From Rhizobium sp. NXC24 (GTDB lineage: Bacteria > Pseudomonadota > Alphaproteobacteria > Rhizobiales > Rhizobiaceae), in contig NZ_CP024314.1 of NCBI RefSeq assembly GCF_002944315.1, positions 1,364,001 to 1,428,000 of the forward strand: a stretch of 64,000 nt of DNA, written 5' to 3'. Below the pieces are notes generated by a model. That model was not told where the DNA came from and made no database searches. It saw only the letters and a program-made list of their open reading frames with translations. Made by a program: the position numbers and the translations under genes. Below, piece after piece: positions 1 to 64,000 of the stretch (within the stretch, counting starts at the first letter, position 1; each line of letters starts with the position of its first letter).

Positions 1-428
1 GTATCCTTAGCAAGACCATAGGGCGTAGTTGGACGTGTCTCTGCATATTCGGCCAAGGGGCCGAATTGCAGCCCGTATTCGAGACAGGTTCCAGCGACGA
101 CCAAATGAGGTACGCCCCATTCAATAAGCCAGCGGAACAAAGCTATCTCTGCGCCGAGATTGTGCGTCAGGTTAAATAGACCGCGATAGTCGGGAAGACC
201 TGGCCAGGCGAGATGAACGAATATGTCAGGGCGCTCCATTCGCGACGCCATTGCTTCTGGCTCGCGATATAAATCGAAAGCCAAAAACGTTACCGGGTCT
301 GCCCACGGCATTTTAGTCGCTTTACTCGCATCCCGAGCGATCGCCACGATATCGTGCCCATCATTAAGGAGGCGTGCCACAACATGCCTGCCCACAAAGC
401 CCGTGGCGCCTGAAACCGCGATTTTCAT
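1..428 (-). CDS. NAD-dependent epimerase/dehydratase (partial, 3' end outside window)
   Basis: The first 142 residues of a short-chain dehydrogenase of the sugar-nucleotide epimerase type are visible. The start ATG (426-428) overlaps the stop of the upstream methyltransferase gene in an ATGA junction. An N-terminal Rossmann motif GATGFVG lies at residues 7-13, and the catalytic pair Y137-x3-K141 (YGLAK) lies just before the window edge. In this family the enzyme epimerises or reduces a nucleotide-linked 4-keto sugar. Placed last in an rfbF-rfbG-rfbC-methyltransferase series, it is probably the final 4-ketoreductase for a CDP-linked C-methylated 6-deoxyhexose. That role is inferred from position; the family assignment is firm. 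The substrate-binding half is not visible. Confidence 0.85.
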   Translation of the reverse strand, partial: MKIAVSGATGFVGRHVVARLLNDGHDIVAIARDASKATKMPWADPVTFLAFDLYREPEAMASRMERPDIFVHLAWPGLPDYRGLFNLTHNLGAEIALFRWLIEWGVPHLVVAGTCLEYGLQFGPLAEYAETRPTTPYGLAKD

Positions 429-1651
429 GGCAGAACAGTCAGCGTGGGGATGGCAACGACGAACTTACCACCCCAGGCACGAACCGCAGACTGTGTTTCG
501 ACGACCTCCGCGGCAATATTCCAGGGCAAAATCACGACCCAGTCTGGCTTACGCTTCGCCAATTCATCGGGATGCAGAATCGGTATATGGCTCCCTGGCA
601 TAAACTTTCCCTGCTTCGACGGAGCGGCATCGCATACAAACTGCACGAGGTCCGTCTTGAGCCCCGCATAGTTCATCAACGTATTGCCTTTGGCAGCTGC
701 GCCATATGCCGCCACCACCTTGCCGTTCTTTTTCTGCTCCAGCAGGAAGGAAAGAAAGTCGTTCTTGATAACGTCGGCCTTTTGCTGGAAGTCAAGATAG
801 GTGTCGAGCTTCTTCAGGCCGAACTTCTCTTCACGCTCCAGCAATTCTGACACGCGCGGTGAAGTGGCACGGGAATCCGCCGTGCGGCATCCATACACGC
901 GCAGACTTCCGCCATGGGTAGGAATTTCCTCCACATCGAGAAGACGCAGACCAGCCCGCTCAAAGATGCGCTTTACGGTCCCAAGCGAAAGGTAGGAAAA
1001 ATGCTCGTGATACACAGTATCAAACTGAACACTCTCTATCAGACGCATCAAATGTGGAAATTCGAGCGTTACTGTTCCGCCCGGTTTCAGCACAATTTCG
1101 AGGCCGGCTGTGAAGTCGTTGATATCGGGCACATGCGCATAGACATTATTGCCGCAAATGAGGTCTGCCGATTGCCCCTCATTCACCAAGGCGCGCGCGG
1201 TTTCCGTTCCAAAAAACTTTCTAAGCGTGGGCACGCCAAGCTTTTCGGCTGCATCTGCCGTGCTGTCCGTCGGCTCTACGCCGAGGCATGGAATTCCCTT
1301 TGCAACGAAGTTCTTCAGGAGATACCCGTCATTGGAAGCGACCTCAATCACGAAGCTCGACGATGACAGTTGCAGGCGATTCTCAATCATGTCGCAATAA
1401 GCCTGGGCATGACGAAGCCAGCTTTGCGATGTTGACGAGAAATATGCGTAGTCGCGTGCGAAAAGATCTTCTGCCTTCTTGTAATCGTCGGTTTCGACCA
1501 GCCAGCACTCCTCACAAACAAACAGGCGCAACGGATTGTGTATTTCAGATTGCGTAAGCTGTTCTGCGTTCAAGTAGTCATTTGAGGCTGGAGCATGACC
1601 GAGGTCCAGGAAAACAAACTTCAGTTCGTTTGCACAATGGCGGCACTTCAT
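425..1651 (-). CDS. Sugar C-methyltransferase, class I SAM-dependent
   Basis: A 408-residue cytosolic protein with the layout of nucleotide-sugar C-methyltransferases of the NovU/TylC3 type. An N-terminal zinc-binding domain carries two Cys-x2-Cys pairs (C3/C6 and C46/C49). A SAM-binding motif, EVASNDGY, lies at about 103-110. The family motif THGGSLRVYG and the C-terminal signature YGAAAKGNTL follow. Members add a methyl group to C3 of a 4-keto-6-deoxy sugar nucleotide. The gene overlaps its downstream neighbour by 4 bp and the rfbC-like gene upstream by 4 bp, so translation is probably coupled. The precise acceptor (here probably a CDP-4-keto-6-deoxyhexose) is inferred from the neighbours. 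Confidence 0.87.
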   Translation of the reverse strand: MKCRHCANELKFVFLDLGHAPASNDYLNAEQLTQSEIHNPLRLFVCEECWLVETDDYKKAEDLFARDYAYFSSTSQSWLRHAQAYCDMIENRLQLSSSSFVIEVASNDGYLLKNFVAKGIPCLGVEPTDSTADAAEKLGVPTLRKFFGTETARALVNEGQSADLICGNNVYAHVPDINDFTAGLEIVLKPGGTVTLEFPHLMRLIESVQFDTVYHEHFSYLSLGTVKRIFERAGLRLLDVEEIPTHGGSLRVYGCRTADSRATSPRVSELLEREEKFGLKKLDTYLDFQQKADVIKNDFLSFLLEQKKNGKVVAAYGAAAKGNTLMNYAGLKTDLVQFVCDAAPSKQGKFMPGSHIPILHPDELAKRKPDWVVILPWNIAAEVVETQSAVRAWGGKFVVAIPTLTVLP

Positions 1652-2199
1652 AGGTCGACTCCATGGAAATTTTCGTCAAGAAGGGGATGGCTCACATCCC
1701 TGGATGAAAGATGAACTGGTGGCAACGGCCATTCTATGCCCACGCGGGGATCGTTATACCGGACGCCGCCTTCGTGTTCCGGGGAATAAAATTCCGTGTG
1801 CAGATATAGAAGGCGCGAGTTTTCTTCCAGCACCTGAAACCCGTGTGCGCAGCCCTCGGGGATCACAAAAGCGAGGCCATTCTCAGGAGAAAGTTCTACG
1901 CCGTACCATTGTAAAAAAGTGGAAGAACCGCGCCGGAGGTCGACAGCAATATCAAAAACCCGCCCCTCAATGCACCGAACAATTTTCATCTCGGCCCGCG
2001 GGGCGTGTTGATAATGCATACCGCGCACGGTGCCAACGGCAGCGGTCATCGAAACGTTCGCCTGACGAATTGTTCGATCGCCAATCGCAGGTTCGAGTTC
2101 GTTTTGGCAATAGACCCGCGAAAATGTCCCACGCGAATCGCCGATGATCGTGCTTTCCGCGACGAATAGGCCTTCAATTTTAGTTTTCGTCAGTTTCAT
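1648..2199 (-). CDS. rfbC: RfbC-like (dTDP-4-dehydrorhamnose 3,5-epimerase family) protein
   Basis: A 183-residue cupin-fold epimerase. The open frame extends further upstream, but the start at 2199 (MKLTKTKIEG) is chosen because it overlaps the rfbG stop in an ATGA junction and gives the usual family length. The catalytic His sits in RGMHYQ (H62), a Lys follows at 72, and the conserved Tyr in EFYSP is at about 138. The classical enzyme epimerises C3 and C5 of dTDP-4-keto-6-deoxyglucose. Here the adjacent genes make a CDP sugar, so the substrate is probably CDP-4-keto-6-deoxyglucose, and one or both carbons may be epimerised. Confidence 0.85.
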   Translation of the reverse strand: MKLTKTKIEGLFVAESTIIGDSRGTFSRVYCQNELEPAIGDRTIRQANVSMTAAVGTVRGMHYQHAPRAEMKIVRCIEGRVFDIAVDLRRGSSTFLQWYGVELSPENGLAFVIPEGCAHGFQVLEENSRLLYLHTEFYSPEHEGGVRYNDPRVGIEWPLPPVHLSSRDVSHPLLDENFHGVDL

Positions 2200-3272
2200 T
2201 CGACATCCCCGGACCAAGCTATGCCTCGCGTCGATGCAAGTGTGCAATAACGCTCCAGTTGGCCGGCCGATGGCACGTTGCCGTTTTCGATGAACTCCCG
2301 ATACCAGGAGATTGTCAGTTCGACGGTCTCCGGAAAAGATAACACGGGCCGCCACTCCAACCGCTCCCGTGCCCTGCTGCTGTCGAGGTAAAGAAGATTT
2401 GCTTCGTGTGGCTGCTGCGTGGCAGGATAGAACCATTCCACGACCGGCCACTCCTCCTTCATCGCTTCAAGCACTTGGATAACCGGACGATTGCCTTCTT
2501 TGTCAGGGCCGAAATTCCAAGCCTCCGCAGCCGTGCTGTCACCGCTGAGCAGTGCTTTTCCCAACATGAGATAGCCGGCGAGGCATTCGAGTACATGCTG
2601 CCAAGGGCGTGTAGCAGAGGGAGACCGGATTTCCAGCTTCTGCCCAGCTTTCGCCGCGCGAACAAGGTCGGGGATCAACCGGTCTTCAGACCAATCACCG
2701 CCGCCGATGACATTTCCCGCCCGTGCAGTCGCGAGAAGCTGACCGCCCTTTTCCAAAAACGAACGGCGATAACTCGCCGCTGCAATCTCCGCGGCCGCCT
2801 TGGACGCACTATAGGGATCATGGCCGCCTAAGCGATCGGTTTCGCGGTAGCCCCAGACCCATTCATTGTTTTCGTAACACTTATCTGTTGTCACAGCGAC
2901 AATAGCCTTTACCGTCTCGCTGGCGCGACACGCATCCAGGACGTTAACCGTTCCGGTGACATTGATATCCCAAGTCTCGATTGGTTCGCGATATGAACGC
3001 CGCACGAGCGGCTGTGCAGCTAGATGGAACACAATTTCTGCCTGGCTGGCTGCGATAACATCGCGAACGGCGTTCCGATCGCGAATATCGACGAAGTGAG
3101 ACGGCATATCCAAGCCAAGCAGATCCCAATGGTTCGGCTCAGTTTCCGGCGCCAATGCAAGCCCCACGGGTTCTGCACCAAGCTTGCGAAGCCAAAGGCA
3201 GAGCCAGCTTCCCTTGAAACCAGTATGGCCCGTGATGAAAACCTTCCGGTTTTTGTAAATGTTGCCGAACAT
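2196..3272 (-). CDS. rfbG: CDP-glucose 4,6-dehydratase
   Basis: A 358-residue short-chain dehydrogenase. The start at 3272 (MFGNIYKNRK) is preferred to an ATG 13 codons upstream because it leaves a 2-bp gap after rfbF and matches the family N-terminus. The NAD motif GHTGFKG is at 15-21, the active-site TTDK at 128-131, and the Y154-x3-K158 pair in DPYSASK. The enzyme turns CDP-D-glucose into CDP-4-keto-6-deoxy-D-glucose. It is placed between rfbF, which makes its substrate, and the epimerase and methyltransferase that would use its product. No RfbH-type 3-dehydratase is seen, so the sugar probably keeps its 3-hydroxyl. Confidence 0.93.
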   Translation of the reverse strand: MFGNIYKNRKVFITGHTGFKGSWLCLWLRKLGAEPVGLALAPETEPNHWDLLGLDMPSHFVDIRDRNAVRDVIAASQAEIVFHLAAQPLVRRSYREPIETWDINVTGTVNVLDACRASETVKAIVAVTTDKCYENNEWVWGYRETDRLGGHDPYSASKAAAEIAAASYRRSFLEKGGQLLATARAGNVIGGGDWSEDRLIPDLVRAAKAGQKLEIRSPSATRPWQHVLECLAGYLMLGKALLSGDSTAAEAWNFGPDKEGNRPVIQVLEAMKEEWPVVEWFYPATQQPHEANLLYLDSSRARERLEWRPVLSFPETVELTISWYREFIENGNVPSAGQLERYCTLASTRGIAWSGDVE

Positions 3273-3274
3273 GC

Positions 3275-4042
3275 TTACCAGCTCTTCCACGGAGCATGGC
3301 CGGATGCCCACATGTCCTCAAGTAGATTCTTTTCGCGCAGGGTATCCATTGCTTGCCAGAAGCCGGTATGTTTGTAGGCCGATAGCTGGTTTTCTCGGGC
3401 AAGCGTTTGGAGCGGCTCCTGCTCCCATATTGTCAGATCGCCTTCAATATAGCTAACAGCGGAAGGTTCCAGCACAAAGAAGCCTCCGTTGATCCACACG
3501 CCATCACCTGCCGGCTTTTCCTGGAATTGCTGAACCGCACCATTCTCGATCAACAATGAGCCGTAACGGCCGGGCGGTTGGATCGCCGTAACCGTAGCCT
3601 TACGACCTGCACCACGGTGGTGCGCAATAAGTGCCGTGATATCGATGTCGGACACGCCATCACCATAGGTAAAGCAAAACGTGTCGCCGTTCAGATAATG
3701 GGCCACGCGCTTGAGGCGACCGCCCGTCATCGACTTTTCGCCTGTATCGATGAGCGTTACATTCCAGGGTTCAGCATTGCGCTGATGTATTTCGATGTCA
3801 TTCGACTGCATGCGGAAAGTGACGTCAGACGTATGGAGGAAATAATTCGAAAAATATTCCTTGATTATATATCCCTTATAACCGAGGCAAATAATGAAAT
3901 CATTGATGCCATGGTGGGAGTACATCTTCATGATGTGCCATAAGATTGGCTTGCCGCCGATCTCGATCATCGGCTTTGGACGCAGATGCGACTCCTCGCT
4001 TATCCGTGTCCCATATCCACCCGCCAAAATGACCGCTTTCAT
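3275..4042 (-). CDS. rfbF: Glucose-1-phosphate cytidylyltransferase
   Basis: A 255-residue nucleotidyltransferase, the usual length for RfbF. The N-terminal nucleotide-binding signature [12 protein letters not shown] is followed by [18 protein letters not shown], the hallmark of this group. It makes CDP-glucose from glucose 1-phosphate and CTP, the first step of CDP-deoxysugar synthesis. It heads the five-gene minus-strand cassette ending at the window edge, with 2 bp to rfbG. The 51-bp gap to the glycosyltransferase gene upstream suggests that it either starts a subcluster or belongs to one long operon. Confidence 0.94.
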
Positions 4043-4093
4043 CAGATACCTCTATATCTTCCTTACAAGTAACGTCTCGTCCCATTGTAGGCT

Positions 4094-5776
4094 TTATCGC
4101 GCAGCGGAACGCCTTTGCAAGCGCTTCCATAAGCCATGGAGCATGAAAATACCACCGACTAATCGAGGGTATTGCGATAACTTCATCACCAACAATTGCT
4201 CACGAGAAATATGAGCAGACCCGATCGATGGTGCCTGCACAGGCACTGGCGAAGCGCTAGCATGTCGCTTCATCCATAGATATGTAAACGGATAAGAAGC
4301 ACGTAAAAATTCGCCATGCATCGCAACTTCAGCCAGCGGCCCAGCCACTGACGAAAGCTGTGCTGTGTTTGTACGCAAAAAGCCCCCAAGTCGCCGGAGG
4401 AAAAAGACACGAGTCCTTGCGGCTAGCTTGAATGCGAATACTCTTTCTGAGAGTGCGCCACGTATGTGGTTGTCAAGAATGGAATGCAATATTGCTATTG
4501 GCATGACAAAAGAGGCCAACGGAAGGACGGCACCGGAAACAAGATCCTCAATAGTCTCCGTCCTCCAACCTTCAACTAGGCGAGCGTCTAGGTCGCATCC
4601 GTCTTTGTTGGTTTCGAAGACAGCATAGTTCATGTCAAATGCGGCCACGACATCCTCGACGCCTATTGCCAGGACATGGAACTGACGAGCGTCGCGAACA
4701 TAGTTCGGAAACAACGTGGTTTTGGCATCAACGAAAGCTACCAATCCAAAGCTCTTTAACGACGCCCTAATCGCTTCCTTACATCCCATCAACACATCTT
4801 CGGCTGCAACAGAAATGGTTGGATCTGGAGATAATGCCAGGAGATCGACAAAATTTTCGAAGTATTCGAATGTCGATTGCTGGGATGTGCGGAGCCGTTC
4901 CGAGCAGATGACGATCACGCGCGATGGCTTTTCGAATTGTCCGCAAATGCCAAGCAAGGCCTCCCGGAGATCACTCTCATCACAATCGTTGCAGCGCATG
5001 ACGAGCGTGACTTCTGGTAGTGTACGGTGCCGAAAACGCCGGGAAAGCGTTGCCTCCACCTCATGCTTGTAGAAGTCACGCGTCACGCCTGGCTGCACGT
5101 CAAGTTTGACCGGCCCCATGGACGTTACGATCGTCTTGTTGCCGTAAACCTTGCCGAGATTCCGTCCAAGAACTTCCGAGCGCTCCTGCCATTCGGTGAC
5201 ATTACCTTGACCCAGATGCCGCAACGGAAGATTGATTGTGAAGACTGGAAGACCCTGCGCCCAGGACCGGATGCAGAGCAATGTGTCGTAGTGGTGAAAG
5301 CCTCGATAATCCTTATCAAAATCCAAAACGAGATCTTTGTGGATTACAAGCAAATGCCCGTCGAGATGCACCGCGGGCAGTGGATGCGGGAATGGATAAA
5401 GAATTCCGTGGTGATCGACCATATTTCGGACGATCTTAAAATAGGGATAGCTCACGCCCGCCGGACCCAGCAGCCCCCACGCTAAGCCCGCGCCTTCGAT
5501 GAGAGCGATCTGCTCCAGCAGGCGATGCAAAAAATCCTCTGCAAAATAAATGTCCGCATGCATGATGAGCAGGTGCTTGCTCGGATGGCGTGCTCTCACC
5601 TGCTCCAAAAAAGTGAAATAGTCGAGCTGGGAATTGCGGTTAACTACGAGGTCGACGGTAATCGCGTCGGATGTTCGCCATTCGTGGAGACACTCCAGCG
5701 TGGGAGCGGTTGCCTGGTGATGTTCTCCGACAAGAATGGCAAGTACGAAGTCATTGAGAGACATGGTCGAGCTCAT
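4094..5776 (-). CDS. Two-domain glycosyltransferase-like protein
   Basis: A 560-residue protein. The first ~240 residues look like a GT-A fold glycosyltransferase, with an acidic metal-site-like motif HADIYFAEDF near residue 75 and an RHLGQG stretch near 185. From ~250 a second region (LPEVTLVMRCNDCDESDLREA) resembles the opening of another GT2 domain. Its start ATG overlaps the stop of the upstream GT4 gene (ATGA). No membrane segment is evident, so it probably works on the cytosolic face adding sugars to a lipid-linked glycan. Donor and acceptor cannot be told. The second domain has no clear DxD motif and may be degenerate. Confidence 0.6.
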   Translation of the reverse strand: MSSTMSLNDFVLAILVGEHHQATAPTLECLHEWRTSDAITVDLVVNRNSQLDYFTFLEQVRARHPSKHLLIMHADIYFAEDFLHRLLEQIALIEGAGLAWGLLGPAGVSYPYFKIVRNMVDHHGILYPFPHPLPAVHLDGHLLVIHKDLVLDFDKDYRGFHHYDTLLCIRSWAQGLPVFTINLPLRHLGQGNVTEWQERSEVLGRNLGKVYGNKTIVTSMGPVKLDVQPGVTRDFYKHEVEATLSRRFRHRTLPEVTLVMRCNDCDESDLREALLGICGQFEKPSRVIVICSERLRTSQQSTFEYFENFVDLLALSPDPTISVAAEDVLMGCKEAIRASLKSFGLVAFVDAKTTLFPNYVRDARQFHVLAIGVEDVVAAFDMNYAVFETNKDGCDLDARLVEGWRTETIEDLVSGAVLPLASFVMPIAILHSILDNHIRGALSERVFAFKLAARTRVFFLRRLGGFLRTNTAQLSSVAGPLAEVAMHGEFLRASYPFTYLWMKRHASASPVPVQAPSIGSAHISREQLLVMKLSQYPRLVGGIFMLHGLWKRLQRRSAAR

Positions 5777-7074
5777 AGGCCGCCGCCCATTCGCCGAAGG
5801 ACCCGACTAAGGCGGAAGCGCAGGGACAGAATGGCTCTTTTCAAAAGAAAAACAAATCCATGACGATTATAGGTATCGCGCAGCACAAAAACACCCAAGC
5901 CGGAACCGCTCAAGTCAATGGCCGGTCGCTTTGTCGCCCCACGCTGCTCTGCACGATCCAGGGCACGCATGAGTGCGGCTCTCAATTCGACTGCACTCCT
6001 TTCCCAAGAAAAACCCGCAGCAAAAGCATGCGCGCGCGATGCTAGTCGGCGGCGCTCATTCTCATCATTCGCAAGCGAAAGTATCGCCTTTAACAAACCT
6101 TCGGCGTCGTCAACAAGAATACCTGTCTCGTTGTCGCGAACAACCTCCGTGTGGGGACCATGGCGATAGGCAATTGCAGGCGTACCCTGATACTGAGCCT
6201 CCAGTAGTGGCAAATTCAAACCTTCCCAATGTGACGTACTTACGAAAATATCGCTGCCGGCAAACGCCGCACCCATTCGATTAGCCGCGAGGTTAAGACA
6301 AGGTTCGATGTGGCGTTCCCTTAACAAGGTGGCCTCCTCGTCCCCGCCGCGCCCGACAACGACGAAGCGCAGCTTGGGCTGCATTAACCTAGCGCGTTCG
6401 GCAATTTCGAGGAATTCAGAAAACCTCTTATACGGTTGTTCGTCTGTCCTAACTTGCACGCGGCCGACCCATAGAACGACGACAGTATCGGATTCGAATT
6501 TAAGATCCTCTCTGAACTGCCGGGCTTCTTCGGTTGTCGCTTTTGGATAATGATCGCAGCCTAGATATACAACCTCTGATAATGCGCGCGATTTGTCCGG
6601 CAGCCAGCGCTGGATGCTTCGCGAGATGCATAATATTTTGTCTTCGCTCCGCAGCTTCGGAAATACGTGCTTGAAGCGATAAGCAACGGACGCCCTTAGA
6701 TTGCGACCTATTTCCGGCGCAAAAAAATGGGCAGGTGGAGTGCCATATTCAACTGCTACAACTGGAGAATGCAAAAGGGGTATTGCATCATAAAACGGTG
6801 GCGTATTTACAATCCAAACATCGATATCGCAATCATTAAAATAGGCTGCGAAGTTGATGATGTTGCGAGACATGGAGCTAGTCATTGTGACTGCTTCCTG
6901 CTGGGAAAGATCGATCACTTTGTACGAGCGCAGAACAGAGCTATCAAGCTTCTGGCAAAAAACCGTTACGGAATGACCATCTTTGACAAGGAAGCTCGCG
7001 TACTCATGTACCACAAGATCGACCCCGTAGCCTAAAAGCAATCGTTCTGTCAGAAAGCCGATCTTCAAGGCCAT
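5773..7074 (-). CDS. GT4 family glycosyltransferase
   Basis: A 433-residue GT-B fold retaining glycosyltransferase. The donor-binding half carries VLWVGRVQ and then STSHWEGLNLPLLEAQYQGT, the Glycos_transf_1 signature with the conserved E-x7-E arrangement. A Gly-rich N-terminal start (LTERLLLGYGVDLVVHEYA) fits GT4. The basic C-terminal tail (LKRAILSLRFRLSRVLRRM) could bind membrane phospholipid. It overlaps the downstream gene by 4 bp. Substrates are unknown; by location it helps to build the polysaccharide repeat. Confidence 0.85.
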   Translation of the reverse strand: MALKIGFLTERLLLGYGVDLVVHEYASFLVKDGHSVTVFCQKLDSSVLRSYKVIDLSQQEAVTMTSSMSRNIINFAAYFNDCDIDVWIVNTPPFYDAIPLLHSPVVAVEYGTPPAHFFAPEIGRNLRASVAYRFKHVFPKLRSEDKILCISRSIQRWLPDKSRALSEVVYLGCDHYPKATTEEARQFREDLKFESDTVVVLWVGRVQVRTDEQPYKRFSEFLEIAERARLMQPKLRFVVVGRGGDEEATLLRERHIEPCLNLAANRMGAAFAGSDIFVSTSHWEGLNLPLLEAQYQGTPAIAYRHGPHTEVVRDNETGILVDDAEGLLKAILSLANDENERRRLASRAHAFAAGFSWERSAVELRAALMRALDRAEQRGATKRPAIDLSGSGLGVFVLRDTYNRHGFVFLLKRAILSLRFRLSRVLRRMGGGL

Positions 7075-7098
7075 CAGAATATACCTTTCTCGTGAAGC

Positions 7099-8271
7099 CT
7101 ACCGGGCTTTCTCATAAACTTGCATCAAACGATCGACATGCTGAGACCACGAAAACATCCTACTGCGAGCAAAACCTGCCGCCCGCATTTGCTCTGCACG
7201 TGCAGCATCATGCACGACGGTGTCGATCGCCTTCCCAGTGCCGTCGACATCCGACGGTGAAACGAGGATTCCGGCGTCGCCAATGACCTCGGGCATGGAC
7301 GAGGTATCAGAGCAGATCACAGGACAACCTGACTTCATTGCTTCGAGGATTGGTAGGCCAAACCCTTCATAGAGGGAGAGATAAAGAAAGCAATCCGCGT
7401 GATGATAAAGCGATGGCAAATCAGTTAAATCTGCGAAGCCAGTGAAAATCACTCGATCAGCAAAGCCGCATTCCGCGAGATAGTTCTTAAGATCGTCATT
7501 TTTCCAGCCCCACATGCCTGTGCAGACTAGGACGTAGGGCTCCTTAGGATTGGCCCGCACAAAAGCTCCAAAAGCATCCAATACTTGCCGGAAATTCTTC
7601 CGCGGTTCAATCGTGGAAACGGATAAAAGGTAGCGATGATCTTTTGGAATTCCGTATTTCGCGAGAAGAGCTTGTCGTTCGAAGAAGACGTACCGATCGA
7701 AGATCGGGTCAGTGTCGATATAGTTTACCGTCACCTTGTCGGGATCGATATCAGCGTGTTTCAGAAGATCGTTTCGCGTTGCAGCCGAAATGCAAAACAC
7801 ATGGTCGAAGTTCGCAAGGCGCTTCATCTTCATGCGCTCTTTTGTGATGTTCAGTTCCTCATGAAATTGGGGGAACAAAGTGGTAGTTAGATCAAACCAC
7901 GTGATAACATTGAGCTTTGTAGACCGAGGAGGTTCAAAGAACCAATCGATGCAGTGATAGATGTCAAAGCCGCGAGTAGCCTTGGAGACTGCCGAACCGA
8001 GACCAGGCATATAGTTACGAAATACGTTTCCGGTCAGCTTACGCTCGATTTTTTCAATGAAACTTTCTCTATGCCCCTCCAGAATCGCAGCTACATCGCC
8101 ATGCTGGAGAAAGGCTGCAATTTCGTGGTCGGTGACATTGCGGTCACCGATGAGAATTCGAAATTCCTGTGGCCTAAGGCGTTCCCGGTAGCCGCGCGCT
8201 ACGGCATAACCGTAATTCACTATCCCTGTTCGCGGAAATCTAAGAGCGTAGCCGTCAAAAACGATCTTCAA
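7099..8271 (-). CDS. GT4 family glycosyltransferase
   Basis: A 390-residue GT-B glycosyltransferase. Typical GT4 landmarks are the N-terminal GIVNYGYAVARGY loop, the LSVSTIEPRKN donor-site motif, and LSLYEGFGLPILEAMKSG. This set resembles the mannosyl/rhamnosyltransferases of O-antigen loci (WbdA/WbdB/MtfB type). GDP-D-rhamnose genes are in the same locus, so a D-rhamnosyltransferase is possible, but that is inference. It lies 24 bp upstream of the next GT4 gene and 9 bp downstream of a GT2 gene. Confidence 0.86.
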   Translation of the reverse strand: MKIVFDGYALRFPRTGIVNYGYAVARGYRERLRPQEFRILIGDRNVTDHEIAAFLQHGDVAAILEGHRESFIEKIERKLTGNVFRNYMPGLGSAVSKATRGFDIYHCIDWFFEPPRSTKLNVITWFDLTTTLFPQFHEELNITKERMKMKRLANFDHVFCISAATRNDLLKHADIDPDKVTVNYIDTDPIFDRYVFFERQALLAKYGIPKDHRYLLSVSTIEPRKNFRQVLDAFGAFVRANPKEPYVLVCTGMWGWKNDDLKNYLAECGFADRVIFTGFADLTDLPSLYHHADCFLYLSLYEGFGLPILEAMKSGCPVICSDTSSMPEVIGDAGILVSPSDVDGTGKAIDTVVHDAARAEQMRAAGFARSRMFSWSQHVDRLMQVYEKAR

Positions 8272-8280
8272 TGGTTAGCC

Positions 8281-9198
8281 TCAGATCAAATTTGGTCGCA
8301 TTGCAGAGTACAGACCGATATCGAGAATCTCGATCTTGTGATGCGCGTTCGTTTGCCGCTCAATTTTCGGCTTAATCTCTTCAAGCCTCGCGACGGCGGC
8401 GTCCTTTGTGTGACGCGCAATCCATTGGTTATCCCAAAATAATTTCATTTTTGATGCAAAGAGCGCCTCGTTTGTCGAAAAATACTTCCAAACCAAAATT
8501 AAATGGCTCAGGGCCATGTTAAATTCATGGACAGCGATTGAATGCGGATTGTAGCGCGCCTCAAAAAGACCGTGCGTCATATGCGCGACAACAGCATCTT
8601 GCCGGTAAAGACATTGCCCACCGTCGAGCCATGCACGCCAGCTCAGATCGACGTCCTCACAATAGAGGTAGATTGCTTCATCAAATCCCTTTGTGCGTTC
8701 GAAAAACGCGGCGGAGATCAGAATGCAAGCTCCGCTGCACCAATTCACCTCCAGTGTTTCGTGGTCAAAAGCCCTCGGAGGATTTTCAATCGGAAATTGC
8801 CGAGCTTCAACGATGTTGGCGCGACCTGCACTGTCGATGAAAGTCGAGTAGAGCTTGTCTACAACATCGGGCATCAGGATCATGTCTGGGTTCATCGTTA
8901 TGAACGCATCACAACGATCGGAGAGCTTTTTGGTGAATTCGTTCCAGATCAAATTCTGCTTTTCACCATAACCGCACGTTCGATTTAATTTGATGACGTT
9001 CACGGCGAGATGATCGTCGGCAAGCGCTTTGATTCGCTCGATGGCAACCTCTTCAACTGGTTCATATACGGCAATATTTATCGTCAATCTGTACCGTTTG
9101 CCGACACCGTCTTGGTAGCGCAGCGCCAAAACACAATCTTGGATATAGCGCTGGAATTCGGCAGCGCTTGAGGAGATTTGGATCGGGATATGGATCAT
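8281..9198 (-). CDS. GT2 family glycosyltransferase
   Basis: A 305-residue GT-A glycosyltransferase. An ATG 27 codons upstream exists, but it would overlap the preceding gene by 71 bp; the start at 9198 (MIHIPIQIS) is preferred. Landmarks are NKLNRTCGYGEKQN-type nucleotide-site residues (written here as LNRTCGYGEKQN), a metal-site motif FITMNPDMIL, and VNWCSGACILISAAFFERT with YLYCEDVDLSWRA, the ED-x-D-x2-R acceptor motif common in rhamnosyltransferase-like GT2 enzymes. It is cytosolic and inverting by family. Acceptor unknown. Confidence 0.82.
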   Translation of the reverse strand: MIHIPIQISSSAAEFQRYIQDCVLALRYQDGVGKRYRLTINIAVYEPVEEVAIERIKALADDHLAVNVIKLNRTCGYGEKQNLIWNEFTKKLSDRCDAFITMNPDMILMPDVVDKLYSTFIDSAGRANIVEARQFPIENPPRAFDHETLEVNWCSGACILISAAFFERTKGFDEAIYLYCEDVDLSWRAWLDGGQCLYRQDAVVAHMTHGLFEARYNPHSIAVHEFNMALSHLILVWKYFSTNEALFASKMKLFWDNQWIARHTKDAAVARLEEIKPKIERQTNAHHKIEILDIGLYSAMRPNLI

Positions 9199-9208
9199 TC
9201 TCCAGTCC

Positions 9209-10321
9209 TCAGCGACGTTCAGGCCGGAGTTTTCGATGCAGCCATTCAAAAAATGTCCGCGGGCGCCTGCTATCTTCAATTTTCGCAGCCATCGTAGCTA
9301 GTTTCTCTGCAACGTCGGTATAGTGAGCCATAGCAGCCTGAACCATCTTGGTTTCCAAAGTACCAAGGCGTTCAATGATCTCAGCTCGTTGCATCATGGC
9401 GGTTGCAGTGGTCTCTTCCTTCAATGAATCGAGCTTACGTTTAACTTCAATTTGCTCGCTTTTGTTGACTTCCTGGTTCGAAAACAAGCCGGCGAGGATG
9501 CCGAAAACATGTTTATTGCTGATCAAATCGAGATCAGAAAATGGATTACCACGCTGATCGTTACGAAACGCGTCGCTTAGATTATACGGCGCATTGTCGG
9601 CCACACTGAACTCACGACCACTAACGAGCCGCTTTCCAAGCATTGCCGAGGCGGCCGCTCTCTTTCGCACAATACTCACCGAATTGAAAAATTCGACGGA
9701 CGAAATCTTTGCAAGCTCATCTTCGTCAACGGCAAAGCCATGATGATCCAGCACCTCCATCAAGAGGCGCTGTCTAGACTGGGGCACGCCCCAATGTTCA
9801 AAATTGATTACGTCCGTCAAAAGCTTGAAGAAGCTCATGGATGAGAAAGGATGCGCGAGGCCGCCTTCGTACTCGTACCAATAGCTACAATGCAGGTCTT
9901 CGGCGATGAATACGCCCTCTTCGCGTAGTTTCGGAAAATAATGGCAGAATGCTGCGACTATATCTTTCGACGTATGCGATCCATCGTCGATGATGATGTC
10001 GAAGTGGTCTGAAAGTCCATTGATTCGTGCGGCCGTCTCGGAGTTGGATGCGTCGCCGACGATGACCGATATACGAGGATCGCTGAATACAAGCTGTCCG
10101 CATTTCTCATCGATATCGCAACCTACAATTCGGGTCGCATTTGGAAAATAGGCGGCAAGCGTTTCTGTGAAACCGCCATTCTGAATGCCAATTTCGAGAA
10201 TCGAAATTGGTCGATCGCGAAATGAGGCGAATAAGCTTTCGTAAGTCTCCAGATAAAGAGCCCATTTATCTGACGACTTTTCAACGTTGGAGAAAAAATG
10301 CTGGAGCGACGCATGCTTCAT
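9209..10321 (-). CDS. SAM-dependent methyltransferase with C-terminal helical region
   Basis: A 370-residue protein. The N-terminal ~220 residues form a class I methyltransferase of the Methyltransf_24 type: SAM motif EIGIQNGGF at about 43-51, then GCDID at about 67-71, and DIIIDDGSHTSKD. The last ~130 residues are charged and probably helical, ending in a basic tail (RRPRTFFEWLHRKLRPERR). Placed directly after wzt (the start overlaps the wzt stop by 4 bp), it could methylate the glycan, for example as a chain-terminating cap as in other Wzt-C dependent systems. The chain-end role is speculation; the methyltransferase fold is clear. Confidence 0.72.
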   Translation of the reverse strand: MKHASLQHFFSNVEKSSDKWALYLETYESLFASFRDRPISILEIGIQNGGFTETLAAYFPNATRIVGCDIDEKCGQLVFSDPRISVIVGDASNSETAARINGLSDHFDIIIDDGSHTSKDIVAAFCHYFPKLREEGVFIAEDLHCSYWYEYEGGLAHPFSSMSFFKLLTDVINFEHWGVPQSRQRLLMEVLDHHGFAVDEDELAKISSVEFFNSVSIVRKRAAASAMLGKRLVSGREFSVADNAPYNLSDAFRNDQRGNPFSDLDLISNKHVFGILAGLFSNQEVNKSEQIEVKRKLDSLKEETTATAMMQRAEIIERLGTLETKMVQAAMAHYTDVAEKLATMAAKIEDSRRPRTFFEWLHRKLRPERR

Positions 10322-11643
10322 TGATCAAAACCGAGATTAATGCGATTAAATGGAATTCCTATTAGCCCCCAGCGGACTTTGGTCGACGCGACGTTGACGA
10401 TGAGGGCATCGTGCAGGAAATGATGTTGAATTGCACTGTGGAGCGTTCCGTCGGCAATGGCAGCCTCGACCGAGTATTGTCCATTAGGAAGCATTGGCAG
10501 CGTAAATTCGAATTCAGCCTTGAACGTACTTCCTGCGGGCACGCGCATTGGTGTGGCATCCGTAAATGGCAAAGTATTCTCACCGAATAAGTCTTGCCCC
10601 AAACGGTCCCGCCACAAAAAGCCAATAATAGGGTTGTCGATGTCCTCTTGCGCACTTGCACGGATGGTGATGACAACGCGTTCTCCACCCTCGAAATGCC
10701 GCACCTCCGGTTTGGCTTTATTCCGGATGGAAACGCTCAGAAGCTCCGCCGCGCCCGTGCGCCAACCGTTCGCCTTCTGCAGATTATCTCGGACTTGGAC
10801 GATACCGCGATAGTCCGGCAGGCTGGTCTCTAATAGAGTGGATTCTTCGTGCTCCCCTGCGGAATCGACCACTTCCGGCAGTGCATTGTTCTCAAGCGTA
10901 ATGCCACTGCCGTACACATGCTGCAACGTAAAGCGTAGATATTCCTCAGCCACCGCCCTGGCAGTGTCGAGCTTGCGAATACCTCCCTGATCAAGCCAGA
11001 CTGCGCGGCTGCAGAGATTTTGCACCGCGCCCATATCATGGCTGACAAAAAGGATAGTGCCCGTTTCCTGAAAGCGTCTGATAAACCGCATGCACTTCTG
11101 AATAAAGATCGCGTCGCCTACCGCCAATGCTTCATCGATAATCAAGACGTCGGCATCCACATTTGCGATCAGGGCGAAGGCCAGCCGCACATACATGCCA
11201 CTTGAATAAATCCGAACGGGCTGATCAAAGTAATCGCCGATTTCCGCGAACGCTTCTATTAGGGGGATTTTCTCTAGCATCTGGGCTACGGACAATCCCA
11301 GAAGCTGCCCAGCCATGATGACGTTCTGTCGTCCAGTAAAGTCCGGATGAAACCCAGTTCCCAGCTCTAGTAGTGCCGCAACCCTACCTTTAACGAGAAT
11401 ATCCCCCGTTGATGGGCTGAGCGTTCCCGTAATCATCTTCAGGAGAGTTGATTTGCCAGCGCCGTTTTTGCCGACGATGGCAACCGTCTCACCTGACTTC
11501 ACATCAAAAGACACATCTGACAATATCCACTTCTTTTGCACATAACGATCGTTGCCCGTTATCCAGTGGAGAATACGGTGAGTCCTACTCTTGTAGGATT
11601 TATAGTACTTACCGACACCTGACAGTGAAATTGTGGAGGTCAT
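10318..11643 (-). CDS. wzt: Polysaccharide ABC exporter ATPase with Wzt C-terminal domain
   Basis: A 441-residue protein in two parts. The N-terminal ~240 residues are an ABC ATPase: Walker A GKNGAGKST at 58-66, signature YSSGM at 146-150, and Walker B VLIIDE at 166-171 followed by the D-loop ALAVGD. Residues ~270-441 match the Wzt C-terminal beta-sandwich that in known O-antigen systems recognises a modified non-reducing chain end. It pairs with wzm (4-bp overlap) to export a finished lipid-linked polysaccharide across the inner membrane. The Wzt-C domain implies a length-controlling terminal cap, and a methyltransferase gene follows directly. Confidence 0.93.
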   Translation of the reverse strand: MTSTISLSGVGKYYKSYKSRTHRILHWITGNDRYVQKKWILSDVSFDVKSGETVAIVGKNGAGKSTLLKMITGTLSPSTGDILVKGRVAALLELGTGFHPDFTGRQNVIMAGQLLGLSVAQMLEKIPLIEAFAEIGDYFDQPVRIYSSGMYVRLAFALIANVDADVLIIDEALAVGDAIFIQKCMRFIRRFQETGTILFVSHDMGAVQNLCSRAVWLDQGGIRKLDTARAVAEEYLRFTLQHVYGSGITLENNALPEVVDSAGEHEESTLLETSLPDYRGIVQVRDNLQKANGWRTGAAELLSVSIRNKAKPEVRHFEGGERVVITIRASAQEDIDNPIIGFLWRDRLGQDLFGENTLPFTDATPMRVPAGSTFKAEFEFTLPMLPNGQYSVEAAIADGTLHSAIQHHFLHDALIVNVASTKVRWGLIGIPFNRINLGFDQ

Positions 11644-12425
11644 AGCTCGTCTACCAGATCAGACATTGTGCGCTGCACCAACAGCCGTGCGATTATCAAA
11701 AGTGCTGCCGAAAGAGCAATAACGGCAAAGACGGATGACCAGTTGGCGACAGCTCCCTCAAGAAATAGCGACTGATATGCCTGTACGATGATGGCGACGG
11801 GATTGTATGCCACAACCCAGCGAAGCCTCTCTGGCAATATCGAAATCGGATAAACAATAGGGGTTAACCAGAACCAGAATTGCAGCACGATCGGCAGCAT
11901 TTGACCGATATCGCGAAAAAAGACGTTTAACGTACCGAGAATGAGACCGGTCGATAATGAAAACGCGCATAGCGCGATAAGAAGGGGAACTAAGGCAAGG
12001 AGCTGAACGCCGGGCAGCTCGCCAATTATCAGCAGAAACACGAAAAAAAATGCAAACATCAAGAAAAAATTAAGAAATGAGCTGATTACCACGATTACGG
12101 GAAGGACCGATTTTGGGAACGCAATCTTCTTAATTAACGCCGCATTTTCCAAAAACATACCGGAGCAGCGAGTAATAACTTCTGTAAAATATGACCAGAC
12201 CAGAAAGCCTGCACATATATATATACTATAGGCAAACGTGGACGGATTGCCCGGAAGCCGCGCTCGCATAACGCTCGAGAAAACGACGGTAAAAATCAAA
12301 ACCGAAGTCAGGGGCTGAATGAGCAATAGGAGTGGCCCCAGTGCGGAATGCTTGTATTTGATTTCGAATTCGCGCCTGACGCTTCCGAAAACAAAACTTC
12401 TGTAGTTAAGGAGAGATGCTATCAT
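11640..12425 (-). CDS. wzm: Polysaccharide ABC exporter permease
   Basis: An ABC-2 type membrane permease of 261 residues when started at 12425 (MIASLLNYRS). An in-frame ATG at 12488 would add 21 residues and overlap the rmd gene by 13 bp, so the start is uncertain. After a cytosolic amphipathic stretch (FVFGSVRREFEIKYKHS) there are about six hydrophobic segments, as expected for Wzm/KpsM-like permeases. It partners with the adjacent wzt ATPase, whose start overlaps its stop. Together they move an undecaprenyl-linked glycan to the periplasm. Confidence 0.9.
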   Translation of the reverse strand: MIASLLNYRSFVFGSVRREFEIKYKHSALGPLLLLIQPLTSVLIFTVVFSSVMRARLPGNPSTFAYSIYICAGFLVWSYFTEVITRCSGMFLENAALIKKIAFPKSVLPVIVVISSFLNFFLMFAFFFVFLLIIGELPGVQLLALVPLLIALCAFSLSTGLILGTLNVFFRDIGQMLPIVLQFWFWLTPIVYPISILPERLRWVVAYNPVAIIVQAYQSLFLEGAVANWSSVFAVIALSAALLIIARLLVQRTMSDLVDEL

Positions 12426-12475
12426 AGCTGTCACAAGATCCAGTTCCAATCGGCTGAGGAAGAGATAGGTAGCAT

Positions 12476-13429
12476 TTATTCGCCACAACTAATCAATTTC
12501 CTGCGCTCATGTTCAAGGACATCGCGTACCAGCACATCGAGACCTAGTTGAGGTTGCCAAGATAACTCACTTTCTATCCGACCAGAATTGCCAACCATGT
12601 ACGGAAACTGGTCGGGAATTGACTGGTTCTCTTCGACAGCAATGCTGACGCGCGCCTCCGACCTGAAAAGGTCGACGATTTCGCGCATACGTACAGCTTT
12701 TCCGGAGCAAACATTCCATATCTGACCACGGGGTGGCTGGGGAATTGTCAATGCGCGCCAGTATGCGTCGACAATGTCAGAAATGTGGAGAAAGTCTCTT
12801 TTACTCTCTAGGCCGCTAACACGAAGTATAGGCTCGTCGAGGCCGGCTTCAATTCTCGCGATCGACTGTGCAAAACGCGGGAGGGCGTAGAGAGAGGACT
12901 GGCCGGGTCCGCTGTGGTTGAATGGCCGGAGAATAGCTAGTGAAAGACCTTGCGCATGACAATGCTGCAGCACCACTTCCGATGCCACTTTTGTTGCGGA
13001 ATAATCATCGACAGCGTTGATCGGGTCTTCTTCCCTCGCAGGGAAGCGTTGGGCAAATGTTCGTCCGTACACCATTCCCGTGCTCACGTAGTAAAGGTGA
13101 GACGACGGTGCATACCGCAGAGCAGCGGAAGCTATGTTAAGCGTACCGTTGAGATTTACTTTCCAGGCATCCATTCCGGTTGCAAGCCTTGGCGAGGCCA
13201 CGGCCGCAAGATGCAGAATTCGATCAGGTCGGAAACCGCGAATGGCCGAATTAACAGCGTCAATGTCGGTAACGTCAGCAACGAGATAATCCAGTCCATT
13301 AAGCTGCGTCGTCGGCAGCTGGTGCACAAGGGCCCCGATCGCAAGATCGGAAACCTTCTGCTCGACTATCAGCTTTTGGCACACGTGACTTCCAACGAAG
13401 CCTGCCGCTCCTGTTACAAGAATTCTCAT
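12476..13429 (-). CDS. rmd: GDP-6-deoxy-D-mannose reductase (GDP-4-keto-6-deoxymannose reductase)
   Basis: A 317-residue short-chain dehydrogenase with the NAD(P) motif GAAGFVGSH at 7-15, the active-site YVSTGMVYG, and the Y-x3-K pair in DYSATKVASE. It lies 10 bp downstream of gmd, whose product GDP-4-keto-6-deoxy-D-mannose it would reduce to GDP-D-rhamnose. Fucose synthase is the main alternative, but the sequence lacks the fcl look and resembles RMD. It supplies the donor for D-rhamnose residues, the classical backbone sugar of ABC-exported O-polysaccharides. Confidence 0.85.
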   Translation of the reverse strand: MRILVTGAAGFVGSHVCQKLIVEQKVSDLAIGALVHQLPTTQLNGLDYLVADVTDIDAVNSAIRGFRPDRILHLAAVASPRLATGMDAWKVNLNGTLNIASAALRYAPSSHLYYVSTGMVYGRTFAQRFPAREEDPINAVDDYSATKVASEVVLQHCHAQGLSLAILRPFNHSGPGQSSLYALPRFAQSIARIEAGLDEPILRVSGLESKRDFLHISDIVDAYWRALTIPQPPRGQIWNVCSGKAVRMREIVDLFRSEARVSIAVEENQSIPDQFPYMVGNSGRIESELSWQPQLGLDVLVRDVLEHERRKLISCGE

Positions 13430-13439
13430 CGCGCGCGCG

Positions 13440-14441
<1,002 letters not shown>

Positions 14442-15623
14442 TTAGCCCAGTTTCTGGGCGATCGTTTGATACATATTCATAGCCAAAGCCGCAGATGTGG
14501 CGCCGGGATCTCGAAACTCTGCGGCTATGTTAAGGCGGTCGCTTTCTTTCCATCGAGTTAAAGCGGCATATAACGCACTTGACCAACTCGCCGACTCTTC
14601 CGCCGGCACGAGTTCGGCTAGCCCTTGTCCCGCCTCGTGATGGGCCGGAATGTCGGAGGCGACGACATTCGCACCGTGACTCAAAGCTTCCGCGATTGGC
14701 ATGCCAAAGCCCTCATATACCGAGGGATATGCGAAGACACGACATGACGCATACATGGCGCGGAGATCATCATCGGGCAGATAGTCCACGAATCGGATTT
14801 GTCCGGCATCAACCAACGTGGCGGTAACATTGGGCAGCAATTTCCGTCCCCAACCGGTTCCCCCCACCACAATCAAAGGGAAAAGTGAGCGCACATCCTC
14901 GTCGAGGGCACCAAACGCCTCGATTAAAGTACGCATATTCTTTCGCGGCTCCAGCGTGCCAACGCAAAGTAGAAAAGAACCCCGGCTAAGCTCAAATCGC
15001 TTCAAGACCTTGTCAATCTCTTCCTCATGCGGTGGTTGAGCCGCCTTGATCTGCGGTGGAATAACAAAAATTTTCTCACGTGGAATCCCGTAAAAGTATT
15101 CTATTTCATTTGCGCTGAAGTCGGAGATTGTATGAACCGCGGGTACATCAGCCATCAGCGAATCAAGCGCCTTAAGCAGTTGCACCCGTTCCGACGGATG
15201 AAATTCGGGATACCTTTTATAGGACAAATCATAAATCACTGGAATAAAGCATGTCTCCCGCGGGCTCGGCGGCAGGAAGTTAAATGCATGAAAAAAAGCA
15301 ATATTCTCCGTGGGGCGCGTTCGCTGGTATTGCCATCCATTGGCTACCCGATAGCCCATGCGAACCGCTTTGTTTTTCTTCAGCCGGTCTGTAACAGAGA
15401 GGCGCTCCGGCTTCTTTTGATCGCCCAACGAAGAATCACGCAGAGGCTCAATCGGCAGATCATGCCATCCGAAGCGGTGGTATCCGCGGAAGATAAGTGA
15501 TGGAAATTCGGATCTGAGCGATGTCAGCAGAGCATGCTCGTAGTTTCCAACGCCGGTGCGCCTCGAGACTAGAGGTGAGGAATCGACTCCAATTCTGATG
15601 ATATTCGAAGGTTTCGGCTGCAT
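14442..15623 (-). CDS. GT4 family glycosyltransferase
   Basis: A 393-residue GT-B enzyme. The N-terminal RRTGVGNYEHALL loop, LCVGTLEPRKNMRTLIEAF, and YPSVYEGFGMPIAEALSHG identify it as a GT4 mannosyl/rhamnosyltransferase-like protein. It lies 18 bp upstream of gmd, so donor supply and transfer are probably coexpressed. A D-rhamnosyl- or mannosyltransferase role is likely but not shown. The 339 bp upstream of it hold no gene, so a promoter for this minus-strand operon is probably there. Confidence 0.85.
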   Translation of the reverse strand: MQPKPSNIIRIGVDSSPLVSRRTGVGNYEHALLTSLRSEFPSLIFRGYHRFGWHDLPIEPLRDSSLGDQKKPERLSVTDRLKKNKAVRMGYRVANGWQYQRTRPTENIAFFHAFNFLPPSPRETCFIPVIYDLSYKRYPEFHPSERVQLLKALDSLMADVPAVHTISDFSANEIEYFYGIPREKIFVIPPQIKAAQPPHEEEIDKVLKRFELSRGSFLLCVGTLEPRKNMRTLIEAFGALDEDVRSLFPLIVVGGTGWGRKLLPNVTATLVDAGQIRFVDYLPDDDLRAMYASCRVFAYPSVYEGFGMPIAEALSHGANVVASDIPAHHEAGQGLAELVPAEESASWSSALYAALTRWKESDRLNIAAEFRDPGATSAALAMNMYQTIAQKLG

Positions 15624-15962
15624 AATCCGTATTTTGCCATCACAGTGTATTGCATTTTAACCAATCGCGCTGTGCGGCCTGCGATTAGACGAGTGAATTC
15701 GTCCCCTTTACAACGAACTTCTCACTAATCCAATACCTTGATAATATTCCAGCACATCCTTCCAGAGTCTACCTGACAACCGAGCCGTTCAGCTCCGGAG
15801 CATGGATCTCAATCTTTCTCCCGTCTCTGCCGCAGCTGGGGTTCAGTGGAGGGCATCGGTACAATGATATTCGCAAAAGTCATTAGGCTGCGATACAGTG
15901 CGATACGACATAGAGGCGAGAACCGTGCAAGGTCAACACGTTTTAGTTCAGCGAGCGTCGCA
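15624..15962. other. Gene-free stretch between operons
   Basis: No supportable gene on either strand. By position it should hold the promoter of the minus-strand GT4-gmd-rmd-wzm-wzt operon and the end of the operon upstream, but I could not pick out a convincing -35/-10 pair or a terminator. Confidence 0.4.
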
Positions 15963-17255
15963 CTAGTTTTTTTGACAAACATATTCGTAAAGGGCTATTT
16001 CAGGCAGATGTCGTTTCCGAACGCGATCCCAATCAATCCGCTCTATCGTATCCTGATATTTGTGCACGAGTTGGGACTTAGCTTCATTCAAATGCGGCAA
16101 CGCTTGCTCGGCGATATCAAGACGTTTCAAAAACGTTTTGGCCGTCTCTCTGAATTTTTCCAGTGGGCCAATATAACTAAAACTTTGCTCTACGTTGTGA
16201 ATCGCAAGCTTAGCGTCGTCGAGACTGATTTCGCCCAAAGGAATTTCGCCCTCATATAAACCCGCGATCATTCGAACTTGTAGGTTGTCGAATTCATCGG
16301 TCAATCCATTGTTAACGACTTCATCGACCGTGTATTCGACACCGCAAAGATTATAGGTGGGGCCGGAATCGCTAAGTATATGCATTAAATGGGAGCGAAC
16401 CCGCGCCATCGGCTCGCGAACAACGGTCAGATAGTTTGCGCGGTTACCCAGATAACGACCAACCCCGAAAGACGTATGCCCCACTACAAGTTTAAGAGTT
16501 CTCCGCTGATGCAGCGGAAGCTTGATAAACTGCGGTACCGAAAGGCCAAATTGGGGGTAGATGGACAGGAACCGGCTCTTCTCAAGGGAATTGTGAATTA
16601 CGTTTACTACGCTGGTTCCCATGGTTTTTTGAATGTGCAAGTAGAAATTGCATTCTGGGACTGAAACAGGGCCTACTTCAAATCCTTCATCTGAAGGAAT
16701 TTCGACGCGTCCATTGTTAAGTTCTTGTCCATCGATGGTGAAAAAGCTGAATATCGATCCGAAATTTAGCAAGAAGGAAATTGGCACGTGAAAGCCGAAT
16801 ATTCCCTGCTCTCCGCAGACGTTGCATACATCTGGGCGATAGTGGGTTGGTTTCCACGGGATAATGTGCCCTGACTCAGCAACGATGTTGATCTCAGCAA
16901 GTGCCTTCGGGTCCCCGACCTTGCGAGCCCAGCCAATGATTTCTCCTCCTGAAATGCCGTCAACATATCCAACCGTTTGCACGAAATTTTGCCTTCTCGA
17001 AAAGTGAACGAAATAGCCTGTAATGCCTGGGGTCAAGTGCACAATTGGCTTTTGCACGAAGGCAACTGCATTGACTATGAGCGCCCATTCCAGCGGTGTA
17101 AAAGATGCCTCAGAGAACTGGCACCGCACTCCTTTCGAGTGTTGCCCGGTCAGCCATTCATAGGGGACTCGAGACAACGTTCTCTCACGAAAAGACCTGT
17201 TTGAGATTGGAACCTCACAAATGCACAATCTGATTGCGGTCTGTGCCGCAAGCAT
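15963..17255 (-). CDS. Sulfotransferase-like protein with N-terminal accessory domain
   Basis: A 430-residue protein. Residues ~205-430 look like a Sulfotransfer_2-type domain: a PAPS 5'-phosphosulfate loop LHIQKTMGTSVV at 206-217 and a 3'-phosphate site VVREPMARVRSHL at about 278-290. The loop is degenerate compared with the common HIPKTGGTS, with Gln and Met substitutions. Residues ~93-160 (GYVDGISGGEIIGWARKVGDP, shortened here, to GIFGFHVPIS) match an accessory beta-domain found beside rhizobial glycosyltransferases. It may sulfate the exported polysaccharide, or the fold may serve another transfer. The start is uncertain; the first ~50 residues are unlike either domain. Confidence 0.6.
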   Translation of the reverse strand: MLAAQTAIRLCICEVPISNRSFRERTLSRVPYEWLTGQHSKGVRCQFSEASFTPLEWALIVNAVAFVQKPIVHLTPGITGYFVHFSRRQNFVQTVGYVDGISGGEIIGWARKVGDPKALAEINIVAESGHIIPWKPTHYRPDVCNVCGEQGIFGFHVPISFLLNFGSIFSFFTIDGQELNNGRVEIPSDEGFEVGPVSVPECNFYLHIQKTMGTSVVNVIHNSLEKSRFLSIYPQFGLSVPQFIKLPLHQRRTLKLVVGHTSFGVGRYLGNRANYLTVVREPMARVRSHLMHILSDSGPTYNLCGVEYTVDEVVNNGLTDEFDNLQVRMIAGLYEGEIPLGEISLDDAKLAIHNVEQSFSYIGPLEKFRETAKTFLKRLDIAEQALPHLNEAKSQLVHKYQDTIERIDWDRVRKRHLPEIALYEYVCQKN

Positions 17256-17278
17256 CTCAGTTATGTTCTAATCAGCCA

Positions 17279-17803
17279 TCAGGTGCTTCCCACCGTCTTT
17301 TGGCGAGATCTCATCAAAACACGAAGCAGAAGATTCACCGGAGATTTGGCCTTCTTGATCTTGTTGGATCTGTAGACTGAAAGGACCTCCTCACCCAGGC
17401 GGTCAATGGGTACGATTTTGGAGGCTGCTGCACGCCCCTCAGATAGTCCATGCACCAACCAGTGTTCGAAGCCGGTTTTGAAGCGTTTGGTTGCAATTGC
17501 TCTTGAAACATCTGGATTCTCGGCAAGATATCTTTGCTCGTCGAAGATCGTCGAGGACGGGATGATTCCGGCCATAAACAGAAGTTTTGCTAACTCGAGA
17601 ATATAAGGCTTTTCGGCTCCATCCATGTCAACGCTCTTGCTGTAATAGGAGCGATCTACAACAGCCCCGACGTCGACAGCGCCCGACGACCCATTTCTCT
17701 TTAGACTCGCATTAGTTAAATATAGTGCGCGCCTCAGCAATGCTATCTCGTGGATCGCCTCGTCATATCGCTTTTGCAGTGGTTCCAAGTTCGATGTCGG
17801 CAT
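17279..17803 (-). CDS. Small protein with NPD/HW-x2-HG motif
   Basis: A 174-residue protein, not a known enzyme. A likely coiled-coil N-terminus (LEPLQKRYDEAIHEIALLRRAL) is followed at ~88-125 by FDEQRYLAENPDVSRA and then HWLVHGLSEGR. The same motif pair occurs near the N-terminus of the 1051-residue glycosyltransferase encoded 9 bp upstream. That suggests a detached copy of an accessory domain, perhaps for docking onto the glycan or the transferase. The C-terminus is basic. It has no signal peptide or membrane segment. Function unknown. Confidence 0.6.
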   Translation of the reverse strand: MPTSNLEPLQKRYDEAIHEIALLRRALYLTNASLKRNGSSGAVDVGAVVDRSYYSKSVDMDGAEKPYILELAKLLFMAGIIPSSTIFDEQRYLAENPDVSRAIATKRFKTGFEHWLVHGLSEGRAAASKIVPIDRLGEEVLSVYRSNKIKKAKSPVNLLLRVLMRSRQKTVGST

Positions 17804-17812
17804 TACTTTTTC

Positions 17813-20800
17813 TCAGTTCTCAAGTAGCCCATGGCGCCAAACGCTAGGCCAAGCCTCGAACGCGATGGAATCATTGCGGAGGTTTGGGTTGTAATATGGA
17901 TCTCTCGCTATGGTTGCTTCCCAACGCTTCAGAAACTGCACCTTTTCAGCGGGGTCTTGCGACGTTCTGACGGCCGTCTGGCTTTCGAAGTGATACAGTT
18001 CACAAAACGGGTTGTATACGATCCGATAGCCGGCTTCCCGTACTCGTAGACAAAAGTCCGTATCATTGAAGTCGATCCTGAATTCCTCATTGAAGCCGCC
18101 AACTTCCCGAATAACCGATTTCTTCGTGGCCATGCATGCGCCCGTAACCGCGCTATAGTTTCGGATCGTCATGGGGTAGCCGTTATAACCAATAGAATCG
18201 CCAGGGTGGCCATGATAAAGGTGGGCTGCTGTCTCATTTACGCCCAGCGCGACGCCAGCATGCTGCAGGCGACCGTCTGGGTATAGGAGCTTGGCGCCAA
18301 CAATACCGACCTCCGAACGATCTGCGTAGTCGACCAGATGCCACAGCCAGTCGCGTGAAATAATCTCCATATCATCGTTCAAAAGGACAACGATTTCGGT
18401 TCTCGCCTGATCGAAGGCGAAGTTGGCTTTGCTCGCAAAGTTAAATTGGCCCTCATAGCGATAATGCACTTCCCGATGGCCATGCTCCACTAGTAGCGTG
18501 CGGACCTGCCCGTCCAAATGGCCGTTGCTTACCACGACAATTTCATAGTTCGGATAATCGGTGCGGTCGATTATGGAGGACACCAAGTGGCCAACGAGGT
18601 TGATCCTTCCTCGTCCTAATATGTCTTTTGTTGCATTATTGGTGGTAATCACCAAAGTCACCGGAGGTGCGATCCGACGTCCTCTTGTTACTCGAAATAG
18701 GCCAGTTAGTTTTCCGTCTTCCACCGACGCGCTTGGGCCGAATTTTTGTTTCGCGTACTCGGTCAAAGCTGCGCGTGCATTAAGTAGTGCCGCCGGCTTG
18801 GCATCGACCTGCGCGGCGGCAGATCCTTCGAGCATCCGCCAATGGTATAGGACTTCTGGAACATGTACGACCTTATCTCCCGCAAGTGAGATTCTAAGCG
18901 CAAGATCATAATCCTGAGCCCCTGTATACCTTTCGCGATAGCCGCCAAGTTCAAGAAACCGAGATTTCCTTACAACAATCATGTGAAGTACATACATCGT
19001 AGATTCCAGATGCTCTGGTGACCAATCTGGTTTCATATAATGATCAACATACTCGCCCGTTGTGGAAATCTTGTCTTCATCGCAATAGAACAGAGCCGCC
19101 TCAGGGTTGGCCTGTATCGCCTTTGCATAAGAAAGAAGCGCATTTGGGGAAATGGTGTCATCATTGTCGACAAACGCCAGGTAAGAACCTGTGGCGATTT
19201 CTGCCGCCGAATTGCTGCAGCGCGAAATGCCCACGTTCTGAGGCAAGCGCTTGATCCTGATTCGGTGATCAATTCCACGAAGTCGCTCCAAAGTATCAAT
19301 CGTCTCAGGGAGCGTCGATGCGTCGTCACAAAGACACAACTCCCAATAGGGATAACGTTGGCTCATAACAGAGGCTACGCAGGCTTCTAAATATTGCTTT
19401 GAGATATTATAGACGGGGACGATAACGCTGATCAGTGGCCATTTGGAAGTCTCTGATATGGACGGCTCTCTGCAAGGCGACAATGAAAGGGGATGCCTCC
19501 AAACGTATTTTGCTTTCTTTTCTTGGTTGGTAAGTGGAGAGCGTTCGTCACTTTTAGGCAGGCTCAAGCGCTCTGCCATAAGCGCTGCGATCTTCTTTTC
19601 ACTGAGATTTGCCTCGATATATTTCCGTCCCATTGAGGCGATCTTCATCACCCGTGCGGATTCAGAACGAACTTCTCTCAGCTTGGAAACTAGACTATCG
19701 TGTTTGGGAGAGGCCCAAACATATCCGAGTGGATAAGGACCGGCTGGATCTGAAACTTCAACTAATTCATAATCCACAAGGAAGGAGTTGCGCTCGTTGC
19801 AAAATTCCAGGTTCCCTGAGTATCCGGTAACCACGACTGGCTTGCCGCGAACCATCATCTCGGCAATATTGAGCCCGAACCCCTCTGCGCGATGGGGAGA
19901 AACAAAGGCGTCGCAGATCTCTTTAAGTGAGTGATTTTCTCCGTCATCGAGAAGACTGTCGATGAGCACAATGTTGCCCCGATCCGCAGCCCTGCGGATA
20001 TCAGTCAAGCGCTTGGTGGCATGTCCGGTAGTATGACATTTCATTACTAGGACAACATCTGGGGCATTGTCAAACGCCGACGAAAACGCCTCGATGAGAG
20101 CTTCCGGATTCTTTCGATCCATTCCACTACTTGCGTCGAACGCATACAGAATGGCAAACGCATCATCGGGAATTCCAAAATGAGCTCTCCCAAGGTTCGC
20201 TTTGGTCTGGGGCGGGGACACGACGTGCGGAACGGTGACAACCGGAAGCGATCGGGGCGCGAGGCACTTAATCGCATCTGCGGAAAACTGACTGGGCGAC
20301 CAGATTTCATCAAAGGCCGCAAAGTTTGCAATCCATTCCGCATTGAACGCCGAGAGCTCCCATACCCAGATTCCGATGGAATAAGCGCCGTCAAGAATAT
20401 CAGGCGAAACCATTCGGAAAAAATTTTGGAGGGCGTCTGAATTTTGATGAATAATAACGATGTCCGCCTTTGTCGTCGGTCTCGCGATAGGCGGAAACTC
20501 CCTATCCGGGTATAAGGCCGCCGTGGTATCGATAATATCCACTGAATTGCTGAAAGATCGCAGCGCTGAAGCATAACCTCGCGCTGCTTCTCCCAGACCA
20601 TTTTTGGCTAACAGCGGACCGTAAAACGCGATGTGGGCGTCGGCTTTGTGTGGATGCTGCCGCGGAGGACGTCTATTAGCGAAAGGGCAGAGTCCAGATC
20701 CAATGCGCCCCTCGACTCTTCCGTGAGTTAACCAATGTGTGTAAGCCGCTGAACTATTTCGCCCACCCAGCGCCTCGGCAATGTCGGGATTTGCATAGAG

Positions 20801-20968
20801 GTAGCCTTGATCATCGAAATTTAGCGCGCTAAGTGATCCATTGATTGATCGAAGTTCATCCGCAATCGAATCGAGACCATTTTCGCTCGAAAATCTGATG
20901 ATGTTCTCGATATCCATTTGCAACCGATCCAAATTTCTTAAACGAACAGATAAATCATCACTCGCCAT
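17813..20968 (-). CDS. Multidomain glycosyltransferase (GT4 plus two GT2 domains)
   Basis: A 1051-residue protein. Residues ~50-90 carry the FDDQGYLYANPDIAEA and HWLTHGRVEGR motif pair. Residues ~112-480 are a GT4 domain (FYGPLLAKNGLGEAARGY; SPHRAEGFGLNIAEMMVRG). A first GT2 domain starts at ~510 (ISVIVPVYNISKQYLEACV) with its metal motif AFVDNDD. A second GT2 domain starts at ~765 (PVTLVITTNNATKD) with VLLNDDMEI and RIDFNDTDFCLRVREAGYR. Such fusions can assemble two or three linkages in one polypeptide. The divergent region upstream probably holds its promoter. Donors are unknown. Confidence 0.87.
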   Translation of the reverse strand: MASDDLSVRLRNLDRLQMDIENIIRFSSENGLDSIADELRSINGSLSALNFDDQGYLYANPDIAEALGGRNSSAAYTHWLTHGRVEGRIGSGLCPFANRRPPRQHPHKADAHIAFYGPLLAKNGLGEAARGYASALRSFSNSVDIIDTTAALYPDREFPPIARPTTKADIVIIHQNSDALQNFFRMVSPDILDGAYSIGIWVWELSAFNAEWIANFAAFDEIWSPSQFSADAIKCLAPRSLPVVTVPHVVSPPQTKANLGRAHFGIPDDAFAILYAFDASSGMDRKNPEALIEAFSSAFDNAPDVVLVMKCHTTGHATKRLTDIRRAADRGNIVLIDSLLDDGENHSLKEICDAFVSPHRAEGFGLNIAEMMVRGKPVVVTGYSGNLEFCNERNSFLVDYELVEVSDPAGPYPLGYVWASPKHDSLVSKLREVRSESARVMKIASMGRKYIEANLSEKKIAALMAERLSLPKSDERSPLTNQEKKAKYVWRHPLSLSPCREPSISETSKWPLISVIVPVYNISKQYLEACVASVMSQRYPYWELCLCDDASTLPETIDTLERLRGIDHRIRIKRLPQNVGISRCSNSAAEIATGSYLAFVDNDDTISPNALLSYAKAIQANPEAALFYCDEDKISTTGEYVDHYMKPDWSPEHLESTMYVLHMIVVRKSRFLELGGYRERYTGAQDYDLALRISLAGDKVVHVPEVLYHWRMLEGSAAAQVDAKPAALLNARAALTEYAKQKFGPSASVEDGKLTGLFRVTRGRRIAPPVTLVITTNNATKDILGRGRINLVGHLVSSIIDRTDYPNYEIVVVSNGHLDGQVRTLLVEHGHREVHYRYEGQFNFASKANFAFDQARTEIVVLLNDDMEIISRDWLWHLVDYADRSEVGIVGAKLLYPDGRLQHAGVALGVNETAAHLYHGHPGDSIGYNGYPMTIRNYSAVTGACMATKKSVIREVGGFNEEFRIDFNDTDFCLRVREAGYRIVYNPFCELYHFESQTAVRTSQDPAEKVQFLKRWEATIARDPYYNPNLRNDSIAFEAWPSVWRHGLLEN

Positions 20969-21377
20969 GCGGCGCTATCCGATTCACCAAGCGCAACCCA
21001 AGATTTAAATTGAGATTCGCAGAATGTTTAACCAAGGAGAAATGGGAGAGCAATACTCTCACGTCCATAAATTTGGCCCTGCAGCACACGTAGTAAGTGA
21101 CGTATTTGTCACGAAATCCGAATCTCCACGAAGGCGCGATATTTCCATACCATCCTTTTGAATAGCGAGTGGACTACGGCAATCGAAAAATGAAAAATGG
21201 TGGAGCGCGGAGTTGAGGCAGAACGCAAATTGGCATTTCCACTTTTAATGCTTGCACCTTGCGTTTCTCAGCTTTCTGGCAATTATGGGTGTAATTGCTT
21301 TGAGAAAATTTGGATACGATTTGTCGCCACTATTTTGGGACACCTCAATGGAAAATCGCGGTGAGAAGAGGAGGTGT
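20969..21377. promoter_or_regulatory. Divergent intergenic region, possible operator
   Basis: A 409-bp gap between the minus-strand giant glycosyltransferase and the plus-strand kpsM-like gene. It must hold both promoters. A short inverted repeat GTGAC-N6-GTCAC at 21097-21112 and a GAGAG-N5-CTCTC repeat near 21051-21065 are visible and could be operator or leader structures. No regulator for them is known in the window. Low confidence in function. Confidence 0.3.
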
Positions 21378-22157
21378 ATGTCCTTTGCGGAGCTCCTGGG
21401 GCAGAGACAAAATGTAATGAGCGCCGTGATCCTGCGCGATATGCGGAGCAGATTCTTCAATCACGGTCTCGGGTTCATTGTGCAATCTCTATGGCCGCTT
21501 GCTCATATGGTCGTCATTATATTCATTAACGCATATGCTGGGCGTGCAGCACCATATGGCGAAAGTCCGCTAATCTTTTTCGGGGTAGGGGTAATACCCA
21601 CTTTGACATTCCTGTATATTTCAAGATTTATGTCGCTTTCGGTGCTTATGAATAGGAATATGCTAAGTTTTCCAGTCGTGAGAGTGGTAGATATACTATT
21701 CGGGAGAGCGCTTCTGGAAATAATGGCAGGATGTATAACTCTTGTTTTTTTGTGGGTCGTATTCACCGCATTGGGATTGAACCCCTATCCAGCAGACCCG
21801 GCCCAAGCCGTCCTGGCGTATTTGGCTACCATTCTTCTTGCAGTCGGAATTGGTACAATCGCTGGTGTTATCACCTCGTTTATTCCATTTTTTGCAACTG
21901 CATATGCCCTCATGAGTATAATCTTTTACATGTCATCAGGATGCCTTTTTGTTACGGTGGACCTTCCTGATCAGGCCGCAATTCCGCTATCATACAATCC
22001 TGTCGTCCAATGCGTTGAATGGATGCGTACCGCATATTTTGAGAACTACAGCGATCGGCTTGTAGATAAGGAATATTTACTGGGTTTTGGGATTGCGTCG
22101 CTCTTCGTAGGCCTTGTTGCCGAGAGATGTTCTCGAAGGATTCTAATGGACAGTTGA
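21378..22157 (+). CDS. kpsM: Capsular polysaccharide ABC-2 permease (KpsM-like)
   Basis: A 259-residue membrane protein when started at 21378 (MSFAELLGQR), which gives the family length and is preceded by AGAGGAGG a few bases upstream; longer in-frame starts at 21348 and 21252 exist. It has about six hydrophobic segments and the KpsM/BexB-like opening VMSAVILRDMRSRFFN. Such permeases export capsule polysaccharide with a KpsT ATPase and KpsE/KpsD partners. None of these follows; the IS island begins about 30 bp downstream. It may be an orphan whose operon was cut. It is visibly more A/T-rich than the right-hand part of the window. Confidence 0.85.
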   Translation: MSFAELLGQRQNVMSAVILRDMRSRFFNHGLGFIVQSLWPLAHMVVIIFINAYAGRAAPYGESPLIFFGVGVIPTLTFLYISRFMSLSVLMNRNMLSFPVVRVVDILFGRALLEIMAGCITLVFLWVVFTALGLNPYPADPAQAVLAYLATILLAVGIGTIAGVITSFIPFFATAYALMSIIFYMSSGCLFVTVDLPDQAAIPLSYNPVVQCVEWMRTAYFENYSDRLVDKEYLLGFGIASLFVGLVAERCSRRILMDS

Positions 22158-22190
22158 GCTGAAGACGAACAGACGTATCAGGGTAAGCGG

Positions 22191-22295
22191 TTAGCCGATA
22201 GCGGCAGCCCTAAAATTCCATGGCATGAGCAGCTCAATATCAGCGGCTGGCCAGCGATTTGCGATGCGGGTGAGCGTTTGAGATAGCCAGGTGTC
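22191..22295 (-). pseudogene. IS66 tnpC 3' stub
   Basis: The last ~34 codons of an IS66-type transposase: TWLSQTLTRIANRWPAAD followed by LMPWNF and a stop. The WPA-D-LMPWNF ending is typical of one IS66 subgroup and recurs in a stub at 45.5 kb. Nothing of the rest of that element is nearby, so it is a scar of an older insertion. Confidence 0.65.
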
Positions 22296-22310
22296 AGTAC
22301 CGGAGCAATA

Positions 22311-23130
<820 letters not shown>

Positions 23131-23427
23131 CGCCGATCCTGGTCGAAGCGAAGGCAAATGCCCGATGGTCGCTGGATTTCGTGCACGACCAGTTCGCCTG
23201 CGGCAGACGCTTTCGCGTTCTTAACATCGTCGACGATGTGACGCGTGAATGCCTGGCAGCGATCGCTGATACGTCGATCTCCGGTCGCCGTGTCGCGCGA
23301 GAACTGACAACGCTGATCGAGCGGCGCGGCAAACCGGCGATGATCATTTCCGACAACGGCACCGAACTAACGTCGAATGCCATCCTCGCCTGGTCGAAGG
23401 ATCACAAGGTGGAGTGGCACTACATCG
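23131..23427 (+). pseudogene. IS3-family transposase OrfB, 5' half (split by IS66)
   Basis: The rve/DDE core of an IS3-type OrfB: RAPILVEAKANARWSLDFVH, then VVDD-like NIVDDVTREC and the second Asp in ISDNGTELTSNA. The 5' part is missing, and the frame breaks at WHYI, exactly at the left end of the inserted IS66 element. The rest of the gene resumes at 29372. Joining the halves through the 8-bp duplication gives the expected [12 protein letters not shown] order. Confidence 0.88.
23420..23427. repeat. Target-site duplication, left copy
   Basis: CTACATCG immediately outside the left terminal repeat. The identical 8 bp occur at 29372-29379. IS66 elements make 8-bp duplications. Confidence 0.95.
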
Positions 23428-23478
23428 GTAAGCGCGATTTTCCCCGCACCTTCTGCAATTGAGTGAGCTTTGGCATGA

Positions 23479-23504
23479 GGTGTCCACCAAAATAGGTGGA
23501 CACC
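23479..23504 (+). promoter_or_regulatory. Inverted repeat upstream of tnpA
   Basis: GGTGTCCACC and GGTGGACACC separated by six bases, a perfect 10-bp stem ending 5 bp before the tnpA ATG at 23510. It could be an operator or a hairpin hiding the tnpA ribosome-binding site to limit transposition. The function is inferred. Confidence 0.5.
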
Positions 23505-23509
23505 AAGTG

Positions 23510-23938
23510 ATGGAAGAAGGTCAAAAACTTGCCGTGCGGCTGGTCGGTCGGAATGGGAGACGCCGTTTCGATCAAAGTTCGAAAGACCGCCTTATTGCGG
23601 CCTGCCTTGAACCTGGCGCATCGGTATCGAAACTCGCGCGCGAACACGGGGTCAACGCGAACCTCGTTTGGAAATGGATACGGAAGCACACCCAGCCGCT
23701 TGCGTCGCCGCCGTCTTCGACATCGTCTTTTATTCCGGTGCAAATCACCGCGGCCAGCGACGAGTTTGAGTTTGGTGAAGAGCTGCCTCGGAAAGCAGAG
23801 AGGAACCGGCCGCTGCCCTCTCCAGCGAAGGTGAGCGCGTCACTGCCGAACGGCGTGAAGCTGACGTTGGAATGCGGTGACGTAGATGCATTGACGGCAA
23901 TCATCGGAGCGCTGGGTCATGTTCAGACTTGGCGCTGA
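23510..23938 (+). CDS. tnpA: IS66 accessory protein TnpA
   Basis: A 142-residue protein starting MEEGQKLAVRLVGRNGRRRF. It has an HTH of the transposase-8 kind (KLAREHGVNANLVWKWIRKH). A TTG 17 codons upstream is possible, but ATG 23510 matches relatives. TnpA is needed along with TnpB for IS66 transposition. It overlaps tnpB by 20 bp, the usual coupling in this family. Confidence 0.85.
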   Translation: MEEGQKLAVRLVGRNGRRRFDQSSKDRLIAACLEPGASVSKLAREHGVNANLVWKWIRKHTQPLASPPSSTSSFIPVQITAASDEFEFGEELPRKAERNRPLPSPAKVSASLPNGVKLTLECGDVDALTAIIGALGHVQTWR

Positions 23939-24123
23939 TCTCAAGGTTTACCTGCATCGCGAGCCGATCGACTTTCGGGCCGGCATCAACAGCCTTGCTG
24001 TCCTGGTCCAGGAGACGATGGCGCTGGATCCCTTTGCTCCTGCGGTTTTTGCCTTTTGCAATCGCCGTCGTGACCGGGTGAAGCTTTTGTTCTTCGACCG
24101 GTCCGGCTTTGTGCTGATCCTGA
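23919..24123 (+). pseudogene. tnpB: IS66 TnpB, 5' part (interrupted)
   Basis: The first 68 codons of the IS66 Orf2 protein: MFRLGADLKVYLHREPIDF, then RDRVKLLFFDRSGFVLIL. The frame is broken at about 24121-24123 by the serine-recombinase element. Joining a24123 to g27501 restores the frame as LIL-RYKRLTEDKFRW, so excision would repair the gene. Confidence 0.9.
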
Positions 24124-24158
24124 ACGATCTGCATTCATACTGCATCTCTCTTTCGCAT

Positions 24159-26258
24159 TCAGTTGAAGGTTTTGGCGTGTCCGGCATTTTGCTTGCGGGC
24201 GGCGACGCGATCGATGAGCTGGTTCCATCGACTGCATTGCTTTTGCGGTAAATTCGTCTTTGGAAGCTCGTACAGGTAGTAGTGCCCGTTGTAGGCATGG
24301 CTGGTGACGAGGCCGTGTTCAGCCCATCTGGCGAGAGTATGTTCATGGATATTGAGGTGTTCAGCCGCCTCCTTTTTTGTCAACATCCCACGATCCCGGA
24401 GCCGGTCATAGCGTGATCTCAGCTTGTATTCGCGAACGAGATAGGTGACGCGTTTGGTTGTGAAGCGTGCATTGCACTGGTCACGGCGCGTCACCGAGCC
24501 CGGCCGATATCCCTGATCGTTGAGAATCTCTGCGATCTCGGAAAAAATATGATTGTCGAGGAGGTTATCGATCAGTGCGATGATGTCGGGGTTCGTCTTG
24601 ACCTGCTGGCTGGGCGATTTTGGGCTGATGGTGACGAGTGTCTGGGTTTTGCCGCCTTTGAAGCGAATATGAGCCTTGGTTGTGCCTCTCTTCGGTAGTT
24701 TGAGGAGGGTGACGTCCTCAATGATGTGAGCAAGCAAGCGCTTTCGTTCGCGGTTCGGGGTCTCTGGGTTGGTCCAGAGTTTTTTGAAGTCCGCCGTCAT
24801 GGCGACAAACCGCTCGTGGACGGCCTTATCGAGGATGAATTGATCGTGCTCCCGGGCGCGCTCGCGCTCTTCGCGGGCATTAGCCAAGATGCGGAGCTTC
24901 TCGTTCCATTCGCCTTCGAGCGTGTCGGCGACGAGGCGGTTATTGGGATCGACGAGCATGAAACGGCGCTGGGCGAGATCGGCTTCCGTTTGCGCGCGCT
25001 CGATTGCGCGACAGCGCAGCCGGTCCGTCTCTTCATGTCGCGCTTCGATCTCTTTGCGGACTTCAATCGCCAGTTCGATGGCTGCCGGCGTCATCTGCTC
25101 GGCGATCAGCATGCCGATGGCTTCGTCAACAGGAGGTGCAGCGATCGCCTGGCACAGGGGTTCACCGCGATTGGTACGGGCGCGATCACAAACGTACCAG
25201 GCTTCCTGCCGACCGCGTCGGGCAGCGTAGCGCATGCGAAAATGCCTGCCGCATTGCCCACACACGGCCCGCCCCTGCAGCAGCGCCGGGCCTTCCCGCG
25301 GCGGTGATGCGACCGCCACGTTCCATTTATGGCAGATGTTCGACTTCAGAATCCTCAGGTTCTCCTGATGCTGCTCCCAACTGATGTAGCCGGGATGGGC
25401 ATCTGGAATGCATGCTGTCCAATCGTCACTCCCTTGTTTGCGCACGAGCTTTTTGCCATCGATGGTTCGTCGATAGCGACGGCGGCCATAGGCATAGGCT
25501 CCGGCGTAACGTGGATTGTGCAGCACGCGCATCGCCGTCGAAGGCGTCAGTGGCCGGAAAACCGTCTGGCTGTCGTGCAAGCGAGAGGGAAAGAGAATGC
25601 CTTCCTGCCGGAAGGCCTTGACGGTCTGGGAGGCGGATCCGACGCGAGAGAACGTCTCGAAGAAATGGGCGATCGTCTCTCTGACTTGCATGTCTGGATC
25701 AAGCGTTACATTGCCGGAGTGGTCATAGACCAGCCCGGTTGGCAGCGGGCAACGGAACTCGCCACGCCGGGCCTTATTGAGGATGCCGCCGCGCAGCCGC
25801 GCCTTGATCACATGCAGTTCGGCCTCACTCATTGTTCCCTTGAGGCCGAGCAGGAGCCGGTCGTTGAAGCTTGCCGGATCGTAGACGCCGTCCTCATCGA
25901 GGATCAGGGTGTCAGCAAGGGCGCAGATCTCGAGTAGACGCTGCCAGTCGGCATTGTTGCGCGCCAGACGGGAGACCTCCAGGCCCATGACGATCCCGGC
26001 ATGTCCCATGCCGACATCGCTGACCAGCCGTTGAAATCCCTCTCGCCAGACCGCCGATGCGCCGGATTCACCTTGATCGCTATCGATAACGATAATCTGC
26101 TCCTCGCGCCAACCAAGGGCGATAGCGCGCCCGCGAAGCGCATATTGCCGCATGGCGCTCTCGGTATTGTCGATGACTTGCCGCATCGAAGATTGGCGGA
26201 TGTAGAGGTAGGCGCTGCGTTCGAGGTGATGAGGCTGGACTTTGAGATGTACATTCAT
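24159..26258 (-). CDS. Large serine recombinase
   Basis: A 699-residue site-specific recombinase, start at 26258 (MNVHLKVQPH) with GGAG upstream. The resolvase domain (~15-165) contains YLYIRQSSMRQ with the nucleophilic Ser at 23/24, and GLEVSRLARNNADW. A recombinase domain follows (~180-300, PLTPSTAMRVLHNPRYAG), then a zinc ribbon (CGQCGRHFRMRY near 330 with a later YVCDRA), a helical region, and a C-terminal MerR-like HTH (MLTKKEAAEHLNIHEHTL). It should cut and rejoin the element's ends. It is last in a three-gene minus-strand unit. Confidence 0.9.
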   Translation of the reverse strand: MNVHLKVQPHHLERSAYLYIRQSSMRQVIDNTESAMRQYALRGRAIALGWREEQIIVIDSDQGESGASAVWREGFQRLVSDVGMGHAGIVMGLEVSRLARNNADWQRLLEICALADTLILDEDGVYDPASFNDRLLLGLKGTMSEAELHVIKARLRGGILNKARRGEFRCPLPTGLVYDHSGNVTLDPDMQVRETIAHFFETFSRVGSASQTVKAFRQEGILFPSRLHDSQTVFRPLTPSTAMRVLHNPRYAGAYAYGRRRYRRTIDGKKLVRKQGSDDWTACIPDAHPGYISWEQHQENLRILKSNICHKWNVAVASPPREGPALLQGRAVCGQCGRHFRMRYAARRGRQEAWYVCDRARTNRGEPLCQAIAAPPVDEAIGMLIAEQMTPAAIELAIEVRKEIEARHEETDRLRCRAIERAQTEADLAQRRFMLVDPNNRLVADTLEGEWNEKLRILANAREERERAREHDQFILDKAVHERFVAMTADFKKLWTNPETPNRERKRLLAHIIEDVTLLKLPKRGTTKAHIRFKGGKTQTLVTISPKSPSQQVKTNPDIIALIDNLLDNHIFSEIAEILNDQGYRPGSVTRRDQCNARFTTKRVTYLVREYKLRSRYDRLRDRGMLTKKEAAEHLNIHEHTLARWAEHGLVTSHAYNGHYYLYELPKTNLPQKQCSRWNQLIDRVAARKQNAGHAKTFN

Positions 26259-26550
26259 CGTGATCTCCGATCGTTGATGCTCATGGCGATTGTCGCAAGG
26301 ACGTGAACGACGGCGCTGTGTCCGCGGTGCAGCGGCCAAGCAATTGACGATGGGTAATTCTGCTCTCGCGGGGTGCTTGCTGTTGCGGTCAGCGTCTGAG
26401 CCCATCCCCACATGCCCCGGCGCAAAAAGAGCATCAGGCCACTACGGGCCATAAGTGGCAGCGCTGCGCCGAGAGCAGCCTTGCGCAAGACCTCGTACTG
26501 GGACGCGATGGTCGACGGTAGGATCGGGCATGCCGCCGTCGCGGCAAGGT
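26259..26550. other. Spacer inside serine-recombinase element
   Basis: A 292-bp stretch between the HTH gene and the recombinase gene. I see no gene on either strand. It may hold the recombinase promoter. Confidence 0.35.
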
Positions 26551-27030
26551 TTACCTGCCGCTTTTTTTTAGAACCCGCTCGATCGATCTGGGATGAAGCT
26601 CGATATCGAGTTCCTGGCGGAGCAGCTTGGCAAGTTCCCGGGCGCGAACGGGTTCTCCTGGAGCGAGCTGCGCCTGCAGAAATGCCACGACCTTGTCGTC
26701 GATCTTGTGGGGGCCCCGGGGCCCCGGCTTTGTCGGCACCAGTCCGGCAATGCCGGCCATATCGAAGTTCACCTTGGCCTGGTAGTAAGTCGGCCTGGAA
26801 ACGCCATACTCGTCGGAGGCCTCCGTCACCGACACCTTGTCGATGGAGACGCGACGCAGCATCTCGTATTTGACCTGCACGGCGTCGTGCGGATCGAAGA
26901 ACTCGCTGCCCCGAAACTTTGGATCGCGCACCTTCTCGGAGGTGGGATTGAACGTACCCTCTTCGATGAGGGCATCCGTCTTTGTGCGCTTGCTGTCGTA
27001 CTTCGCAGACATCGATGGCTCCGAGGACAT
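26551..27030 (-). CDS. Helix-turn-helix protein of the recombinase element
   Basis: A 159-residue protein (an alternative start at 27012 would drop six residues). The central region VSVTEASDEYGVSRPTYYQ is an HTH of the transposase-accessory type, and the C-terminal half (PVRARELAKLLRQELDIELH followed by PRSIERVLKKSGR) looks like a second winged HTH. It lacks DDE residues, so it probably binds the element's ends or promoter rather than cutting. It lies between the DUF5372-like gene and the recombinase, all on one strand. Confidence 0.7.
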   Translation of the reverse strand: MSSEPSMSAKYDSKRTKTDALIEEGTFNPTSEKVRDPKFRGSEFFDPHDAVQVKYEMLRRVSIDKVSVTEASDEYGVSRPTYYQAKVNFDMAGIAGLVPTKPGPRGPHKIDDKVVAFLQAQLAPGEPVRARELAKLLRQELDIELHPRSIERVLKKSGR

Positions 27031-27206
27031 GAAGCGACGTAATCGTAATGTTAATTATGACGCATTTTACGGCCTCGTCAAGACAATCCTCATAGTTTGG
27101 CATTAGATAAACCTTGTATTTGCGGGCGACATTCCCACGAAAATAAGACTCATGCGGCATAATCAGCCTTACATGTGCGGCATATTTGTCTTTACACATC
27201 TGCCCA

Positions 27207-27458
27207 TCATCGTGGTCTGGAAAAACGCTCCACCAGGGCGGCCAATTCCATTAAGTCGGCGACCCGCAAGAGCGACCGTCCGTTACCCATGACAACTTCA
27301 GGATCTGGGCTCACAAGTTCAGTCCATTGCGGGGGAACGGGCCAAACGGTGGCATCCTCGGTCTGCAACAGCAAACGTTTGCCCTGCGAGTTAGCTCGCT
27401 CGCCGACGCAAGGAAGCTGCTGTCCAAAAAGGGGATGAAACGGGTGCATGACCCGCAC
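27207..27458 (-). CDS. DUF5372-like small protein
   Basis: An 83-residue protein starting MRVMHPFHPLFGQQLPCV, with a Trp-rich centre (VWPVPPQWTEL) and the ending LLRVADLMELAALVERF. The HPFHPLFG opening and the layout recall the DUF5372 proteins that accompany recombinase genes in many bacteria. No catalytic motif is visible. It is the first gene of the three-gene unit and could act as a directionality factor or DNA-binding partner, but this is a guess. Confidence 0.65.
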   Translation of the reverse strand: MRVMHPFHPLFGQQLPCVGERANSQGKRLLLQTEDATVWPVPPQWTELVSPDPEVVMGNGRSLLRVADLMELAALVERFSRPR

Positions 27459-27500
27459 TAACTGCTGACCTGCGCTGGTCGGGGCTGCATTCTCAGATGA

Positions 27501-27655
27501 GGTACAAGCGGTTGACTGAGGACAAGTTCAGATGGCCCCGCCGCGAGGTGCCGGTCGTTGTGCTGACGACAGAACAGCTCCACTGGATTCTCGACGGCAT
27601 CGATATCGATGCGATGATCCGCCATCCGGTGCGGCAGTATCAGGTCGCCGGCTGA
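27501..27655 (+). pseudogene. tnpB: IS66 TnpB, 3' part
   Basis: The remaining ~51 codons of tnpB after the nested insertion: YKRLTEDKFRWPRREVPVVV then LTTEQLHWILDGIDID, ending in QYQVAG and a TGA at 27653. In frame with the 5' part once the insertion is removed. Confidence 0.9.
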
Positions 27656-27706
27656 GGATGGCGAATAGCGATTGACGCGCAGGGGCGGTTCAGATTCAAG
27701 AATCTG

Positions 27707-29296
27707 ATGACTCGCACCGGCGAACCGAGCATTGCAGAACTGATGGCGCAATTGGCAGCCAATGCTGCCGAAATCGCTGCGCTCAAAGCCGAGAAGGAAG
27801 CGCTCTCGCAGCGGGTCGTCAAGCTTGAGGAGGAGCTGGCGCTTGCAAGGCTGCATCGCTTTGCACCCCGCAGCGAAAAGCACGTTGATCGCCTCTTCAA
27901 CGAAGCCGAAGAGGCTGCCGACGAAGATGACAGCGGCGACGGTGATGACGTTGTCGATCTCCCGGACACGGGCCTGCCGGCGGTCGCGAGCGCCGTGGGA
28001 AAAAAGCGGGGACGCAGACCTCTGCCGGAAGACCTGCCACGCGAGCGTGTCGAATACGACCTTGCCGACGATCAAAAAACTTGTCCGTGCTGCGATAGTC
28101 AAATGCATCGCATGGGCGAGGCCGTTACCGAGCAGCTTCATATCGAAGTCAAGGCAAAGGTCCTGCAGAACGTCCGGTTCAAATATGCCTGCCGCCATTG
28201 CGACCGCACCGGGATCAACACACCCGTCGTGATCGCACCGATGCCGACGCAGCCCCTGCCGGGCAGCATCGCTACCGCTTCGACGCTAGCCTTCGCGCTC
28301 GTCCACAAATACGTCGATGGCACCCCGCTCTACCGCGTGGCTCAGACATTCGAGCAGGCCGGCGTTCCGATCAGCCGTGGCGCTCTTGCTCACTGGGTAA
28401 TCGGCTCGAGCGAGAAGCATCTGCATCGCATCTATGACGCTCTGAAGCTGCGGCTGCGATCGCAGCCTCTCATACATGGCGATGAGACGACGGTTCAGGT
28501 CTTGAAGGAAAGGAACAAGGAAGCCACCAGCACATCTTACATGTGGGCATACCGCAGTGGCGAGGACAGTGAAGAGCCGATCGTGCTTCTCGATTATCAG
28601 CCGGGCCGTGGCCAGATACACCCACAGACCTTTCTTGGTGACTACCGCGGCATATTGGTGAGCGATGGCTACACAGCCTGGCGCACATTGCATGGTGCCA
28701 CCCATGTCGGATGCATGGCTCATTCCCGGCGGCGTTTCGTTGAGGCACTCAAGACCAGAAAGAATGGAGGCGGCCCGCCGGAACAGGCACTCCGGTTCTT
28801 CGAGCAGCTATACCGGATCGAAAAGCAGGCAAGAGACAAAACCCTAGATGCCGGTGAGACGACGGCTGATTGCATTCGCCGTTTCCGCCAACAGCACAGC
28901 TTGCCTGTCCTGAACGCCCTAAAGGCGTGGCTCGACGCCATCGCGCCGAAGGTCGTGCCGGATACCAAGCTCGGCGACGCCGTCTCCTACGCCCTGAACC
29001 AATGGGATTACCTGACACGCTATGCCAGCGACGGCAGGATGCCGATCGATAACAACATTCTGGAACGCGAAATCAGAGTTTTTGCCACCGGAAGAAAATC
29101 GTGGCTGTTCAGCGACACCGCCGACGGAGCCAAGGCCAGCGCAGTGATCTACAGTCTGATGCTCACTTGCCGCGCCTGTGGCGTCGACCCGCTTGCCTGG
29201 CTGCGCTACGTGCTCACTGAGTTGCCTCAGCGGGACGAAAGGGCCGACATCGTCGACCTGCTGCCGTTCAACTTCGCCAGAACCGAAGCCGCCTGA
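27707..29296 (+). CDS. tnpC: IS66 DDE transposase TnpC
   Basis: An intact 529-residue IS66 transposase. Regions: an N-terminal leucine-zipper-like coil ([18 protein letters not shown]), a zinc-finger with CPCCDSQ and the later YACRHCD, the first catalytic Asp in [11 protein letters not shown], the second in LVSDGYTAW with [10 protein letters not shown], and the Glu in [18 protein letters not shown]. The C-terminal ending [19 protein letters not shown] is typical. It lies 51 bp after tnpB. Confidence 0.95.
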
Positions 29297-29371
29297 CACT
29301 ATACGGTTCCAAACGTTGATCCGATGCCAATCAACGGGTGGGCGTCAACGTGCAGCGAAAATCGCGCTTAC

Positions 29372-29690
29372 CTACATCGCGCCAGGAAAGCCGATGCAAA
29401 ACGGCTATGTCGAGAGTTTCAACGGTCGGATGCGCGATGAACTGCTCAACGAGAGCCTGTTCTTCGGCCTCGATCATGCCCGCAGCGCTATCGCTGAATG
29501 GGCGGACGATTATAACCATTTCCGGCCGCACTCATCGCTCGGATATCAGACCCCGGCAGACTATGCCGGAACCATCGCCGCAACCGGCTCCAACGCTGCG
29601 CAAGATGAAAGCTTCGCGTTTCCGCCGGTTGCTCACCCAGCGCCACTTGGCGTATTCAAAACTGCCGGAGCTCTAGTCGCCGCTGGATGA
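29372..29690 (+). pseudogene. IS3-family transposase OrfB, 3' half
   Basis: Continuation of the split IS3 OrfB from 23427: [20 protein letters not shown] with the catalytic Glu in VESFNG, then [20 protein letters not shown] and a natural stop at 29690. The first 8 bp are the right copy of the IS66 target duplication (CTACATCG). Both halves share orientation, confirming that one gene was split. Confidence 0.92.
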
Positions 29691-29715
29691 AAGTTCCATG
29701 GCAGGTCACCATTCG

Positions 29716-29813
29716 CATGGCTACGCCACGTCCTCACCGAACTGCCGCAGCGCCCCGACGATGTCGATATCGACGACCTGCTGCCCCTTAATTTTAAAAG
29801 CCAGCCAGCCTGA
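29716..29813 (+). pseudogene. IS66 tnpC 3' stub
   Basis: The last ~32 codons of another IS66 transposase: [20 protein letters not shown] then LLPLNF and a stop at 29811. It resembles the end of the intact tnpC at 29.2 kb but differs in sequence, so it is a separate, older element. Confidence 0.75.
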
Positions 29814-29898
29814 GCTGCCCCTTCAAGCCGCTTACCACGTGTAATGAAACGCGCCCTTACTTTACGAATTGAGACGGCATTTGAGGTAAAAGAGAGGT

Positions 29899-31074
29899 CT
29901 AGCGAACCCGTCGCCGTCCCCGGAATTTGTTCATAAATGAAAAGCTCGCCCTAACGTGGGGCACCGGCGCAATTCGAAACAATTCCTCCACATATCCTCG
30001 CCGAAGCCAGTACGGACTTCTGTAAACGCTTTGGAAGCCAGGATTGTCACTAAGGATTGTTGATACCTTTGCATGAGCGAACGTCTCATGATTGATACTG
30101 AGGAAGTATCCTTGCGTGGTGCGCCCGATCTCTTTCACGTAGATATCAAGCATTCGGCGATTGATTTCAGGAAAGGAATCTTGATTTGCAGTCAGGCTAA
30201 AAGCACCGTCTTCTTCACCAACGCAGTTCCAATTTGCTCTCAACCTGATTGCGTCGTTCCTTTCATTTTCGCCTTCAAGGCAAACTGCCTCATCACCCAA
30301 CGCATTGATTAAGAAATGGCCGGCAAGCAGGTTTACGATGGGAAGGTCGAAGATCGTAACGGACTTCCACCCCATTCGATTTAGATAGTACGCGCCTATT
30401 CCGAGACCACCGCCGAATTCGCAAATGCGATCACCTGGCAATGACAATTCCCGTATGCGATTGGCCAAGTACAGCGAATTTATATGACGATAATGCAGGG
30501 GGCCGCTTCCAACGTCCAATCCAGCAACGAACGTACACCCAGTGGGCGGCACAATTACTATACCAAGTTTTTCTTCGATTTTTCGTGTAATCTCAAAAGG
30601 ACCCAAAAGCGCATTCTTGCCCCAGTTCCCCTGTGCGCCAGCTTCGGGGTTTTCGATTGGAAGCACAGCCAAGGCTTCGGCAAGACAAATTAGTTTGTCA
30701 TAGTATCCGTAAGCTACCGTATCGTCATCTCGGTCCCAGTGGGTATATCCGTCGACGCCAGTTGTGATTCCACCAAACCATGTATATTCCCTACCAAAGT
30801 TGGCCAAGTAGTGGGACAACTGCTCCGCATCATCCCGTTGAATGAGATCAAGCAGATCCCCCAGATTCTCCCTTATAAGGACGGACCAGAGGTCCTCATC
30901 AGTGATTGTCTTTATTGAACTTTCCTGATTCATCGCCGCCTTGTACGCAGCGATTAAGCGCCGAGCGGTCGCGACCCGTTCGGAACTCCATGAGGCATCG
31001 ACCTTCCGAAACGACAACTCTGGAAGATCCTTTGAGATTGGATGAACAATAGTTTGATAAAATGCGTCTTCCAT
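29899..31074 (-). CDS. Putative sugar O-methyltransferase
   Basis: A 391-residue protein; start 31074 (MEDAFYQTIV) is chosen over an in-frame ATG at 31152 because AGGTG lies just upstream. It resembles the putative sugar O-methyltransferase family of polysaccharide loci (TIGR04371-like). A SAM-binding motif CEFGGGLGIGAYYLNRMG lies near residue 220, with a following acidic FDLPIVNLLAGHFL. It probably methylates a sugar of the surface glycan. It sits just past the IS island, on the same strand as the left-hand locus, so the island appears to have split one locus. Confidence 0.75.
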   Translation of the reverse strand: MEDAFYQTIVHPISKDLPELSFRKVDASWSSERVATARRLIAAYKAAMNQESSIKTITDEDLWSVLIRENLGDLLDLIQRDDAEQLSHYLANFGREYTWFGGITTGVDGYTHWDRDDDTVAYGYYDKLICLAEALAVLPIENPEAGAQGNWGKNALLGPFEITRKIEEKLGIVIVPPTGCTFVAGLDVGSGPLHYRHINSLYLANRIRELSLPGDRICEFGGGLGIGAYYLNRMGWKSVTIFDLPIVNLLAGHFLINALGDEAVCLEGENERNDAIRLRANWNCVGEEDGAFSLTANQDSFPEINRRMLDIYVKEIGRTTQGYFLSINHETFAHAKVSTILSDNPGFQSVYRSPYWLRRGYVEELFRIAPVPHVRASFSFMNKFRGRRRVR

Positions 31075-31193
31075 CGAGCACCTGGGTTCGGTTGTGGCGG
31101 TAGGCTTATCGAATGAGCCGGCGTTACACAATCCCCGCGCTCGATCGGTCAATGCGATACCCTATGCAATTCCTTGTCCGCCATGTGAAGATT

Positions 31194-32321
31194 TCAGCGT
31201 CGGTTTGATCGCGCTCTCAATGCGATTGCGTCATTAAACACCTCTTGAAGACGCGATGCACTCAAGTTCCAATCGAACCGCCGTGCGTTAAAAAGCGAAG
31301 CCTGCGCTAATTTTTCGCGTAGAAGAGGGTCGGTCGCCATTTGTTTGAGCCCCGCGGCAATAGAGCGAACATCATTCGGGTCAACAAAAAAAGCGGCGGT
31401 ACCGCCGACTTCAGGCATTGAGGAGATGTTCGACGTCAGGACCGGCACGCCGGCTGCATTCGCTTCCACTATAGGAAATCCGAAGCCTTCATAGAGGGAA
31501 GGCATCGCGAGAAATTCCGCATTCTGATAGAGCTTCGAGAGTTGCTGATCGGAGACATAACCAGTGAGCCGTACTGAACCCTGAAGATTTAGGTTGGCTA
31601 TGTGCTGTTCCAGATCATGCAGCCGCCAGCCTTGCCCCCCTGCAAGCACGAGCAAAAGGTCTCGGCGTACTTCGTCGGGCAAGAGAGAATAAGCCTCCAA
31701 TAGTTTTTTTAGGTTTTTGCGGGGCTCAAGAGTACCGACAAACAAGATATAAGGACGATCAATTCCGAAAAGCGGGACCGTATCAGGCTGCGTAGCTCCG
31801 GTAAGCTCGGTAATGCCTGGATAGATGACGCGGAGTTTGTTCCGATACTTTTCTGAGAGTACGCATAGCGCCTCGCCGGTAGCGATTGAATCTACTACGA
31901 TTCGATCGGCAGAATTGGCGGCCGGTTTCATAAGAAGTTGGTCAGCTAACCGCGTTTGCAGACGCATTGTCGATGTTTGGTCGCGCCAAACGAGATCATG
32001 GATCGTCACGACACGTGCGATCTTCCGATCGAGGTAAAATGGAAGTCTATGCGCGGGTCCCCAGAAAACATCAATGTCGTCGCGGCTAGCCTGGCGCGTG
32101 AGCACTGTTTGTGCCCAAATCATGCGACGGGGGCCACCCGCGAAATTTGAAACTCGTACCCGTACATTAGACGCCTTGATTGGCTCAGCGTTTGGCCTTT
32201 CTGGGATATATAGAAAGATCTCATGGCCGGCTAACGCCAGCTGACGAGTCATTTCCTGGACATATCGGCTTATGCCGGTTGTCTTTGTAACCAAATTGCG
32301 AGCGTCAATCCCAATTTTCAT
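31194..32321 (-). CDS. GT4 family glycosyltransferase
   Basis: A 375-residue GT-B enzyme: N-terminal KTTGISRYVQEMTRQL, the donor motif LFVGTLEPRKNLKKLLEAY, and MPSLYEGFGFPIVEANAAG. It resembles mannosyl/rhamnosyltransferases of O-antigen clusters. It lies 119 bp upstream of the O-methyltransferase gene and is the last recognisable member of the polysaccharide locus on this side. Substrates unknown. Confidence 0.86.
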   Translation of the reverse strand: MKIGIDARNLVTKTTGISRYVQEMTRQLALAGHEIFLYIPERPNAEPIKASNVRVRVSNFAGGPRRMIWAQTVLTRQASRDDIDVFWGPAHRLPFYLDRKIARVVTIHDLVWRDQTSTMRLQTRLADQLLMKPAANSADRIVVDSIATGEALCVLSEKYRNKLRVIYPGITELTGATQPDTVPLFGIDRPYILFVGTLEPRKNLKKLLEAYSLLPDEVRRDLLLVLAGGQGWRLHDLEQHIANLNLQGSVRLTGYVSDQQLSKLYQNAEFLAMPSLYEGFGFPIVEANAAGVPVLTSNISSMPEVGGTAAFFVDPNDVRSIAAGLKQMATDPLLREKLAQASLFNARRFDWNLSASRLQEVFNDAIALRARSNRR

Positions 32322-32679
32322 CTGTCCCCTTCACAGCCATTATCGAACCCACCACTTCACGACGAAACGAAGTTTGCTTGGTTCATTTACTTCCTAAACG
32401 AAATGCGGCTCGGCCGTGACAGATAAGAGTTTTTCTGTCAACGCACTGGGCATTTTCGAAGGCCCGGTAGGTGTCTGCTGTTTCACACTCACGGAAGTAC
32501 CAAATTTCACTGCAGCTCGCGGAAATCCTCCAATTGGATCTCCAAGAACGGACAATCGCTCAACATGCCATTATCGGGTAAGATCCGAATTGGCGCCCGC
32601 TTTTTGCGCACAATTTACGCTCGTTGCGGTCGGAAATGTTACGTGCCCAGTTCGCCTCGCTATCCAAACGCGTCGGCAA
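32322..32679. other. Gene-free stretch
   Basis: A 358-bp gap between the GT4 gene and the MNT-HEPN gene. I find no supportable gene, only short frames antisense to the neighbours. It should include the promoter of the GT4/O-methyltransferase pair. Confidence 0.35.
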
Positions 32680-33600
32680 TCAGCGAGCAACTTCATCGGC
32701 TTGGTTGGTCAGTGCTTCGAGCTTCGCCCGGCAGATCGTCTCGACATGAGCGATCAAACTTGCGACGCGCGCTGAAAGCCATGCTATTGCTTCCTGGCTT
32801 ATCTCATAGTGTTTCGAATAACGTGCCTTCACATAGGCTTCGTTGACAATATTGAACCAAGCGACGTAGCGCTGTTGATCGCGAGGCCAGACCTCGGCTA
32901 ATTGAGGGGCTTGACTCTTGGCAAGGCCACGCAAATGTTTCAGATTGTGCGAAGCCGGGCTGTAGTTCGTCAGCACGAGCAGAAGCGTGGCGTAAGCCTG
33001 TTCGATTGACTGGTGCAAAAGGAAAGCTGAACGATTCAACCATCCATTTCTAAAGGCAACCTTAGAAAGGTTCTCGAATTCTAACGCGCCCTGATATCGG
33101 CTCTCAAAATGCTCTTTGGCAATCTTGTGTGCCTCCGCCTTCGAGTGGGGCCTTGGTTCCACCAACGGCTCGTCGTCGAGCTCGTAGAGGACGATACCAT
33201 CCCGGCGGATGTCTTCGAAAAAATATCGGCCCCGCTTAAGCGCGGTGTTCACCTCCCGACGGGAATGAACAATAAAGCGCACTGGCGTCTCCACCTCGCG
33301 TAGATGCATGAGCCGGTCGTCGGCATTCTGCCAATAGCGAGCGAAATTGGTGAGCTTACGATTGTTGACCACGATCATAAGATCGAAATCCGAGCGATAG
33401 CCCTTGCCCTTATGCGGCTCATCGACCCAGTCGCCGCGCGCATAGGATCCAAACAGAATAATATTCAGGATACGCCCGCGCTTCTTGAAGTCCGACCAGC
33501 CACCTTCCAGCATATCCTCGAACTCCTCAGGCAGCACTTCGACGACAAGGGAAAGCTCGCGCTGCTTGACGGGCGGCAAATGTTCGATACTAGAATTCAT
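32680..33600 (-). CDS. Nucleotidyltransferase-HEPN fusion protein
   Basis: A 306-residue protein when started at 33600 (MNSSIEHLPP); in-frame ATGs exist up to 33690 but have no better ribosome site. The N-terminal half is a minimal nucleotidyltransferase: GSYARGDW at 51-58 and SDFDL at 70-74 provide the GS and paired Asp residues. The C-terminal half (~180-306) is a helical HEPN domain (NRSAFLLHQSIEQAYATLLL). As separate proteins such domains form MNT-HEPN toxin-antitoxin pairs, the MNT adding AMP to the HEPN RNase. Here they are fused, and an R-x4-6-H RNase motif is not clear-cut (RSAFLLH or RYSKH), so the activity is uncertain. Confidence 0.8.
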   Translation of the reverse strand: MNSSIEHLPPVKQRELSLVVEVLPEEFEDMLEGGWSDFKKRGRILNIILFGSYARGDWVDEPHKGKGYRSDFDLMIVVNNRKLTNFARYWQNADDRLMHLREVETPVRFIVHSRREVNTALKRGRYFFEDIRRDGIVLYELDDEPLVEPRPHSKAEAHKIAKEHFESRYQGALEFENLSKVAFRNGWLNRSAFLLHQSIEQAYATLLLVLTNYSPASHNLKHLRGLAKSQAPQLAEVWPRDQQRYVAWFNIVNEAYVKARYSKHYEISQEAIAWLSARVASLIAHVETICRAKLEALTNQADEVAR

Positions 33601-33782
33601 TGGCGGAAGCGGTTCTTTCCTGGGCATGAGCAATGAATAAAGGAGGTTACGCTCCAAATCCACAGAGTGCAGTAAAGATTGACCTGCCACTGAGAATATC
33701 CTCCAGAATGGATTAGAGTCCGGCCAATTATGAACCGCCCCAGGTTTCTGGACCAGCGAAGGCTGGAGTTTTCCGGCTTCAT

Positions 33783-34625
33783 TCAGGGAAGCGGGCTGGT
33801 TACGCTTCCCGGATTCATCAGTGAGATCGGGACTTTGTTGCCGATCGCACCATGTGGCCGAACCTCATTATAGTCTCTACGCCAATCCTCCATCTTTTCG
33901 CGGGCATCCGCAAGGGTCAGGAACCAATGCTGGTTCAGGCAGTCCGCTCGGAAGCGGCCGTTGAATGCTTCGATAAAAGGCATTGTCCGTGGGTTTACCC
34001 GGCCGTGAGAAGTCCAAGATCACGCCCTTGGCATAGGCCCACAGGTCAAGATCGCGGGACACAAATTCCGTACCTTGATCGACACGGATCGTCTTCGGAT
34101 AGCCGACCTGCCGGCATACCCGTTCCAAGGTTTGCACGACGTCCCCGCCGCGATAGCTGTGACGCGGATCAAGCACCGGCACATAACGCGAGAAGGTGTC
34201 GGTCACCGTCAGAACCCGCAACTTCTTTCCGGTCGCCAGCTGGTCGTGAACAAAGTCCATGGCCCAGATATCATTCGGTCCAACCGCCATTTGCCGATCC
34301 TCCCGCAGTTTGGCTTTGACCCGGCGCTTTGGCGTCTTGTTTCGCAGTTGAAGGCCCAACTCCCTGTAAATCTTATAGGTTCGCTTGATGTTGGTGCCCC
34401 AACCCTCACGCTCTAAGAGCACATGCACCCGACGATAGCCGTAGCGCACTCGGGTTTCGCAGATCTCGCGAATACGACGTTCGAGACCGGCTGATCGGCA
34501 CGGCGAGAGGTGTAGTGGTAGCTTGAACGATCGAAGTTCAGCGCCCCACAGGCACGCCGGATCGAGATCGCCCAATCGCGGCACATGCCCTTCACCACCT
34601 CCCGCTTGCGAGCAGGCCTTAAAGC
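33783..34625 (-). pseudogene. IS407-like transposase OrfB, two frameshifts
   Basis: The rve/DDE transposase is spread over three frames. The first piece reads ALRPARKREVVKGMCRDWAI to SRRADQP; the second starts at LERRIREICETRVRYGYRR and holds WAMDFVHDQLATGKKLR and RVDQGTEF; the third begins AFIEAFNGRFRADC-like and ends PHGAIGNKVPISL. The first break is near 34500; the second is an extra base in a run of four at 33974-33977. OrfB is therefore not functional as read. Confidence 0.88.
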
Positions 34626-34885
34626 TTTCGGCGAATAACGTCCTGCAGCATCTCGCGGTCGAGTGTCAGGTCCGCGACGATCTTCTTCAGCCGCGCGTTC
34701 TCGTCCTCGAGTTGCTTCAACTTCTTCATCTCCGGGGGCAACATGCCGGCATATTTCTTCTTCCAATTGAAGTACGTCGCCTGGCTGATTCCCGCCCTCC
34801 GGCAGATCTCAGCAACCGGCACACCTTCGTCACCCTGCTTCAGAACAAACGCTTTCTGAGCGTCCGAAAACTGCGATGCCTTCAT
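34619..34885 (-). CDS. IS407-like transposase OrfA
   Basis: An intact 88-residue HTH protein: MKASQFSDAQKAFVLKQGDE, the HTH VAEICRRAGISQATYFNWKK, and a C-terminal coil (KKLKQLEDENARLKKIVADL). In this family OrfA is joined to OrfB by ribosomal frameshifting near the end of orfA to give the full transposase. Its OrfB partner is broken. Confidence 0.9.
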   Translation of the reverse strand: MKASQFSDAQKAFVLKQGDEGVPVAEICRRAGISQATYFNWKKKYAGMLPPEMKKLKQLEDENARLKKIVADLTLDREMLQDVIRRKL

Positions 34886-35105
34886 CGTCTTCCGTCCCTT
34901 TCCCAGCCAGGAAAATGCACCGGAAAACTCTAACCAAAACTGGTCCAGTTTGAAGGGTTCAGATCACGCACACGCCGTTCCCAATAAATGGTCCAGGCAC
35001 GAAATGGTCCAGGCACGAAGCCCGCTTTTTTGCACAGGGCTTACGGCATGTTGATCCACTGTTTCGTCATCACTATTCCCGAGCCTTGCAATCGAGCTTG
35101 GATCC

Positions 35106-36130
35106 TTAGGTGAAGGCAGGGTCTCTGCGTTCGTAGAGTGCTCCAGGCCTGGTCAGGACGACCCAGATGATCCGGGCCATTTTAGCGGCAAGTGCAACGA
35201 CAGCTTTATTGGGGTGCATCCGAGCCTGAAGGCCATCCAGCCAGTTCCCCAATCGATCTCGTGTTCGGTCGAGGTGCCGAAAGCATGATCGTGCTCCATG
35301 TACGAGGAGCTTGCGCACGTAGCGGTTCCCCCGCTTGCTGATGCCGAGAAGCTTCTGCTTTCCTCCGGTCGAGTATTCCCGTGGCACAAGGCCAAGCCAC
35401 GCTGCCAGATCGCGAGCTTTCTGGAATTGTCGGCCGTTTCCAATGGCAGCCAGGAGCGCAGTTGCCCCAACGCTCCGATCCCACGGATCGTCATGAGCCG
35501 TCTTGCGGCATCCTCTCGACTGGCTATAGCTTCGATCTCGCGTGTGACGTCGCCAATGCGTCGCTCCAACTGGCCTAGATCGGTGAACAAATCTGCAAGC
35601 AGCTTACGCATCGCCGACGAAAGGTCGTTTGACCGGTCCTCGATAACTTGCGGCAGGTCCAGCTTGAACAGGCCCGCGCCCTGCCGGAGGGCGATCCCGT
35701 ATTCGAGGCAGAAAGCCCGCATCTGATTGATCAGACGCGTTCTTGTTCCGATCATCTGGTCTCGCACTCGGTGCAAAGCCTGAAGATCGGCTTGTTCTTC
35801 GCTTTTGAGCGCTGCAAACCGCATCGTTGGTCGGGTCGCCGCCTCAGCGATCGCCTCCGCATCGATGATATCGGACTTGTTCGATTTGACGTAAGGCTTC
35901 ACAAACTGTGCAGGGATCAAGCGTACCCTATGCCCGAGAGCCTGTATCTTCCTGGCGATCCACTGAGATCCCGCGCACGATTCCATCCCCACGATCGCCG
36001 GCGCCGCTCGTTCGAAGAACTGCAGCAGTGTGTCGCGTCGGAACCGAACCTTCTGGACAGGCACGCCATCACTTCTGAGGCCGACGACGTGGAATATGTT
36101 CTTGCCGATATCAATTCCGTAGACTGCTCC
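35106..36130 (-). pseudogene. IS110-family transposase, frameshifted
   Basis: An IS110 (DEDD) transposase in two frames. The N-terminal part reads GIDIGKNIFHVVGL then KSNKSDIIDAEAIAEAATRP and ends at RRLMTIRGIGALG; the C-terminal part resumes at ALLAAIGNGRQ-like residues and carries PREYSTGGKQKLLGISKRG and then NRYVRKLLVHGAR. One G is missing in a run at 35465-35468. No clear natural start was found: the 5' end meets the IS630 remnant near 36150. Confidence 0.85.
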
Positions 36131-36164
36131 GGCGGGATGGAGAACCGTCCGGGGTCAATCGCAT

Positions 36165-37015
36165 CTACCGGCAACCCGCCTGATCGAGGATCAGAACCGC
36201 GTGCGCACCGTTATCGACCTCGCTGCTGATTTCCTGAAGGTGCGCGTTCATTGCCTCTGTGTCGCACCAGGGCATGACAATGCCTGCACCCTTACCCTTC
36301 TTCGGGCAGATCGCCCCGAATATGTAGGTCCATAGCGTTCGCTGATCGTGGGGGCCGATGGACGCGTTCCCCGTTGCGCCCATCGCCGCGTCATCTTGTT
36401 CTTTTGCCCGACGCGGGCTTCATCTTGCCACCACAGCTCTATTTCTGTGCCTGGAGCGAGGGTCTTGCTGATCGCGCTGATCTCTTCCGGGAAACTTTTT
36501 TAAAATCCTCCACCGCCAATTCGTTCTGGGCATAGTGGCGAGGACGGGCAGACAGCTTGGCAGAGCCCATGGCCTTCAACTCACGTCCCACGGTGCTTTC
36601 GTCCAGCGATATCCGATAGTCCTCGAATATCAAGCGTGCCAGGTCCTTCAACCGCCAGCGCACAACGCCGTGAATCGCCGGGATCGGCCCCTTCTCCACA
36701 AGACGACGAAGCTCCTGGCGCTGAACGTCGTTGAGTTTCGGACGCTTGCCCGGAGCCTTCACGTTTAAAAGACCCTCAGGGGCCTTGCGTGTTAAAGCGC
36801 TCGACCCAGTCCCGCACGATCTGCACAGTCACGCCACCAACTCTCGCGGCCTCGCCGCGCGTCGCTCCATCATAAATCTGCGCGAGAGCCAGAAGCCGCC
36901 GCGTCTGAGCGGCATCTTTCGACAGCCGCGCCGCCTTGCGCAAGTCATCGCCGTCCGAAGCCGAAGTGCTGATCCCATGGCAACCCTCCCGTTTGCACCA
37001 TGGATTCAGATTCAT
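36165..37015 (-). pseudogene. IS630-family transposase, three frameshifts, 3' truncated
   Basis: Pieces in order: an HTH (LALAQIYDGATRGEAARVGG then VTVQIVRDWVERFNTQG), a second HTH (APGKRPKLNDVQRQELRRLV), a DDE part with ELWWQDEARVGQKNKMTRRW, then WTYIFGAICPKKGKGAG and VLILDQAG, after which the gene stops. The breaks lie in homopolymers at about 36779, 36496 and 36350. The last catalytic block (usually SPELNPVENIW) is gone, probably removed at the IS110 boundary. Confidence 0.85.
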
Positions 37016-37504
37016 CGCTCAAGAGTCAGCAGCAATGCCGATTGGTATTACAATTGAGGGATAAAATCTGCCGTTGCTGCCCGGTCAAGAACGCGGCCGC
37101 TTCCTCGGCCTCACTTGACGTTGCTGCCGCTGCCACTCTGACACGGCGGTTCCAATCCATATCTGTAATCGGGAAATCGCCGCGCAAAAGCCATGGCTGG
37201 GACGCAACTACTGGGCCGATGCCTTCCATTGCGGGTGGGATCCGTGTCACGTTAACGTGGTTCAGCCTGCATTCACCTTGCCATAGAGCAACGGACCGGT
37301 TGCGGCCAAGATCAACAAGCTAAAGCTCATAAAACGATCCATGTATGGAAGAGTCGCGATGGCCTCCTACGCTCACGCACTCTCGGAACATGAGTTGCAT
37401 CGAAATTACCGAAGAGCCCACATTTGGGCAGATCCAAGCGGCATCCGTCAGATCACCACTCAAATATCGGGAGACGAGGCCAGACCCGATATGAAAAGTT
37501 GCTC
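37016..37504. other. Stretch without a recognisable gene
   Basis: Nearly 490 bp beyond the IS630 remnant. Open frames here (for example one at 37026-37250 on the minus strand) have no recognisable relatives and no good start signals. The stretch may contain the outer end of the IS630 element. Confidence 0.3.
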
Positions 37505-37579
37505 CTACCGAATATTCACAATCGCAAAAACGAACGAACCGGCGGCGACGCAAACAGCAAGGGTTGCATAGTAATCCAT
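37505..37579 (-). CDS. Possible 24-residue membrane peptide
   Basis: A short frame starting MDYYATLAVCVAAGSF and ending FAIVNIR, hydrophobic throughout and long enough for one membrane helix. A good ribosome site, GAGGGG, lies 8 bases before the ATG. It lies about 200 bp downstream of the membrane glycosyltransferase gene on the same strand. Short length makes chance a real alternative. Confidence 0.3.
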   Translation of the reverse strand: MDYYATLAVCVAAGSFVFAIVNIR

Positions 37580-37781
37580 TTTCAATTCCCCTCATCGCGA
37601 TAGATAACAGCCTAGGGGCTACCATGTTTACGAAAAAGACGTAAAAATAAACTGTCGCGCACTTTTTCTGTCGCGGGGTTTCATACTGTGACGCGACATC
37701 GCCGATGAAAAGGCAAAACCACACCGACATGATCACCTACACTATTCAGGAATAGACGGATGGCGCTCAATTTTCACTTAA

Positions 37782-39518
37782 TCAGGATGCTGAAACTCCC
37801 ATTGTATCTGAGCATTTTTTTTGTGGTGCCGCGCTAATCGACGACATGAAACCCTTGTCGATTGCGTAGAGCTTGGCGAACGGCGTATCACTGACAATCT
37901 TCAGTCCTGCGGGTATTCTGTCGCCGCTATATCGATCGGGCAGATCAGCGTTAACGACAAGCACGAAATCAAAGCGGCGCCGCCAATCTATCAAATAGGG
38001 CGTAAAAGCGCTGAAGCTTTCCACCAAGTCCGGACAATCTAGCACACTGACGGAAAGCAGGTTGCCCTCTGGAACGGCGATATTGGTCCATGGCGGCAAT
38101 ACCGCCAGTGGCTGCTTGCCTTTGGCAGTAAATAGCGTCGGCACGAAAGAATGGGCAAAAGGAACGGCGAGCGTCGGCAGGTGCCGGAAAGTGTTCTCAT
38201 TCCATGCGAAATGCCGATGCTCGATTCCGATTGGAATGTCTCGGGGCTCATGGGCCACTGGCAGGATTGCCGATCCTTTCGGTATGGCGGCGAGGACCGC
38301 GCGAATATTTGCGACATCGGCCTGCCCACACCACCAGTTGAAACCAACCCAGGCCGTTCTGCCAAGGACCACACAACTTAGAACGGTAACGAGCAACAAG
38401 GCTTCGCGGCGTGGCAACTGCGACAGAGGGCAGATCATCGCCATTGCCCCAAGCGCCGCCATAATCGGAAAGCGCCAGCTGATCCAACCCGTGCCCATGA
38501 TATGGAGGGGCGACACACAAGAGAGAATGACAAGACCGACCACTGTTACCCCTAAGCCGCAATGCAGCCGCAGGCGTCTGGTGCGAAGAGCGTTCGTACA
38601 TATTAGCACTAACGGAATTAGAAATAAGGCGTCCACCATCGAGGCATAAGTCCAGATGGCAGACATAAGATTTGCCAGAATTAAGGTCGGCGAATTGTTC
38701 CATATTGCACCGAAGTCGGCATCCCCACTGTTGGGTAGCACGGGTGCGTAGATGAACAGACATACTGCCGGGAGCACGCAGGCGAGAATCCCAATCGCGA
38801 GCCTTACGCACAGACGCACAATATTACGCGGCGCCAAGGCCTCAAGTGTCGACGAAAGCTCGAGTCCGCACAGAAGCGCAATATAAAAGCCGAGCGAGAA
38901 GATATGCATAATCGTCAGAAGCAGGCCGGCGGCAATGCGCCACAGCAGCAAAGCTGTCTGGCTTCCTGGCTGCAAGGCATGATCGACCGTTGCAAAGAAC
39001 AACGCCATACCTAAACCAATCTGAAAATTGATAAAGCCGCCGATCAGCGTCGCACACCACGCGAAATAGAGAATGGCAACCTGCCAATAGAACGCTCCTT
39101 GAAAAAGGCGCCGGTGCAACGCAATTGCCCCTAATGGAGGCGATACGATTGCAAGAAAAAGCAGAATTCGCGCCAGAAACGAGACGCCGATCAGCGGCCC
39201 GAGATAGTAGGCAAGGAGATCGATGCCGGCATTGGTGAAAGTCCTGCTCCAGTCGATCGCGTAGATCTGGTGAAACGGCTGCTCCGTTATTCCGCCGGCG
39301 AGCAGCCACATGCGCGCATAATGGTTGGGATAATCCAACAATGGTGGAAACTCGAACGCAGCCACGAGAACGGCTACGATGCCGACAAAGGCCGCGATCG
39401 CGATGTTCGGTCGCTGCTCGACGATCACACAACCGTCACTAACATCTCCCGCCATGGAATCCGCTGGTTCCGACGCGGTAGAAATACCCAAAGTGTGCTC
39501 CACGACGCGTGACATCAT
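37782..39518 (-). CDS. Polytopic membrane protein, GT-C glycosyltransferase-like
   Basis: A 578-residue protein with a cytosolic N-terminus (~38 residues), about ten hydrophobic segments, and a soluble C-terminal domain. Right after the first membrane segment comes PPLLDYPNHYARM, an acidic loop placed like the catalytic loop of GT-C enzymes. It is translationally coupled (4-bp overlap) to a GtrB-like enzyme that would make a polyprenyl-phosphate sugar. The pair therefore probably glycosylates a periplasmic target such as LPS or capsule, as GtrB with GtrC-type proteins do. Function inferred. Confidence 0.6.
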   Translation of the reverse strand: MMSRVVEHTLGISTASEPADSMAGDVSDGCVIVEQRPNIAIAAFVGIVAVLVAAFEFPPLLDYPNHYARMWLLAGGITEQPFHQIYAIDWSRTFTNAGIDLLAYYLGPLIGVSFLARILLFLAIVSPPLGAIALHRRLFQGAFYWQVAILYFAWCATLIGGFINFQIGLGMALFFATVDHALQPGSQTALLLWRIAAGLLLTIMHIFSLGFYIALLCGLELSSTLEALAPRNIVRLCVRLAIGILACVLPAVCLFIYAPVLPNSGDADFGAIWNNSPTLILANLMSAIWTYASMVDALFLIPLVLICTNALRTRRLRLHCGLGVTVVGLVILSCVSPLHIMGTGWISWRFPIMAALGAMAMICPLSQLPRREALLLVTVLSCVVLGRTAWVGFNWWCGQADVANIRAVLAAIPKGSAILPVAHEPRDIPIGIEHRHFAWNENTFRHLPTLAVPFAHSFVPTLFTAKGKQPLAVLPPWTNIAVPEGNLLSVSVLDCPDLVESFSAFTPYLIDWRRRFDFVLVVNADLPDRYSGDRIPAGLKIVSDTPFAKLYAIDKGFMSSISAAPQKKCSDTMGVSAS

Positions 39519-40588
39519 CGATGCATTTTCAAGTAATCGGTATCCGGCAGAGTTTCGATTTGCGTGGCCAGAGCAGCTTCAAGCGCTCGGCGTTTTTCCG
39601 CGGCAGTCATATCGGCAAAATCGCTGGCAAGGTCGATGGAATGTCCATTTTGAACGAGACTTTCAACCACGAACATCGGCCGCCTTTTGTTCTCCTGAAC
39701 CAGCCGGCCGATATATTCGCCGATGATGCCAATGCAAATCAGCTGGATCGCGCTAAAAGCTGCGATCGCAGCCATGATGCTTGACCAGCCAACGATAGTC
39801 TCGCTCTCGATCCAACGCACCAGCGTATAGATCAACAGAGCAATAGCGGTGGCCGCCGTAACCATGCCGAGCCATGTACTGATGCGCAGCGGCACGGTGG
39901 AAAAACTGGTAATGGCGTCGATGGCGAAATTGACCATCTTGCGCAGGGGGTATTTTGTGACGCCAGCGAACCTGGCGTCGCGCTCATAAGGCAGCGCTAC
40001 CTGCCGCCCGCCGATCCAGCTCACCATGCCACGAATAAAGCGATCCCGCTCGGGCATCGACAGCAAGATATCGACGATCCGGCGGCGCATCAGGCGGAAA
40101 TCTCCCACGTCGCGGGGGATAGCCACAGAGGCAAGCCGCGACAAAAGGCGGTAAAAGAGCGAAGCGGAGGCGAGCTTGAACCAGCTTTCGCCCTTTCGTC
40201 GCGCGCGCTGCCCATAGACGACATCTGCGCCGCGATCCATGATCGTCATCATCATCATCATTAGCTCCGGCGGATCCTGCAAATCGGCGTCGATCAGAAG
40301 CACACGCTGGCCGCGCGATGCGGCAAGACCGGCTGTCGCGGCAAGCTGATGACCATGATTGCGCATCAATCGGACGCCGAGCACCTGTGTGACTTCCCCG
40401 GCAAGCGAGGCAATGACGTCCCAAGTCCCGTCCGTTGACCCGTCGTCCACCAGAATTATCTCAAAGGCATCGCCGGCTATGTGACGCGCTGTCGCTGCCG
40501 CTCGCCGACAAAATTCCCGCAGCCCCTCTTCCTCATTATGGCAAGGCGCGACGATGGAAAGAAGGAACTCTCGCGATATATCGTTCAT
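39515..40588 (-). CDS. Polyprenyl-phosphate glycosyltransferase (GtrB-like GT2)
   Basis: A 357-residue GT2 with two C-terminal membrane helices; start 40588 (MNDISREFLL), with another ATG four codons upstream. Landmarks: SIVAPCHNEEEGLREF, LVDDGSTDGTW, the catalytic LLIDADLQDPPEL, and DFRLMRRRIVD. Membrane segments lie at ~235-260 and ~272-295 (IQLICIGIIGEYIGRL). Such enzymes load glucose or another sugar onto undecaprenyl phosphate. Odd: a run of five Met (ELMMMMMTIM) next to the active site, from an ATG triplet repeat. Coupled to the membrane protein downstream. Confidence 0.88.
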   Translation of the reverse strand: MNDISREFLLSIVAPCHNEEEGLREFCRRAAATARHIAGDAFEIILVDDGSTDGTWDVIASLAGEVTQVLGVRLMRNHGHQLAATAGLAASRGQRVLLIDADLQDPPELMMMMMTIMDRGADVVYGQRARRKGESWFKLASASLFYRLLSRLASVAIPRDVGDFRLMRRRIVDILLSMPERDRFIRGMVSWIGGRQVALPYERDARFAGVTKYPLRKMVNFAIDAITSFSTVPLRISTWLGMVTAATAIALLIYTLVRWIESETIVGWSSIMAAIAAFSAIQLICIGIIGEYIGRLVQENKRRPMFVVESLVQNGHSIDLASDFADMTAAEKRRALEAALATQIETLPDTDYLKMHR

Positions 40589-40722
40589 AGTCACCAACAC
40601 GGGATTGAAGCGGCGACATTAAGTGCAAAAAGTCAAACAAGATTTAAGGATACGAAAGACCGGACAGAATCGGCTTAACGGACTTGAATATAGACAGTGT
40701 TGAGAAGCCGAAGGTGTGCGGA

Positions 40723-41868
40723 TTAGATGCAGCGGGTGCCACCCCAAGCGCGCCAGAATACTTCGACGTGTCGCTTCAGTTCGTAACACAATGCGCAGAC
40801 CGCAAGCGTAGCGACGGCGATTGGAACAAAGGATGAGGTAGACATCAGCCCCATCTGGTGCAATCCGTAAGCAAGAAGCAACATGACCGTCTGATGGAGC
40901 ACATAGTAAGTGAGCACTGCCCTGTTCAGATAACTTACGACGGCATTTTCCGAATTCCAGCAAATTTTTGCATACCCGAGAATGGCAACGATAGTACACC
41001 ATTGAAAGGTGCCCCCGAATGCTCGTCCTGACAGAGCGCGCCACATCTCGGGCTCTCCGGCTGGCAAGGCAGGAAAGAGCAATGCCAAAACCATCGCGCA
41101 CGCCAAAGCCAGAATGAGAGCCGGTTTTCGCATGCTGACCACTGCATCCCAATATTCATCACGTGTCGCCATGACGACACCGAAAAGGAACGATGCGAAG
41201 TAAACGGCATGGCTATACCAGTCATCCAAGATATTGAGCGTCGGGGGAAAAGCCGGCCGTAGAACGAGCCTTATCAGCACGAACAACACTGTGGGCACGA
41301 TTAGTATCCATTTTCCCCGCAAAAGAGCCGCCAGCCGCCTGCTCATGCTAGGCAACAACTCTGGCCACACTGATGCGGTGAATGTCAGGATCGCGGTATA
41401 GATCCAGAGATAGGCGAGATACCATAGGTGCTGCATTCCGCCGAGAAGGAGAGTGAGTTCGCCGTCCGGCAGACGAACCGGTGTCAAGGTCACGTAGTGA
41501 CAGAAGACGTCAAGCAAGCTGATATCGACTCCCCCGGCAGCATTTAGCCACACATAGATCTGTGGAGGTATGAGAAACAGGAGACCGACAAGAAGCGGCG
41601 TCAGTAATTGCCTTGTTCGCGCGCTCCTCAACGCACCAGGAGGATGCCTCGTCAACAAAATGCCGGTCACTGCTCCCGAAATCAGGAAGAGCAGGGACAT
41701 TCTCCAGGGATGCGTCCACAGATGGATTAAGTCAAAGACCGAGGAGCTGTCCGGCGCCTTCAGTATAAAGTTTCTCGAATTATACATCAGGCTGACGTGA
41801 TAGATGATCAGCAGCATGAACGCTGCGACCCTGACAAAATCCAGATCGTGCCGACGTGACATTCCATC
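40723..41868 (-). CDS. Acyltransferase-3 family membrane protein
   Basis: About 381 residues with some ten membrane segments. The start is uncertain (41892, 41868 or 41859). The opening RRHDLDFVRVAAFMLLIIYH has the family's conserved Arg and His residues, followed by HPWRMSLLFLISGAVTG, as in the OpgC-like branch. Such proteins O-acylate sugars of surface or periplasmic glycans (acetyl or succinyl groups). It is 134 bp upstream of the GtrB-like gene on the same strand, so it may act on the same glycan. Confidence 0.82.
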   Translation of the reverse strand, partial: DGMSRRHDLDFVRVAAFMLLIIYHVSLMYNSRNFILKAPDSSSVFDLIHLWTHPWRMSLLFLISGAVTGILLTRHPPGALRSARTRQLLTPLLVGLLFLIPPQIYVWLNAAGGVDISLLDVFCHYVTLTPVRLPDGELTLLLGGMQHLWYLAYLWIYTAILTFTASVWPELLPSMSRRLAALLRGKWILIVPTVLFVLIRLVLRPAFPPTLNILDDWYSHAVYFASFLFGVVMATRDEYWDAVVSMRKPALILALACAMVLALLFPALPAGEPEMWRALSGRAFGGTFQWCTIVAILGYAKICWNSENAVVSYLNRAVLTYYVLHQTVMLLLAYGLHQMGLMSTSSFVPIAVATLAVCALCYELKRHVEVFWRAWGGTRCI

Positions 41869-42186
41869 CATGATTTCGTTTGTAGGGCACATCCATTAAT
41901 ATATGGTTCAGAAAATGAATTGAAATCTTAAGATGCATGCGGTGCTCCTCTTTACCGACCCCAGAAATCGCCAACGCTTGTTCAGCCCTATCCAAGACGG
42001 TTGGTAACCAGACCGTGTTCCATTTCCAATTTGCGAGAGCCCTTGCGTCCGAGCCGTTCGGCGGAAAACAGCTATAGACCTAGTCTGGTAGGATGTCGTT
42101 TCCCCGACGGCTGGTGGCATCTGCGACATGGACTGGGCTTACTCATCTTTCGCGCCGATCATGTGCCGTTACTGGATTTAGTTAGG
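41869..42186. other. Gene-free stretch
   Basis: A 318-bp gap between the acyltransferase gene and a small unknown gene. No gene supported; frames here are short and without good starts. Likely holds the acyltransferase promoter. Confidence 0.35.
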
Positions 42187-42429
42187 TCAATTATCCTCTG
42201 GCCAATCGAAATTTTCCGCGTCAACCCAATCGGCGGTAGCAGGTCTCTTCTCAGGGGTACCAAGAAAATCCTCTAATACCGCTCCCGCAATATCCCAAGG
42301 AACATAACTCTTTCTAAGAACGGAAGCTCCATTATTCAAAATATCAAACACTTCTTCGCTCATCGCAATAGATCTGGAAGTTATTGAGAAGTTTCGTGCG
42401 AAATCATCTGCATTGTAACGATATGGCAT
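42187..42429 (-). CDS. Small acidic protein of unknown function
   Basis: An 80-residue protein from 42429 (MPYRYNADDFARNFSITSRS), preceded by AAGGAGAGGG about 9-11 bases upstream; in-frame ATGs at 42450 and 42477 lack such a site. The C-terminus is acidic and aromatic (ADWVDAENFDWPEDN). No signal peptide, membrane helix or known motif. It stands alone between the acyltransferase and the recombinase element. Unrecognised. Confidence 0.5.
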   Translation of the reverse strand: MPYRYNADDFARNFSITSRSIAMSEEVFDILNNGASVLRKSYVPWDIAGAVLEDFLGTPEKRPATADWVDAENFDWPEDN

Positions 42430-42714
42430 CGAAATACCCTCTCCTTTCATATAGTATAAGAGAGTATTGATCTCCACTTTCAGCTAGAAATTGGATTGAG
42501 CCACCCACATCTTCTTCCCATCGTGCTAGGCGCTGCTTCGGATCATGCGTGGGCTGGACACTTTGCGGTGAATCCGTTTCCGATGGGAACAGGGGTCAAG
42601 GTCTGGCTTTCGACGGGGCATACGGCAAAGGAGGTCACGTATTCAATAGGAGCCCCGACTGCGAGACGATGGGACGGCTGTTTGTAGCCATTCCATCGGA
42701 CAGAGGAGCTCGTC

Positions 42715-43580
42715 ATGACCCCACTTCGCCAGCGCATGAGCGAGGACATGCAGGTGCGCAATTTTTCGCTCAATACCCAGCTGTCGTATCTACGGCAGGT
42801 GTCGCTGTTCGCACGATACTTCGGCAAGTCGCCGCACTTGCTCGGCCGCGAGGATATTCGGACCTATCAGGTCTATCTGGCCAACGCGCCGACCTCAATC
42901 CATATCGCCGTTTCGGCGTTGTGCTTTTTCTTCAACGTCACGCTCGAGAGGGATTGGGTGCCTGCAGAAGTATTGCCGCTTCCCAAGAAGCCGCAGAAGC
43001 TGCCGGTCATCCTCAGTCCGAATGAAGTACGGCACTTTCTCTGCTGCGTGGCCGATCTCAAACACCACGCCATCCTGACGACGTGCTATACCGCCGGTCT
43101 GCGCATTTCGGAGGCGGTGCAGCTGAAGCCCACCGACATCGACAGCCAGAGAATGATCGTCCGTGTCGAGCAGGGTAAGGGCCAGAAGGACCGCTATGTG
43201 ATGCTGTCGCCCAAGCTCCTGGAGATCCTGCGCGACCATTGGAGGATGCGGCGGCCAGAGCGTGGCTCTTCCCTGGCGATCGCACCGGCCAGCCGATCAG
43301 CAGGGATGCAGTTGGGCAAGCCTGCGCAAAAGCGCACGATCTTTCCGGCTTGTCCAAACCGGTGACACCGCACAGCTTGCGGCACGCCTTCGCCGTCCAT
43401 CTCCTGGAGGCCGGCACCGACGTGCGCACCATTCAGTTGCTGCTCGGTCACCGCAGCCTCGCGACCACCGCCCATTATCTACGGATCGCCACCAACAAGG
43501 TCTGCGCTACGGCGAGCCCGTTCGAGCTATTGCCGCGTCCGGCGCCGTCCCCGCCGCCCGCCAAGCCGGAGTATTTCTGA
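42715..43580 (+). pseudogene. Tyrosine recombinase (XerC/D-like), frameshifted
   Basis: A phage-integrase family protein. Frame one: MTPLRQRMSEDMQVRNFSLN, then CYTAGLRISEAVQLKPTDID with the catalytic Arg and [11 protein letters not shown]. After a one-base loss in a C run near 43254 it resumes as [14 protein letters not shown], then [19 protein letters not shown] and [15 protein letters not shown] with the nucleophilic Tyr. All catalytic residues are present if the frameshift is ignored. GAGGAG lies 7 bases before the ATG. It precedes an IS91 transposase, a pairing seen in related elements. Confidence 0.87.
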
Positions 43581-43587
43581 TCTCCCG

Positions 43588-44270
43588 ATGGCCCGTTCGG
43601 GGCCGGAAGTGGCGGATATCTTCCGTCGCTACGGCGAGGCCTATCGTGCCCAGCACATATCGTTGTCCACTGCGCAGCGCCGCGTCATGACGGCGATCGA
43701 GTTGTGCCGCACCGCTGCCCTCGGCGGGCACGTCGAAGCGTGCGATCAACGCGGCCACCGGCGCATCGCCTTCAACAGCTGCCGTGACACGCATTGTCCC
43801 CGCTGCCAATCGCTAACCCGGGCGCAATGGCTGGAGGATCGTCGCGCCGAGTTGATCGACACACAGTACTTTCACGTCGTCTTCACGTTGCCGGAGGCCA
43901 TTGCTGCCATCGCCTACTAGAACAAGGCGCTCGTCTACGGTCTGCTGTTCCGCGCCACCGCCGAGACGCTGCGCACCATCGCCGCCGACCCCAAGCATCT
44001 CGGCGCCGAGATCGGCTTCTTCGCCGTCCTGCACACCTGCGGGCAAAATCTGCTGCACCATCCCCACCTGCACTGTGTCGTGCCGGGGGGCGGGTTCTCG
44101 CCGGACGGCGCGCGATGGATTGCCTGCAAGCCTGGGTTTTTCCTGCCGGTCCGCGTGCTCTCACGCCTGTTCCGGCGATTGTTCCTGCAGCTCCTGGAGA
44201 AGGCCTTCGACGCGGGCAAGCTGCAGTTCTTCACCGCCTTGCAGCACCTCAACGAGTGCAAAGCCTTGTC
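43588..44270 (+). pseudogene. IS91-family transposase with amber stop, 3' truncated
   Basis: A HUH transposase. N-terminal zinc-binding part HIAFNSC-like (RRIAFNSCRDTHCPRCQSLT), then HVVFTLPEAIAAIAY and a TAG at 43918-43920 where relatives have Gln before NKALVYGLLF. The frame then continues with the HUH motif HPHLHCVVPGGG and GKLQFFTALQHL, and is cut at about 44270. The region with the catalytic Tyr is missing. Inactive on three counts. Confidence 0.85.
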
Positions 44271-45008
44271 GGTTACGGGAGGTTCGTCGGCGCGGAGGCG
44301 ACGGTTGTGCTTGGGCGTCTCTATGACGTGGTGCGTCTCTACGGCAACCTGTTCCAACCTTCGTTCAAGTTGCGGGAGAAGAGACGGATCGGGGCTCGTG
44401 TCATCAAACGCTACCATCTGCCCATGCCGCCTGTTGCGCGGGTGCTGGCCCATTCCGGTGTGGCCGAGGCCGACAAGGAGCGGCTGCAGGCAATGTTGGA
44501 AAGGGAAGATCCGGTGATGCTGTTTGCCGGAATTCGTGCCGCCCAGGAGGAGCTCGGAAGGCGGGTCGATCGCCGAGGCCTAAACGCCAGATCCGAAGAA
44601 CCGGTCGCCGTCGATCTGCATCGATTTACCGTGAGCCTGAAGACAGCTTGGCAGGTTGGGGAGAAACGGCCGACACATCGGAGGCCATATCGTCGGACCA
44701 AGCCTTACCCGAAAAGGCAGAGCATGCTGGAGCCGTTCGAGCCCAAGATTCGAGCGTGGCTTGAGGCGGATCCGGCGGTCTCTGCAGCCTCGGTCCTAGA
44801 GCGTCTAATGAGCGCCGATCCGTCGCGCTTCACGAAGAAAAGCCTGCGGACGGTGCAAATGGCGGTCAAGGCTTGGCGTATCGAAACAGCCGGGCAGATT
44901 ATTCTCGATGGAGACTGGATGAAGCGCGCGCCGTTATCTTCTCCCGCCGCGGCAGGAGAAGATAACGGCCATCTCAGCGCACAAAACTGCGGTAACATTC
45001 GTGGGTGA
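44271..45008 (+). pseudogene. C-terminal fragment of a DDE transposase (ISNCY/integrase type)
   Basis: An open frame joined directly to the IS91 fragment but in another frame: LVGYGRFVGAEATVVLGRLY, LYGNLFQPSFKLREKRRIGA, and RVLAHSGVAEADKERLQ. This matches the region after the catalytic core of ISNCY-type integrase-like transposases. The catalytic residues are absent. The frame runs through a long hairpin near its end. Confidence 0.6.
44930..44969. repeat. Long perfect hairpin
   Basis: A 15-bp perfect inverted repeat (GCCGTTATCTTCTCC and GGAGAAGATAACGGC) around a 10-base loop. No T run follows on the plus strand, so it is not a typical intrinsic terminator. It could be a terminator read from either side or a recombination or element-end structure at the 3' border of the composite. 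Confidence 0.7.
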
Positions 45009-45461
45009 GGCAATAGGAGGGGTCAATTCCTCGATTCGCTTGACACGGTCCCCGCGAAGGTGCGTGCCGTCGCACCTGCCAGCCCCTCCTGGTAGGCTAC
45101 AGCGGTCATCGTCACCCTTATCGAATCCGGAATCCGCGCCGCTTTCGCGCCCCTGCACGACCGCAACTGCCACGTTAATGCCGCCACACGATCCTCTTCC
45201 CTTGGAAGGTGCCATTCAATCCCCATAGAATCCCGGTCGCGCCCGCAGCTTAGCCCAACACATTTTTTAGCGCACCGTCGCTGTCGGGCTCGGCGCGCTC
45301 CTCAACGTTGATACCCGCGACGCCACGCTAAAAACGCTCTGCATTAGCGTCAGCCATAACAGCGCCAAAACGGCATCATCAATTTTGTCCTCATCAACCT
45401 CCATGAACCGACATTACCACGCGCGCCGCCCAAAATCCGCGGTCCTGCTCGGATGGATACG
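45009..45461. other. Stretch without a recognisable gene
   Basis: About 450 bp of probable IS debris between the ISNCY-like fragment and an IS66 stub. No gene could be supported on either strand. Confidence 0.35.
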
Positions 45462-45590
45462 TTACTTCTTGAAGTTCCAGGGCATCAAAGCGTCGAGGTC
45501 GGTCGCTGGCCAACCTGCGGCGATGCGCTCGCCCGTCTGCGTCAGCAGCGCCAGTGGATCGACTTCGATCATCTTGGCGGATGACGGCTA
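45462..45590 (-). pseudogene. IS66 tnpC 3' stub
   Basis: The last ~40 codons of an IS66 transposase on the minus strand: EVDPLALLTQTGERIAAGWP then DLDALMPWNFKK and a stop at 45462. It resembles the stub at 22191-22295 (both end WPA-D-x-LMPWNF), so both probably derive from one IS66 subgroup. Confidence 0.72.
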
Positions 45591-45612
45591 TGAGCACTCT
45601 GCTGGGGCACCC

Positions 45613-46554
45613 CTACGAGATGGCTATAGCCACCTGCTCAATAGCGTAGCGAAGCCCGTCACTTAATTGGCGCTCCTTTTGCCAAAAAACGACGTAGTGG
45701 TAGATCGCTCCTGGCTCAAAGGGCCGAAATTCTACGCCGAGGCCAGAGTATTCCTTCGCGATAATCTCGTTCGTGACAGACACACCGATTCCCGCCATGA
45801 CGAAGCCGGCGTCATGACCGTTGGCATCATATTCGACGACAATTTGTGGCGTGGCCCCCAGATATCGAACTGCATTGACGCTCATTTGGTGTGAAGCAAA
45901 CTGTGGATCGATGTCGATAATGGCCTCGCCGACAAGGTCTTCGGCGGTGACAACCTGCTGCGATGCAAATCGGTGATGTGCCGGAAACAGACAGACATTC
46001 GTGGCCGCGCCAATAGGCATCCAATCAAAGATGCGTCCGTCGAGAGGCAAGCGCGAAATGCCAATATCCGCGCGGCCGTTTAACACATGGTCTGCGATCT
46101 GCTGATAAGTGCCCGTTTTAACCTGAACCGTATAGGAGCGGCTTTTGTCGCGGATCTTTTTGACAACTTTCGGCAGCGTTCCGAACGAGAATGCGCTTGG
46201 AGCCGCAATCCCGATCACCCGTATATCATTGCTCTTAAGAAACTCGATTGCTGGCCCTATTCGGTCGAGACCAGCAAACGCGGCATCGATCGTGCGCAAA
46301 AACTCCCATGCCTTATCGGTCGGGATCAACCTGTTGTTTTCCCGGCGGAAGAGTGCAAATCCAATCGTCTCCTCCAGTTGCTTGACGTTCTGACTGACCG
46401 CCGGCTGCGTTATCCGCAACGCCTGCGCCGCGAGCCGTTCCGAGCCCGCACGCATGACCTCGCGCAGGATTTGCAGCTGCCGGATCCGAACTCCTGAACC
46501 ATCGATATCCACAATGAGGTCCCTCGACTGTGATGTCGCGCAAGCCCAGTTCAT
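45613..46554 (-). CDS. LysR-type regulator (OccR/NocR-like)
   Basis: A 313-residue LysR protein. The HTH (QILREVMRAGSERLAAQALR then ITQPAVSQNVKQLEETIGFA) begins near residue 25; the true start may lie a few codons after 46554. The effector-binding domain follows (~100-300). The gene diverges from an amino-acid/opine-type ABC importer 206 bp away, the arrangement of occR and nocR, and a T-N11-A palindrome lies in between. Its likely role is to activate the importer operon when the transported compound is present. The inducer is unknown. Confidence 0.88.
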   Translation of the reverse strand: MNWACATSQSRDLIVDIDGSGVRIRQLQILREVMRAGSERLAAQALRITQPAVSQNVKQLEETIGFALFRRENNRLIPTDKAWEFLRTIDAAFAGLDRIGPAIEFLKSNDIRVIGIAAPSAFSFGTLPKVVKKIRDKSRSYTVQVKTGTYQQIADHVLNGRADIGISRLPLDGRIFDWMPIGAATNVCLFPAHHRFASQQVVTAEDLVGEAIIDIDPQFASHQMSVNAVRYLGATPQIVVEYDANGHDAGFVMAGIGVSVTNEIIAKEYSGLGVEFRPFEPGAIYHYVVFWQKERQLSDGLRYAIEQVAIAIS

Positions 46555-46632
46555 AAGCGGCGCTTATCGAAATTTCTTTCATCTTATAAATTGACCGCGA
46601 AAAAGCAAAGTATATTTTTGACTATATGGCAC

Positions 46633-46649
46633 ATTAACTAAGAGTTAAT
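46633..46649. promoter_or_regulatory. Putative LysR operator
   Basis: ATTAACTAAGAGTTAAT, a perfect 7-bp inverted repeat with a 3-bp spacer, containing TAACTAAGAGTTA, an exact T-N11-A LysR box. It lies 79 bp upstream of the divergent regulator start and about 112 bp before the importer start, in an A/T-rich region. This matches where LysR proteins bind. Confidence 0.6.
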
Positions 46650-46760
46650 TAGATATAAAACCTCGCCAACTGGTTAGTGTTGCGACTTTCTCGAACAATA
46701 TTTGAATTAAGTGCGACATTATAGAGTGACATACCCGACAGATGTAGAGGAGGTGCTGAT

Positions 46761-47426
46761 TTGTACATTTTCTTAGATCAGTTCATCTATGGGATGACGA
46801 ATACGATTGTTGTCTTTTTCCTGAGGTGCGCTTTGGGAACTTCATTAGGCTTGCTTATCGCGATTTTCGGGATCTCACGCCGAAAAGCCATCTCAGCCTG
46901 CTTGCGGACCTATACGGGGATCATCCGGGGCGTTCCCGAACTCCTGATCATCCTGCTAATGTATTTCGGGGGAACAGCCTTCTTGAGCATGATTGTCGGC
47001 CGCTACATCGAAATCAATGCGTTCGCAGCCGGGATCACGGCATTGACCATCGTGTTCGGCGCCTATGCTGCCGAGATATTTCGCGGTGCGATCAATGCAA
47101 TTGCACCAGGCCAAAGAGAAGCCGCTTTGGCGCTCGGGCTGCCGCGGTGGCAGATCTGGTTTCTGATCATCATTCCCCAAATGATCCCGGTCGCTCTACC
47201 CGCCTTCTGCAATCTTTGCATCTCTTTGATCAAGGATACATCCTTGATCTCTGTTGTGGGTCTGACAGACGTCATGCGGGTCGCCTACGTGGGCGCGGGT
47301 TCCATGCGCGCGCCCCTTCCCTTCTATCTCGCCGCATCGGCGATCTATCTCATGCTCACCAGCCTTTCCCTACTGTCGTTCAAGCTCATCGAGCGTCGCT
47401 ACTCAATCCCGTTTGGGAAAGGTTGA
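46761..47426 (+). CDS. Amino-acid/opine ABC transporter permease
   Basis: A 221-residue inner-membrane permease of the HisQM family. The start is TTG at 46761, supported by AGAGGAGG seven bases upstream. The coupling loop EAALALGLPRWQIWFLIIIP is the EAA motif that contacts the ATPase, and about five membrane helices are present. It resembles the OccQ/OccM proteins that take up opines. The next permease gene starts 4 bp after its stop. No ATPase gene is in this operon. Confidence 0.88.
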   Translation: MYIFLDQFIYGMTNTIVVFFLRCALGTSLGLLIAIFGISRRKAISACLRTYTGIIRGVPELLIILLMYFGGTAFLSMIVGRYIEINAFAAGITALTIVFGAYAAEIFRGAINAIAPGQREAALALGLPRWQIWFLIIIPQMIPVALPAFCNLCISLIKDTSLISVVGLTDVMRVAYVGAGSMRAPLPFYLAASAIYLMLTSLSLLSFKLIERRYSIPFGKG

Positions 47427-47430
47427 ACCA

Positions 47431-48183
47431 ATGAATACCGCTGTTGTGCTGGATGCACTATTCACCCTTCCTCGCGGCCTGGTTCTGACTTTGACGCTGA
47501 CATTCGCATCGCTCGCGGCCGGTTTTGTGATCTCGATTCCTCTGGCAATCCTGCGTGCATCGACCAGTCCTTGGGCGTCCGCATCGGTGCTAGCGTATAC
47601 CTATGCCTTTCGCGGCACACCGCTGCTGGTGCAGCTTTTCCTGATCTACTACGGCATCGGCCAGCTTTCTTTCGTTCGCCAGAGCTTTCTCTGGGAAGTG
47701 ATGCGCGAACCGTTCTGGTGCGCATTCATCGCCTTCACGCTGAATAGCACCGCTCACACCACCGAGGTCCTTCGCGGTGGGATTCAGGCGGTCCCACAAG
47801 GGCAGATCGAAGCCGCTCAGTCTCTTGGTCTATCGCGCCTCCGCACGATGTACTTGATCACATTTCCTCTGGCCATCCGTATCGCGCTTCCCGCTTACGT
47901 GAACGAGGTCATTGGAATGCTGAAGGCAAGTTCGCTCGCAAGCACAATAACCTTGCTGGAGATAACCGGCCTGGCACGTCAACTGGTGTCTGAGACATTC
48001 GCGCCGTACGAGGTCTTCGTTGTCGCAGGCGCTCACTACCTGCTGCTCACCCTCATGATTACTCAAGCTTTTCGGGTTCTTGAGGCGCATTGGGCGCGCC
48101 CAAACAAACCGCCGAGCGTTGCGGTCGCGAGCAGTCCAAAAGGGGGCAGGCCAAAGCCATTCCTGACCACCGCGGCGTCTTAA
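47431..48183 (+). CDS. Amino-acid/opine ABC transporter permease (second)
   Basis: A 250-residue HisQM-type permease from ATG 47431 (MNTAVVLDAL), preceded by GAAAGG. EAA loop: EAAQSLGLSRLRTMYLITFP. A proline-rich, basic cytosolic tail follows the last helix. It forms a heterodimer with the preceding permease for import of a polar amino acid or opine. It is 65 bp upstream of the binding-protein gene. Confidence 0.88.
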   Translation: MNTAVVLDALFTLPRGLVLTLTLTFASLAAGFVISIPLAILRASTSPWASASVLAYTYAFRGTPLLVQLFLIYYGIGQLSFVRQSFLWEVMREPFWCAFIAFTLNSTAHTTEVLRGGIQAVPQGQIEAAQSLGLSRLRTMYLITFPLAIRIALPAYVNEVIGMLKASSLASTITLLEITGLARQLVSETFAPYEVFVVAGAHYLLLTLMITQAFRVLEAHWARPNKPPSVAVASSPKGGRPKPFLTTAAS

Positions 48184-48248
48184 GCTGTTCCGAGGTCGGG
48201 CCTATCAGCGATGAAACAGTGAAACTCAATGAAGGAAGGACGTCTCTC

Positions 48249-49094
48249 ATGAAACGAGCTGCCACGCTTGCCTTGTGTTCCGTGCTTGTCGGTGCCACAG
48301 GTTTATGCGCTTTCGAAAAGAAAACGATCACCATTGCATCCGAAGGCGCATCGCCTCCCTGGAACGCCTTAAATGCCGAAGGCAAGCTTGTCGGGTTCGA
48401 TATCGATGTGGGCGAGGAACTCTGCCGGCGCATAAACCTCGAATGCATTTTCGTGGCGCAGGATTGGGATGGGATCATACCGGCGCTGACCGTCGGAAAA
48501 TTCGACGCCATCATGTCCGGCATGGCGATAACCGAGAAACGGAAGAAGTCGATCGCCTTTTCTCAGCCTTACGCCGGCGGTTTTAATCAGCTCGTCGTGC
48601 GCAAGGAGTTGGATCTGCCGCCGACTGACACGTCGATGAAATTGAACCTCACCAACATCGACGCCGACAAGCAGGCGGTCATTGATCAGCTTCGAACAGC
48701 ACTCGCCGGCAAAACCTTGGGCGTGCTGCGATCATCAAATTCGGAAGCGGTCCTGAATGATTTGTTCGGCAAGGTGGCGACGATCAGAAGCTATGATTCC
48801 CAGGACAACATGCATCTAGACCTCGCAGCCGAACGCATCGACGGCGGGCTCGCCGACTATTTCACCTGGAAGACCTTCCTCGACAGTAAGGACGGTGAGA
48901 CCGCAACATTGTACGGCCCGCAACTCTCCGGCGGCTTGTGGGGACCTGGCGTTGGTGTCGGGCTTCGCAAAGACGACGCCGAACTCATCGCTGCTTTCGA
49001 TAGTGCCATTGCGGCCGTCACGCGGGATGGGACGCTGAAGCGGTTAAGCGAACAATGGTTCAAGATCGACGTTTCACCGCAGGCTTCGAAATAG
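48249..49094 (+). CDS. Periplasmic substrate-binding protein, amino-acid/opine family
   Basis: A 281-residue SBP_bac_3 protein, start 48249 with GGAAGGA upstream. A signal peptide (MKRAATLALCSVLVGATGLC) is followed by ITIASEGASPPWNALNAEG, GFDIDVGEELCRRI, and QDWDGIIPALTVGKFDAIMS with the conserved Arg in EKRKKSIAFSQPY. This is the typical fold for polar amino acids and opines (OccT/NocT). It delivers ligand to the two permeases encoded upstream. The ligand cannot be deduced; the LysR neighbour suggests an opine-like inducer. Confidence 0.9.
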   Translation: MKRAATLALCSVLVGATGLCAFEKKTITIASEGASPPWNALNAEGKLVGFDIDVGEELCRRINLECIFVAQDWDGIIPALTVGKFDAIMSGMAITEKRKKSIAFSQPYAGGFNQLVVRKELDLPPTDTSMKLNLTNIDADKQAVIDQLRTALAGKTLGVLRSSNSEAVLNDLFGKVATIRSYDSQDNMHLDLAAERIDGGLADYFTWKTFLDSKDGETATLYGPQLSGGLWGPGVGVGLRKDDAELIAAFDSAIAAVTRDGTLKRLSEQWFKIDVSPQASK

Positions 49095-49135
49095 AAGCAC
49101 GCTACCTGCCCTGTGCATTTCCCGAGAACGGCTTG

Positions 49136-50413
49136 ATGTATGGGCCACTCGATGATCCTAAACTGAAGGAAGAGCCTGTGTCTGCCCTCTTTTCCATTGC
49201 TCTGACCGGTCAGTCGCTCATTCGCCAAGACCTAAGAACGATCAGCGACCCGCGCCTCGATGAAATCGTCCAACTTCTCAAGACGAGCGACGTCGTCTTC
49301 ACCAACCTCGAGACGACGATCTACGGGCGCTATGGCGGCTGGCCTCTCAAGGGCTCCTATTTCGGGGCCGCCGCACCCTCAGTTCTGGCGGCGTTGAAAA
49401 AACTTGGCTTCAATAGCGTGGCTTTGGCAAACAACCATGCCTTTGATCTTGGCCCCCCAGGCATCCTATCGACACTAGAGGAAGCGACTGCCCAAGGCTT
49501 TCTTCATGCCGGTATCGGCGCCGACCAGCATCAAGCTGCAAAGATCGAAAAGAAGATGCTCGGATCGAGGCCGGTTGGACTCATCGCCTTGGATGCTGGC
49601 CCCGGTCCGTCGTTCATGTATGCCGAAGATGCCGTCGAAGACCGTATGGCAAGACCCGGCGTCAACAGGCTCAAGGTTTCCAGGGTGTTCGAGCTTGAAG
49701 TGGAAACCTTCAATATGCTTCGCTCCATTCAAAAGCGGTTCCTAAGTTCCGATCTGGAACGGGCCAATTATGCGCAACCGGAGGATCCGCCTCAGATAAA
49801 TGCCAAGGACGAAATCGATTTCTATGGAACGGTGTTTCGGAGATCCGACCAGTACGCCCGGCGCATTGTCGTCGACAGACAGAGTGCCTGGAATCATCTT
49901 TCAGCGATCGTGGAAGAAGCAGGCCGCGGCACATTCGTCATCGTCTACTTGCATCACCATCATTGGGAGCCGAACTGGCAACAGGTGCCGCCATGGGTCC
50001 AGGATTTTGCGCATAATTGCGTTGACGCCGGCGCCGGTCTTTTCGTCAGTCACGGAGCGCCCGTTCTGCAAGGGATCGAGATATACCGTGGCGCCCCGAT
50101 TTTCTATGGTCTCGGCAACTTCATCTTCCATACGGATAAAGATGAGCAGGAATGGAGCCCGCCCGAAGTTTGGAAGAGTGTCGTCGCGACCTGCGACTTC
50201 GAGACGGGCGGACGCTTGCGGGAGATCAGCTTGCGCCCAATCATCGTCGGCGGCCCTGAAGCGCTCTCGGATCGGCAGCTTGATCGCCTACCCTTTCCCG
50301 TATTTGCCGAGGGTAAGATAGCAGGAGACATTCTCGACGATCTCGCCGACCGAAGCGTCGGCTTTGATACTGTCTTGTTTCACGAAAACGGGATCGGTCG
50401 AATAATCCTATAA
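49136..50413 (+). CDS. CapA-family protein
   Basis: A 425-residue protein of the CapA/PgsA metallophosphatase-like family when started at 49136; a start at 49055 would overlap the binding-protein gene by 40 bp. Motifs: SIALTGQSLIRQDLR, VVFTNLETTIYG, ALANNHAFDLGP, IVYLHHHHWEPNW, and SHGAPVLQGIEIYRG followed by FYGLGNFIF. No signal peptide is visible, unlike capsule-type CapA. Placed at the end of the importer operon, it may process the imported compound, perhaps cutting a glutamyl or ester bond. That role is inferred from context only. Confidence 0.75.
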   Translation: MYGPLDDPKLKEEPVSALFSIALTGQSLIRQDLRTISDPRLDEIVQLLKTSDVVFTNLETTIYGRYGGWPLKGSYFGAAAPSVLAALKKLGFNSVALANNHAFDLGPPGILSTLEEATAQGFLHAGIGADQHQAAKIEKKMLGSRPVGLIALDAGPGPSFMYAEDAVEDRMARPGVNRLKVSRVFELEVETFNMLRSIQKRFLSSDLERANYAQPEDPPQINAKDEIDFYGTVFRRSDQYARRIVVDRQSAWNHLSAIVEEAGRGTFVIVYLHHHHWEPNWQQVPPWVQDFAHNCVDAGAGLFVSHGAPVLQGIEIYRGAPIFYGLGNFIFHTDKDEQEWSPPEVWKSVVATCDFETGGRLREISLRPIIVGGPEALSDRQLDRLPFPVFAEGKIAGDILDDLADRSVGFDTVLFHENGIGRIIL

Positions 50414-50499
50414 GGCTTAGAACTCGTTCTCTCGACGCTCTCGCAATCCGGTCGCGACAATCGCGGCCTTGCGGCCGCCAATTTTTCTATATGCTTTCG

Positions 50500-50988
50500 C
50501 TAGAAATCAGCGTCCGGCCGCTCTTCCAGCTCCTCATCGGCAATGGAGCTGACGAGCGCCACGACCCGGCTGCGGACACGCGGCGGAAGCAGCAGAACAT
50601 CCTCGATCAGGCGACGGCCTTCCGCGGTGGAGATATAGGCGATGCGGTCATCGACCTCGGTCACGATTTGCGGATCCACTGCGCCTTCGGGATCCGGAAG
50701 GCCCTCGAAGAATTTGGCGACAGGCACCCTCAGCCGTTTGGCGACCTCATAGAGCATCGAGGCGCTGACACGGTTCCTGCCATTTTCGTATTTCTGCACC
50801 TGCTGGAAACTGACGCCAATGCCGGCGCCAAGATCGCCGAGCGATACATTCGATTGTATCCGGCGGATACGGATCTGCTGTCCGACATGCAGATCGACGG
50901 GATGCGCCGACTGGATTTCAATGGTCGGCTGCTTGCTTTGCGCACGTCTCGACGATCGGATTTGTGCGGCTGCTGTACGGCGATTCAT
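50500..50988 (-). CDS. XRE-family transcriptional regulator
   Basis: A 162-residue protein. A basic N-terminus (~30 residues) precedes an HTH_3 domain (~34-86, GQQIRIRRIQSNVSLGDLGA, then VSFQQVQKYENGRNRVSAS). The C-terminal half is helical and acidic (LEERPDADF). Such single-domain Xre proteins are common on rhizobial replicons. It converges on the CapA-like gene (86-bp gap). Its target is unknown. Confidence 0.87.
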   Translation of the reverse strand: MNRRTAAAQIRSSRRAQSKQPTIEIQSAHPVDLHVGQQIRIRRIQSNVSLGDLGAGIGVSFQQVQKYENGRNRVSASMLYEVAKRLRVPVAKFFEGLPDPEGAVDPQIVTEVDDRIAYISTAEGRRLIEDVLLLPPRVRSRVVALVSSIADEELEERPDADF

Positions 50989-51366
50989 GGTCGATACCCC
51001 GAATGGAGAGTTTCATGCGGTACGCCCCCGCTGAAAACTCGCTCAACCCACTGATCGGGGAGTGCAAACCGTACACGACGGCCCTATGGCCTTTAGCTCC
51101 GAGGAACCTGGACATACGCCACAGGCTCCCCGACCTCAAAGGTCAAGGAGTGTGGTGCCGTCACGGCCGGCACCAACCGCGTGTAGGGGTTTGCAGCCCC
51201 AAGGCAGCGCGTACTGCCTCGCAGAAAAGATAGAGGAATTCGGTCTGCTTCGCAACCGAATTCTCTACAAGATTCAATAACTTCGTCTTGGATTCACGCG
51301 TTAGCTCCCAGAACAACAAATCCGCGAATTGCAGATGCCGTGACCCGCTCAGCTATTTGAGGACGA
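50989..51366. other. Gene-free stretch
   Basis: A 378-bp gap between the XRE gene and the unknown 468-residue protein gene. No supportable gene. It should hold the XRE promoter on the left side and a terminator for the MFS operon on the right; neither could be identified with certainty. Confidence 0.35.
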
Positions 51367-52773
51367 TCAGGAAAACGCCCATTCCGGCGCATCTGTGCTC
51401 AGCGCCCCTGCTGAAAAAGCCGCGGCCAGGTCCGCCCACAGCGGATCCTCCGTAAAGCTTGACAAAGGTCCAGAAGCATCCTCGATGCTCATCTGGCCAA
51501 ATCGTTCCAGAAGGCTCGAAATCCCGTTGCTGCCGGGCGTGTTCAGCAGAGAAAATGGCTCGCATGGCGAGGAAATGACGCGATGGCCCCACGCGCCCGG
51601 CCGCTCATCCTCAGTCAGGGCGGCGAGAAGCTCCGCGTCACGATCGTCGCTCCTTAGCGCTTCACCGAATGCCCAGCGCATCAACGGATAATAAACCGTA
51701 TGACGACTTCCGCCGAGAACACGCACCCGCGGCAGGATCGATGTGACGAGAAACATCAGAAGAAGGTTCGGAATGATCCGTCCGTTCGCCAACGCCGCGC
51801 AAAGAGCTGCGGGTGAAAATTCGACATGGAAATCCTCCGTACCCCTCGGCCGAAGAACCGCATCATCTAGCCACAATGGAAAGAGCCGCCCGTCGATGCA
51901 GCCCCAGAAGAAATGGGTCGAATTCTTCAGCCAACCTCGCCAGGCGGTATCGGCGAGTCGATCAATGCCATCGAGAAGCCGTCTCGCAAAGCTGATATCC
52001 TCGATTAGCCGTGCTCGCAGCCAGGATTGCTCATCGGAAAGATGATCTCTAACCAGATCGGAGACATCATGATCATCGAGTTGCAGAAAATCGATCTGGC
52101 TGTCGAAATAGCGCTTCCACAGACTAAGGTTTGCCGCCTTGATCGCTTCGGCAGCCGACGGGAATTCGCCGGTCGGCAAGATTCCTCGAAGACGACAGAT
52201 TGCGTCCGCCTCCCCACCGGGCCGATCGACATTCTGGAGCTGAAAGCTATAGCCGTTGTTTCTGCCCAAGATGCTGTAGGGGATCATCTTGCTGCGTGAC
52301 AAGCCAAACACATTGATCGCCTGGCCTTCAATTTGCAGCCAGGCAGGACCTTTGCGGCCGCGCTCCACGAATTTGACGGTCGAACAACCATAGGAAATGT
52401 AGCATCTCCTTCCATGGGCGCGGAGCGCCATCAGCGAGAAGAGATGGGTATAAAATGCATCGGGCTCGATCAACAGATGTAGATGCGGACCGGTTTGCAG
52501 CACCGGGGCAGCTTCGATCTCTCTTTCAAATCTCGATACTTGCTCTCCCGAAAAGCCACGGCGTTGCGCGATCTTTCCGATCCGCGAGCGCAATAACGAC
52601 AGGGCTTGGTGTCGGGGGGTGCAATCCGATTGATAAGAGGCGACGGTAAAGACCGCATTGGCATAGTCTGCCACCGGAACCCCCGCAAACCGACGGGCCC
52701 AGGGGAACAACTGAAATATTAGAGCCTGAAGCTCGTCCTTGGATATTAGTTCTGCGCCGCTTGATGTCTCCAT
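51367..52773 (-). CDS. Unknown 468-residue protein paired with an MFS exporter
   Basis: Start 52773 (METSSGAELISKDELQALIF) is chosen because it lies 2 bp after the MFS stop; the frame extends further upstream within that gene. No known domain is recognised. Distinctive stretches are TGPHLHLLIEPDAFYTHLFS, YISYGCSTVKFVERGRKGPA, INVFGLSRSKMIPYSILG, and WRGWLKNSTHFFWG. The many conserved-looking His, Cys, Trp and Gly residues suggest a cytosolic enzyme. There is no signal peptide or membrane helix. Tight coupling to an exporter suggests it makes or alters the exported compound. Confidence 0.6.
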   Translation of the reverse strand: METSSGAELISKDELQALIFQLFPWARRFAGVPVADYANAVFTVASYQSDCTPRHQALSLLRSRIGKIAQRRGFSGEQVSRFEREIEAAPVLQTGPHLHLLIEPDAFYTHLFSLMALRAHGRRCYISYGCSTVKFVERGRKGPAWLQIEGQAINVFGLSRSKMIPYSILGRNNGYSFQLQNVDRPGGEADAICRLRGILPTGEFPSAAEAIKAANLSLWKRYFDSQIDFLQLDDHDVSDLVRDHLSDEQSWLRARLIEDISFARRLLDGIDRLADTAWRGWLKNSTHFFWGCIDGRLFPLWLDDAVLRPRGTEDFHVEFSPAALCAALANGRIIPNLLLMFLVTSILPRVRVLGGSRHTVYYPLMRWAFGEALRSDDRDAELLAALTEDERPGAWGHRVISSPCEPFSLLNTPGSNGISSLLERFGQMSIEDASGPLSSFTEDPLWADLAAAFSAGALSTDAPEWAFS

Positions 52774-52775
52774 TC

Positions 52776-54035
52776 TCAAATGAGCCGGCTTTCCGCCGAA
52801 CCTCCCCGATTCATTCTGAAGCAAAAGAAGAGCGCAGCGGCGATCATGACCGTGCCGAAAAGCCCGAAAATTTCCGAGGGCAGGATCGCGTTTCCGAAAA
52901 CGCCGATGATGCCGCATGCCAATAAGCCTGTGGCGACGCAGACCGTATGAATCTGGCTCCGCGCACGCCCCAGCGCATCGATCGACACGGTCGATTGAAC
53001 CTGAACGTCAATCAGAACCCGCGCGATGTTGTAGCTCAATCCCAGGATCGTCATTTGAATGAGAGCGAAGACAAAACTTTGGTAGAGCCAAAAGCCAAGA
53101 AGAAACATGCCGGCAAGTACCAAATGGACGAGAATGTTCTGAAGTCGCCAGAACCAGCTACCCAAGAGAAAGATTGCGCAGCCGGCAATGGAGCCAACGG
53201 CCCAGGCCGCCTCAAGACATCCGAATTGCAGCGACGTCCCGCCCAGTTCACGGATCACGTAAGCCGAAGCCAACATGTTCACAAACATGCCCATTGCATA
53301 AATCAGTCCGTACATGGCTGCGCCGGTCTTTAACGACCCAAGAGCGAACGTCGTCGGCAGCAGATCCGAGCGACGAATGTCGCCACTTTTAGCGCGATGA
53401 TGAGCCGCAGAATGCTGGCGTATGCTGCTCATAGATAGCAGCCCCAGGAGGGAGAGGACAAAGAACCCACTTGGCAACAGAGGTGCTAACTCCCGGCCAG
53501 CGTTGCTCAGCATGAAACCGGTGATTATGGCCGCGAGCAAATTGCCAGCCTGCATTCCAATATACGCGCTCGAATTGAACGATCCGAGATTCTCGGCGCG
53601 CGCTATAGATGGGATTAATGCCTGCAGCGACGTCGAGTAGGTTCTGTCGACGATCGCAAAGATGGTCCAAGATAGGTAGAGAACAATGAGCGGATCGGCG
53701 AACAAGAACCCGAGCCCGGTCGTGAGCATCAACACCAGCCGAAATAGATCGCAGACCATGCAGACCATGCGACGATCGAACCGATCAATCAGTGCACCGC
53801 CGATATTGCTCGTCAACAGTTCGGCAGCACTGCCGAGCGCGAGAAGAACGGCAATAGCACCGGTGCCGTGGTTGACATCGACGGCAATCCAGGCCGCCAA
53901 CACAAAATAGGCATTGCGCCCAGCGGAAGATGTGACAACGCAGAAGTGATAGATGTCGGAAGCAGTGTTCCTCCCGCTCAGGCCAATCAATATCCCGACT
54001 CCATCTGCAATCCTCACGATAGTTTGTGAGGGCAT
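52776..54035 (-). CDS. MFS exporter (EntS-like)
   Basis: A 419-residue major facilitator with about 12 membrane helices. It resembles the MFS_3 group that includes the enterobactin exporter EntS: the A-loop NIGGALIDRFDRRMVCMV after helix 2 and VDRTYSTSLQALIPSIA. Such proteins export siderophores or other small products. It is translated just ahead of the unknown 468-residue protein, suggesting one pathway. An AraC regulator gene lies 65 bp upstream on the same strand and may control the pair. Confidence 0.85.
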   Translation of the reverse strand: MPSQTIVRIADGVGILIGLSGRNTASDIYHFCVVTSSAGRNAYFVLAAWIAVDVNHGTGAIAVLLALGSAAELLTSNIGGALIDRFDRRMVCMVCDLFRLVLMLTTGLGFLFADPLIVLYLSWTIFAIVDRTYSTSLQALIPSIARAENLGSFNSSAYIGMQAGNLLAAIITGFMLSNAGRELAPLLPSGFFVLSLLGLLSMSSIRQHSAAHHRAKSGDIRRSDLLPTTFALGSLKTGAAMYGLIYAMGMFVNMLASAYVIRELGGTSLQFGCLEAAWAVGSIAGCAIFLLGSWFWRLQNILVHLVLAGMFLLGFWLYQSFVFALIQMTILGLSYNIARVLIDVQVQSTVSIDALGRARSQIHTVCVATGLLACGIIGVFGNAILPSEIFGLFGTVMIAAALFFCFRMNRGGSAESRLI

Positions 54036-54100
54036 CCTATTCGAGCCGATGGAGCGCGGCTTTCACGAATGTGATATTTCTTTTCTCGCTCGCGATCAGT

Positions 54101-54982
54101 CTATCCCGTCCATAGTGCACGATACTGCGCCGGCGAAAGTCCGGTCTCCCGCCGAAACCTGGTCGACAGATGGCTCCCGCTTGCATAGCCACAGGCAATC
54201 GCAACGTCTGTCACGGTCATCGTCGTCAAACGCAGAAGATCGCTGGCGCGTTCAAGTCGCCGTCGATTGTAGAACGCATAAGGTGTCAAACCTTGGGATT
54301 GTTTAAAGGCTCGACTGAAGTGCTCACGGCTTATGCCCGCCTCCTCAGCGAGTGTGCGCACGCTGGGCGGTTGATCGATATGGGCATCGATTTGCTCGAT
54401 CACTCTCTTGAGGAGCGTTGGTGCCAGTCCTCCTCGAAAGGCCTTGCCGGATGTTCTGGAGTGGCGTTGCAGAAGTCCGAAGATGGCCGCCAAGTATCCT
54501 TCGACGATTAGATCACTCACAGGATCATCGTGTGATAGCTCCCAGGCAATCTGCCGTGCTACGGATTGGATCGGCAGATCCCTGAATCCGAGTTTGGGAC
54601 GCCAATTGCCGACAGCTGGCAGTCTCTCCGAGAAGTTAGTCAAGAACGCCTTCGCAACTGTGATCATGAGATACCCGGCGTCGGCATCGCCTTCATCCCA
54701 ACCACTCCAATGACAACCCGGCGGAATATAAACAAGAGAACCGTCGGGTCGCGGAGTGAAGCCAACATTGCGCCCGTCAATATAGTTTTCCCCGAATTTG
54801 GCAGAGCCTCGCATGTTGAGGAAGATTATATGGTGATCAGTTGCAACTTCGATGTTCTGCCGTCCTAAATCGATCCGGCGAACAACATCGGCGCGCGCAT
54901 CGTTCCAAAGACCTTGCCTGTGAAGGATTATTTGTCCTTGAGACTGCTTTATCCTTTCGGGTCGAATGGCTGCAACGGGCAC
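54101..54982 (-). CDS. AraC-family regulator
   Basis: A 293-residue AraC protein. The N-terminal ~180 residues form a sensing domain with a cupin-like stretch (YIPPGCHWSGWDEGDADAG). The C-terminal DNA-binding domain has both HTHs: SVRTLAEEAGISREHFSRAF and VTDVAIACGYASGSHLSTRF with the signature RFRRETGLSPAQYR. It is upstream of the MFS pair on the same strand and diverges from the methyltransferase-like gene by 271 bp, so it could control both. Ligand unknown. Confidence 0.88.
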   Translation of the reverse strand: MPVAAIRPERIKQSQGQIILHRQGLWNDARADVVRRIDLGRQNIEVATDHHIIFLNMRGSAKFGENYIDGRNVGFTPRPDGSLVYIPPGCHWSGWDEGDADAGYLMITVAKAFLTNFSERLPAVGNWRPKLGFRDLPIQSVARQIAWELSHDDPVSDLIVEGYLAAIFGLLQRHSRTSGKAFRGGLAPTLLKRVIEQIDAHIDQPPSVRTLAEEAGISREHFSRAFKQSQGLTPYAFYNRRRLERASDLLRLTTMTVTDVAIACGYASGSHLSTRFRRETGLSPAQYRALWTG

Positions 54983-55253
54983 CTTTTATGGCTTCTCCTG
55001 CTCAAGAGCGGCGGCAGTGACCGTACCGTACCAAAAGTTGCTCGACAAATTTCTTTTAACCAGAGGACGAATTATATGTCACTTTCATGAAAGCAGATCA
55101 CAATCATGGATGCAAAAACCTGATGAATCCGCTCATCTTGCCTTCGTGCATTATCGCGAGGAGGCGTCGTACCGCTGGTTACCAAGATCAGCCACGAGCG
55201 CATAGGATATCAAAGAAACCGGAATGCGATGATGCGAGAGAAAGGTCTTTCGC

Positions 55254-56243
55254 ATGCATGATTTTCACGACTTCCTGGAGGAGTGCGACCGTGCCCCTCG
55301 GCTCAACGAGCTTTCGGAGTTCTTTTCGATAACCGCAGCGGGTCGGGCAGGCATGCCCATCCGCCCGCCTCAGCTCGACCGCCGTCTCTTTCCAATGGAT
55401 CTGACGTTCCGGCGCTTTTCGGCCCTTCATCCGTTGCGGCAAGGTCCATTCGATCAGCACTACCTCAGTAGCATTCCGTATCGGTTTGAGGAAGAGTGCC
55501 GTATGGGCTGCGCGATCCTTAAGTATGCACGCGCCAGAAAGGCGAAGCTCAACCTCTATACCTTGGGCACCGCCGAGGGCACGATGGCGCGGGTCATTGC
55601 CGAGCTCGGCAATGGCAAGATCGAGACACTATCCTGCAGTCCCAATATCGAGAACCTCAGAAACTTCTATGCCTGGGGCGTTCCACCGCATGCCATGTTT
55701 TTCCATGGACCGTTTCACCATCTGACCCCCGAAAAGATTCAGCAGGACGAAAAGCTGAAGACGTTCGCGAACGGCTTCGACATCATTGTCGAAGACACGA
55801 CGTTTCAAATGTATTCGCCCAATCGCTTCGATCAGATTCGTTTCGTTTCGCAGCACCTGAAGAGCAAGGGGCTGTTTATATTCGTCGAGAAATTCAAGCA
55901 CGAGGATGATGAGGAGTATCGTCGGCGCGAACGGCAAAAGGACCATGGCTTCAAAGCCCGCTTTTTCAGTTCCGCCGAGATTCGCGCAAAGGAAGAGACG
56001 GTTCTAACGCGAATGAATCGAAACGAGGTTACGCTGGCAGAGATCATTGACACGATGCGGCGCTTTTTCAAGCATGCGTTCGTGACCTGGAACAGCGGGA
56101 ATTTCTATACGCTGATCTCCAGCAACAGTGCAGAAAACCTCGACCTCTTCCTGTCGAAGCTCTGCCCAGCCGCGATACCAGCAGAATATGCCTACGCTGA
56201 TCTTCCTTACAGACTTTATGAAGCGACGGGAGAAAGCGGTTGA
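55254..56243 (+). CDS. SAM-dependent methyltransferase-like protein
   Basis: A 329-residue protein; start ATG 55254 with AAAGG upstream. The core looks like a class I methyltransferase: LNLYTLGTAEGTMARVIAEL (a variant motif I), then TLSCSPNIENLRNF, FDIIVEDTTFQMYS, and KSKGLFIFVEKFKHEDDEEY. Motif I lacks the usual GxGxG, so binding may be altered. It diverges from the AraC gene. The substrate is unknown; by context it may modify the product exported by the MFS protein. Confidence 0.65.
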   Translation: MHDFHDFLEECDRAPRLNELSEFFSITAAGRAGMPIRPPQLDRRLFPMDLTFRRFSALHPLRQGPFDQHYLSSIPYRFEEECRMGCAILKYARARKAKLNLYTLGTAEGTMARVIAELGNGKIETLSCSPNIENLRNFYAWGVPPHAMFFHGPFHHLTPEKIQQDEKLKTFANGFDIIVEDTTFQMYSPNRFDQIRFVSQHLKSKGLFIFVEKFKHEDDEEYRRRERQKDHGFKARFFSSAEIRAKEETVLTRMNRNEVTLAEIIDTMRRFFKHAFVTWNSGNFYTLISSNSAENLDLFLSKLCPAAIPAEYAYADLPYRLYEATGESG

Positions 56244-56296
56244 GATGATGGTCAGCGAGATCCCGAGGTTGTTAGGCGGCCTCCATGATCCAGCAT

Positions 56297-56767
56297 CTAC
56301 TTGCCTTCCTCGGAACGCAGCTTGGACATGGCTTCCACCAGAGACAGCATCGATTCCACCGCCTCGTCGGGGAGGCCCTCAACGACCTTGATGAGTTTCC
56401 GGCGGCGTTCTGATGCTTCCGGAGATTTGCCAAAACGATAGGGAGCAGCCGCCATGATCAAGTCGATCGGCGAGAAATCCAGCAATTCGCTCAGATGTAT
56501 GAGGCGCGAGACATGCATCTTCGTTTCCGCGCGCTCATAGCGCCCATAAACGATCGGATGAAGCCCGAGAAGCGGTGCTACCTCCGCATGGGTCAAGCCG
56601 GCACGATCGCGAGCCTCGCGCAGGCCATCGGCAAGGCGACGATCGAGTTCGGCAAAGGTCGGGACCGCGTCATAACCCGGGCGGCGAAAAATCGGCTTCT
56701 CGACTTCGGTATCGATCGTTTCGATCAGATCGTTCTTATCGATGTATTTCTCAAGTCTGCTGGTCAT
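56297..56767 (-). CDS. XRE-family regulator
   Basis: A 156-residue protein with a central HTH (~52-103: LREARDRAGLTHAEVAPLLG and YGRYERAETKMHVS). It has an N-terminal extension of ~45 residues with several acidic groups and a C-terminal helical region (SERRRKLIKVVEGLPDEAVE). It converges on the methyltransferase-like gene (53 bp) and diverges from a small unknown gene (117 bp). Unlike the XRE protein at 50.5 kb in sequence. Target unknown. Confidence 0.83.
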   Translation of the reverse strand: MTSRLEKYIDKNDLIETIDTEVEKPIFRRPGYDAVPTFAELDRRLADGLREARDRAGLTHAEVAPLLGLHPIVYGRYERAETKMHVSRLIHLSELLDFSPIDLIMAAAPYRFGKSPEASERRRKLIKVVEGLPDEAVESMLSLVEAMSKLRSEEGK

Positions 56768-56884
56768 GAAACATACCCATGCTGATTTCCTTCCTCATAC
56801 ATTACCGACGTTGCACCTGGCTACTGCCGGCCGAGCCCAGACGGTTCGGCCGATCACATTCTTCCCGCTTGAGAAGGAACTAAG

Positions 56885-57184
56885 ATGAGTGGCGACGATC
56901 CGAGACGCGGACTTACTGATCTAATCGATGATCATGCTGCATTGATTGTCGAATTGGAACTCGTGCGCCAGTCGAAGCCCAAGATACCAAAAACGGAGTT
57001 GACGCAATTGCGCATCAAGGAACTGGAACTCTACACGACAATCAGCGCATGGCCGCCAGGAAACCGCATTGAGGCCTACAGTAAGGTCGAGCATGTCGCC
57101 CGCGTCCTGGCGACCGGGGTCGCATTAGATCGGACAACAGTGGCTTTTGTCTTGCGATCCGTGCAGCCATTCTTCAAAGAATGA
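56885..57184 (+). CDS. Small helical protein of unknown function
   Basis: A 99-residue protein from ATG 56885 (MSGDDPRRGLTDLIDDHAAL), with GAAGGAA upstream. Predicted mostly helical, with a segment KTELTQLRIKELELYTTISA. No known domain, signal or membrane helix. It diverges from the XRE gene, which could regulate it. Unrecognised. Confidence 0.6.
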   Translation: MSGDDPRRGLTDLIDDHAALIVELELVRQSKPKIPKTELTQLRIKELELYTTISAWPPGNRIEAYSKVEHVARVLATGVALDRTTVAFVLRSVQPFFKE

Positions 57185-57318
57185 CGAAGATCCTATAGAC
57201 CACAATCCAGCGTCTTTAAACGCAAGTTCCGTTATTATCGGCACGTCATCAAAGATCGGCCAGAAGATCGGCCATTTCCCATGGAAATCTATAGGATAGC
57301 GCTGTAAATAAATGGAAA

Positions 57319-57899
57319 TTGCGACATAAAGCATCGGCCAAAATGACCGCCGTCGAAGCACCTAGCCGGATTGAAACGGCACGCATAGAGAATCCAAGCT
57401 GCGAGTTGGTCGACCTTGCGCTAGAGATCGTCGCGAAGGTGGAGCTGCTCGGGCGCGCCTTCCACGCTGAAACTGCCGCCCAATTGGCTCGGACAGTCCG
57501 CATTATGAAGCGTGATGGACGCGGCAACCTATCGAGAAAGGGATTGGAGTTGTTCACCGGATGGTCCTCCGCGTCTGCGTCGACCAACTCGATTATATGG
57601 GCAGTCTTTTCGATCTCGATGCGCTGGGATGACGTTTGAAGCGTTATGTCGATCGGCATGAGACCTTGCCTGCGGAAGCTGCACGGCTGTTGCAGGAAGC
57701 GTTGGTGCGAGGGGCATTCGAGCGTGGCGAGGCTCCGCGCTTTACAGGACTTCCTGAGCGCTCGGCACGCCGGCTGCTCAAGGCGCTGATTGACGAGGGT
57801 CTACCGGCATCGACGACCGAAAAAGGGGCGGTGTCGCTGCGCTTTCCCACGCATGCGCTCGATATACTCTTCCCGCGCCTCTACCCCAAAGGGGTGTAA
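57319..57899 (+). pseudogene. fic-family gene remnant lacking its catalytic core
   Basis: The N-terminal part (PSRIETARIENPSCELVDLA, then FHAETAAQLARTVRIMK) matches the start of Fic-family proteins. It is joined directly to a C-terminal part (DGRGNLSRKGLELF, then VCVDQLDYMGSLFDLDALG in another frame, and YVDRHETLPAEAARLLQEAL to FPRLYPKGV at 57899). The central domain with the HPFxxGNGR motif is missing, and at least two frame changes are needed. The gene cannot make an AMP-transferase. The 57251-57275 stretch upstream holds two copies of AGATCGGCCA. Confidence 0.7.
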
Positions 57900-57969
57900 G
57901 ACGATCGGCCGACTTGGCGACATGGAGGTCAGTGATATTGCGCTCGGACGAGAGCCTGGCCTCAAAATC

Positions 57970-58515
57970 TCAATCTCTCAGATCAAAATAGTGACGCTCG
58001 GTCGTCTCTTTCCCTGAACTTTCGATATCGAAATAATAGGGCTGATCGCGTAACGGCCGCGCGGTGTATTCGCGATACTCGCAACTGCTCGAATCCGAAT
58101 AGACGCGCGTGACGCCGTCCTTCGTTATCTGCGTCCGACCGTCATCTCGGTATCGCTGGAAAGCCTTGGCCTTACACGCGTTGACGGTCCGCATGCAGCG
58201 CGACAGTTCGTCGGAACGACCATGATTGAAGTCCTGGTCTGCCTCGGTCGGCACCCAACCAGCTGGGCAGTCCGCATATCGCTCGAAACCAGGCTTGCCA
58301 GCCCCGCCTTCCGGGCAGGTCGGCCAGGAGAACCCTGGGCGTTTCATGGCCGAGATCAGCCGCTCCATCGGCGGATGGCAACTTTCGACGCCGTGCCACG
58401 ACGGATTGTCAGAGGCCGCACAAAGCAGCACCTCGCACCCCCACTCGCTCGCTTCAGCCGGTGAGAGCGGCAGGGAGAACATCAACACCGACACAAGCGG
58501 CAACACCATTCTCAT
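57970..58515 (-). CDS. Exported Cys-rich protein of the conjugation locus
   Basis: A 181-residue protein with a signal peptide (MRMVLPLVSVLMFSLPLSPA then EAS). The mature part has about eight Cys (CEVLLC, ESCHPP, PTCPEGG, ADCPAGW, RCMRTVNAC, SSCEY), suggesting disulfide bonds in the periplasm. No known domain. It follows the thermonuclease-like gene by 15 bp on the same strand and probably belongs to the same operon divergent from virB1. Similar small exported proteins occur beside rhizobial conjugation genes, but the function is unknown. Confidence 0.65.
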   Translation of the reverse strand: MRMVLPLVSVLMFSLPLSPAEASEWGCEVLLCAASDNPSWHGVESCHPPMERLISAMKRPGFSWPTCPEGGAGKPGFERYADCPAGWVPTEADQDFNHGRSDELSRCMRTVNACKAKAFQRYRDDGRTQITKDGVTRVYSDSSSCEYREYTARPLRDQPYYFDIESSGKETTERHYFDLRD

Positions 58516-58530
58516 TGTCCGACTCCCTCC

Positions 58531-59214
58531 CTAACGATCTCTGCGCCGCGGCCTGTCGCGCCAGTCGGCAAACGGCGGCGTGATCTCCTGCTCTCGCTCC
58601 TGAAGGAGTGTCCGGTCCGCCAGGGGCCGTCGCTCCATCGTCCGGTCGACAGCCCTGCGGTTCCATTCATCCATGTCGAGAACGTAAGTCCCCCAAAGTC
58701 CGTACCGTGCCGATCGGGCGTACCTTTCTGCTGTGAGATATTGCGGATCCGGCTCCGTGACTGCGGCAACCCTCGCCCAGCCGACGCGGAGCATCTCGAG
58801 GCCGAGGTCGCGTCCCCGCGTCGAACATTTGGCGGCCGGCACTTCCGAGCCATAAGGAGGAACCAGCCTGCAGACCACCGGCCTATTGCCAACGACGCGC
58901 TTCAGCCAGGCTTTCGCCAGCGGACCGGATGGAATCGGCGCCGTAATGGCTATTGTTCCTTGCGGCTTCGGATCGAACCCCCATTCCGGGACTGGGCAAG
59001 CTTGGATGCCGGCAAGCCGCACGCGTCTTCCGAGAGTTGGAAACCACAGCGTATCGCCGCTGATAACCGATACTTTGCCCCTTAATAGTGATTGCGTTTC
59101 AGGCGCCCCGAGTCGCTGGCCGACCGCCGAACCCGGCACAAAGTCGGCAGCGGAAACCGGATTGATGCCCGTGCAAAGAAGGACCAACGCGCCGATGGCA
59201 AAGCGAGCGCTCAT
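58531..59214 (-). CDS. Exported thermonuclease-like protein (3)
   Basis: A 227-residue protein from 59214 (MSARFAIGALVLLCTGINPV), whose start overlaps the preceding stop in ATGA. A signal peptide is followed by an SNase-type beta-barrel: VSVISGDTLWFPTLGRRVRL then AGIQAC, and RDLGLEMLRVGWARVAAV, like the nuclease's latter half. The usual catalytic Arg/Glu pair is not obvious, so nuclease activity is uncertain. It has a long Arg-rich tail (WRDRPRRRDR). It is third of three related proteins. Confidence 0.75.
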   Translation of the reverse strand: MSARFAIGALVLLCTGINPVSAADFVPGSAVGQRLGAPETQSLLRGKVSVISGDTLWFPTLGRRVRLAGIQACPVPEWGFDPKPQGTIAITAPIPSGPLAKAWLKRVVGNRPVVCRLVPPYGSEVPAAKCSTRGRDLGLEMLRVGWARVAAVTEPDPQYLTAERYARSARYGLWGTYVLDMDEWNRRAVDRTMERRPLADRTLLQEREQEITPPFADWRDRPRRRDR

Positions 59215-59753
59215 TTGGCTTTCTCCTGATGGTAGCTTGCAGCCCGTCCCAGCAAAATCGAGGGATGACGGACGTCTGGGAACTGCCAAAGGCCCGCCTT
59301 GCGCGCCTTCGCCTCCTGCTCGCCAACGGCATAGGCCGGATTGACGGGCATGCCCTTCGCATCAAGGGCTGCGAAGGCATAACCCTCCGAGATCAGCATG
59401 GTGGCAAGGTCCAGGCGCTCCCCCGCAACCGCCGCAAAACAAACGACGTAGACGACGCCTGCCGCTCGTGCGATCGGCGCACAGGAGGGATGCGTGTCCT
59501 TGATGAAGGCCGCGAGCACCGAAAGCGATGCATCGCCGCAATCCTGTGTCTTGCCGGCATTGTTGGTAAAGGTCGTCCCACGCAGACAGGCCTGTACGCC
59601 GTAAAGCCGATAACGCTCGCCGTTCGCCGTCCAGGTGTCGCCACTCTCCAGCGCCACGCCCGTATCCAAATCGAAATACCCCATCGGTGCGGCCAAGAGG
59701 GGCTGAGCTGTAACGAGAATAGCCACGGCAATGAACAAGGACATTCGGTTCAT
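59211..59753 (-). CDS. Exported thermonuclease-like protein (2)
   Basis: A 180-residue protein from 59753 (MNRMSLFIAVAILVTAQPLL), again overlapping the upstream stop (ATGA). Signal peptide, then DTWTANGERYRLYGVQACLR, TQDCGDASLSVLAAFI, LDLATMLISEGYAFAALDAK, and YAVGEQEAKARKAGLWQFPD, the last typical of SNase-like proteins. Four Cys could form disulfides. The active-site pattern is incomplete. It probably acts in the periplasm near the conjugation apparatus. Confidence 0.75.
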   Translation of the reverse strand: MNRMSLFIAVAILVTAQPLLAAPMGYFDLDTGVALESGDTWTANGERYRLYGVQACLRGTTFTNNAGKTQDCGDASLSVLAAFIKDTHPSCAPIARAAGVVYVVCFAAVAGERLDLATMLISEGYAFAALDAKGMPVNPAYAVGEQEAKARKAGLWQFPDVRHPSILLGRAASYHQEKAK

Positions 59754-60391
59754 CGGTTTTGGACCCGGGGATCGGCCCACATCCCAAAGCCGCTGCGGCC
59801 AATCTTCTCGGCCCCGGCAAGGTCCGGACGCATCAGCGTGCCGTCCGGCTTTTTCGAGAGCTTGACGGCGCCCAATGAGAGCAACTGCTCCTCGATATTG
59901 TCGACGGTATCGAGCGTGCCGGGGTAATTGTAGTAGCCGAAGCAAGTCGCGTCCTGGAGCGGCGCATTCTCCTCGGAAACGAACGCCCGGCAAAAGAGCA
60001 CCTTCGGCGACTTCAGGAGGATCGCCAGTTGCTCTCTGGCGAAGTCCTCGCATCTACCGGCAAAATTCTCCTTTCGGTTCACCATCTCGCCGACACATGG
60101 CTCAAGTCCGAAAAGATGGAGCCGCACCTTGTCGGCGACGGCGATATCGGTCGGCGACGCGACTTTGAACCCGGTTGCCGAGGCAAAGCCCCTTCGGCCG
60201 ACCACCTTCCTATCACCGTTGTAGTACTCGACGATGAGCACGGTCTTTCCCGGCGCCGCGAAGGATTTCACATAGGCTTCATCAACTGCTCCCGCGGCGG
60301 CAATGACGCGCCCCGCCATCAATACGAAGGCCGCCCTGACCAAGAGCTTCTTAACTGGATGCGTTACAATTTTCTTTGGCACGCTGTTCAT
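59750..60391 (-). CDS. Exported thermonuclease-like protein (1)
   Basis: A 213-residue protein from 60391 (MNSVPKKIVTHPVKKLLVRA), with AAAGGGAAAG upstream. It has a long signal region, then ADKVRLHLFGLEPCVGEMVN, RCEDFAREQLAILLKSPKVL, FCRAF, and a C-terminal KIGRSGFGMWADP reminiscent of the SNase ending (ARSARYGLW). It is less like a nuclease than its two neighbours. First gene of the minus-strand operon; its start is 132 bp from virB1, with a shared divergent promoter region between. Confidence 0.65.
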   Translation of the reverse strand: MNSVPKKIVTHPVKKLLVRAAFVLMAGRVIAAAGAVDEAYVKSFAAPGKTVLIVEYYNGDRKVVGRRGFASATGFKVASPTDIAVADKVRLHLFGLEPCVGEMVNRKENFAGRCEDFAREQLAILLKSPKVLFCRAFVSEENAPLQDATCFGYYNYPGTLDTVDNIEEQLLSLGAVKLSKKPDGTLMRPDLAGAEKIGRSGFGMWADPRVQNR

Positions 60392-60523
60392 TTTTAGCTT
60401 TCCCTTTCGAAAAAACCGATGTAGCACTAAACCACATAGGTTATTTGCATCGCAAAAACAAGCGGCCATTTCCGCTACCCGGCAACCGACTATATCGAAT
60501 CCCAACCCGAGCGAGGATATCGC

Positions 60524-61366
60524 ATGCGGTCGAACGTCATTTTGCTCTCAGTCATGGCTTTGCAGGGTCCTATCCCTTCGACTTCACTTGCTGATGAGCT
60601 GAATTCTTTCGATTTTTCGCGCTTTGCAACGCCCACGTCGGCGTCGTCCTGGGCCAGTCCAGGACAATCGGAGGACGAGTTTTCGATCGGGCAAGACGGC
60701 ATCGTCATGCCTGAGATCGTAGCCAAATCACATAACTCAAATGGTTTATTTCCTGCATCGACCCAAGGAACGGAATCCGGTGCCGGATCACAAACTCATC
60801 GCGCTACGCCGCTTCGTCAAATCGATAGCATGCCCCTATGCGGCCCTTCACCGATCGATCCAGCAGGGATCGAAGCAATGGTTACAGACGCCGCGGGAAA
60901 ATATGGCGTCGATGCGGGCTTCGCTACCGCTATTGCCTGGACGGAAAGCCGCTTTGATCAAGTCCGCAATAGCCCAAAAGGTGCGCGCGGCCCAATGCAA
61001 TTGACGCCTGCGACGGCAGCGCGTTTCGGCGTTACCGACATCTGCGATCCGGCGTCGAACATCGATGGCGGCATACGCTATCTGCGCACCCTCCTCGTCC
61101 GGCTCAAGAACCCGATCCTGGCCGCGGCCGCCTATAATGCGGGCGAACAGGCGATCTACGACAACAAGGGCGTCCCCGCCTATCCCGAAACCGTGCGCTA
61201 CGTCGCCTCTGTGATCAATCGGCAGCTCGGCGTCAGCTTCCCCGACAAGCGCTTGCCCAATCCTCGCAATCAAAAGTCACCCGACAACACCGACCGGCAG
61301 ACCGGCAGCAGCGACGTCCTCGGCGCCCGCGGCGCGCCGTTCGTCGGCGGCGTCATGCAATTTTGA
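60524..61366 (+). CDS. virB1: Lytic transglycosylase VirB1
   Basis: A 280-residue SLT-type murein hydrolase. N-terminal signal region, then a Ser/Pro-rich linker (~30-100), then the lysozyme-like fold: AIAWTESRFDQVRNSPKGAR with catalytic Glu at 141, GPMQLTPATAARFGV, and AAYNAGEQAI. VirB1 opens the peptidoglycan for the conjugation channel. It is the first gene of the virB operon (virB2 follows within 20 bp). Start ATG 60524. Confidence 0.93.
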   Translation: MRSNVILLSVMALQGPIPSTSLADELNSFDFSRFATPTSASSWASPGQSEDEFSIGQDGIVMPEIVAKSHNSNGLFPASTQGTESGAGSQTHRATPLRQIDSMPLCGPSPIDPAGIEAMVTDAAGKYGVDAGFATAIAWTESRFDQVRNSPKGARGPMQLTPATAARFGVTDICDPASNIDGGIRYLRTLLVRLKNPILAAAAYNAGEQAIYDNKGVPAYPETVRYVASVINRQLGVSFPDKRLPNPRNQKSPDNTDRQTGSSDVLGARGAPFVGGVMQF

Positions 61367-61383
61367 AACGAAAGGAGCGGAAC

Positions 61384-61722
61384 ATGAAGTTGGAATTGTC
61401 CTCGCGTCAAAAGACGATCCTGCGTGCCACGCTGGTCTTGTCGCTTGTGGTTGCTGCGCAATTGGCAGGTGCTGATCTCGCTTTTGCCCAGGCAACAAAC
61501 CAAGCTTTTGCGCCGCTACAGGCTGTTGTGCAGGCCATCGTCGACTTCATCACCGGCCCGTTCGGTCGTCTGGTCGCGATCATAGCCGTGATCAGTCTTG
61601 GCTTCCTCGCTTTCGCCGGACGATTGAGCTGGTTCACAGCCGGCGCCGTGGCGCTTGGTATCGGCCTGGTCTTTGGGGCACCTGCCATCGTCGATCAGCT
61701 GATCGCAACGGTCGGAAACTGA
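61384..61722 (+). CDS. virB2: Conjugation pilin VirB2 (TrbC/VirB2 family)
   Basis: A 112-residue prepilin from ATG 61384 with AAGGAG six bases upstream; an earlier ATG at 61363 overlaps virB1. A long signal peptide probably ends at AFA (residue ~36). Two membrane helices follow (VAIIAVISLGFLAFAG at ~64-79 and FTAGAVALGIGLVFGAPAIV at ~84-103), typical of the family. It is polymerised into the pilus. Confidence 0.92.
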   Translation: MKLELSSRQKTILRATLVLSLVVAAQLAGADLAFAQATNQAFAPLQAVVQAIVDFITGPFGRLVAIIAVISLGFLAFAGRLSWFTAGAVALGIGLVFGAPAIVDQLIATVGN

Positions 61723-61724
61723 TC

Positions 61725-62024
61725 ATGGCACAGGCCGACAACGACAAACCCCATCTCACTCCCCTGGTGATCGGGCTGACGCGCGCTCCCACCCTATGGG
61801 GCGTACCCTATATGGCCGTGGTCATCATGATCGGCACCACCATCATCGCCTGGCTTGCGACCAATGAGTTATGGGCGCTGCTGACCGCTCCCTTCGCCTA
61901 TGTCGTGCTGTTCACGCTCAGCACCTTCGATGCTCGCATTCTCGATGTGCTGCAGGTCTCAACCCGGCTTACGCCAAAAACCCAAAACAAGACGTTCTGG
62001 GGCGCCAACTCGTACGGGCCCTGA
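61725..62024 (+). CDS. virB3: Conjugation protein VirB3
   Basis: A 99-residue inner-membrane protein with the family opening LTPLVIGLTRAPTLWGVPYM and membrane segments at about 30-50 and 54-72. It starts 2 bp after the virB2 stop and ends 2 bp before virB4. VirB3 works with VirB4 in pilus assembly. Confidence 0.93.
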   Translation: MAQADNDKPHLTPLVIGLTRAPTLWGVPYMAVVIMIGTTIIAWLATNELWALLTAPFAYVVLFTLSTFDARILDVLQVSTRLTPKTQNKTFWGANSYGP

Positions 62025-62026
62025 AC

Positions 62027-64000
62027 ATGCTGAACGTCATCCGCGAAGAACTCGGATTTGGCGCTGTCGCTCATCGCGAGCGGCCGATGTCGAAACATAT
62101 CCCCTATTTCCGCCATGTCGCCGACACGGTCATCAAGCTCGAAGATGGCGCGTTGATGAGCGTCATCCGTCTGGACGGGCTGTTCTTCCAAACAGAGGAC
62201 CAGGCGGAACTCAACATGCGCTCGCTCATTCAGAACACCTTGATCCGAGCTTTGGGATCAAGCCGGTTCTCCCTGTGGTCGACGGTCATTCGCCGGCAGG
62301 TCGACACGACGATCTCAAGTGAATTCGACGATCCATTCTGTGCGGAACTGGACCGGCGCTACGCTGCATCGCTCGCCGGCAAACGCATGTTCACCAACGA
62401 ACTCTATCTGACTGTCCTCAGGTCCGGCATGCGGGGCGCGCTCGCTGCCGGCGATCGGATCCGCCGGTTCCTCGACCGGGCAGCCGGGCGCAACGCCCAT
62501 GACGAGCAATTGCGCGACGCCGTAAGCGAGCTCGAGGAGTTTGTCAGCAACATCACCCGCGACCTCAGCAAATATGGCGCCCGCCCACTTGGCATCGCCT
62601 ACCGCAAGGATGAGCCTTATTCGGAGCCTTGCGAGTTTCTAAACGCCATCCTGACCTGCGGCGTTCCACGTCGCATGCGCCTGCCGCGGATGGGTCTTGC
62701 CAATTACATCGGCACCTGCCGTCTGCATTTCTCGCGGCGAACGATGCAAGCGCAGGGACCGACCAGGGACGAAGACAGGTTCGGCGCGATGCTCTCGATC
62801 AAGGAGTATCCGCCATTCACAGGTCCGGGCATGCTCGATGGCCTTCTGCAGGTGAACCACGAGTTCATTCTCACCCAGTCCTATACGATCGCCGACAAGC
62901 CGATCGCCCAGGAGCGTATTTCGCGGCTCAAGCGTCAGATCGCGGCCTCCGATGAGGCCGGCAGCGACGTCGAGGGCGACATCGATTTTGCTTTGAACAG
63001 CTTGCTCAACCAGGAGGCCGTTTTCGGCTTCCACCATCTGTCTCTGCTCTGCCTGTCGCGGGATCTCGACGGCGTCAACAAGGCGGTCTCCGATCTCGGC
63101 GCCTGCCTCACCGACATGAACATCAATTGGCTGCGCGAGGACCTCAACATGGAGGCCTCATTCTGGGCGCAGTTACCCGGCAATCACGCCTACATCGCCC
63201 GCAAGGCGATGCTGTCGAGCGCGAATTTCTCCGGCCTGTCGTCGATGCATAATTTCGCCTCCGGTCAGCGGGAGGGGATGCATTGGGGAACACCGATCTC
63301 CATCCTCGAAACCACGAGCCAGACGCCCTATTGGTTCAATTTCCACCAGCGCGATATCGGCCATTTCCTCGTCACCGGTCCGACCGGATCAGGAAAGACG
63401 GTGGCGCTCACCTTTCTGCTTGCCCAGGCTTTTCGGGTTCGGCCGACGCCCAAGGCAGTCTTCTTCGACAAGGACCGCGGTGCAGAAATCTTCATCCGTG
63501 CGATGAACGGCGCTTACGAGATCCTCTCTCCCGGCATGCCGACGGGGTTCAATCCCTTGCAGCTCGAAAACACCGGCGAGAACCGCGAGTTTCTGCTCCG
63601 GCTGCTAAAGGCGATGCTGCGCAAGGATAAGGAAGGCGCCTTCGATCAGGAGGAGGAAGACACGCTTGAACGCGCCATCGTGCGCCTGATGCAGGAACCC
63701 ACCGCCGAGCGCAATCTCGCCAATCTTGCAGGCCTGCTGACCGGCCGGTCCCGTGCCGATCCGAACGATCTCCATGCTCGCCTCAGGCCCTGGATCGAAG
63801 GCGAGAAGGCGTGGCTTTTCAATGCACGGCACGATGTCCTCTCATTCTCCGGCCATCGGGTGTTCGGCTTCGACATGACCAACATCCTCGGCAATCCGGA
63901 CGTCCGCACGCCCGCATTGATGTATCTGTTCCATCGCATGGACGAGCTGCTGGACGGCACGCCCGTGATGTTCTTCATGGATGAAGGCTGGCATCTGGAG
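62027..64000 (+). CDS. virB4: Conjugation ATPase VirB4 (partial, 3' end outside window)
   Basis: 658 codons are visible from ATG 62027 (MLNVIREELGFGAVAHRERP). N-terminal CagE/TrbE/VirB family domain (~170-400); ATPase domain with Walker A GPTGSGKT at 451-458, FDKDRGAEIFIRAM, and Walker B VMFFMDEGWH near the window end. VirB4 powers pilus assembly and substrate transfer at the inner membrane. The order virB1-2-3-4 is canonical. The full protein should be about 790-820 residues. Confidence 0.96.
   Translation, partial: MLNVIREELGFGAVAHRERPMSKHIPYFRHVADTVIKLEDGALMSVIRLDGLFFQTEDQAELNMRSLIQNTLIRALGSSRFSLWSTVIRRQVDTTISSEFDDPFCAELDRRYAASLAGKRMFTNELYLTVLRSGMRGALAAGDRIRRFLDRAAGRNAHDEQLRDAVSELEEFVSNITRDLSKYGARPLGIAYRKDEPYSEPCEFLNAILTCGVPRRMRLPRMGLANYIGTCRLHFSRRTMQAQGPTRDEDRFGAMLSIKEYPPFTGPGMLDGLLQVNHEFILTQSYTIADKPIAQERISRLKRQIAASDEAGSDVEGDIDFALNSLLNQEAVFGFHHLSLLCLSRDLDGVNKAVSDLGACLTDMNINWLREDLNMEASFWAQLPGNHAYIARKAMLSSANFSGLSSMHNFASGQREGMHWGTPISILETTSQTPYWFNFHQRDIGHFLVTGPTGSGKTVALTFLLAQAFRVRPTPKAVFFDKDRGAEIFIRAMNGAYEILSPGMPTGFNPLQLENTGENREFLLRLLKAMLRKDKEGAFDQEEEDTLERAIVRLMQEPTAERNLANLAGLLTGRSRADPNDLHARLRPWIEGEKAWLFNARHDVLSFSGHRVFGFDMTNILGNPDVRTPALMYLFHRMDELLDGTPVMFFMDEGWHLE

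Follow-up and report, generated by a model that had tools for sequence, protein, structure and literature searches.

A large serine recombinase element at a conserved codon of IS66 tnpB, with relatives in other transposable-element genes

The tnpB gene of an IS66-family element in the window (the whole stretch of 64,000 nucleotides from Rhizobium sp. NXC24 that was analysed) is split by a unit which is very probably a site-specific mobile element driven by a large serine recombinase (LSR), with a conserved stretch of IS66 tnpB as its natural attB. Sequence comparison among relatives shows where the element ends, the AA core, the existence of empty sites, a target that recurs, movement between unrelated insertion sequences and the four-frame order, as well as the different targets of related LSR clades. 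The interruption of tnpB was confirmed by the Pfam TnpB_IS66 match and by empty genes available for comparison. The self-contained mobile unit proposed in the initial annotation is well supported, since its empty sites are exact, its ends do not vary and identical copies are found in unrelated hosts; that first reading was confirmed in part, being essentially right with ends slightly misplaced, and it did not notice that these elements more broadly insert into transposon genes.

Table 1. Features of the LSR element and its IS66 host (positions within the window)
Feature	Position	Strand	Basis
IS66-family host element	23428..29371	+	inverted repeats, 8-bp target duplications
IS66 tnpA of host	23459..23938	+	Pfam HTH_Tnp_1
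IS66 tnpB, N-terminal part through core AA	23919..24124	+	Pfam TnpB_IS66; reads like empty L132/L133 gene up to AA
LSR element, 3,383 bp with one AA core copy	24123..27505		empty-site comparison; second genome copy
Core dinucleotide AA, left junction (attL)	24123..24124		junction comparisons among relatives and empty site
Large serine recombinase, 699 aa	24159..26258	-	Pfam Resolvase, Recombinase, Zn_ribbon_recom over cut-off
EXT, small conserved frame between HTH and LSR	26255..26569 (about)	-	tblastn in relatives; frames and starts
Helix-turn-helix (HTH) protein, 159 aa	26551..27030	-	Pfam HTH_28 over cut-off
A8 run (T8 on + strand), 3' end of HTH gene	26562..26569	-	candidate frameshift or slippage site by position
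DUF5372 protein, 83 aa	27207..27458	-	Pfam PF17342, 65 bits
Core dinucleotide AA, right junction (attR)	27506..27507		junction comparisons among relatives and empty site
IS66 tnpB, C-terminal part, core AA (KRLTEDKF...) to stop	27506..27655	+	continues empty L132/L133 gene
IS66 tnpC of host	27707..29296	+	Pfam DDE_Tnp_IS66

The host IS66 is flanked by an identical 8-bp target duplication, CTACATCG, at 23420-23427 and 29372-29379, and its terminal inverted repeat reads GGTAAGCGCGATTTTC, of which the first G on the left side may belong to the target. Uninterrupted copies of this IS66 were found on two Rhizobium plasmids (identity 99% in the left flank and 95% in the right), and in R. hidalgonense and R. 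acidisoli the two flanks of the unoccupied IS66 site meet exactly at AA. This dinucleotide, which recurs directly after the last base of the element, is the only sequence common to attL, attR and the empty site, giving the 2-bp core that had been anticipated for an LSR unit and no further target duplication. A second copy of the element, 83% identical, is present in the same genome, and the crossover was placed by alignment to that copy, to the plasmid copies and, chiefly, to the empty sites. The natural empty tnpB (loci L132/L133) reads FVLILKRLTEDKF, i.e. LIL-KRLTEDKF. Because two Rhizobium plasmids carry the same IS66 uninterrupted, this rather than LIL-RYKRL is the empty gene, and the codons AGG TAC at 27500-27505 belong to the LSR element, not to tnpB. 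The exact join LIL-RYKRLTEDKF of the initial annotation was off by six bases, and its ends at 24121-27500 were rejected since the empty site differs. The empty tnpB that it named beforehand for comparison does exist as an exact site, but with a sequence other than the joined version; alignment of ends to define attL and attR, a check that it had proposed, gave constant ends with the AA core at the junctions.

The same landing site recurs widely in clade A, to which the window element belongs. Among 53 related loci, collected through the recombinase protein alone and including some near-duplicates, tnpB, broken at the same codon, makes up the left flank in 37 of the 39 loci for which 60 nt or more of flank was available, and tnpB makes up the right flank in 33 of 35 loci with flank; a recognisable tnpB was not found on the left in two clade-A loci nor on the right in two. 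AA is present at 37 of 39 left and at all 35 right junctions. Landing at one codon with this frequency is far beyond chance, and the tnpB landing site is itself conserved among widely separated bacteria, a point that the initial annotation had not noticed.

Four reading frames make up the element (DUF5372, HTH, EXT and LSR, all on the minus strand). Three genes on one strand had been recognised at first, and their shared strand holds while the fourth frame, EXT, had been overlooked. The four-frame order on one strand was found in the window, in the second genome copy and in NGR234. Among the 53 relatives DUF5372 was matched in 46, HTH in 45 and EXT in 45 (the last by tblastn), those lacking a match including cut contigs and decayed copies. 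EXT is read in the -1 frame relative to HTH, and its stop codon shares an ATGA with the start codon of the LSR; in the window copy no ATG, GTG or TTG start was seen close before its conserved motif. An A7-A9 run is present in 44 of 47 HTH loci. Since the ATGA overlap with the EXT stop suggests it, the LSR most likely starts at ATG 26258 (699 aa) and not at GTG 26411 of a 750-aa ORF. Residues Y19, R21, Q22 and S23 of the 699-aa protein are invariant across five LSRs, and the motif around S23 is presumably the catalytic serine motif; a C-terminal HTH_17 match fell below the Pfam cut-off. The HTH protein resembles IS630 and IS481 transposases in NCBIfam, in its N-terminal part only and with both matches below cut-off. 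The AlphaFold model of DUF5372 is a small beta sheet with a C-terminal helix (mean pLDDT 90, pTM 0.57); as no fold in the PDB matched it at E <= 0.001, no function was assigned from the fold. A 314-aa ORF at 26255-27199, rejected as a single gene, had no Pfam match; its last part, EXT, was the portion traced in relatives.

The genes occupied by related LSR lineages are IS21 istA, an ISNCY transposase, IS66 tnpC, IS3 orfB and IS21 istB, and probably a group II intron reverse transcriptase. On pNGR234a of NGR234, 99.9% identical copies of the y4b type occupy the same motif in an ISNCY transposase and in IS21 istA, and both halves of each host gene were recovered. In clade C the insertion point lies shortly after the presumed catalytic Glu of IS66 tnpC, and five loci have both halves of the gene. 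Targets follow LSR clades: 13 changes of target label were counted against a shuffled mean of 28.9, on a quick tree in which labelling inside clades A and C relied in part on LSR identity (L111 and L140 are labelled tnpC in this way although their flanks did not reveal tnpC, while the second LSR of L016 was left unlabelled although tnpC adjoins). The same tree has 30 LSRs that fall outside the tnpB clade; 21 of them have a transposable-element gene at the LSR end, many of these assignments resting on the N side only; one adjoins a peptidase M15 gene, and the remaining eight show no transposon match or have too little flank. Two target calls are weak, namely L152, assigned by eye from 50 aa without a Pfam match, and L095 (no Pfam match), which adjoins annotated reverse-transcriptase genes and resembles one stretch there at 35%. 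These data are best read as a family of recombinases that has specialised on the genes of transposable elements, and the element resembles a parasite living on other mobile DNA because its relatives repeatedly land at conserved codons of transposon genes.

Could the unit instead be a passenger, carried and inherited by IS66 without movement of its own? Nearly all clade-A copies lie inside IS66 tnpB, and the carrier in the window has a perfect 8-bp target duplication, both of which favour such a passenger. Against this, empty copies of the same IS66 exist, the same y4b-type element is found in both ISNCY and IS21, and near-identical elements occur in unrelated IS66s, for which reason an accessory moving only with IS66 was rejected. 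Clade-A copies with recombinase halves of 90% identity or more form 71 pairs, and blastn of their 230-nt left flanks gave no similarity in 42. The window copy and L009 form one such pair (97.5% identity in the recombinase half); L019 and L021 of R. lusitanum P1-7 are 100% identical over 2,300 nt with left flanks lacking blastn similarity. Identical copies derive partly from draft contigs. Because copies identical over this length occupy unrelated IS66s of one genome, the LSR element itself moves, and inheritance as a passenger is very improbable. The unlike flanks of those 42 pairs, together with likeness that starts at the 2-bp core, also make it extremely unlikely that homologous recombination or gene conversion, rather than LSR-mediated integration, spread the copies between insertion sequences, even with conserved motifs flanking the site.

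Somewhat less improbable, yet still distinctly unlikely, is a reversible switch in which regulated excision turns IS66 transposition on, in the manner of the fdxN and skin elements, which restore interrupted genes. Excision at AA would yield an uninterrupted tnpB, with the HTH protein and the other small proteins as conceivable regulators; on the other hand, the best NCBIfam match of the recombinase, XisF (NF041201), the LSR of the fdxN element, scores only 87.6 bits against a cut-off of 375, and many copies with several target clades suit mobility better. Insertion sequences are abundant in rhizobial plasmids, and nine of the 30 LSRs that do not belong to the tnpB clade have another or no recognised target, so that targeting of transposon genes might be an ascertainment effect of repeat-rich plasmids. 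This is exceedingly improbable given the codon shared by 37 of 39 loci collected through the LSR only and, in a small control, five distant LSR loci without a match to the transposon panel.

In the mechanism favoured here, that of a site-specific LSR element, joining of both element ends around AA would make a circular form carrying attP, which the LSR would join to the Lys codon of the tnpB motif x-K-R-L-E through 2-bp staggered cuts at AA; the reverse reaction would excise the element and leave tnpB as before. Residence inside the gene of another transposon would cost the cell little, offer several target copies per genome and allow carriage by the IS. Expression of the LSR may depend on a relay in which the conserved run of A residues closing the HTH gene leads into EXT, and the EXT stop in turn overlaps the start of the LSR. 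That DUF5372, HTH and EXT act as regulators or in control of direction is a guess, and the end-binding or directionality role suggested for the two small genes in the initial annotation is equally speculative. Relatives have switched target between transposon genes, mostly at conserved-motif codons. Unrelated DDE transposases share the Lys and Glu codons of K-G/A-x-V/L-E, and one recombinase may therefore jump between unrelated IS families. It is reasonably probable that the LSR lineage, present on contigs of several bacterial phyla, consists of transposable-element hyperparasites, with the attB of each clade formed by codons of a conserved, often catalytic, transposase or intron reverse-transcriptase motif, one LSR moving between IS families, and the LSR expressed through the A-run/EXT relay.

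The most familiar role of serine recombinases is the insertion of phages and other elements into host genes. The present family seems turned to other transposons, using very conserved gene codons as an address, and offers a naturally occurring collection of recombinases, rich in matched ends and target sites and with clear target switches, from which DNA choice by LSRs and its retargeting may be learned. A further implication is that some disrupted insertion sequences of rhizobial and soil genomes may owe their silencing, which could be reversible, to a second mobile element whose parts stand in annotations as separate unnamed genes.

The closest known sets are y4bABCD and y4pHIJK of Sinorhizobium fredii NGR234, on pNGR234a (NC_000914). 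They share with the window element the DUF5372-HTH-EXT-LSR order, constant ends and presence in more than one copy; the y4b LSR is about 50% identical to that of the window, lands in ISNCY and IS21 transposase genes rather than tnpB, and is accompanied by an A9 run and an EXT annotated with its own start. Openly licensed literature gave only unrelated matches for y4bA, no description of the y4b set as an IS-targeting element, nothing on DUF5372, and nothing on serine recombinase, IS66 and tnpB together, absences that carry little weight. IS607 has a small serine recombinase with an N-terminal DNA-binding domain, whereas the catalytic domain is N-terminal in the 699-aa LSR and is followed by recombinase and zinc-ribbon domains, as in large serine recombinases; an IS607-type transposase was rejected. 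Tn4451 (TnpX) and Tn5397 (TndX) are LSR transposons with a 2-bp core, many landing sites and cargo. The window element is likewise LSR-driven with a 2-bp core and an expected circular form, but it uses a conserved gene motif as its site, carries no recognisable cargo and, with one tnpB codon predominating, does not show their relaxed target choice. Its LSR has no DUF4368 by Pfam, a domain that an LSR survey (PMC10083194) ties to multi-targeting LSRs. With the XisF/fdxN element it shares an LSR lying inside a gene, while target and other genes differ. IS4321 and IS5075, which are of the IS110 type, target terminal repeats in Tn21 ends. They and the window element each use other mobile DNA as a landing site; unlike them, the latter employs a serine recombinase and takes protein-coding motif codons as its site.

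Plasmids of two other Rhizobium species, R. hidalgonense (L132) and R. acidisoli (L133), have an insert-free version of the window IS66, with left flanks 99.3 and 99.0% identical and right flanks 95.1 and 95.5% identical to those in the window, and with an uninterrupted TnpB reading frame across FVLILKRLTEDKF in both; a third insert-free copy (L134) is somewhat less alike (96.4 and 93.2%). The left junction in the window reads ...CTGATCCTG-AA-CGATCTGCATTC..., the right junction ...GATGAGGTAC-AA-GCGGTTGACTG... and the empty site ...CTGATCCTG-AA-GCGGTTGACCG..., with only AA common to all three. The large serine recombinase (LSR) element is 3,383 bp long, and the empty-site comparison corrects the tnpB join proposed in the initial annotation, which adds two codons (R and Y) belonging to the right end of the element.

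The window holds three nested layers, IS3, IS66 and the LSR element, since the IS66 lies inside an IS3-type orfB (the name IS3 being our reading of the rve pieces) and the LSR element sits within the IS66 tnpB. Two overlapping pieces of a probably decayed IS21 istB were also noted (22367-23157, minus strand). A long minus-strand ORF series at 425-20968 resembles a surface polysaccharide cluster, its ORFs being likened by eye to sugar-nucleotide, glycosyltransferase and ABC export genes.

Features of the nested insertion and of related LSRs in the same genome
Feature	Position	Basis or setting
LSR element	24123-27505	minus-strand frames DUF5372, HTH, EXT and LSR
IS66 element	23428-29371	terminal inverted repeats and perfect 8-bp target duplication
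8-bp target duplication of IS66, CTACATCG	23420-23427 and 29372-29379	perfect match of both copies
IS3-type orfB interrupted by IS66 with 8-bp duplication	ORFs 23181-23462 and 29178-29690	rve pieces
Second LSR element copy (83%)	C3:242852-246238	other IS66 tnpB of the genome
tnpC-type LSR, distinct from the window LSR	C3:235059-237125 (L008 3057-5126)	in IS66 tnpC directly after the catalytic-Glu motif

A single scan with the LSR protein gave 53 loci, picked independently of their flanks, in which the element ends were placed by profiles of the 60-nt ends. Among loci with at least 60 nt of flank, TnpB (tblastn, E up to 0.01, against halves from other loci of the set) stops at the insertion site on the left in 37 of 39 (exceptions L031 and L035) and resumes on the right in 33 of 35 (exceptions L058 and L060), these counts being drawn from a set with near-duplicates (L009/L010, L013-L016 and L022/L023). 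The AA is present at 37 of 39 left junctions, with altered ends in L012 and L031, and at all 35 right junctions. On these alignments the tnpB target is conserved. The loci are labelled as Alpha- and Betaproteobacteria or Acidobacteria, with single MAGs assigned to Gammaproteobacteria and Elusimicrobia; L050 (Planctomycetota, 52%) falls outside this clade, and one tnpB-type element (L033) is on a contig labelled Mycobacterium sp. KBS0706, an assembly that may be mislabelled or contaminated, all others here being from Gram-negative groups.

Flank comparisons show that the element moves. No blastn match was found between the 230-nt left flanks (tnpB) in 42 of the 71 copy pairs sharing 90% identity or more in their recombinase halves. 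The window copy and L009 are such a pair (97.5% identity), as are L019 and L021, both from R. lusitanum P1-7 and identical (100%) across 2,300 nt. The second copy in the NXC24 genome occupies the equivalent tnpB codon with AA at each junction; in the recombinase half it shares 99.4% identity with L019 and L021, the left flanks of which show little or no similarity to its own. Pfam PF07508 matches three loci of this genome, the third being the tnpC-type LSR, which stands some 6 kb from that second copy and next to a possible small gene. A search of the plasmid collection with window 23900-27700 gave 129 matching records, 25 of which cover at least 80% of the query; 25 of 297 genomes of the family have any match, mostly short, and four (NXC24 included) carry full-length copies.

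Relatives were found in other transposon genes. The y4b-type element of NGR234 (L098; y4bABCD) has this four-frame set too, with an LSR about 50% identical to that of the window. Two copies on pNGR234a that are 99.9% identical interrupt an ISNCY transposase and an IS21 istA, and a further one (78%) is in another istA; S. meliloti CP050559 has three complete copies and a fourth broken by an IS256 element, each in istA. Both host-gene halves were recovered for all six complete copies. The junction falls at the Lys codon AAG within the motif AKGRVE, DKAKVE or AKAKLE, the Glu of which we take to be catalytic; intact IstA and ISNCY transposases encoded by the same plasmid have DKGRVE and AKGRVE. 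Clade C, the tnpC-targeting group, breaks IS66 tnpC directly past the NNxxER motif, and both tnpC halves are present for five members (the NXC24 one, L012, L108, L110 and L118). A single IS66 of Ensifer sp. LCM 4579 (L012 1227-8250) carries two LSR elements, in tnpB and in tnpC. N-side evidence only places others at IS3-type orfB (L112, L114, L154, L155, L156), IS630-type (L145), istB (L117), a later tnpB site (L106, L107) and group II intron-type reverse transcriptases (in L141 from a Pfam match, in L095 with no Pfam hit). In L095 (4086-9861, P. phymatum), the LSR is accompanied by Y4bD/Y4pK and DUF6788 genes, the latter in the EXT position, and fragments annotated as group II intron reverse transcriptase lie nearby. 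As a counter-example, the LSR of L143 adjoins a gene for a peptidase M15, a non-transposon neighbour possibly belonging to a prophage.

A quick tree built from 55 LSRs places all 25 tnpB-group members in one clade (support 100). The istA/ISNCY-targeting LSRs, several also with DUF5372 and HTH, adjoin it, and the tnpC group is a separate clade. Of the 30 LSRs in the tree that do not belong to the tnpB clade, 21 lie at a transposable-element gene and one at a non-transposon gene; eight (L024, L104, L105, L111, L138, L140, L142, L149) had no transposon match or too little flank. Five very distant LSR loci gave no match to the transposon panel. Target labels change 13 times on the tree against a shuffled mean of 28.9, the clustering inside clades A (tnpB-targeting) and C being partly built in because their labels were assigned partly by identity.

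The element has four frames, with EXT (QYEVLRKAALGAALPLMARSGLMLFLRRGMWGWAQ in the window) as a further conserved frame between HTH and LSR, matched in 45 of 53 loci (tblastn, E below 0.05). In 37 of 41 non-redundant loci, the EXT stop and the LSR start overlap (32 ATGA, 5 GTGA); the remaining four are y4b type, with ATG a few bases 5' of the stop, and the annotated NGR234 genes share 11 nt. How EXT is started may differ among copies. For 15 of the 41 loci, including the window copy, no ATG, GTG or TTG lies within 90 nt upstream of the EXT motif YExLR, and because of this window-type EXT probably requires frameshifting or transcriptional slippage at an A8 run at the 3' end of the HTH gene. Among 47 HTH loci the run is A8 in 34, A9 in six, A7 in four, A4 in two and absent in one, and Lys codons inside it are 95 AAA to 1 AAG, compared with 88 to 361 in the rest of the same genes. 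A start codon is present in the other 26 loci, including the second NXC24 copy, and an own EXT start could be usable in many relatives. The EXT frame relative to HTH is -1 in 26 loci, +1 in 13, the same in one and not found in seven, a variability that slippage or coupling would fit better than a single fixed -1 signal.

LSRs cut a 2-bp core and recombine attP with attB, and their excision requires a directionality factor. Core, ends, target and movement are here shown by sequence comparison; a circular form, catalysis by the LSR and excision are predicted. The C-terminal part of the LSR has a weak HTH_17 match, below the Pfam cut-off, which at a guess could serve as an additional DNA reader. 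Literature searches limited to open-licence papers listed no recombinase lineage that uses transposon genes for attachment; passages of an LSR survey (PMC10083194) name other target genes and no such lineage. LSR elements are themselves not new, and databases have long contained the y4b gene set.
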